21,515 nucleotides of DNA from a virus. This document shows positions 1-21,515 of this stretch, piece by piece (within the stretch, counting starts at the first letter, position 1; each line of letters opens with the position of its first letter). Position numbers and translations under genes: made by a program. The DNA lies in the IMG/VR virus record IMGVR_UViG_3300032177_000080, positions 1-21,515 of that record. One strand, written 5' to 3'. The notes under the pieces are model-generated. The model searched no databases. It saw only the letters and a program-made list of their open reading frames with translations, and had not been told where the DNA came from.

Positions 1-2106
1 GCTAAAAGCACTACACTTACTTTTCAAGAGGCTGCCAACGCAAGCACAGGTATTCTTGAAGAGATTGTTATAGGAAACTCAGTCTACGTAAGAGTTTCTT
101 CGTATGACGAAGCAGATAATGAGAGTAACAAGTGTTCAGAGGTTTCAATTGTCCCTGGTGGGAATTTGCCTAATGCTCCAACTTCATTAACCTTGACACC
201 AACACTCTCTTTAGTATCTGGCCGTAAGTATCAGGTTAAAACTGTATTAACTTGGACGGCTCCAACGAATGTAGAACTATCGGGATATGATTTAGAGTTA
301 TATGAGGGATCAAATGGAAGTGGTGTTTTGCAGCGGACATCATCTCCTACAAAAAATGCGATCCAGGATAAGTGGACAGACAATGCACCAAATCAATCTT
401 ACTCTGCCAGGATCAGGGCGATAAACAAGTGGGGACGGACAGGCGGTTGGTCATCCTGGGCCAATGCTGCAGCGGTGACAGATACAACCCCCCCACCCGT
501 TCCCACAAATCTTGTTCTAACACAAGATGGAAAGAAAGTTACGGCAAGATGGGCAGCCATCAGCCAGCTTGGATACCCCGACTTCAAGGGATTTCGGGTT
601 TATGCGGCAAAAGTAGCCGGCTTCACTCCAGGACCTGCAAATATGGTCTATGAGGGAAGGGGAACTTCAAAAACCATTCAAGAGGCTGCCAACGCAAGCA
701 CAGGTATTCTTGAAGAGATTGTTATAGGAAACTCAGTCTACGTAAGAGTTTCTTCGTATGACGAAGCAGGTAATGAGAGTGATACATGTGCTGAAGTCTC
801 TATTGTAGCGGGTGGGAATTTGCCTAATGCTCCAACTTCATTAACCTTGACATTAACAGTTGCCGTTACAAAAGGGCGAATTTACAATGTCAAGGCAAAT
901 CTCACTTGGACACCCCCTTCGAATGTAGAACTATCGGGATATGAACTTGAACTCTATGCAGGCACTGATGGTTCGGGAGTCCTCCAAAAAACGTTAACTC
1001 CCGGGAAAAATGCTACAAGTGCATACTGGACAGACAACGATCCTAATCAGGCTTATTCGGCAAAAATTCGAGCGATCAATAAATGGGGTCGTACCGGATC
1101 ATATAGCACGTGGACTAATGCCAACCCCACGGCGGATACAGAGGCCCCCGGGAATCCTGGCAATATTGTCCTTGCAACAAAGATTGGTAAATTTGAGATA
1201 TCATTTCTTAAGTCGGCAGCCGATGATGTCGCCGGTTATAAAATCTATGTTTGGACAAGCAATAATTCCGCTTCATCAAAAATCATAGATGATGTGTCCC
1301 ACCCAGGTCATAAAAGCACAATCAACGTTGGAAAATCCACCTACTCGGGATCGGGAGATATAACTATTGGCTATAATACGCCATACTTTTTTTGGGTGAC
1401 GGCCTATGATAAGGCTGGAAATGAAAATGCTACAAAATCATCATCAGATCCAACCCCTGAAGGGAATGACATGATTTTTAAGGGTCAGGAGCTTATACAT
1501 TTTAGTACCCCTTGGAAAATGAGTCATCTTACTTCCAAAAGATATCGACAAAGTGGGGGGGCTGGAACTACTACCTATGAAGTCCCTCCAGGTAAATGTG
1601 CCCTGATTGCAGGCTACAAACTTTATCGGGGGGCAGCGGAAATTGCTTCAATTAGTATAAACGGTGCAAATATAGAAACGGAAAGCGCAGGAGTAGTAAT
1701 AAATCGTCGTCCGCAATTGACCAACGGAATGTATGCAGAATATGGAGATTACATCAATCTTCTTACACAAAACGCCACAGGATATGCCGAAGCCAGAATA
1801 AAAGAATTTGATTCAGATCCTGATATTTCAGTCATCGTTATGTATCTTTCATCGGCTACCCCTTATACCGTAACCTCCGGGAAAACTCTTTTTATTACAT
1901 TTATTTTTGGTTGGCCAGCTTCTCAAATGTTACAGATTTATGAGGAGACTTCACCTGGGGTTAGGGAATGGATTGATGTCTATGATATTCACGTAGAGGA
2001 GTGGAATGTTGGAAAGGGTATTTTGCAAATTCCTTCTAAAAGGATAATAAGAATTTCACCAACTGATGGTTCAGCCGAATTATTTGGAGTCGAAATAAAA
2101 AATTGA
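1..2106 (+). CDS. FN3-repeat tail-fibre-like protein (5' end outside window)
   Basis: The frame is open from base 1 to the TGA at 2104-2106, so this is the last 701 residues of a larger protein. The visible part has the end of one FN3-like domain (about residues 1-53), four further FN3-like domains starting near residues 56, 164, 274 and 382, and a distinct C-terminal domain from about residue 490. FN3 cues are the PxxPTNL/APTSLTL starts, the conserved W and Y positions and the YRVSSYDEAGN-like final strands. Two-domain units recur with a period of 218 residues (654 bp). FN3 arrays are common in phage tail, fibre and host-contact proteins, and the position before the lysis genes fits a distal tail or receptor-binding protein. 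That role is inferred; I do not recognise the C-terminal domain. No catalytic motif was seen. The first TTG at 166 is not a true start, because the frame continues upstream of it. Confidence 0.85.
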   Translation, partial: AKSTTLTFQEAANASTGILEEIVIGNSVYVRVSSYDEADNESNKCSEVSIVPGGNLPNAPTSLTLTPTLSLVSGRKYQVKTVLTWTAPTNVELSGYDLELYEGSNGSGVLQRTSSPTKNAIQDKWTDNAPNQSYSARIRAINKWGRTGGWSSWANAAAVTDTTPPPVPTNLVLTQDGKKVTARWAAISQLGYPDFKGFRVYAAKVAGFTPGPANMVYEGRGTSKTIQEAANASTGILEEIVIGNSVYVRVSSYDEAGNESDTCAEVSIVAGGNLPNAPTSLTLTLTVAVTKGRIYNVKANLTWTPPSNVELSGYELELYAGTDGSGVLQKTLTPGKNATSAYWTDNDPNQAYSAKIRAINKWGRTGSYSTWTNANPTADTEAPGNPGNIVLATKIGKFEISFLKSAADDVAGYKIYVWTSNNSASSKIIDDVSHPGHKSTINVGKSTYSGSGDITIGYNTPYFFWVTAYDKAGNENATKSSSDPTPEGNDMIFKGQELIHFSTPWKMSHLTSKRYRQSGGAGTTTYEVPPGKCALIAGYKLYRGAAEIASISINGANIETESAGVVINRRPQLTNGMYAEYGDYINLLTQNATGYAEARIKEFDSDPDISVIVMYLSSATPYTVTSGKTLFITFIFGWPASQMLQIYEETSPGVREWIDVYDIHVEEWNVGKGILQIPSKRIIRISPTDGSAELFGVEIKN
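25..852 (+). repeat. 654-bp-period internal repeat of the FN3 gene
   Basis: Blocks recur exactly 654 bases apart. Positions 25-126 match 679-780 with one mismatch, 157-198 match 811-852 perfectly, and 266-290 match 920-944 perfectly. Diverged sequence lies between the blocks. Each period encodes two FN3 domains. The mosaic of near-identical and diverged stretches suggests recombination or gene conversion between repeat units. Confidence 0.9.
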
Positions 2107-2429
2107 AAGCCACTCATTTCAAGGATCAATTTGGCAAAACGCTCGTTATTGCGTTTAATGTCGAAAATTCTGATGATTACCCTCCTATTAAGGATTTTCC
2201 AGAGGGATGGACAGCGGAAGTATTGACGGAAGAAGAGGCAAGGAAATTAATACCAGAATCTAATGACGGGGAAAGGAGATTTCCCGATTCACTTCATGAA
2301 CGGGTTGAGAAATTAAAACTTCGCCATGAGGCTTTGATCGAGATTTTGGGGGATACCTTAAAACTCAAGAAAGGCGATCTAGAAGCGATGATCGCAGAAA
2401 AGATGAAAGGCGGATCAAAAGATGCTTGA
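2103..2429 (+). CDS. Small phage protein of unknown function after fibre gene
   Basis: A 108-aa protein directly after the fibre gene. The only sensible start is TTG at 2103, which overlaps the fibre stop as TTGA; a GGAG at 2087-2090 could serve as ribosome-binding site at a rather long spacing. The N-terminal half looks globular, with a PEGWTAEVLTEEEA segment. The C-terminal half (about residues 60-108) is a charged helical segment rich in K, E and L, suggesting a coiled coil. I do not recognise the family. By position it could be a fibre-assembly or tail accessory protein, which is a guess. Its end overlaps the next start by 8 bases, so the two are probably coupled. Confidence 0.65.
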   Translation: MKATHFKDQFGKTLVIAFNVENSDDYPPIKDFPEGWTAEVLTEEEARKLIPESNDGERRFPDSLHERVEKLKLRHEALIEILGDTLKLKKGDLEAMIAEKMKGGSKDA

Positions 2430-2637
2430 CGGATGGCTTCAACCAATAATTGCTTTCTTTGTGGGGGGTGGAGGAATCTTTTATCTCGACAAGAAGAAAT
2501 TAAGCAAGGAAACCTTTGTCGAATTCAAGGAGGGTCTTGATAACCGACTGGATACTATCATTGATGGACATGCAAGAATTCATGAGCGGTTGGATGATAT
2601 CAACGATTTCCTTAGAAACCATCGGGATAAAAAATGA
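2422..2637 (+). CDS. Small membrane protein with C-terminal coiled coil
   Basis: A 71-aa protein starting at ATG 2422, with AAAGGCGG about 8 bases upstream inside the previous gene. Residues 1-22 are hydrophobic with a GGGG turn and form one likely membrane segment. The rest is charged and probably helical, with the run DNRLDTIIDGHARIHERLDD. One membrane segment followed by a coiled coil is typical of small phage proteins in or near lysis cassettes (holin, antiholin or haemolysin XhlA-like). Which of these applies cannot be decided here. The next gene starts in an ATGA overlap with its stop. Confidence 0.65.
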   Translation: MLDGWLQPIIAFFVGGGGIFYLDKKKLSKETFVEFKEGLDNRLDTIIDGHARIHERLDDINDFLRNHRDKK

Positions 2638-2843
2638 GTATCCATCCTGTCATTCCAGAAATCCAAGAGGAATTGGCCGTCGTAGGTGGCAACATAAAAC
2701 GTCTGAAACGGCAACTTATAGTCTGGCAGGGGTCTATTGAAAAATGGGTGGCGTGGTGTGAAAGGATTGAGAAATTTATTGAAAGGCGAGAAGGTGACAT
2801 AGCTGAACTCGTAAAAAAGGAGATATCTGATGAGAAAAGGTAG
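2634..2843 (+). CDS. Small helical protein, unknown function
   Basis: A 69-aa protein whose ATG at 2634 overlaps the previous stop (ATGA). It is soluble and helix-rich with heptad-like spacing of I, L, V and W (residues 8-62), suggesting a short coiled coil. There is no signal peptide or membrane segment. The sequence resembles no family I can name. It is coupled to both neighbours (4-base overlap before, 14-base overlap after), which supports its being translated even though it is short. Confidence 0.6.
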   Translation: MSIHPVIPEIQEELAVVGGNIKRLKRQLIVWQGSIEKWVAWCERIEKFIERREGDIAELVKKEISDEKR

Positions 2844-3246
2844 AGTATTGATCGGGTTGATCTGTATCCTCGTTTGTGTGGCAATGTTGTCTGTCGTTGC
2901 ATGGAGCGAAAAGTCGTTACCTCCTCCGTTTGGAAGAATCAAGGCCATAGCGATGACTGTCGCCCCGGATAAGGACGGAGATTATATCTGGGAGAAGGAA
3001 ATTACGATAAAGGGGAAAAAATGTTATTTTAAGTTGGTATATTTTCCGGCAGGCGATACTACCGCTATTGCTGTGGAATCCGGTCCCCAACTGATAGCCG
3101 TTTGTTGGTGGGGGATAAAGAATCAATATGTGATTGAACAATATATGTATGGTCAAATAGTGGGTCAGGAGTTCATTTCGGAAGAAAAGGCCATTGAAGC
3201 CGCTTACGGCTTTTTTAGGAAAATGGTTGAGGAAAAAATAGTATAA
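2830..3246 (+). CDS. Exported or membrane-anchored protein, unknown
   Basis: A 138-aa protein starting at ATG 2830, with AAGGAG seven bases upstream. The N-terminus has a typical signal sequence: MRKGR, a hydrophobic stretch to about residue 24, then AWSEK where cleavage could occur. The remaining 110 residues look like one globular domain with several aromatic residues and a pair of cysteines (one in KGKKCYF, one in AVCWW). I do not recognise the family. Its place among coupled lysis-region genes suggests an envelope or periplasmic role, possibly lysis control or superinfection exclusion, without direct evidence. Confidence 0.65.
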   Translation: MRKGRVLIGLICILVCVAMLSVVAWSEKSLPPPFGRIKAIAMTVAPDKDGDYIWEKEITIKGKKCYFKLVYFPAGDTTAIAVESGPQLIAVCWWGIKNQYVIEQYMYGQIVGQEFISEEKAIEAAYGFFRKMVEEKIV

Positions 3247-3257
3247 GGGGAATTGAG

Positions 3258-3836
3258 ATGGGTCTTGAATCGGCATTGGAATTCACACTTAAAATGGATA
3301 GTAAATTAATTGAAGAAAGATTATGGGAAGCATTATATAGTGAATCAGCCAAATTCTCAAAATTTAGAAATATTGGCTCAAACCTTAGAAATTATAAATG
3401 TAGTGTAAGCAATTGTGACAGAAATGCTTATGCTTCCGGTTTTTGTAATGCTCATTATATTAGAAACATAAAAGGTAAATCATTAAGTATACCAATAAGA
3501 AACAGAAAAATGCCTTTTGATATTTGTTTAGAGTGTGAAATACCTTTAAATAAACATGGTTCTGGATTAGGAAGATGTTCAAAACATTTTAAATCCCACA
3601 GAATAAAGATTTTAAAACAAACATTGGTTAAATTATTCGGTGACAAATGTTCAAAATGTAGAAATAAATATGAATACCACATTTATGATTTTCATCACAC
3701 AAAGAGAAATAAGAAATTCGACATAGGGAGTCTTTTGGGTCTTGGTAGTATAAAGAAGATTTCCAAAGAAGTATCGGACTGCATCCTGATTTGTGCTAAC
3801 TGTCATAGGGGAATTCATTATGGGAACGGACTTTAA
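3258..3836 (+). CDS. HNH endonuclease, probable free-standing homing type
   Basis: A 192-aa protein starting at ATG 3258 with AGGGG upstream. The C-terminus carries an HNH nuclease: CSKC (residues 131-134), DFHHT with the catalytic-type His pair at 146-147, then C179, N181, C182 and H187 in the CANCHRGIH motif. Two Cys/His clusters lie before it: C48, C53, C63, H66, and C90, C93, C107, H110. These probably bind zinc and help DNA recognition. The gene is visibly more A+T-rich than its neighbours, a sign of recent arrival. It sits directly in front of the endolysin and overlaps it by 17 bases. Its first 16 residues resemble the endolysin's own N-terminus. HNH genes of this kind in phages are often mobile and cut intron-less or insertion-free relatives near their own site. 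Confidence 0.88.
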   Translation: MGLESALEFTLKMDSKLIEERLWEALYSESAKFSKFRNIGSNLRNYKCSVSNCDRNAYASGFCNAHYIRNIKGKSLSIPIRNRKMPFDICLECEIPLNKHGSGLGRCSKHFKSHRIKILKQTLVKLFGDKCSKCRNKYEYHIYDFHHTKRNKKFDIGSLLGLGSIKKISKEVSDCILICANCHRGIHYGNGL

Positions 3837-4257
3837 TAAAGCCTTTGAATTCGTAATTCGATGGGAGGGATATAAGTCGGAAGACTCAAGTGATCCAGGA
3901 GGAAGAACTATATTTGGTATTTCATCTAAATCCCATCCGCAAGAAGTAAGGGAAATGTGGAATTTATCAAAAGACAAAGCCCTCGATCAAGCCAAAGAAA
4001 TTTACAGGGTGGAATATTGGGAAGCATCGGGATGTAATTTATTAACAGAACCATTTGATATGATAGTCTTTGATACCGCAGTCAATATGGGAGTTAGCAT
4101 GGCAAAGTCTTTTATCACTGATTCCTATGATTGGAAAGACTATTTACTCCTCCGTGCATCTTGGTATTTTGCAAAGAGGAAACAATACCCACAATTCATA
4201 TTTGGTTGGTTTAATAGAGTGTTCGATCTCTGGGAGACCGCAAGGAGGCATGGATGA
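3820..4257 (+). CDS. Endolysin, GH108-like peptidoglycan hydrolase
   Basis: A 145-aa protein starting at ATG 3820, with AGGGGAATTCATT just upstream inside the HNH gene. The N-terminus has the GH108 active-site signature: WEG with the catalytic-type Glu at residue 16, then DPGGRTIFGIS (25-35). A later PFDMIVFDTAVNMG segment matches the part of this family that forms the substrate groove. Members cleave peptidoglycan glycan strands to release phage. There is no signal peptide, so export would depend on a holin. A longer reading from an upstream start at 3793 is possible but has no ribosome-binding site. The length is a little short for the family. The next gene begins in an ATGA overlap. Confidence 0.85.
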   Translation: MGTDFNKAFEFVIRWEGYKSEDSSDPGGRTIFGISSKSHPQEVREMWNLSKDKALDQAKEIYRVEYWEASGCNLLTEPFDMIVFDTAVNMGVSMAKSFITDSYDWKDYLLLRASWYFAKRKQYPQFIFGWFNRVFDLWETARRHG

Positions 4258-4535
4258 GACGCAACAAAATAAAATTTGTGAAAGATGGAGCCATACAGGG
4301 ATGGGTAATCAGTTTTGCTTTTACACTTATGACAATGATCCTTCTTTTGGTAGGATTTTTTAATCAAACCGTGATGAATGGGTGGAAAGTCCTTGGTGGA
4401 AACTATTCGACAATTTACCTTGGATCTATGGGAATATGGCTCGGATATAGGGGATTTAAATCCTATACAGAGTTAAATTATAGAAAATATGACGAGGGGA
4501 ATATTCAAACAGGATCGGCTAAATTTCCCGCATAG
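4254..4535 (+). CDS. Holin-like protein with two membrane segments
   Basis: A 93-aa protein starting at ATG 4254, overlapping the endolysin stop as ATGA. The N-terminus is basic (MRRNKIKFVKDG). A strong hydrophobic segment spans about residues 17-36 and a weaker one about 52-66, followed by a polar tail. Size, topology and direct coupling to the endolysin fit a phage holin or holin-associated membrane protein, which would open the inner membrane to let the endolysin out. No named holin family was recognised, so the assignment rests on position and topology. Confidence 0.65.
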   Translation: MRRNKIKFVKDGAIQGWVISFAFTLMTMILLLVGFFNQTVMNGWKVLGGNYSTIYLGSMGIWLGYRGFKSYTELNYRKYDEGNIQTGSAKFPA

Positions 4536-4550
4536 GAAGGAGAGATTTTA

Positions 4551-4670
4551 ATGAGTGGTCCGATTTCTTTGTTGACGAAGAAAGAAGCAATCATTCTATC
4601 CATAATCGCTGTGGGAATTACTGGTGGTGCTATCTATTTTGCATTGTGGGTATGCTCTAAAATTCATTAG
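4551..4670 (+). CDS. 39-aa single-span membrane protein
   Basis: A short open frame with a strong ribosome-binding site (AGGAAGGAG about 6-7 bases before ATG 4551), ending in TAG at 4668-4670. The product has a polar N-terminus (MSGPISLLTKKE), one hydrophobic segment (about residues 13-33, rich in I, A, G and F) and a short C-terminus. Very small membrane proteins next to endolysins are often holins, antiholins or pinholins. It may partner the two-span protein just upstream. The strong ribosome-binding site is the main reason to accept it. Confidence 0.65.
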   Translation: MSGPISLLTKKEAIILSIIAVGITGGAIYFALWVCSKIH

Positions 4671-4686
4671 AAAGAGGAAAATTAAG

Positions 4687-5184
4687 ATGAAAGTAAAATT
4701 AATGTTTGATAATGTGGTAGAGTTTGAGAAGGAGATTGTAGTTAATCAACCAATGCCAACTCCCATACCTGCACCGATCCCTATCCCTGTTCCACCGACT
4801 CCGCCAATACCACCGACACCTATTCCCGAAGACGCACAATTATTATCATGGGGATTGACGAATTATATCGTCTCAGGATCTCCGGGGCTAAAGAAGACAT
4901 TTATTATAAACGTTCAGCCAGGGAAGACTTATGGTTCAGTGTCTGTTTGTTCGCTTGACCCAACTACCAGTTTCACATATAAGTTTACACCTGTGCCAGG
5001 ATATTTGTATTTAGGTCGCAGTGAATATACTGGAAGTATTTATTATGGGATGATACCATTAGACTTCTCGCCGTCATATTTTACGCCCCAAACAACAGAT
5101 GGATACATTCCTCCCGGTGATAATATACTTGAAATCAATTTTACCTATAACGGTCGAATTCTAATAAGTAATTCAATTTATTAA
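4687..5184 (+). CDS. Proline-rich linker protein with C-terminal beta domain
   Basis: A 165-aa protein. ATG 4687 is chosen because GAGG lies about 9 bases upstream; the longer reading from 4624 would overlap the 39-aa gene. Residues 1-20 form a short N-terminal segment. Residues 22-47 are an extreme proline repeat made of PTP, PIP and PPTP units. From residue 48 the protein is rich in T, Y, G and S and looks like a beta-sandwich. A rigid Pro linker followed by a beta domain suggests a surface or fibre-tip decoration protein, or a wall-spanning component. There is no signal peptide. The family is not recognised, and its place inside the lysis cluster is odd for a fibre component. Confidence 0.65.
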   Translation: MKVKLMFDNVVEFEKEIVVNQPMPTPIPAPIPIPVPPTPPIPPTPIPEDAQLLSWGLTNYIVSGSPGLKKTFIINVQPGKTYGSVSVCSLDPTTSFTYKFTPVPGYLYLGRSEYTGSIYYGMIPLDFSPSYFTPQTTDGYIPPGDNILEINFTYNGRILISNSIY

Positions 5185-5201
5185 GGGAATGGGGAAGGAT
5201 A

Positions 5202-5612
5202 ATGATCTGGATAAAAACCCATTTGAAACTGGTATCGATCAGTATCGGAGCCCTGGTACTATTAATCTGGATTGGTTCTATTACTGGCACAAACAGAAAA
5301 TTCTACAATATGGCTTTGAATAATCTTCGTGAGGATAAAACTGCTATCGTACAAGGGCTTGAACAAGACCAAAAGGAAAAAGCCAAAACCATTGCCGAAT
5401 TGCAAAACCAGGTTAAAGATATTCAGCGAAAAAGACTCTCCGCCGAAGCGGAGTCTCAACGATTAACGAGGTTGGTTAATGAAAAAAATAATGAGATTGT
5501 TGGCCTTAAAAAAGACCGCGATGCCATTATCATTCCTACTAATCCTGACGTTCTTGCCGATGAGTTTCGCAAACGTGGCTACCGGCCAACAGTTATCCTT
5601 CCCCCTCGATGA
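5202..5612 (+). CDS. Rz-like inner-membrane spanin candidate
   Basis: A 136-aa protein starting at ATG 5202 with GGGGAAGG upstream. It has one N-terminal membrane segment (about residues 9-27), then a long coiled coil (about 40-105, rich in K, E, Q and L) and a Pro-containing tail ending VILPPR. This is the architecture of Rz-type i-spanins, which are anchored in the inner membrane and reach through the periplasm to fuse membranes with an outer-membrane partner. The next gene starts inside it in another frame, the arrangement seen for Rz/Rz1. Sequence family is not confirmed, so the call rests on topology, position and the overlap. If correct, the host is Gram-negative. Confidence 0.65.
   Translation: MIWIKTHLKLVSISIGALVLLIWIGSITGTNRKFYNMALNNLREDKTAIVQGLEQDQKEKAKTIAELQNQVKDIQRKRLSAEAESQRLTRLVNEKNNEIVGLKKDRDAIIIPTNPDVLADEFRKRGYRPTVILPPR
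5438..5453 (+). other. RNA hairpin upstream of overlapping gene start
   Basis: CTCCGC-CGAA-GCGGAG forms a 6-bp perfect stem with a 4-base loop. It lies inside the coiled-coil codons of the Rz-like gene, 25 bases before the out-of-frame ATG at 5479. It could influence translation of the overlapped gene, or be chance in a coding region. Confidence 0.35.
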
Positions 5613-5943
5613 CGCTCAGAGTATTTTAAGAAACGAAAAAGAATGCGATCTCGACCGCCGGGAGCTCAACCTACGGAAAGAGCAAGATGCCTTAAAGGAT
5701 CGGCGTATCGCCAATCTCGAAAAGGAATTAGAACTTGCCAAACAAGAAATCATCCTGAAAGATAGGATAGGTGAAATAAAAGATATGGAGGTTTTGGCAA
5801 CCAGGAGAGCGTTGACAGACATGATGCAGGTCGCTGATCGGGCGATTAAATTGGTTGAGACATCTAAACCTTCAAGTAATTGGCAACTTTTAGGCATTGC
5901 GGGAGGGATTGCTGTCATCATTGGATATCTTTTGGCTAAATAA
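5479..5943 (+). CDS. Exported coiled-coil protein overlapping Rz-like gene
   Basis: A 154-aa protein starting at ATG 5479 inside the Rz-like gene in another frame (134 bases shared), with GAGG seven bases upstream. The N-terminus is signal-like: basic MKKIMRLLALKK, a hydrophobic stretch to about residue 29, and a possible cleavage after SFA. Residues about 50-115 are a charged coiled coil. Residues 134-153 form a C-terminal membrane segment. The position matches an Rz1-type partner, but it lacks the lipobox Cys of Rz1 lipoproteins and has a C-terminal anchor instead. It might be an unusual spanin subunit or another envelope protein. The shared stretch is used in both frames, and the unique 3' two-thirds reads as a genuine protein. 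Confidence 0.7.
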   Translation: MKKIMRLLALKKTAMPLSFLLILTFLPMSFANVATGQQLSFPLDDAQSILRNEKECDLDRRELNLRKEQDALKDRRIANLEKELELAKQEIILKDRIGEIKDMEVLATRRALTDMMQVADRAIKLVETSKPSSNWQLLGIAGGIAVIIGYLLAK

Positions 5944-5954
5944 TTTGGTGAGTT

Positions 5955-6110
5955 ATGCCTTGGGTTAGAAAGGGTAGAAAGATTTATAAACGAGTCGGTG
6001 GCAGATTGAAATTAAAACAGAAATGTAGATCTGTGAGGAATGCTAAGATTGCTATGGGGATTTTAAAATCGAAAGGATCAAATAATTTAGATATGCGGTT
6101 CATGCTTTAA
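5955..6110 (+). CDS. 51-aa basic protein, unknown
   Basis: A short frame starting at ATG 5955 with GGTGAG very close upstream, ending in TAA at 6108-6110. The product is strongly basic (about 14 Lys/Arg, start MPWVRKGRKIYKR), with no membrane segment. It is the last plus-strand gene before a strand switch and overlaps the end of the minus-strand 64-aa gene by 24 bases. It may bind nucleic acid, judging only from charge. The start signal is weak. Confidence 0.5.
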   Translation: MPWVRKGRKIYKRVGGRLKLKQKCRSVRNAKIAMGILKSKGSNNLDMRFML

Positions 6111-6281
6111 ATAACAAAACCAAACTTCTTCTTTCCTGTCTTTTACAAAGGCAACCCTCATACTTTTCGGAGTAAGTGGAAAGGTCAATTTGATTGGATG
6201 TCCAACTTCAACGTCATCATTAAAGAAGGTTTTATCTTCTGTTTTTAGGTCTTTTCTGTCTTCACCAATAATGACTCTCAT
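6087..6281 (-). CDS. 64-aa protein coupled to DUF5131 gene
   Basis: ATG at 6281 overlaps the stop of the upstream DUF5131 gene as ATGA, with AGGGAG upstream. The 64-aa product is soluble and charged and may be a small beta-rich domain (MRVIIGEDRK, DVEVGHPIKLTF). It is not recognised. It is the last gene of the leftward operon and runs 24 bases into the convergent plus-strand gene. No clear terminator was seen at this junction. Confidence 0.6.
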   Translation of the reverse strand: MRVIIGEDRKDLKTEDKTFFNDDVEVGHPIKLTFPLTPKSMRVAFVKDRKEEVWFCYLKHEPHI

Positions 6282-7006
6282 GGTATCTCCCTAACCCTAA
6301 TATTTTCGTCAGACCATTCATTGGGATTTCTTGATATTCTTCCCGCTACTTCTATCTGTTTTACAAAGCAAGGGATATTGGCATATCCACATTGGTTAAC
6401 GATGGATCTTATCCATTCGATTTTCGCCGGTCTTCTTCCTGGCCCTGATTCTGCACCTACCACAATCCAGTTTAGATGTGGCGAATAAGGATCAAGATGT
6501 TTCAAAATATCCAAATCTCCAAGTAATGGCTCCAGGCTCAGCCATTTAAATGCCCCCGGTATTTTAAATAAATTTTCAATCTTCCAAAGTTCATCCGAAC
6601 TACAGACAGTGACACCGAGTCGAAGGTTTTTGAAATTGTCAAGATTCCAATTTGAAAGAATATTTTTCATTCGTTCAGGTCTTTTTGTAAGTAAGAAAAA
6701 AGTATGCCAATAGGCATGATGAACAGTATCCATAACTGATCCAATCCAAAATTTATCAACATCTGGATGAAACATATCCCCCATATCGCCAACGAATATC
6801 CGTTTGGGTTTTCTCCATTTCAAAGGATCATTCAATCGTTCGGGATGAAAAGTTACCCTGAATGGATCATCGATGGGATACCCGTCATATCTACCCTTGA
6901 AACGATAGGCCATTCGTTTGGCCCAGCAATTGTCACAGCCGGGGCTACAAGGAGAGCAACCGGTTACGGGGTTCCACGATACATCCCAGTATTTTCCGTC
7001 TTTCAT
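6278..7006 (-). CDS. DUF5131 (phage Gp37/Gp68 family) iron-sulphur protein
   Basis: A 242-aa protein beginning with WNPVTGC and a Cys cluster at residues 17, 20, 24 and 27 (CSPC-SPGC-DNC), followed by WAKRMA. These, with the later FVGDMGDMFHPDV, LLTKRPERM, LGVTV, WLSLEPLLG and VVGAESGPGRRPA blocks, are the standard signature of the Gp37/Gp68 (DUF5131) family. The family resembles a radical-SAM-like TIM barrel with a Cys-bound Fe-S cluster. It is frequent in phages and mobile elements, and its reaction is not established. The start ATG is joined to the previous stop as TAATG and the end is joined to the next gene as ATGA, so it is coupled on both sides. Length is typical. Confidence 0.92.
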   Translation of the reverse strand: MKDGKYWDVSWNPVTGCSPCSPGCDNCWAKRMAYRFKGRYDGYPIDDPFRVTFHPERLNDPLKWRKPKRIFVGDMGDMFHPDVDKFWIGSVMDTVHHAYWHTFFLLTKRPERMKNILSNWNLDNFKNLRLGVTVCSSDELWKIENLFKIPGAFKWLSLEPLLGDLDILKHLDPYSPHLNWIVVGAESGPGRRPAKIEWIRSIVNQCGYANIPCFVKQIEVAGRISRNPNEWSDENIRVREIP

Positions 7007-8166
7007 TACCCCCTGGATTTCCCTTTCTTTATGACCGCAACTTGCTTATTAACTGCCCTCACTAATTCCTCGTATAACTCCTCTGGATATTGTTCTTTAA
7101 AGTGCTTCCAATTCCCCTGCCACCATTGATGTAGATCCTTCTCTTTGGTGTATTGTTTTATGTCCTTGATAAAACTCCTGACTACAAGGTTATAATCCAC
7201 GGTCGGCTCTCCCTCTGTCGGTTTTTCACCCGTTTCTGGGGCTTCGGAGGCATTACCCCCTGTGAGTTCAAATTCTGCGTTCTGGCGAGACTTGCCATTT
7301 TCTGATGGTAGGATAAGGGTGCCATCTGAACCGTCTTCCCCTGCCTTCTGCTGCCCTACCCTGTCTTCTGGTGGCTTCTCCTGTCGTGCCTGACCGTAGG
7401 TCTCGACCTCTGACCCCAGATCTTCGGGAATCATCTCAATTGGGGTGTCATCTTGGGAACCGTCAATAATCTTCTCCGGCAACTCTAATCGCTTTTGGTG
7501 CTCTATGATCCGCTTATTGTCCTGGCGGATCATATTGGCCTGCTCAACTGTGCTGATCGGGAATAACTTGACCGGCCAATGCGTCTGCATTTTCCCGTCT
7601 TTAGGGTCTGGGATTTTCTTCTCTTCTCTCTGGAGGAGCATAGGGACCCACGATATACGTCCGAAGAGGTATCTCGCCATTTCAATACCAGACCGGATGT
7701 CAATGTCCGAATTGACAGATCCGGTTGAAATTTGGAATACCCCACCCATGTTGATATCTGGCAGGACAACCTGGACAATTGTTCTGGCATGGCAATGATT
7801 AGCTTTACCATATTCACAATTCTCTGGATGAGGACATACCATTTCCTCTCTTTTCTCTTCATGACGACGTTCACAGGTCTCGCCATCTCCGATACATTTA
7901 AGTTTTTGATTGCTTCCATAGACGGCGTAGAACTGGCGAAGAAATTTTTCTTCATCTTCTACGGGAAGCATTACCGGGAGGGTTTTGGGTTTGTCACCAT
8001 ATTTTGCTCGAATCTCGGGAGAGCAGACAAAATAATCGGTTTCGGAAGGGTATTCTTTACCACTCTTTTCCGAGACCTTTTTGACACCTAATCTTATCTT
8101 TCCGAGCAACGGAAGTCTGAGCATATTCTGAGGTCTATTCTCACCTTTTATGCGATTGTACTTCAT
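7006..8166 (-). CDS. gp3-like recombination directionality factor family protein
   Basis: A 386-aa protein. The first ~200 residues carry the signature of the phiC31 gp3-like family: RLPLLGKIRLGVK near residue 20, YPSETDYFVCSP, a GDGE motif followed by a Cys/His-rich segment, VVLPDINMGGVFQISTGS, and IRSGIEM with GRISWVPMLL. Family members act with large serine integrases to favour excision, but relatives are widespread in phage replication/recombination modules. From about residue 240 the chain is low-complexity and acidic/polar. The last ~60 residues form a helical, W/Y-rich domain (QWWQGNWKHF) that I do not recognise. It sits between a PD-(D/E)XK exonuclease and DUF5131. The integrase in this window is of the tyrosine type, so a classic gp3 role is not certain. 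Confidence 0.8.
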   Translation of the reverse strand: MKYNRIKGENRPQNMLRLPLLGKIRLGVKKVSEKSGKEYPSETDYFVCSPEIRAKYGDKPKTLPVMLPVEDEEKFLRQFYAVYGSNQKLKCIGDGETCERRHEEKREEMVCPHPENCEYGKANHCHARTIVQVVLPDINMGGVFQISTGSVNSDIDIRSGIEMARYLFGRISWVPMLLQREEKKIPDPKDGKMQTHWPVKLFPISTVEQANMIRQDNKRIIEHQKRLELPEKIIDGSQDDTPIEMIPEDLGSEVETYGQARQEKPPEDRVGQQKAGEDGSDGTLILPSENGKSRQNAEFELTGGNASEAPETGEKPTEGEPTVDYNLVVRSFIKDIKQYTKEKDLHQWWQGNWKHFKEQYPEELYEELVRAVNKQVAVIKKGKSRG

Positions 8167-8171
8167 AGTTA

Positions 8172-9311
8172 TTACCTTCCTTTCATCATCTTCGGTTTAG
8201 GTTTACGAATGGTCAAAATCTCCTTAGTCGAAGTCTTGGTACATTGTTTTCGCAATACCTCTGGTGCATCCTGATCAAGAGATTTAAACTCCTGAAGTCT
8301 GACGGTGACGACATATTCTCCGATTCTCGCCTTCTTAGCGTTCTGGATTTTAATCGCCTCAATAATCTTATCCCGTATTTCGTCTTTTTCTTCTTGCATC
8401 GCACTAATATGGCCGTTTAATTCAAGATAGTACCGGCAAGCATCCAAGTATTCTTCTGGTAAGGTTCCCTCATCCAATCTGGCCTCAAATTCCTCCTGAT
8501 AGCCTTCCCAACAGGTATCCCCATAATTACAGTATCCGCAGGGCCATTTAGTTCCATACTGAAACGGACGTTCGGGAAGGGTTTTACTTTCCGTGAATCG
8601 GTGAACGAGAGCGAACTTGTCAACGGCATTACCGACAACTTTTTCCATGGTGAATAGATAAGGGTTCCCAATCTTTTTCTCACCATTGGAGTGGCAGATC
8701 TCTTCGACATGAACGTTGTCATTCTCATGTTCGTAGAATAGTTTATAGTCAATGAACTGGCTGGTATTCTTGTTTTTGACGAGCAGTATTGCCCGGTCAA
8801 TATCATTCAAAACCCGCTGAATACCCGTAAGATAGAGACAACATTGGGCGAAATAGTCAAGTGGCATTTCACCGTTCCAGTACCGGATGAACGCAAAATG
8901 ATTAATAGCCTTGTGTTCGATTAAATACTCATTATCCAGTATGTCCTTAATCATCCAATCAATATGTCCATGTAGAACATCTCCCCAACTTTCCTTTTCA
9001 CATATTTTACAGTAGTGGGTTGGAATCTTTTTTAGAAAATCAAGACGGAGACAATCAATAGGCATTTGCTCGGAATGGACTTTGTAAACGGATTTTCTTA
9101 AAGTATCCGCCGATAATTCTTCCTGCCATCTTGAGTCATCCATTACCGAGATAGCCCGGTCAGCGATTAACTTATCTTGTGGGGTTCCATTCCCCCAATA
9201 TGTCATCTGTCGGATACACCGCTCTGGACCCGCGATACTGGGACGCGGGTAATATGGCCCGGCATCTTCCTTCTCAAATCCAATAATTTTATGCATTATT
9301 TCTGCAAGCAT
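8172..9311 (-). CDS. PD-(D/E)XK exonuclease with Fe-S cluster cysteines
   Basis: A 379-aa protein starting at ATG 9311, with AAGGAG five bases upstream. Nuclease core: GHIDWM (D118) and IEHKA (E132, K134), as in RecB/Cas4-type nucleases. Four Cys positioned as in Fe-S-stabilised members are C32 near the N-terminus and C258, C261 and C267 (CGYCNYGDTC). An extra CKIC pair lies at 101-104. After residue 290 there is a helical region and a basic tail. Such enzymes process DNA ends for phage recombination or replication. The neighbours are a RuvC-like resolvase and a gp3-like protein, so a phage recombination module is likely. The next gene downstream starts 5 bases after its stop. Confidence 0.88.
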   Translation of the reverse strand: MLAEIMHKIIGFEKEDAGPYYPRPSIAGPERCIRQMTYWGNGTPQDKLIADRAISVMDDSRWQEELSADTLRKSVYKVHSEQMPIDCLRLDFLKKIPTHYCKICEKESWGDVLHGHIDWMIKDILDNEYLIEHKAINHFAFIRYWNGEMPLDYFAQCCLYLTGIQRVLNDIDRAILLVKNKNTSQFIDYKLFYEHENDNVHVEEICHSNGEKKIGNPYLFTMEKVVGNAVDKFALVHRFTESKTLPERPFQYGTKWPCGYCNYGDTCWEGYQEEFEARLDEGTLPEEYLDACRYYLELNGHISAMQEEKDEIRDKIIEAIKIQNAKKARIGEYVVTVRLQEFKSLDQDAPEVLRKQCTKTSTKEILTIRKPKPKMMKGR

Positions 9312-9323
9312 TTTGTCTCCTTG

Positions 9324-9419
9324 TTATTCGCTATTTACAGTAGAGGAAACCGGAATATATTGTCCATCTAAATACCAACAGGGGATTTCATATACAAGAC
9401 AAATTGTCCAAGGTTTCAT
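9324..9419 (-). CDS. 31-aa peptide coupled to resolvase gene
   Basis: ATG at 9419 overlaps the resolvase stop (ATGA) and is preceded by GGAGAAAAAGGA; it ends in TAA at 9324-9326. The 31-residue product begins MKPWTICLVYEIPCWYL and has many aromatic residues and two Cys. It fills an otherwise empty gap between the resolvase and the exonuclease. It is accepted because of the start context and because coupling is the rule here. Function unknown. Confidence 0.5.
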   Translation of the reverse strand: MKPWTICLVYEIPCWYLDGQYIPVSSTVNSE

Positions 9420-9898
9420 TCCTTTTTCTCCGTATCAATTTTTACTTCCCCGTACTTACAAAGTGCAAAGGCATCACATAGATTATCATCCTCGAATTCG
9501 GCACCCCATCGCTTAAATACCTTCATCAGCATTAAGTCTTTTTTGCAATTACCCTTGCCAGTGATAAACTTCTTTAATGTTGTCGGGGGAACTATCTCAT
9601 AGGGAATTCCCATATTACGACAATAGACTTCGATGGCAAAATTAAGTTTTGCAAGATCACACAGGGAGGATGTATTTTTACTGCCATAACTTAGACCTTC
9701 AATTACTATTCGGTCGGGTCTTACTAATTCGATCACATCCATAACCTTATTCCTAATTTCGCATATTCTGTCAATCATCTTCTGGTCTATTTTTGGCGAA
9801 GATTTAATCAATTCCTGTAAATAAATGGTGCTCAAATTATCAGTAATAGCCACAATTCCCGTTGCGGTGAGTGATAAGTCTATTCCCATGATATTCAT
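9416..9898 (-). CDS. RuvC-like Holliday junction resolvase
   Basis: A 160-aa protein with the RNase H-like fold signature of RuvC: MGIDLSLTATG (D7), IVIEG (E67), and the C-terminal DDNLCDAFAL (D137/D138 and D142). These acidic residues bind the metal ions that cut four-way junctions. The length is close to the bacterial RuvC norm. Phages use such resolvases to debranch replicating or packaging DNA. It starts at ATG 9898 in an ATGA overlap with the zinc-ribbon gene, with GAGGG upstream. Function is well supported by motif; whether it cuts Holliday junctions or other branched DNA is inferred. Confidence 0.88.
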   Translation of the reverse strand: MNIMGIDLSLTATGIVAITDNLSTIYLQELIKSSPKIDQKMIDRICEIRNKVMDVIELVRPDRIVIEGLSYGSKNTSSLCDLAKLNFAIEVYCRNMGIPYEIVPPTTLKKFITGKGNCKKDLMLMKVFKRWGAEFEDDNLCDAFALCKYGEVKIDTEKKE

Positions 9899-10092
9899 TG
9901 GTTTTTTCCCTCTACTATTTCCATTATCTCCCCGTCGAGTTTAACTCGATCCCCAACATTAGGCCTCTTGCCCTTGACATAGTAAGCCGTTGTGGTGAGA
10001 GCGCAGTCTAAATTTGCACATCTTAAAATATAGCAACAAGATTTACGCTCATAAATCCATTCGGTATGGTTACACTTTCTCGTCTTAGGCAT
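9895..10092 (-). CDS. Small zinc-ribbon-like protein
   Basis: A 65-aa protein. The N-terminal half has Cys/His positions for zinc: C7 and H9 (KCNHTEW), C19/C20, and C25-x4-C30 (CANLDC). The C-terminal half is a small beta segment with GDRVKLDGEIMEI. Its ATG at 10092 is preceded by an unusual ribosome-binding region with ten G in a row. It is coupled to the resolvase by ATGA. The role is unknown, perhaps a DNA- or protein-binding accessory of the recombination/replication module. Confidence 0.65.
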   Translation of the reverse strand: MPKTRKCNHTEWIYERKSCCYILRCANLDCALTTTAYYVKGKRPNVGDRVKLDGEIMEIVEGKNQ

Positions 10093-10111
10093 CTTTTACC
10101 CCCCCCCCTCC
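10093..10111 (-). promoter_or_regulatory. Ribosome-binding site containing a 10-G tract
   Basis: On the minus strand the spacer between two genes reads GAGG-A-G10-TAAAAG-ATG; the G run is at 10099-10108. This is the only Shine-Dalgarno-like sequence for the zinc-ribbon gene. A homopolymer of this length is prone to slipping, so the strength or spacing of the site could vary between copies. It may also be a sequencing length error. Confidence 0.6.
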
Positions 10112-10603
10112 TCAAAGTGACTTAATCTTTTCTTTCTGAACCTGCCTCTTCTTTTCGAATATTTTAGCTCTTTCGATTGAAAGAGTCGGAGAAGCGTCCT
10201 TAAGTTGTCTTAAAATTAGTTTATGGTTTTTAAGTAAACCTTCCTTGTCCCAATCCGGGAATATTCTTCTCATCCTCTCGTTAACTTGGTCTAAAATTCG
10301 TTTCGATTCTTCCTGTGTGAGTCCCTTATATTCGATGAGGGTTCGATCTGGAGCCGGTAGTCCCTTGTGATAAATTTCCTCAGCTTGGTCTAAAATAAGA
10401 CCGATGATTTCAATGGGTTTTGGAAAGAATTTTCCATTATAACTATCGATCGCCTTCTCGACCGATTCAATAGGGTGTGATTCTAATTTTTTCCAGAATA
10501 TATCTATCCTGATTGCCTTTTCCACATCTGACAGGTTGCTCGGAAAGGTAACTTCAAGTTGTTTAATCGCAAAGGCAAATCTCTTACGATCCTGTTTTTT
10601 CAT
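10112..10603 (-). CDS. Helicase loader/inhibitor-like protein (G39P-type), tentative
   Basis: A 163-aa protein. ATG 10603 is chosen over an in-frame start at 10708 because it has AAAGAGAAG just upstream and overlaps the replication gene by only 20 bases. The N-terminal ~75 residues have a pattern seen in SPP1 G39P-like helicase loaders: an F/A-rich helix, TFPSNLSDVEKAIRIDIFW, SHPIESVEKAIDSY, and FFPKPIEI. The C-terminal half is charged and helical, with segments LIEYKGLTQEE and ERMRRIFPDW. Loaders bring the replicative helicase to the origin. Position just downstream of a replisome-organizer-like gene fits that role. The match is by pattern only. Confidence 0.65.
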   Translation of the reverse strand: MKKQDRKRFAFAIKQLEVTFPSNLSDVEKAIRIDIFWKKLESHPIESVEKAIDSYNGKFFPKPIEIIGLILDQAEEIYHKGLPAPDRTLIEYKGLTQEESKRILDQVNERMRRIFPDWDKEGLLKNHKLILRQLKDASPTLSIERAKIFEKKRQVQKEKIKSL

Positions 10604-11375
10604 CTTCTCTTTCTTTAGCTTCGAGCCATATTTTTGCTCCACCAAAACCCCCCGGTGGACCGTAATTATCGTATTTCCCCTCGTAAACCTTAATGGCATT
10701 ATCTCCATTGTGGATTAAAAATTCGAGATCAGGTTTCCATCCCGAAGGATATTTTTCATTTGGAGGGAGAAAAATAAGATTTGCTTTTTTAAACACTTCT
10801 GTCCACCAATTTATATCCGAACACTCATTGATTCGAATGTTTATTTTCCTTATTCTGTCCTTTGACAGTCTTATTGATTTTATGAGGTTTGGACATTCAG
10901 AATTATAGAGACTTGTGAACATAAGATAGTTCAGTTCAGTTCTGTTCAGTTCAGTTCTGTTCAGTTCAGTTATGGAACCGTTTCGACTCTGTAATGGAGT
11001 CGATTCGCCTCTATTTTTTATTAACTCTTTTATATGACTTGGATATCTTTCACCTGGAACCGGCTGTTTTTCCCTAAAATAAGGGTCCTCAATATAAATT
11101 TCTTCTTTTTGGTTTTCTCCGATCCTTATTTTATGTATTTTCCATAATCCGGCATCCCCTATTTCTTGAATAAGCAAAGAAATTTCTTCTTCGGTAAAAT
11201 CCCTTCTCATAGGAAGAATTTTACCTTTTATAGCGAATGGATTTCCCTCCTGAAATCCTTCATCGTCAAAACGTGGTATTGCCCACGTCCATAGGAGGGC
11301 GGCTTTTAGGGAAAGATTATTAACCTTAATTGAAGTTGAAACCGAAGCCCACAACATACGTCTTTGTCTTGACAT
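10584..11375 (-). CDS. Phage replisome-organizer-like replication protein
   Basis: A 263-aa protein starting at ATG 11375, with AAAGGG upstream. The N-terminal ~100 residues look like a winged-helix DNA-binding domain of phage initiators: KVNNLSLKAALLWTWAIP, GKILPMRRDFTEEEI, AGLWKIHKIRIG. Residues 136-149 are a repeated TELNR linker encoded by a 15-bp tandem array. The C-terminal part has a W/F-rich segment and ends near FLIHNGDNAIKVYEGKYDN, as in DnaD-like or replisome-organizer tails. Such proteins bind the origin and recruit the helicase loader encoded just downstream. As with lambda O, the repeats inside the gene could themselves be the origin. Family name is inferred from domain order and motifs. 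Confidence 0.75.
   Translation of the reverse strand: MSRQRRMLWASVSTSIKVNNLSLKAALLWTWAIPRFDDEGFQEGNPFAIKGKILPMRRDFTEEEISLLIQEIGDAGLWKIHKIRIGENQKEEIYIEDPYFREKQPVPGERYPSHIKELIKNRGESTPLQSRNGSITELNRTELNRTELNYLMFTSLYNSECPNLIKSIRLSKDRIRKINIRINECSDINWWTEVFKKANLIFLPPNEKYPSGWKPDLEFLIHNGDNAIKVYEGKYDNYGPPGGFGGAKIWLEAKEREDEKTGS
10929..10972. repeat. 15-bp tandem repeat array, possible origin iterons
   Basis: The unit GTTCAGTTCAGTTCT occurs at 10929-10943 and 10944-10958, and again with the last base changed at 10959-10972 (14 bases). It lies in the middle of the replication gene, between the N-terminal DNA-binding-like part and the C-terminal part, and encodes the TELNR repeat. Iterons in the middle of an initiator gene mark the replication origin in lambdoid phages. 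That role here is inferred. Confidence 0.7.
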
Positions 11376-11582
11376 TTTTTCCCTTTAGAAAAATTTCCCT
11401 ATTGGGTTTCACGGGTGATCTTGACCCTTTAGGCAGGTTGTCGCAAGAGTAGTTCAATGCCATCTTGTTATCGAGCAAGGCCCCTCCACCCAATAGAGAG
11501 ATTTAGTATTTCAGAAGAATGGTTGATAGTTTTCATATTGATCATTATACAGAAAGCGAGATCATATTGGTCATCCCGGTTA

Positions 11583-11729
11583 CTATTTCACCGCGCCGAT
11601 AACAGCTTCCACCTTGGCCCCATATGCTTTTTCGAGACGTTCAAACTTTTTGGCGTTATTCCGCCAGATCAGACCTCCCACGATGATACCGACTATAAAA
11701 ACAAAGAGATAAGTAAGAACCGTAAACAT
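11583..11729 (-). CDS. 48-aa single-span membrane protein inside inverted repeat
   Basis: ATG 11729 has a very strong ribosome-binding site (AAAGGAGGTGGT) and the frame ends in TAG at 11583-11585. The product has a hydrophobic segment at about residues 2-22 (rich in V, I, L, F and G), then a basic, helical tail (WRNNAKKFERLEKAYGAK). It lies wholly inside the 227-bp segment flanked by the 57-bp inverted repeat, between the RHH gene and the replication genes. Possible roles include superinfection exclusion or a regulatory membrane peptide. No family recognised. If the segment inverts, this gene would switch to the plus strand and lose the leftward promoter. Confidence 0.7.
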   Translation of the reverse strand: MFTVLTYLFVFIVGIIVGGLIWRNNAKKFERLEKAYGAKVEAVIGAVK

Positions 11730-11772
11730 TTTACCACCTCCTTTCTTTTTGGTTATGGTTTGTTATGAATTC

Positions 11773-11816
11773 TTGACAAGTTTCCTATTGCTTTATGATC
11801 TCGCTTTCTGTATAAT
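11773..11816 (+). promoter_or_regulatory. Weak outward promoter candidate across the repeat boundary
   Basis: TTGACA at 11773-11778 lies inside the spacer of the inverted repeat. TATGAT at 11794-11799 (15-bp spacing, short) and TATAAT at 11811-11816 (17 bp after TTGCTT at 11788-11793) lie in the right arm. As drawn it would read rightward, antisense to the RHH gene. After inversion the same elements would read leftward toward the replication genes, since both arms carry the -10-like sequences. Spacing and -35 quality are poor. Confidence 0.3.
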
Positions 11817-11982
11817 GATCAATATGAAAACTATCAACCATTCTTCTGAAGTGCAATCCTTGGGCTACCAGATGGATAAGGGCTTGGTTAAAGGTGATTC
11901 CGTTTTTCTTGGCATATTCGACCACCGCTTCCTGCATCCCAATGGGAAGCCGTTGATACTTACCCTTTCCCGTTTTATCCAT
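11785..11982 (-). CDS. Ribbon-helix-helix (Arc/ParD-like) DNA-binding protein
   Basis: A 65-aa protein starting at ATG 11982 with GAGGG upstream. Residues 8-45 fit an RHH fold: a short strand KYQRLPIG, helix MQEAVVEYAKKNG and helix TFNQALIHLVAQGL. Proteins of this size and fold bind DNA as dimers and usually repress their own promoter. It is the first gene behind a good leftward promoter (TTGACT/TATAAT, 12008-12035) and faces a divergent HTH gene. This arrangement resembles the early control region of temperate phages (Arc/Cro-like role), which is inferred. The last 21 codons lie mostly in the right arm of the 57-bp inverted repeat, and the C-terminal tail from residue 45 is outside the fold. 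Confidence 0.75.
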   Translation of the reverse strand: MDKTGKGKYQRLPIGMQEAVVEYAKKNGITFNQALIHLVAQGLHFRRMVDSFHIDHYTESEIIKQ

Positions 11983-12007
11983 TTTATTCCCTCATCAAGT
12001 TTTACTC

Positions 12008-12035
12008 ATTATACAGATTGTAGAGAAAAAGTCAA
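12008..12035 (-). promoter_or_regulatory. Sigma70-type leftward promoter for the early genes
   Basis: On the minus strand TTGACT (12035-12030), a 16-bp spacer and a perfect TATAAT (12013-12008) lie 26 bases before the RHH start. It would drive the RHH gene and possibly the membrane-protein and replication genes beyond. The 12-base string TCATTATACAGA covering this -10 also occurs in the left arm of the 57-bp repeat (11542-11553). Confidence 0.7.
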
Positions 12036-12048
12036 CAATAAAATTCAG

Positions 12049-12063
12049 ATGGCGGTATGCCAT
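12049..12063. promoter_or_regulatory. Operator candidate (15-bp inverted repeat)
   Basis: ATGGC-N5-GCCAT forms a 15-bp palindrome in the gap between the divergent RHH and HTH genes, just upstream of the leftward -35. It is a candidate binding site for one of the neighbouring regulators. Confidence 0.4.
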
Positions 12064-12072
12064 TAAATAATT

Positions 12073-12092
12073 ACTATATAATTTTGTATAGT
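12073..12092. promoter_or_regulatory. Operator candidate overlapping rightward -10
   Basis: ACTATA-N8-TATAGT is a 20-bp imperfect palindrome that overlaps a TATAAT at 12077-12082, which would be the -10 for the plus-strand HTH gene at 12104. No good -35 is visible. An HTH repressor binding here would block its own promoter, the usual autoregulation of phage repressors. Confidence 0.4.
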
Positions 12093-12103
12093 TGGAGGAA
12101 CAA

Positions 12104-12358
12104 ATGAAAGATAAAGAAAGTCACGAGATAGATATTTATATCGGGAAACGCCTTCGGGAGATTAGAGAAAAAAACCAACTCACCCAACACAGACTGGGTG
12201 AAGTGCTTGGGGTTGAACTCGGCGCGGTCTCCCACTACGAAAGGGGTCGAAGGACTCTTTGCATCGAGATGTTGATTAAACTTCGTGACCATTTTGGAAT
12301 CGATCCTAATGAACTTTTGCCGCCACGGGCAAAGCCGAGAATCAGAAAAGAGGATTAA
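12104..12358 (+). CDS. HTH-XRE transcriptional regulator (Cro/CI-type)
   Basis: An 84-aa protein. ATG 12104 is chosen because GGAGG lies five bases upstream; a TTG at 12092 would overlap that site. It is almost entirely one HTH-XRE domain (about residues 10-65): IGKRLREIREKNQLTQHRLGEVLG, then the recognition region VELGAVSHYERGRRTL, and IDPNELL at the end. It has no dimerisation or protease domain, so it resembles Cro-like or small repressors. It is transcribed away from the RHH gene, with two palindromes between them. It ends in a 4-base overlap with the convergent gene 12355-12681. Confidence 0.85.
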   Translation: MKDKESHEIDIYIGKRLREIREKNQLTQHRLGEVLGVELGAVSHYERGRRTLCIEMLIKLRDHFGIDPNELLPPRAKPRIRKED

Positions 12359-12681
12359 AGTCCCATCGTAACGGGAAAGTACGGGAGGACATTACCTTCT
12401 TTCATCATTGATGAAATTACTTTTATTTCCGAGAGTGCATCAGTCTGGGTGATCTCTATTTCGCTTGCTATAACGAAGCCGATCAAAAATGCCAGGGAGG
12501 CATAGAGATCGAGAAGATTGGGGAGATCCCATTCTAACTTATCGGCCTTCTCTGGGGATTCGAATACCACGGCGGCATATGAATCATGGAACTCTTTGTC
12601 CAGTAGGGCGGTTTTTTCAATGAAATCTGAAAGTTTGCAATCTTCTCCATCGAAAATGCGAAATAGTTTGTCTCCGATCAT
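12355..12681 (-). CDS. Acidic protein of unknown function in the control region
   Basis: A 108-aa protein. ATG 12681 (MIGDKLFRIFDGED) is preferred over a GTG at 12714 because AGGAG lies eight bases upstream. It is acidic, with a hydrophobic run at about residues 62-72 (LYASLAFLIGFVI) that might be a buried helix or a weak membrane segment. I do not recognise it. It lies alone on the minus strand between two plus-strand HTH genes, so it would be transcribed against them, a place where phages keep antirepressors or small regulators. That role is only a possibility. Confidence 0.6.
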   Translation of the reverse strand: MIGDKLFRIFDGEDCKLSDFIEKTALLDKEFHDSYAAVVFESPEKADKLEWDLPNLLDLYASLAFLIGFVIASEIEITQTDALSEIKVISSMMKEGNVLPYFPVTMGL

Positions 12682-12707
12682 TAGAGGTCTCCTTTCATGT
12701 TTTTTAT

Positions 12708-12735
12708 TTGACACTAAATTTAAAAGTGTTAAAAT
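12708..12735 (+). promoter_or_regulatory. Sigma70-type rightward promoter for HTH gene
   Basis: TTGACA (12708-12713), a 16-bp spacer and TAAAAT (12730-12735). ACACT-N9-AGTGT (12711-12729) lies between the two boxes and could be an operator. The next gene starts at 12801, leaving a leader of roughly 60 bases. Confidence 0.65.
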
Positions 12736-12800
12736 TGGAGTTTGGAAGCACCTTACACCATGATGGAATATTTGTCAAGAATTATTTTTGGGAGACAAAA

Positions 12801-13220
12801 ATGAGACAAGGTGATGATCGTCCTAAGCGATACGGGTTCGATGATTCTATAAATCGGGAGATAGCGGAAAAGCTCCGGTTAATCCGGGAATCGACTGGCT
12901 TAACACAGGTGGAAATGGCTCAGAGAATGGGAACTTCACAGAAAACGATTTGGTCTATCGAAAATGCCATTGATAATATTTCTCTAACAAAACTCAGTAG
13001 ATACCTAAAGGCATTAGATATTGAAATTACTATGAAATTCGATTCGCAAAGCGGAAAAGTATGTATATTATGTAAACCTTTTACACCATCTTTCGGTGTT
13101 CCATTTTGTGCGTCTCCTTCCGGCATAGATATTGCGTCTCTTAAAGGCAATGGCCGGGGTGACGACGGATGGAAAAGTTTTCACTTAGGTCAAGTCGTCT
13201 TCCCAGGCTTATTCGTATGA
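12801..13220 (+). CDS. HTH-XRE regulator with C-terminal extension
   Basis: A 139-aa protein starting at ATG 12801 with GGGAGA upstream. Residues about 20-80 are an HTH-XRE domain: REIAEKLRLIRESTGLTQ, VEMAQRMGTSQKTIWSIEN, LTKLSRYLKALDIEI, close to HigA/antitoxin-like or phage repressor HTHs. The remaining ~55 residues have two Cys (89, 91) and many G, P and S, with no recognised domain and a less protein-like composition. The gene has its own promoter and overlaps the next HTH gene by 52 bases in another frame. The tail may be the product of an old frameshift. No toxin gene lies next to it. Confidence 0.75.
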   Translation: MRQGDDRPKRYGFDDSINREIAEKLRLIRESTGLTQVEMAQRMGTSQKTIWSIENAIDNISLTKLSRYLKALDIEITMKFDSQSGKVCILCKPFTPSFGVPFCASPSGIDIASLKGNGRGDDGWKSFHLGQVVFPGLFV

Positions 13221-13447
13221 TGCGGACTGGACATCATCTCAGTCAGACGGATTTGGCCAAAAGATTGCAAATCAGTCCAAATTATCTTTACATGATTGAA
13301 GCTGGCATAAGGTTGCCTTCGATATCCGTGCTTCAACGGTTTAGCGTTGCCTTCGAAATGAATTTGCAGTTTCTTAAACAATACTACCTGAACGATTATT
13401 TAACCCAAGTCGAGATAAAAATCAAAAGAAAATTAGAGATCACTTAA
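13169..13447 (+). CDS. Third HTH-XRE regulator
   Basis: A 92-aa protein starting at ATG 13169 inside the end of the previous gene. HTH-XRE domain at about residues 12-66: LPRLIRMMRTGHHLSQTDLAKRL, QISPNYLYMIEAGIRLPSISVLQRFS. A short helical, basic tail follows. A start at 13217 is possible but would remove the first helix. The ribosome-binding site is poor, so it may depend on coupling to the gene before it. It ends 8 bases into the convergent integrase gene. It may regulate the integrase or the lysogeny switch, by position only. Confidence 0.75.
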   Translation: MEKFSLRSSRLPRLIRMMRTGHHLSQTDLAKRLQISPNYLYMIEAGIRLPSISVLQRFSVAFEMNLQFLKQYYLNDYLTQVEIKIKRKLEIT

Positions 13448-14294
13448 TAATCATCTGGTCAAGGGTCTTCTCTGCCTCCCTCTGGCCATCCCTGTCTATA
13501 CCCTTCATGTAGTGGTCATAGATGGTTTTGGTTGAATTACCGGCCATCTCTGCAACCATGGCTGGATCAAGTTTTAACGATCTAATCATTCTACCTATGA
13601 TGGTATGACGGAATGTATGGGACCCCCTGCCTTTTGGATCAACACCTAATCGCTCAAAGATCTGCAAAATACGACGGAATGCAGTCCTTTTTGAAATTCC
13701 AAGAATCGTCCCGCTTACCTTGCAATATCCCTCGATGTCGGATTTGATTACCTCTGGTATAGAGAGTATGCGGGTCTCTCTATTCTTGCTTTGTTTGATG
13801 GTAATCGTGTTCGATATGAAGTCTATATCTGAGGGCTGGAGTTTGATTAACTCCCCTATTCTCATGGGTCGAGTCATGAGGAGATAAAAGATAACCTTAT
13901 CAATCCCTTCAAGTTTGTGGGCCTTCTTCATCATAGAAGCGATTTCAGATTTGGATAAATCCTTCTGTGGAGCCCTTGGAATATCGGCTGGTCCCTTGTA
14001 CGGTATTGGACCAATGCTCGAAATTGTACCCCTTTGATAGAGAAAGTTCAAAAATACACTAATAAAAATCTTGTGTGTCTTTTTGGACGAGGTTCTAATT
14101 TCTAACTGGTTCAGATAGGAAATTACGTCATCCCGTGTGACTTCTCCGATATCCGTCCTTCCCATCTTTTGCTCGTATTCAAGGAATCTTGATAGGACCG
14201 ATCTCATATTCGATAGTGTGTTGGCGGTGGGATGTCGTTCGGCAATATAGGATTCGAAAAAGGCTTCCAAGATACCATTAAGTTTTGTTTCCAT
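13440..14294 (-). CDS. int: Tyrosine recombinase / phage integrase
   Basis: A 284-aa protein starting at ATG 14294, with AGGAGG seven bases upstream. The N-terminal ~105 residues are a SAM-like core-binding domain (AFFESYIAERHPTANTLSNM). The catalytic domain has R145 (MRIGEL), K170 (QSKNRETR), H226 and R229 (SHTFRHT) and the nucleophile Y262 (YDHYMKG). The residue usually His or Trp before the nucleophile is N253 in AGNST. Such enzymes integrate and excise temperate phage DNA at att sites. It lies beside the HTH regulators as in many temperate phages. No att core could be identified by eye. It converges on the third HTH gene with an 8-base overlap. Confidence 0.93.
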   Translation of the reverse strand: METKLNGILEAFFESYIAERHPTANTLSNMRSVLSRFLEYEQKMGRTDIGEVTRDDVISYLNQLEIRTSSKKTHKIFISVFLNFLYQRGTISSIGPIPYKGPADIPRAPQKDLSKSEIASMMKKAHKLEGIDKVIFYLLMTRPMRIGELIKLQPSDIDFISNTITIKQSKNRETRILSIPEVIKSDIEGYCKVSGTILGISKRTAFRRILQIFERLGVDPKGRGSHTFRHTIIGRMIRSLKLDPAMVAEMAGNSTKTIYDHYMKGIDRDGQREAEKTLDQMIIK

Positions 14295-14349
14295 AGGTTT
14301 TCCTCCTCGCTGATCTTACCTTGATGCAATGGAGTCCTTCGATTATCAT
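14278..14349 (-). CDS. Possible 23-aa leader peptide before integrase
   Basis: ATG 14349 overlaps the stop of the upstream 240-aa gene (ATGA) and is preceded by GAGGAGG at a good spacing. The frame runs 23 codons, across the integrase start in another frame, to TAA at 14278-14280. The peptide is basic (MIIEGLHCIKVRSARRK). It might couple integrase translation to the upstream gene. The ribosome-binding site is also the natural codons for EEVEP of the upstream protein, so this may be chance. Confidence 0.25.
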   Translation of the reverse strand: MIIEGLHCIKVRSARRKTYGNKT

Positions 14350-15068
14350 GGCTCTACCTCCTCGAGCATTGTCCTCAGAACCGTTCTTAGACGGAGACGG
14401 TCATCATGGTTTAATGGAACCAAATCGAAGACTTGAAGGCTTTCTATTAGCTCGTCAAGGTTCCCCTTTGTCTTCTTCGGTTGCTTTACGGACGGTGGGA
14501 ACAGAAAAGTTCTGGCCTCTCGGGTCGTCATAGGAATGATCTCTATAATGGTATCAGGAGTTAGGTCTTTGATCCTATTGCAGAGTAGGGTTTTGTGTGT
14601 GCCTAGCTCGTTCCAAAATTCGATGAGCAATGGGTTGTTGTAAGCCTTGATTAATCGCATTGCATATGCGTAGTCATAGTAGACGGTTCGTTCCAAATAC
14701 ATCTTGAATTCCCTTTTCTTTTTTCTAAAGAATGTGTCATAGGTCTGGACGAGAAGTTTTGCAAGAGAAAGACTTTCTCGTGTGTCATTGGAGATCAAGA
14801 AACGAAGTTGAAGCGTAGCGACCTCAATGGAGAAAGTGACATCGGTGTCACTTTCTGGTTGGGGTGGTTGGGCCTCAATGATCTTTGCCTGACGTTTTCC
14901 ATTACCATGAGCTTCGAGGCATTCATGGTATGAGTCATGGGAGCATAGGAGTAGGTTCCCTAAAACACAGAGTTTCTTTGAACTCGGATCATGGAGACAC
15001 TTCTCGACATATCCAGAGAATTCGGGTCTGGGTTCTACGTCTAAGTATGGGTTAGGTGCGGTTTTCAT
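14346..15068 (-). CDS. Unknown 240-aa protein between integrase and MTase-helicase
   Basis: It starts at ATG 15068 with AAAGGAGG nine bases upstream, formed by the last codons and stop of the methyltransferase-helicase gene, so the two are probably coupled. The N-terminal 60 residues contain four Cys (24, 34, 42, 50) and three His, arranged loosely enough that zinc binding is uncertain. Residues about 80-190 are helical, with SLAKLLVQTYDTFFRKKKREF and YLERTVYYDYAYAMRLI. The C-terminus is acidic. No known domain is recognised. Because it is tightly linked to the fusion enzyme it may be its partner or regulator, which is inference only. Confidence 0.65.
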   Translation of the reverse strand: MKTAPNPYLDVEPRPEFSGYVEKCLHDPSSKKLCVLGNLLLCSHDSYHECLEAHGNGKRQAKIIEAQPPQPESDTDVTFSIEVATLQLRFLISNDTRESLSLAKLLVQTYDTFFRKKKREFKMYLERTVYYDYAYAMRLIKAYNNPLLIEFWNELGTHKTLLCNRIKDLTPDTIIEIIPMTTREARTFLFPPSVKQPKKTKGNLDELIESLQVFDLVPLNHDDRLRLRTVLRTMLEEVEP

Positions 15069-15075
15069 ATGGATT

Positions 15076-18000
15076 TTACCTCCTTTCTACGGTCTGTATA
15101 GTCTCTTGGCAAAAAAATAGTTCCATCTGCTTCTCGTCTTTTTTGGCTTCATGATTATGGTTTCGATTAACTTCATGATATAGGGTATTCCACTTTCCGT
15201 TGGACTCTGTTTTGACTACAACTGGGCTCAATTTAGGCTCCGGTTCGGTTATTGCCGCTTCCCCTTTCTCGTACTCAAATTCAACGGGGTCTTCTTCCTT
15301 CCCTGTCATTGCCTTTGCGATTGCAAGATAATCCCCTCCTGCCCTCAATACATTGGCCGTTCTCCCGAACCTTACCCGTCCGTCAATGGCATTGGAGATA
15401 GCTCGCTTCTTTTGCGTGATAAGATTATACATTTTAAAATCAATGTTTTGTTCTTCTGGTGTCCAATCGAGCAAAAGATAATAACAGGTTACGGGTTTCT
15501 CCTGGCCTGTCCTGTGTGCTCTGTCCTCGGCTTGGTCTGTACTTTCCGGTGAATATTCGACATCGGTAAAGATAACATGGTTGGCAGCATTGATCGTGAA
15601 TCCTCGGTTTAGGACGTTCAGGCCTGCCACTATTGCGGTGATGTTGGGGTCCTCCTGAAATCTTTTGATATTTTTGAATCGGTCTTTGGTCTGCATGGTA
15701 GAGGGTACAAAAATATGATTAATCCCCCTATTCTCAAACGATTTGTGCAGGGTCGCTTGCATATCTCTGAGTGCTGAGTAAACCAGAACCTTTTCCCCTT
15801 TGGCCCTGGCCTCTTCAACGATCTCAATAGCCTTTCTGACCTTAACATTTGCCTCTGGTGCGATTCTCGGAATGGTGGCGGCGAATCTCATAGACCATAG
15901 GGCTTTGCTGATTACTCCCATGTTTACCTCTGTTTCTGGTTTCCTTAACTCTCTGTCGATCATTTCTTCTGCTTTCTCGACCGCGATCCCGTATTCGGTT
16001 ACGTGTCCCGGGTCCGGCGGAAGTGCAAGTATTCTTCTGTGTTTCTCTGGGAGTTTAATCATTTCGTCTTTCAATCTTCGGATGGTAAAGGACGAAAGAA
16101 TTTTCCAAAACCTGTTAAGATTTGACACCTCTGGTAATTCCTTCTTTCTCCCCTTGTGAAGCGTGGTTTCAAATTCAATGTCCTTAAATTTGAATGTCGA
16201 AAACTCCTCGGCAAAAATCTTACTCCCTCTCCTGTCAAATCGGTAAGGGAATAGCGGGTTATTGTGTCTGGTGATGTATCCGATGTTGAAGAATGTGTCG
16301 GTGATATATCCCTTCATTAAAGTACCTGTCAATTCAAGTCTTGATTTGGCATGGATGGAGCGGACGGCCTGACCTCGGAATGAGGTTTTACTTTTTGCCT
16401 GCTGGACCTCATCAATGATGACAGATCGAAACAGTTTTTTGATACGTTTATATGCGGGATACTGCTTAATCGACTCTTTCGATGAATACTTATAAGCGGA
16501 ATACCCACACTTCGTACAGTTTTCACCTGTCCACTCTTCCTTAACCTTGCATTTTGGACATACTTTTTGAGTCGAGGCATATTCGGTCGAACATCCCTGA
16601 CAGACCCGGCTGGTGTTGCCGTGTACCTCATGTTTAATATTTCCATCCTGGTCATACTTGATGCAGCTCCAGGGATCATAAACTCTGCCTGTATCAAGGG
16701 AAAGAAATTCATATGATGTGATGTAAAAGTTCGTTCCTTCCCGTGTATCCCCTCGTTTGATGGATTGCTGTAAGAGGTCAATGGCATGGTGGGTTGTTAG
16801 TCTGACCGTTCTAAATCCAAACTTGTTGGCCTCGTTAATCCAGTTATCCACCAATGAGGACTGACAAATCACAAGGACCCGCTTGACATTGCGGATCGCA
16901 TTAAAGACAAATGAACAGAGCGTCTTTCCCCCACCCATATCGTAGCCTATGTATGCGCTTTTTGTTTTAGTAAGGACTCGGGCCAAATCCTCGGCTTGGT
17001 AGTCAAAATCTCCTGATAAGGCTGGATATTTCTTGATGATTTTATCTTTCCATTGCTTGACCAGTTCGGGTTTTTCTTCTGAAATGTCTCTCACTTCCGG
17101 TAAATGAAATGCCTCAAGGAATAGAGCTACTTCTAAGGGTTCGGGTTCCCTAAAGGCCCGATTCCCTAATTCTGTTTCTGCTTCGATTGATAAAAATCCC
17201 CGATCGATGGACGTTGTGATAGTTTTCTGTTGATTGCCTTCCCCTATGACATTTATTCCCGTGACCTCTGATTGTCTAACCCATGAGGGCCTGATTAGAT
17301 ACTGCTTCCCTTTTTTAAAGAGCAAAAACTGTTTTCCATTCTTCCCATTCTTTCCATTGTCCCGGTGATCCTGTCTATACTTCCCCTCCTCTACCTCATC
17401 ATAGACGTCTGCCCTGGCGATGTATTCTCTTTCGTCGAAATAAGCCAAAAGCTGATGATCCTTTGGCGGATAGAGCGGGATCGAGAGCAACTTAAACTTC
17501 TCCTTTAGGACCTCGATTTTCTTACGTGTAGCGTCACTGATTGTCAAGTCAAAACCTAATTGCTTCAGTACCTGCCCTGCCCTGTCAACTCCCCTCTTAC
17601 AGAGTGCGGGACTTTCAAGGTAGGCTTCGGTTAGTCCGGTGGGTCTACCAACTACCGGATTATAGAAGTCCAGAGTATCATTGTAAAAATCCATCATGGC
17701 AAGTGCGGTCGGGTCTCCCCTCACTCCCCTTGCGGTAATTTCCACATTATTTATGGTGTTTATTTCAACGAGGTTGTCGAGGTAGGGAACATCGATTTCT
17801 GAATCTGAGAGGGCAAATCTGTCAAATCCTTCTCCTTTAACTGTAGACCAAGCATCTAATATCTTCTTCTCAAGAAGCGGGTCATTGGCGTCAATCTCAA
17901 TTTCTCTGAATCCTGATGAACAGTGATGGTCATAACGGTTCACCCTGCAAACCACTAAATCGACCTGGACATCGATTTTATATTCATCCTTAAATAGTCC

Positions 18001-18618
18001 ATTAATGGTGACTCTGAAGAGGACTTTAAAGTTCTTATAAAGGTATTGCCTTAGACCGGCATCTTTTGTGTTAGTAAAAGACGATGTTGGAATAATGGCG
18101 AAGAGATAGCCGTGATAGTTTAACGCTGCTTTACAGATTTGGATCGTTGCATTTTGGCTCTCAATGTTCTTAGCATAGGATAAACCGTCCTCAAATTCAA
18201 AGTCGGTCTCTTCCTGGTTCCAGAGAATCCCAAAGGGCGGGTTGGTGACGGCTATATCAAAATCTCCTTTTAGGTGTTTGGCATAGTCAAGGATACTGCC
18301 TGTTCTTACAGATTCACCTCCTAACAACTGTTTTGCCTTCGATGATATCTCTTTATCCAGTTCGATCCCTAAAACCTTGGCTCCTTGCCTCTTAAATGGA
18401 TAGAGAAGTCTTCCGGTTCCACAAGTCGGGTCAAGGACTTTTAACTTTTTTATGAAATCATTGCTTGGTAGGCAATTAACCACCATAGCGAATAAAACAT
18501 TCGCCAGTTTCATGGGAGTCAGATATCCTGCGTGTTTACTTTTGGACCACAAGCGGAAATTTAAATCCTTATTGGCTTCCCGTCCAGAGTCGTCAAGTAT
18601 GGTCTCGGGTTCGGTCAT
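15076..18618 (-). CDS. N6-adenine DNA methyltransferase / SNF2 helicase fusion
   Basis: A 1180-aa protein starting at ATG 18618. Residues ~20-230 are an adenine-specific methyltransferase: LTPMKLAN (33-40), SAM-binding motif VLDPTCGTGR (61-70), and catalytic NPPFG (126-130). Residues ~540-1050 are an SNF2-type helicase: Walker A MGGGKT (561-566), LVICQSSLVDNW, Walker B DEVQ (736-739), TGTLMKG, and the C-lobe QAEDRAHRTGQ (1029-1039). A zinc ribbon with Cys pairs 673/676, 687/690 and 701/704 is inserted between motifs Ia and II. No nuclease motif was seen. Methylase-helicase fusions occur in phages (P1 DarB is one, larger), where they protect phage DNA from restriction. Here the role may be anti-restriction, DNA modification or replication. 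It is by far the largest gene and looks intact. Confidence 0.9.
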   Translation of the reverse strand: MTEPETILDDSGREANKDLNFRLWSKSKHAGYLTPMKLANVLFAMVVNCLPSNDFIKKLKVLDPTCGTGRLLYPFKRQGAKVLGIELDKEISSKAKQLLGGESVRTGSILDYAKHLKGDFDIAVTNPPFGILWNQEETDFEFEDGLSYAKNIESQNATIQICKAALNYHGYLFAIIPTSSFTNTKDAGLRQYLYKNFKVLFRVTINGLFKDEYKIDVQVDLVVCRVNRYDHHCSSGFREIEIDANDPLLEKKILDAWSTVKGEGFDRFALSDSEIDVPYLDNLVEINTINNVEITARGVRGDPTALAMMDFYNDTLDFYNPVVGRPTGLTEAYLESPALCKRGVDRAGQVLKQLGFDLTISDATRKKIEVLKEKFKLLSIPLYPPKDHQLLAYFDEREYIARADVYDEVEEGKYRQDHRDNGKNGKNGKQFLLFKKGKQYLIRPSWVRQSEVTGINVIGEGNQQKTITTSIDRGFLSIEAETELGNRAFREPEPLEVALFLEAFHLPEVRDISEEKPELVKQWKDKIIKKYPALSGDFDYQAEDLARVLTKTKSAYIGYDMGGGKTLCSFVFNAIRNVKRVLVICQSSLVDNWINEANKFGFRTVRLTTHHAIDLLQQSIKRGDTREGTNFYITSYEFLSLDTGRVYDPWSCIKYDQDGNIKHEVHGNTSRVCQGCSTEYASTQKVCPKCKVKEEWTGENCTKCGYSAYKYSSKESIKQYPAYKRIKKLFRSVIIDEVQQAKSKTSFRGQAVRSIHAKSRLELTGTLMKGYITDTFFNIGYITRHNNPLFPYRFDRRGSKIFAEEFSTFKFKDIEFETTLHKGRKKELPEVSNLNRFWKILSSFTIRRLKDEMIKLPEKHRRILALPPDPGHVTEYGIAVEKAEEMIDRELRKPETEVNMGVISKALWSMRFAATIPRIAPEANVKVRKAIEIVEEARAKGEKVLVYSALRDMQATLHKSFENRGINHIFVPSTMQTKDRFKNIKRFQEDPNITAIVAGLNVLNRGFTINAANHVIFTDVEYSPESTDQAEDRAHRTGQEKPVTCYYLLLDWTPEEQNIDFKMYNLITQKKRAISNAIDGRVRFGRTANVLRAGGDYLAIAKAMTGKEEDPVEFEYEKGEAAITEPEPKLSPVVVKTESNGKWNTLYHEVNRNHNHEAKKDEKQMELFFCQETIQTVERR

Positions 18619-18622
18619 TGTC

Positions 18623-18877
18623 CTATCCCTCCATTATCTTCTGAATCCCTAATCTGTCATAGACTGTGCTAACCTCTTCATCATTCATCTGGTCAATCAG
18701 TCTGAGAAAGGCCAGAAAGTGACTGCTGTAAATCCTGTAAAATTCAATTACAACATGACGCTGGTCCATCTCTCCCGCAAGGTAGGCCTGCTTAATCTCG
18801 GCCTGTCTTTCCTGGATGGTTAAGACTGGTTCTTCCCTGGCTTGACAGGGTTCACTCTTTGAGCAAGGTCTAAACAT
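18623..18877 (-). CDS. 84-aa helical protein, unknown
   Basis: ATG 18877 (MFRPCSKSEPCQ) is preferred over an upstream in-frame start at 19003, because GGGAG is placed before it and it overlaps the previous stop by 8 bases. The product has two N-terminal Cys and then a helical, charged body (IQERQAEIKQAYLAGEMDQ, FYRIYSSHFLAFLRLIDQ). Not recognised. It ends 4 bases before the start of the methyltransferase-helicase, so it is cotranscribed and perhaps coupled with it. Confidence 0.6.
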   Translation of the reverse strand: MFRPCSKSEPCQAREEPVLTIQERQAEIKQAYLAGEMDQRHVVIEFYRIYSSHFLAFLRLIDQMNDEEVSTVYDRLGIQKIMEG

Positions 18878-19415
18878 GGTCTTGTTCTCCCTTCTCTTTA
18901 ATTCCAAACATTTCCCCTGCCCTCTTCCTGTCCATTTTCCACTGGTCAAATTCGACCTGAATAGCCGGTACTCCTGAGTTACCTTGATCTTGGACGGTTT
19001 CAAAGTAATATGGTTTTTCCTTCATCAACCTACAGGTTAACTTCGCCAGGGCTTCATCAGACACCTTTAGCCGATAGATTTGGCGTATCCGGTCAAGAGC
19101 CACATAGAGACTGGCTTTCTCTGTCATACCCATAAAGATGAGCTTTTTGTAAATACCTTCCTTAACCCCGTCATAGTCGAAAAATTTAGGGTTGTAGGCT
19201 GTGAATATCCAGGGCGGATCTGCTTTGATTTTTGTCTTGATGAGAGCCCAGGAGTCGGCGGGTAGGTCTTCGGGGTGGAGCGGGGTTTTACCGTAGACTT
19301 GAATGAAAGCGAAGTCGGATCGGTATCGCTGGCCCTCCTGGTATCCCCTGACAAGGAAATAGTCTTTCCCGTTTATGGTGATGTAGGTTTTATCGCGGTG
19401 TGTGAAGGTTTGCAT
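18870..19415 (-). CDS. 181-aa hypothetical phage protein
   Basis: ATG 19415 (MQTFTHRDKTYITINGKDYF) is chosen over an in-frame TTG at 19424; AAGGAG lies 12 bases before the ATG, with a closer GGGAG. The N-terminal half looks beta-rich, with many aromatic residues (GKDYFLVRGY, SDFAFIQVYGKTPL, PPWIFTAYNPKFFDYDG). The C-terminal half is helical and charged, with two Cys-free repeats of K/E. No domain recognised. It belongs to the chain of coupled leftward genes feeding into the methyltransferase-helicase. Confidence 0.6.
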   Translation of the reverse strand: MQTFTHRDKTYITINGKDYFLVRGYQEGQRYRSDFAFIQVYGKTPLHPEDLPADSWALIKTKIKADPPWIFTAYNPKFFDYDGVKEGIYKKLIFMGMTEKASLYVALDRIRQIYRLKVSDEALAKLTCRLMKEKPYYFETVQDQGNSGVPAIQVEFDQWKMDRKRAGEMFGIKEKGEQDHV

Positions 19416-19431
19416 AACTCCCAATTTCTCC

Positions 19432-19671
19432 TTAAAACTGTTTAAAGAAATGGTTTACAAAATCCTCTGATATATCGGCTTTATAAGGGCAGGTATTATA
19501 TATTTGCTCTACCTTCCCCGTTGGGTATGTCTCTATTGTGGTGATGTCGTCATCTTCCCCTCCGAAATCAGATGCATCAAAGTCTAGCACTAAGATTTCA
19601 ACAGGTTGATCACTTGTAATTCCTTGAATGAGTCCTCCTTCTAAGGTGATTACTATTCTTGGTTTTTCCAT
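19432..19671 (-). CDS. Conserved small phage-type protein (VEGGLIQ family)
   Basis: A 79-aa protein with AGGAGG 11 bases upstream of ATG 19671. The start PRIVITLEGGLIQGITSDQPVEILVLDFD resembles, from memory, a common uncharacterised phage and plasmid protein with a V/I-rich GG-x-V/I-Q motif followed by V-x-V-D-D acidic residues. The middle has a cluster of acidic residues (FDASDFGGEDDD). It probably has a small beta-hairpin fold. Function unknown. The sequence match is to a pattern, not to a database entry. Confidence 0.65.
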   Translation of the reverse strand: MEKPRIVITLEGGLIQGITSDQPVEILVLDFDASDFGGEDDDITTIETYPTGKVEQIYNTCPYKADISEDFVNHFFKQF

Positions 19672-19699
19672 TATCTTTTATCCTCCCTTCATGGAGCGG

Positions 19700-19795
19700 T
19701 CACTTAACCGGAAAATGTTTAAAGTTAACGGTCAAGATAAAAATCGTCCAAAGGATAATGACCGCAAAAATTAGACTAAGGAAAACTTGAGTCAT
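19700..19795 (-). CDS. 31-aa single-span membrane peptide
   Basis: ATG 19795 overlaps the stop of the previous gene (ATGA), with AAGGAG 11 bases upstream; TGA at 19700-19702. The peptide is mostly one hydrophobic helix (VFLSLIFAVIILWTIFIL, about residues 4-21) with a short basic C-terminus. Very small membrane peptides among early genes may act in exclusion or host takeover. No family known. Confidence 0.55.
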   Translation of the reverse strand: MTQVFLSLIFAVIILWTIFILTVNFKHFPVK

Positions 19796-20223
19796 GGGGT
19801 TAAAATCTCCTTTGCATTGCCCACAAACGGAGCGAGTAATTTAAGGGTTAGGTCAAGAAATTTTTTCCGATTATCGCCATAGAGTCGGGCGGGTTCCAGG
19901 TGGGTCACTGGTTCCATTGCTTCTATGAGGGCGCGCTCGGCCTGGCGTTGTAAGTCCTCGGCCACAAGTAAAGGGCAAAATTCGGGGTTGTCAACCCTTA
20001 ACCCTGCCTTATCCCGTGCCTTGAATGTCTCTTGAAGATAAACCTGGAAGTCTGAATCTTGTAAGAGGTAGGTTTGATCGGGGTTCAGGATGATCTGATC
20101 CTGCATCCCTTTTGCTGTCCATTCTTTGGCAATAATGGGTTTAATGGTTTCGGTGTAGGCCATTGTCATAAAGACGGTTTTAGCTGCTTCAATCATTTCG
20201 TTTGTAGGGTTGAATTTTTTCAT
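19792..20223 (-). CDS. 143-aa hypothetical phage protein
   Basis: It starts at ATG 20223 with GGGAG upstream, 4 bases after the previous gene's stop. The helical N-terminus (NEMIEAAKTVFMTMAYTETIKPII) is followed by a long soluble domain and a C-terminal FLDLTLKLLAPFV helix. No domain recognised. It is coupled to the 31-aa membrane peptide by ATGA. Confidence 0.6.
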   Translation of the reverse strand: MKKFNPTNEMIEAAKTVFMTMAYTETIKPIIAKEWTAKGMQDQIILNPDQTYLLQDSDFQVYLQETFKARDKAGLRVDNPEFCPLLVAEDLQRQAERALIEAMEPVTHLEPARLYGDNRKKFLDLTLKLLAPFVGNAKEILTP

Positions 20224-20227
20224 TTTA

Positions 20228-20416
20228 TCAATCTCCCTTCTTCCTCTGGGCGGTTATAAAAAACCGTTCGTCGCCGTCAAAGGTGAATTTCTTGGCGGTG
20301 ACGTTCCATCCATCTTTTCTTAATTGCAGGGCTTCGGTGTCGCGCGCTGCCTTATCCCGGAACATTTTCTCTTTGACATCATAGGCTTTTATAAATTCTT
20401 CTGGATATACTGTCAT
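20228..20416 (-). CDS. 62-aa hypothetical protein
   Basis: It starts at ATG 20416 with AAAGGA upstream. The basic, charged product has a predicted helix (EEFIKAYDVKEKMFRDKAARD) and a beta-like C-terminus (WNVTAKKFTFDGDERFFITAQ). Not recognised. It lies in the chain of small leftward genes. Confidence 0.55.
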   Translation of the reverse strand: MTVYPEEFIKAYDVKEKMFRDKAARDTEALQLRKDGWNVTAKKFTFDGDERFFITAQRKKGD

Positions 20417-20462
20417 TTTTAGCAGTCCTTTCTCCCCGTCCAGCCGATAGGCCAGCTATGGG

Positions 20463-20897
20463 TTAAGCGTTCTGGTATCCTGAGCTTATCGTGATTTTAA
20501 CTTTTCCTTCATCCAGGGCCTTCTGAAATGCTTCTTTCTTCTGAATCCAGGTTTTTACTCGTTCTTTGATCGCTTCCGGTAGCCCTTCTTCGTAGGTTTC
20601 AAGCCAGGTCTTCGATTGTTCGATTGATGAATATTCGGTCAATCCCGTCCATTGGGTATAGCCTTCCTCGTCGAGAAATATACAGCCAGCAATATAAGCA
20701 TAGGTGGAGGCTTTCGGTTTATTCCATACCTCGCGGCCTTGAATCTTGGGGTTGGTGGTTTGAGAAAAGAAGCGGGTCCCTTTTCGGGAGTCGTGGTCTA
20801 GCCAGTATCTTATTTTGCATCGAAGTCTGAACCCGTACGGATAGTCGTCCACAATATAAGCTGTTTCAGGGGATATGTGGCCTTTTAAGATTTTCAT
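20463..20897 (-). CDS. 144-aa conserved phage hypothetical (DYPYGFRLRCKIRYWL type)
   Basis: It starts at ATG 20897 with AGAGG upstream. The N-terminal half has the pattern ISPETAYIVDDYPYGF, LRCKIRYWLDHD, RFFSQTTNPKIQGREVWNKPK. From memory this belongs to an uncharacterised family seen in many phage and plasmid genomes. A helical C-terminal part follows. The high density of aromatic and basic residues suggests nucleic-acid contact. Function unknown; the family recognition is by pattern only. Confidence 0.65.
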   Translation of the reverse strand: MKILKGHISPETAYIVDDYPYGFRLRCKIRYWLDHDSRKGTRFFSQTTNPKIQGREVWNKPKASTYAYIAGCIFLDEEGYTQWTGLTEYSSIEQSKTWLETYEEGLPEAIKERVKTWIQKKEAFQKALDEGKVKITISSGYQNA

Positions 20898-20948
20898 TAT
20901 GTTTTACCTCTTAATCGGTTTAAGACTTGCTCAGGTCAAGGTTAGGGG

Positions 20949-21107
20949 TTAGATTGTTGGAATATCCATCCATTTTTGAATTAAATAAGATGTCTCTTCA
21001 TAACTAAGACCATAAGCAATTCTAAAATCATGAGCTGATTTGATTAAATCTTGACCATTCCTTGAATCTAAAAATTTAATCATTCCCACTGTTAATTTTG
21101 TTTGCAT
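20949..21107 (-). CDS. 52-aa hypothetical protein
   Basis: ATG 21107 is chosen because AAAGGAG lies seven bases upstream; a start at 21182 would overlap the previous gene. The product is soluble and helical (TKLTVGMIKFLDSRNG, YEETSYLIQKWMD). Its stop is followed at once by TAACCTTGA-type sequence also found after the previous gene. Function unknown. Confidence 0.55.
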   Translation of the reverse strand: MQTKLTVGMIKFLDSRNGQDLIKSAHDFRIAYGLSYEETSYLIQKWMDIPTI

Positions 21108-21133
21108 CTTCTTATCTCCTTTCAAGGTTAGGG

Positions 21134-21379
21134 TTAAATAAAGTTTAAAGCCAATAACCATGATGGATGTCCATGTCCACAATGACCATCCGGTTCAACC
21201 CAACATCCATCAATCGCCTTGCATCCGCAATCACTTGACCATTTTTCTAATGTCTTAATACATGGAGGCTTATTGACCATAATAGCGTCTGGATGTTTTT
21301 CTTGATATTGTGTTAATGTAATACCTTCTTTTAATACCCTGATTCCTCGTTCTTTTGAATATACCCTGATTTTTTCCAT
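21134..21379 (-). CDS. Small Cys/His-rich protein, DGCWVEPDGHCGHGHPSW motif
   Basis: ATG 21379 has AAAGGA upstream (an in-frame TTG at 21385 lies inside the spacing). The 81-aa product has a helical, basic N-terminus and a C-terminal Cys/His cluster: C in PPCIKTLEKW, then SDCGCKAIDGC, and DGHCGHGHPSWL. This C-terminal motif is a pattern I have met in many uncharacterised phage and archaeal or bacterial proteins. The Cys and His would suit zinc binding. Function unknown. Confidence 0.65.
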   Translation of the reverse strand: MEKIRVYSKERGIRVLKEGITLTQYQEKHPDAIMVNKPPCIKTLEKWSSDCGCKAIDGCWVEPDGHCGHGHPSWLLALNFI

Positions 21380-21431
21380 TTTCAATTTCCTTTCTACCCG
21401 GTGTTATGTCGGGTGGTCAGTGGTTGGTTAT

Positions 21432-21515
21432 TTACTTACTAATCGTATATCCTTGACTCATTGCCCTGATCCATGTTTCCGGGTCTTTCATCCATTCCCG
21501 GGGGACGTATTGGTG
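21432..21515 (-). CDS. 3' end of a leftward gene, cut by window edge
   Basis: On the minus strand the frame from the window edge is open for 27 codons (HQYVPREWMKDPETWIRAM, then SQGYTISK) and ends in TAA at 21432-21434. It reads like a real C-terminus, with many aromatic and charged residues. The start is outside the window. Function unknown. Confidence 0.5.
   Translation of the reverse strand, partial: HQYVPREWMKDPETWIRAMSQGYTISK

Follow-up and report, generated by a model that had tools for sequence, protein, structure and literature searches.

Domain structure of the methylase-SNF2 fusion

The window, by which we mean the whole 21,515-nucleotide stretch of viral DNA that was analyzed, carries on its minus strand a gene for a large protein joining a gamma-class adenine methyltransferase domain and an SNF2 motor in one chain (Table 1). 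Both parts were matched by Pfam families above their cut-offs (Helicase_C 9.5e-16, SNF2-rel_dom 3.4e-13, Eco57I 7.1e-07, and N6_Mtase 9.5e-07), and the protein matched PHROG 62 "DNA helicase" with an E-value of 4.7e-59. The first-pass annotation had read DPTCGTG, NPPFG, and a full set of SNF2 motifs including RAHRTGQ in a single 1180-residue chain, and the ORF, the Pfam matches, the placement of the motifs, and a nine-row alignment bear this out. It had also placed a six-cysteine ribbon inside the helicase; this is where the cysteines lie, because residues 673–704 come after the Ib-like ITSYE and before motif II. We regard this zinc-ribbon-like insert as a putative zinc ribbon, with only weak Pfam matches to double-zinc-ribbon profiles (0.0088 and 0.03). 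No nuclease family was matched in the chain by Pfam or NCBIfam, again in keeping with the earlier reading. Judged by their motifs, the methylase and motor parts are both intact and catalytically complete.

An AlphaFold2 model of residues 1–537 (pLDDT 68) matched HsdM, M.BseCI, and BsaXI at Z 15–17 over ~210–250 residues in a structure search whose VIA-align list covered model residues 6–262 only. The methylase fold is shared with type I HsdM and type ISP enzymes (EcoKI M and LlaBIII, Z 13.8–16.2 against the fusion model), from which the fusion differs in matching no nuclease family and in having an SNF2 motor in place of an HsdR-type one. We saw neither orthology to a characterized restriction enzyme nor a loss of catalytic residues. 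Only ~25 residues stand ahead of the methylase domain. At the place of the N-terminal TP motif of the dyad described by Iyer et al. (2017), the fusion has T34-P35, L003 has T-S, L024 has T-N, and the other four rows that reach this point have TP. The middle region, when searched alone against phages, gave a single match (E 0.2). Two other candidates were rejected: a polyvalent protein, with an N-terminal LPD36 and several unrelated domains, as the profile matches were confined to the methylase, SNF2, and, weakly, zinc ribbons, and a recombinase-switched specificity gene, as 13300–19500 contained no second copy of a recognition region and its repeats of at least 18 nt were imperfect and short.

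Table 1. Genes of the fusion region and features of the fusion protein, with positions in the window
Feature	Position	Strand	Evidence or remark
Methyltransferase-SNF2 fusion, 1180 aa	15076..18618	minus	ORF, ATG start; Pfam, PHROG, alignment
Gamma-class adenine methyltransferase domain, ~residues 25-230	17929..18546	minus	Pfam Eco57I + N6_Mtase; AlphaFold2 model
DPTCGTG, residues 63-69	18412-18432	minus	Methylase motif
NPPFG, residues 126-130	18229-18243	minus	Methylase motif
Middle region, ~residues 231-490; possible target-recognition or linker region	17149..17928	minus	Conserved in alignment
SNF2 motor, ~residues 537-1090	15349..17010	minus	Pfam SNF2-rel_dom + Helicase_C; motifs
P-loop GYDMGGGKT, residues 558-566	16921-16947	minus	SNF2 motor motif
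Six-Cys zinc-ribbon-like insert, residues 673-704	16507..16602	minus	Cys 673, 676, 687, 690, 701, 704
DEVQ (motif II), residues 736-739	16402-16413	minus	SNF2 motor motif
LTGTLMKG, residues 763-770	16309-16332	minus	SNF2 motor motif
RAHRTGQ, residues 1033-1039	15502-15522	minus	SNF2 motor motif
Sliding-clamp-binding-like motif QMELF, residues 1164-1168	15115..15129	minus	12 residues from C-terminal end
184-aa gene upstream of fusion	18870..19424	minus	Most widely conserved neighbor
84-aa protein, immediately upstream of fusion	18623..18877	minus	Near-identical contigs only
240-aa protein	14346..15068	minus	Homologs in other long phage contigs, non-adjacent there
Tyrosine integrase, downstream of fusion, same strand	13440..14294	minus	Pfam Phage_integrase 1.4e-12

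Conservation and gene neighborhood

The nine aligned rows represent eight distinct contigs (L014 and L024 are one contig), and the six cysteines and the GGGK, DE-x-Q, LTGTLMKG, and HR-x-GQ core are invariant in all of them; DPTCG[TS]G and NPP[YF]G are present in all seven rows that extend that far. Because relatives at 67–73% and ~42% identity retain every motif, the frame is not a product of chance. In the closest pair (L003 and L019) dN/dS was 0.12 for the methylase, 0.08 for the middle region, and 0.04 for the SNF2 part; purifying selection acts on both enzyme parts. With the two catalytic parts intact, conserved, and selected, the earlier suggestion of a translocating methylase holds as a prediction. 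The members of the family, which are a single phage clade, two copies from MAGs, and a distant phage, are not independent of one another. A first scan of bacterial genomes (query A1) identified no relative, and among 19 genomes from the order of one MAG only the starting genome carried one. Two of the contigs, L018 and L022, seemed near-identical across their overlap. The homolog in a Thermoanaerobaculia MAG is set among conjugation genes, together with a weak ArdC-like gene.

The conserved companions of the fusion are the 184-residue upstream gene and, in phages, the downstream integrase as well. Homologs of the former lie upstream of the fusion in L006, L024, L036, and L047, and also in L065 (hhalign 97.5, 8e-12); a model of the 184-residue protein (pLDDT 83) had no significant PDB match. 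The integrase is downstream of the fusion in all eight phage contigs that have downstream sequence, and the phage region also encodes RuvC-like, Cas4/RecE-like, and recombination-directionality-like genes. The first-pass annotation had instead suggested that the tightly linked genes for the 84- and 240-residue proteins might form a functional unit with the fusion and had pointed to conservation of that neighborhood as a check. This unit is rejected because the 84-residue gene is not conserved, being seen only in two near-identical contigs (L001 and L002), and the 240-residue gene is elsewhere not adjacent, its homologs in both other long phage contigs lying at least 2.4 kb upstream of the fusion.

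Relationship to known methylase-helicase pairs

The pairing of a methylase with a motor in viruses and plasmids is already known, and how methylase and SNF2 parts work together in mobile elements is an unsolved problem. Iyer et al. (2017) described a dyad from phages and conjugative elements in which an EcoKI/TaqI-like adenine methylase with an NPP(Y/F) motif is followed by a C-terminal SWI2/SNF2 ATPase (PMC5512222). The window protein has both elements, i.e., a gamma-class NPP(Y/F) methylase (by Pfam, in seven of seven rows, and with an HsdM/BseCI-like fold) and a C-terminal SNF2, and by sequence it is a temperate-phage form of this dyad. It differs from the published version in having neither an LPD36-like N-terminal extension nor further domains, and in adding the internal six-cysteine ribbon and a C-terminal clamp-like motif; the terms "clamp", "DnaN", and "zinc ribbon" are absent from the main text of that paper (PMC5512222).

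P1 DarB (2255 residues) has the same Pfam order as the fusion (N6_Mtase/Eco57I, SNF2, Helicase_C) at twice the size. The first-pass annotation had raised the possibility of a compact DarB relative, and of this the domain order stands, whereas the similarity is weak, DarB has NVPFG where the fusion has NPPFG, and the fusion has no N-terminal extension. The BlastP match (3e-4) spanned 67 residues and the hhalign match (69.7, E 4.2e-5) the methylase part only, and no full-length orthology was seen.

By profile, the split dyads of plasmids appear closer to the fusion than P1 DarB does. In these, a DUF6094 (PF19587) methylase and an SF2/SNF2 helicase are encoded by two genes rather than one fused chain, e.g., in Thermus pTTJL1802, Thermoanaerobacterium pMU3262, and Brevibacillus marinus. 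The fusion matched one DUF6094 methylase (hhalign 96.3, 1.7e-9) and a Malaciobacter helicase (99.1, 1.6e-18, 535 columns), while PF19587 itself was absent from the 14 Pfam families that matched the fusion at E ≤ 0.1. In the helicase the plasmid proteins are ~22–26% identical to the fusion; many have cysteine pairs at the corresponding position, and several have similar C-terminal ends. A zinc ribbon is not unusual within this lineage. The plasmid dyads are linked to replication genes, their helicases adjoining ssb, dnaN, dnaX, and delta'. Of 11 DUF6094 loci, four had a dnaN gene no more than 6 kb away and two more had ssb; these loci are not a random sample, as eight were hand-picked among the matches listed (40 of 59 records), avoiding pathogen records, and three were reached via their helicase. 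Five of the eight hand-picked loci had an SF2 or SNF2 helicase within the fetched stretch. The helicase of L055 had a ResIII match and a Helicase_C match below cut-off, with no SNF2 profile. We found no mention of DUF6094 by name in a literature search outside whose reach most subscription papers lay.

A clamp-like motif at the C-terminus

The new point here is a conserved clamp-like terminal motif. The window protein carries QMELF, and its relatives QLTLF, QLSMF, or QLSLF, and such a motif was present in all 12 entries, representing all 10 distinct contigs, first examined; an eleventh contig found later (35% identity) ends in the six-residue variant QIEFDF and fails the strict pattern. The reported clamp-binding consensus is QL[S/D]LF (PMC3716654, PMC12309361), and the motifs of PolC and DnaE are QLSLF and QMGLF, respectively (PMC12309361). 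Within the last 20 residues the strict pattern was found in all five family members of a control set versus 4 of 292 other ORFs (the longest non-overlapping ORFs of at least 100 residues, some probably not genes), three of the four being in dyad neighborhoods, and shuffled tails matched at 0.025–0.74%. Phage and MAG tails are unalignable apart from this motif. No clamp-like end was found in P1 DarB, two DarB-like giants, or five other phage SNF2 helicases (0 of 8). Among 13 plasmid SF2/SNF2 helicases, a looser pattern, set after several tails had been inspected, was present in the last 14 residues of seven and absent in six; the strict pattern in the last 20 residues was present in one. The motif is only five residues long, and in the window protein it sits 12 residues short of the very end.

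The fusion thus has what a sliding-clamp client would have, a conserved QL[S/D]LF-like peptide near the free end, with binding itself predicted, and its tail probably ties the protein to the host sliding clamp. No clamp gene was found in four phage records, which are fragments; therefore the host's clamp would be needed. In the literature searched, which took in few subscription papers, we found no clamp-linked methylase of this kind.

A proposed role at the replication fork and its alternatives

The domain make-up, the conservation of motifs and cysteines, purifying selection, the terminal motif, and kinship with plasmid dyads near dnaN and other replication genes are computed features, and from these we infer methylation, translocation, clamp binding, protection, and action timed to replication rather than from the virion. 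The reading that we favor, tentatively and at somewhat under an even chance, is that the protein is a translocating methylase held at the host replisome, where it would mark phage DNA in the course of copying, probably as a shield against restriction. A single temperate-phage chain would combine an N6-adenine methyltransferase with an SNF2 double-strand DNA translocase bearing a zinc ribbon and would end in a flexible tail; the peptide at the tail end would bind the host beta sliding clamp and keep the enzyme at replication forks, the motor would travel along new duplex or displace bound proteins, and the methylase would mark adenines such that phage DNA is modified during copying. Most likely the purpose would be for host restriction enzymes to read this DNA as self. 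If clamp binding is true, this offers a concrete model in which phage and plasmid DNA is modified at replication and not in the virion.

We extend this, more tentatively still, to a widespread replication-coupled modification module of mobile elements, in which an adenine methylase paired with a zinc-ribbon SNF2 translocase and tethered to the clamp by a C-terminal peptide would mark invading DNA as self at the fork, either fused (in the phage lineage and a conjugative element) or split into DUF6094 and helicase, often by a plasmid dnaN. If true, DUF6094 methylases and nearby plasmid dnaN genes would have a shared role.

It is somewhat unlikely that the protein is instead a stand-alone dyad protecting phage DNA untethered, with QxxLF as chance or a lineage feature; the shortness of the motif and its absence from several plasmid relatives would fit this, but its retention across clades with otherwise unalignable tails and its rarity in control ORFs argue against it. 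Less probable is an accessory of replication or recombination, whose SNF2 part would clear bound proteins or remodel forks with methylation secondary or regulatory. The recombination-type genes of the phage region and the replication genes beside the plasmid helicases are consistent with such a role, whereas conserved and selected methylase motifs and the ArdC-like gene accompanying the MAG homolog speak against it.

Prophage-borne anti-phage defense, resembling a cut-down BREX, DISARM, or Zorya system, we consider very improbable. In the PADLOC scan the helicase half does score with the ZorD profile of Zorya and with DpdE, as the methylase half does with mad2 of MADS; against this, no confident partner of DISARM, BREX, or Zorya was found among 12 other proteins scanned from the 21.5-kb fragment, by which the DISARM and BREX comparison suggested in the first-pass annotation came out negative and a known defense system with its partner genes was rejected. 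The 240-residue protein had a weak PD-Lambda-4_B match (0.0051), the chain matches no nuclease family, and membership in the NCBIfam ZorD family was rejected (score 72.6 versus a cut-off of 1500, similar families also being far below their cut-offs). Least probable of all is an injected protein that guards the entering DNA in cis against type I restriction like DarB, which is packaged in the virion by an N-terminal capsid signal (PMC9024508), is required against EcoK and EcoB (PMC9024508, PMC11109961), acts by a mechanism termed undefined in a 2024 paper (PMC11109961), and shares its domain order with the fusion, but resembles it only weakly and has no clamp-like end, while the fusion has no extension ahead of its methylase and lies by the integrase in an early/lysogeny neighborhood.

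Domain composition of the fusion and its relation to methylase-helicase dyads

The first-pass annotation had described methylase motifs, an SNF2 motor and an internal six-cysteine insert in one chain, and this description holds by Pfam and by motif placement: the N-terminal part of the fusion matched Eco57I/N6_Mtase and the C-terminal part SNF2-rel_dom and Helicase_C, all above cut-offs, and the six cysteines (Cys 673, 676, 687, 690, 701 and 704) fall in the interval from motif Ib to motif II of the motor. No nuclease family was matched by Pfam, and PHROG 62 'DNA helicase' matched the protein at 4.7e-59. Residues 1–537 gave a model of moderate quality (mean pLDDT 68.4), the methylase part of which resembled HsdM, M.BseCI, BsaXI and similar adenine methylases in a structure search (Z 15–17 and ~3.6–4.5 Å over ~208–249 residues against solved adenine methylases).

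The methylase-helicase architecture is already known, and Iyer et al. (PMC5512222) present P1 DarB as the archetype of such dyads. A kinship with DarB, raised in the annotation, stands as a working analogy, as the order of Pfam domains is shared, but goes no further, the sequence similarity being weak. In the two-gene form found on plasmids, a DUF6094 methylase gene adjoins an SF2/SNF2 helicase gene, whereas the window has both in one chain; we identified such pairs in Thermus pTTJL1802 and Thermoanaerobacterium pMU3262, and on Brevibacillus, Peribacillus and Virgibacillus plasmids. Cysteine pairs occur at the equivalent helicase position in Thermus, Alkalihalophilus, Sporosarcina, Malaciobacter and others, and are absent there from Peribacillus and from five other phage SNF2 helicases. 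Among 11 DUF6094 loci, which were chosen by us or reached via their helicase, dnaN lay within 6 kb of DUF6094 in four and ssb was nearby in two more. Our preferred reading places the window protein among these dyads, as a fused form with a clamp tag.

Relatives and conservation

Scans of viral contigs, in which a single protein, an alignment and four DNA patterns served as queries and each gave all or a subset of the same set, recovered nine contigs with 67–100% identity to the window protein, and a wider alignment added one more relative, L065, at 35% identity. A first scan of bacterial genomes yielded no relative; a second returned eight stretches, two of them with true relatives (42–47% identity), both from Thermoanaerobaculia MAGs. 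In an alignment of nine rows (eight distinct contigs) the six cysteines, GGGK, DE-x-Q, LTGTLMKG and the HR-x-GQ core were invariant, and the methylase motifs were present in all seven rows reaching that region. L065 retains NPPYG, the P-loop and DESQ, with a Cys-rich insert of changed spacing. For the closest pair, dN/dS was 0.12 in the methylase, 0.08 in the middle and 0.04 in the SNF2 part; between the window and contig L003 synonymous sites were saturated.

A clamp-like motif at the C-terminus

Phage and MAG tails could not be aligned apart from a terminal Q-[LMF]-x-[LM]-F, which was found in 12 of 12 entries (10 distinct contigs) as QMELF, QLTLF, QMTLF, QLSMF, QLSLF or QFTLF. QL[S/D]LF is given as the bacterial clamp-binding consensus in excerpts of PMC3716654, and those of PMC12309361 place QLSLF at the end of B. 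subtilis PolC and QMGLF in DnaE. The family's terminal motif corresponds to this consensus, and clamp binding is predicted from it. When the last 20 residues of 297 distinct ORFs (≥100 aa) from the fetched loci were scored, nine matched the strict pattern, namely all five family members and four of 292 others, three of these four sitting in dyad neighbourhoods; shuffled tails matched at 0.025–0.74%. Neither DarB nor two giant proteins resembling it carry the motif, and it is likewise absent from five further SNF2 helicases of phages. L065, discovered only once the pattern had been fixed, fails it, ending in QIEFDF, a six-residue form of the kind found in plasmid helicases (e.g., QLAFDF, QLMFDF). 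Such an end was present in 7/13 plasmid helicases by a looser pattern chosen after the tails had been seen, and in 1/13 by the strict one. On two Bacillales plasmids whose helicase is without the motif, QLGLF or QTLLF stands at the end of the following gene, which would fit a partner protein bearing the clamp tag.

No clamp gene was found in the four phage records searched, and thus the host's clamp would be used. We propose that the fusion would act as a methylating translocase on phage DNA during its replication, and that its role would most likely be to guard this DNA against restriction. The literature covered by our search, with subscription papers mostly outside it, held no report of the clamp-like end, of its conservation in phages, MAGs and some plasmids, or of the plasmid dnaN link.

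Gene neighbourhood

All eight phage contigs with sequence beyond the fusion have a tyrosine integrase gene downstream of it, on the strand of the fusion (L003 and L019 contain just its start; L001 stops within the fusion gene); no integrase was found next to L065 or either MAG copy. The suggestion that the fusion forms a functional unit with its 84-aa and 240-aa neighbours was not borne out: besides the window, the 84-aa gene was seen in L001 and L002 only, and the 240-aa homologue, present in the long L006 and L024 contigs, is at least 2.4 kb upstream of the fusion. A 184-aa upstream gene is more widely kept (see table), and profile comparison gives it a counterpart in L065 (97.5, 8e-12); its protein gave a fair model (pLDDT 83), which matched no solved fold in a structure search. 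L001 carries extra small genes directly upstream of the 84-aa gene, at the equivalent of window 18881. In L003, a recombinase of the serine resolvase type is encoded immediately upstream of the fusion region.

The L047 MAG copy lies on a chromosome contig, surrounded by conjugation-type genes; it adjoins relaxase-type and coupling-protein genes and a weak ArdC-like gene (ArdcN 0.0035, below cut-off). Also next to it are genes for a large DEAD-box helicase and for a Mod-like methylase that includes an Mrr-like domain, together with a transposase-like gene.

Coordinates of genes and elements in the window and in loci fetched for comparison (L-numbers; L001 and L002 are near-identical to the window)
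Feature	Record	Position	Strand	Remarks
Methyltransferase-SNF2 fusion, 1180 aa	window	15076–18618	minus	one ORF in the 21,515-base virus record
240-aa gene	window	14346–15068	minus	
84-aa gene	window	18623–18877	minus	
184-aa upstream gene	window	18870–19424		kept in window, L001, L002, L006, L024, L036, L047 (tblastn)
Gene after helicase, QLGLF or QTLLF end	L034	6713–7621		no Pfam match
Gene after helicase, QLGLF or QTLLF end	L050	5802–6854		no Pfam match
Extra small genes, ~690 bp	L001	1967–2659		
Serine resolvase-type recombinase gene	L003	20–490		Pfam Resolvase 1.1e-21
Thermoanaerobaculia MAG contig	L047	38001–58000		
SNF2 helicase	L029 (LR756508.1)	3474–6299		
445-aa gene	L026	3177–4514		
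Inverted repeat, 57 nt, perfect	window	11510–11566 / 11794–11850		arms 227 nt apart
242-aa protein	window	6278–7006	minus	PADLOC candidate models PDC-M41B 2e-58, PDC-M30B 2e-56

Inteins and other elements

In two relatives, L022 (IMGVR_UViG_3300025837_000407) and L018 (IMGVR_UViG_3300008255_004423), the helicase of the fusion carries a mini-intein in motif II (Pfam Intein_splicing 4.6e-9 and 2.1e-9, respectively); the P-loop of L022 is split by a second intein, this one containing a LAGLIDADG domain, and that of L018 is uninterrupted. In L029, from an uncultured phage of 484 kb, the SNF2 helicase is interrupted after its P-loop GK by an intein-like segment that contains a LAGLIDADG domain. Another intein-like stretch (LAGLIDADG_3 0.0027, below cut-off) interrupts the 445-aa gene of G002, a near-identical phage record (L026); by eye, we take this gene to encode an HD/YfbR-type hydrolase. 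The 57-nt inverted repeat of the window sits between immunity-like and replication-like genes and is a candidate for an invertible element or a regulatory one; the orientation of the segment is identical in L002. The 242-aa protein of the window, matched by two PADLOC candidate models, is presumably phage Gp37/Gp68-like.
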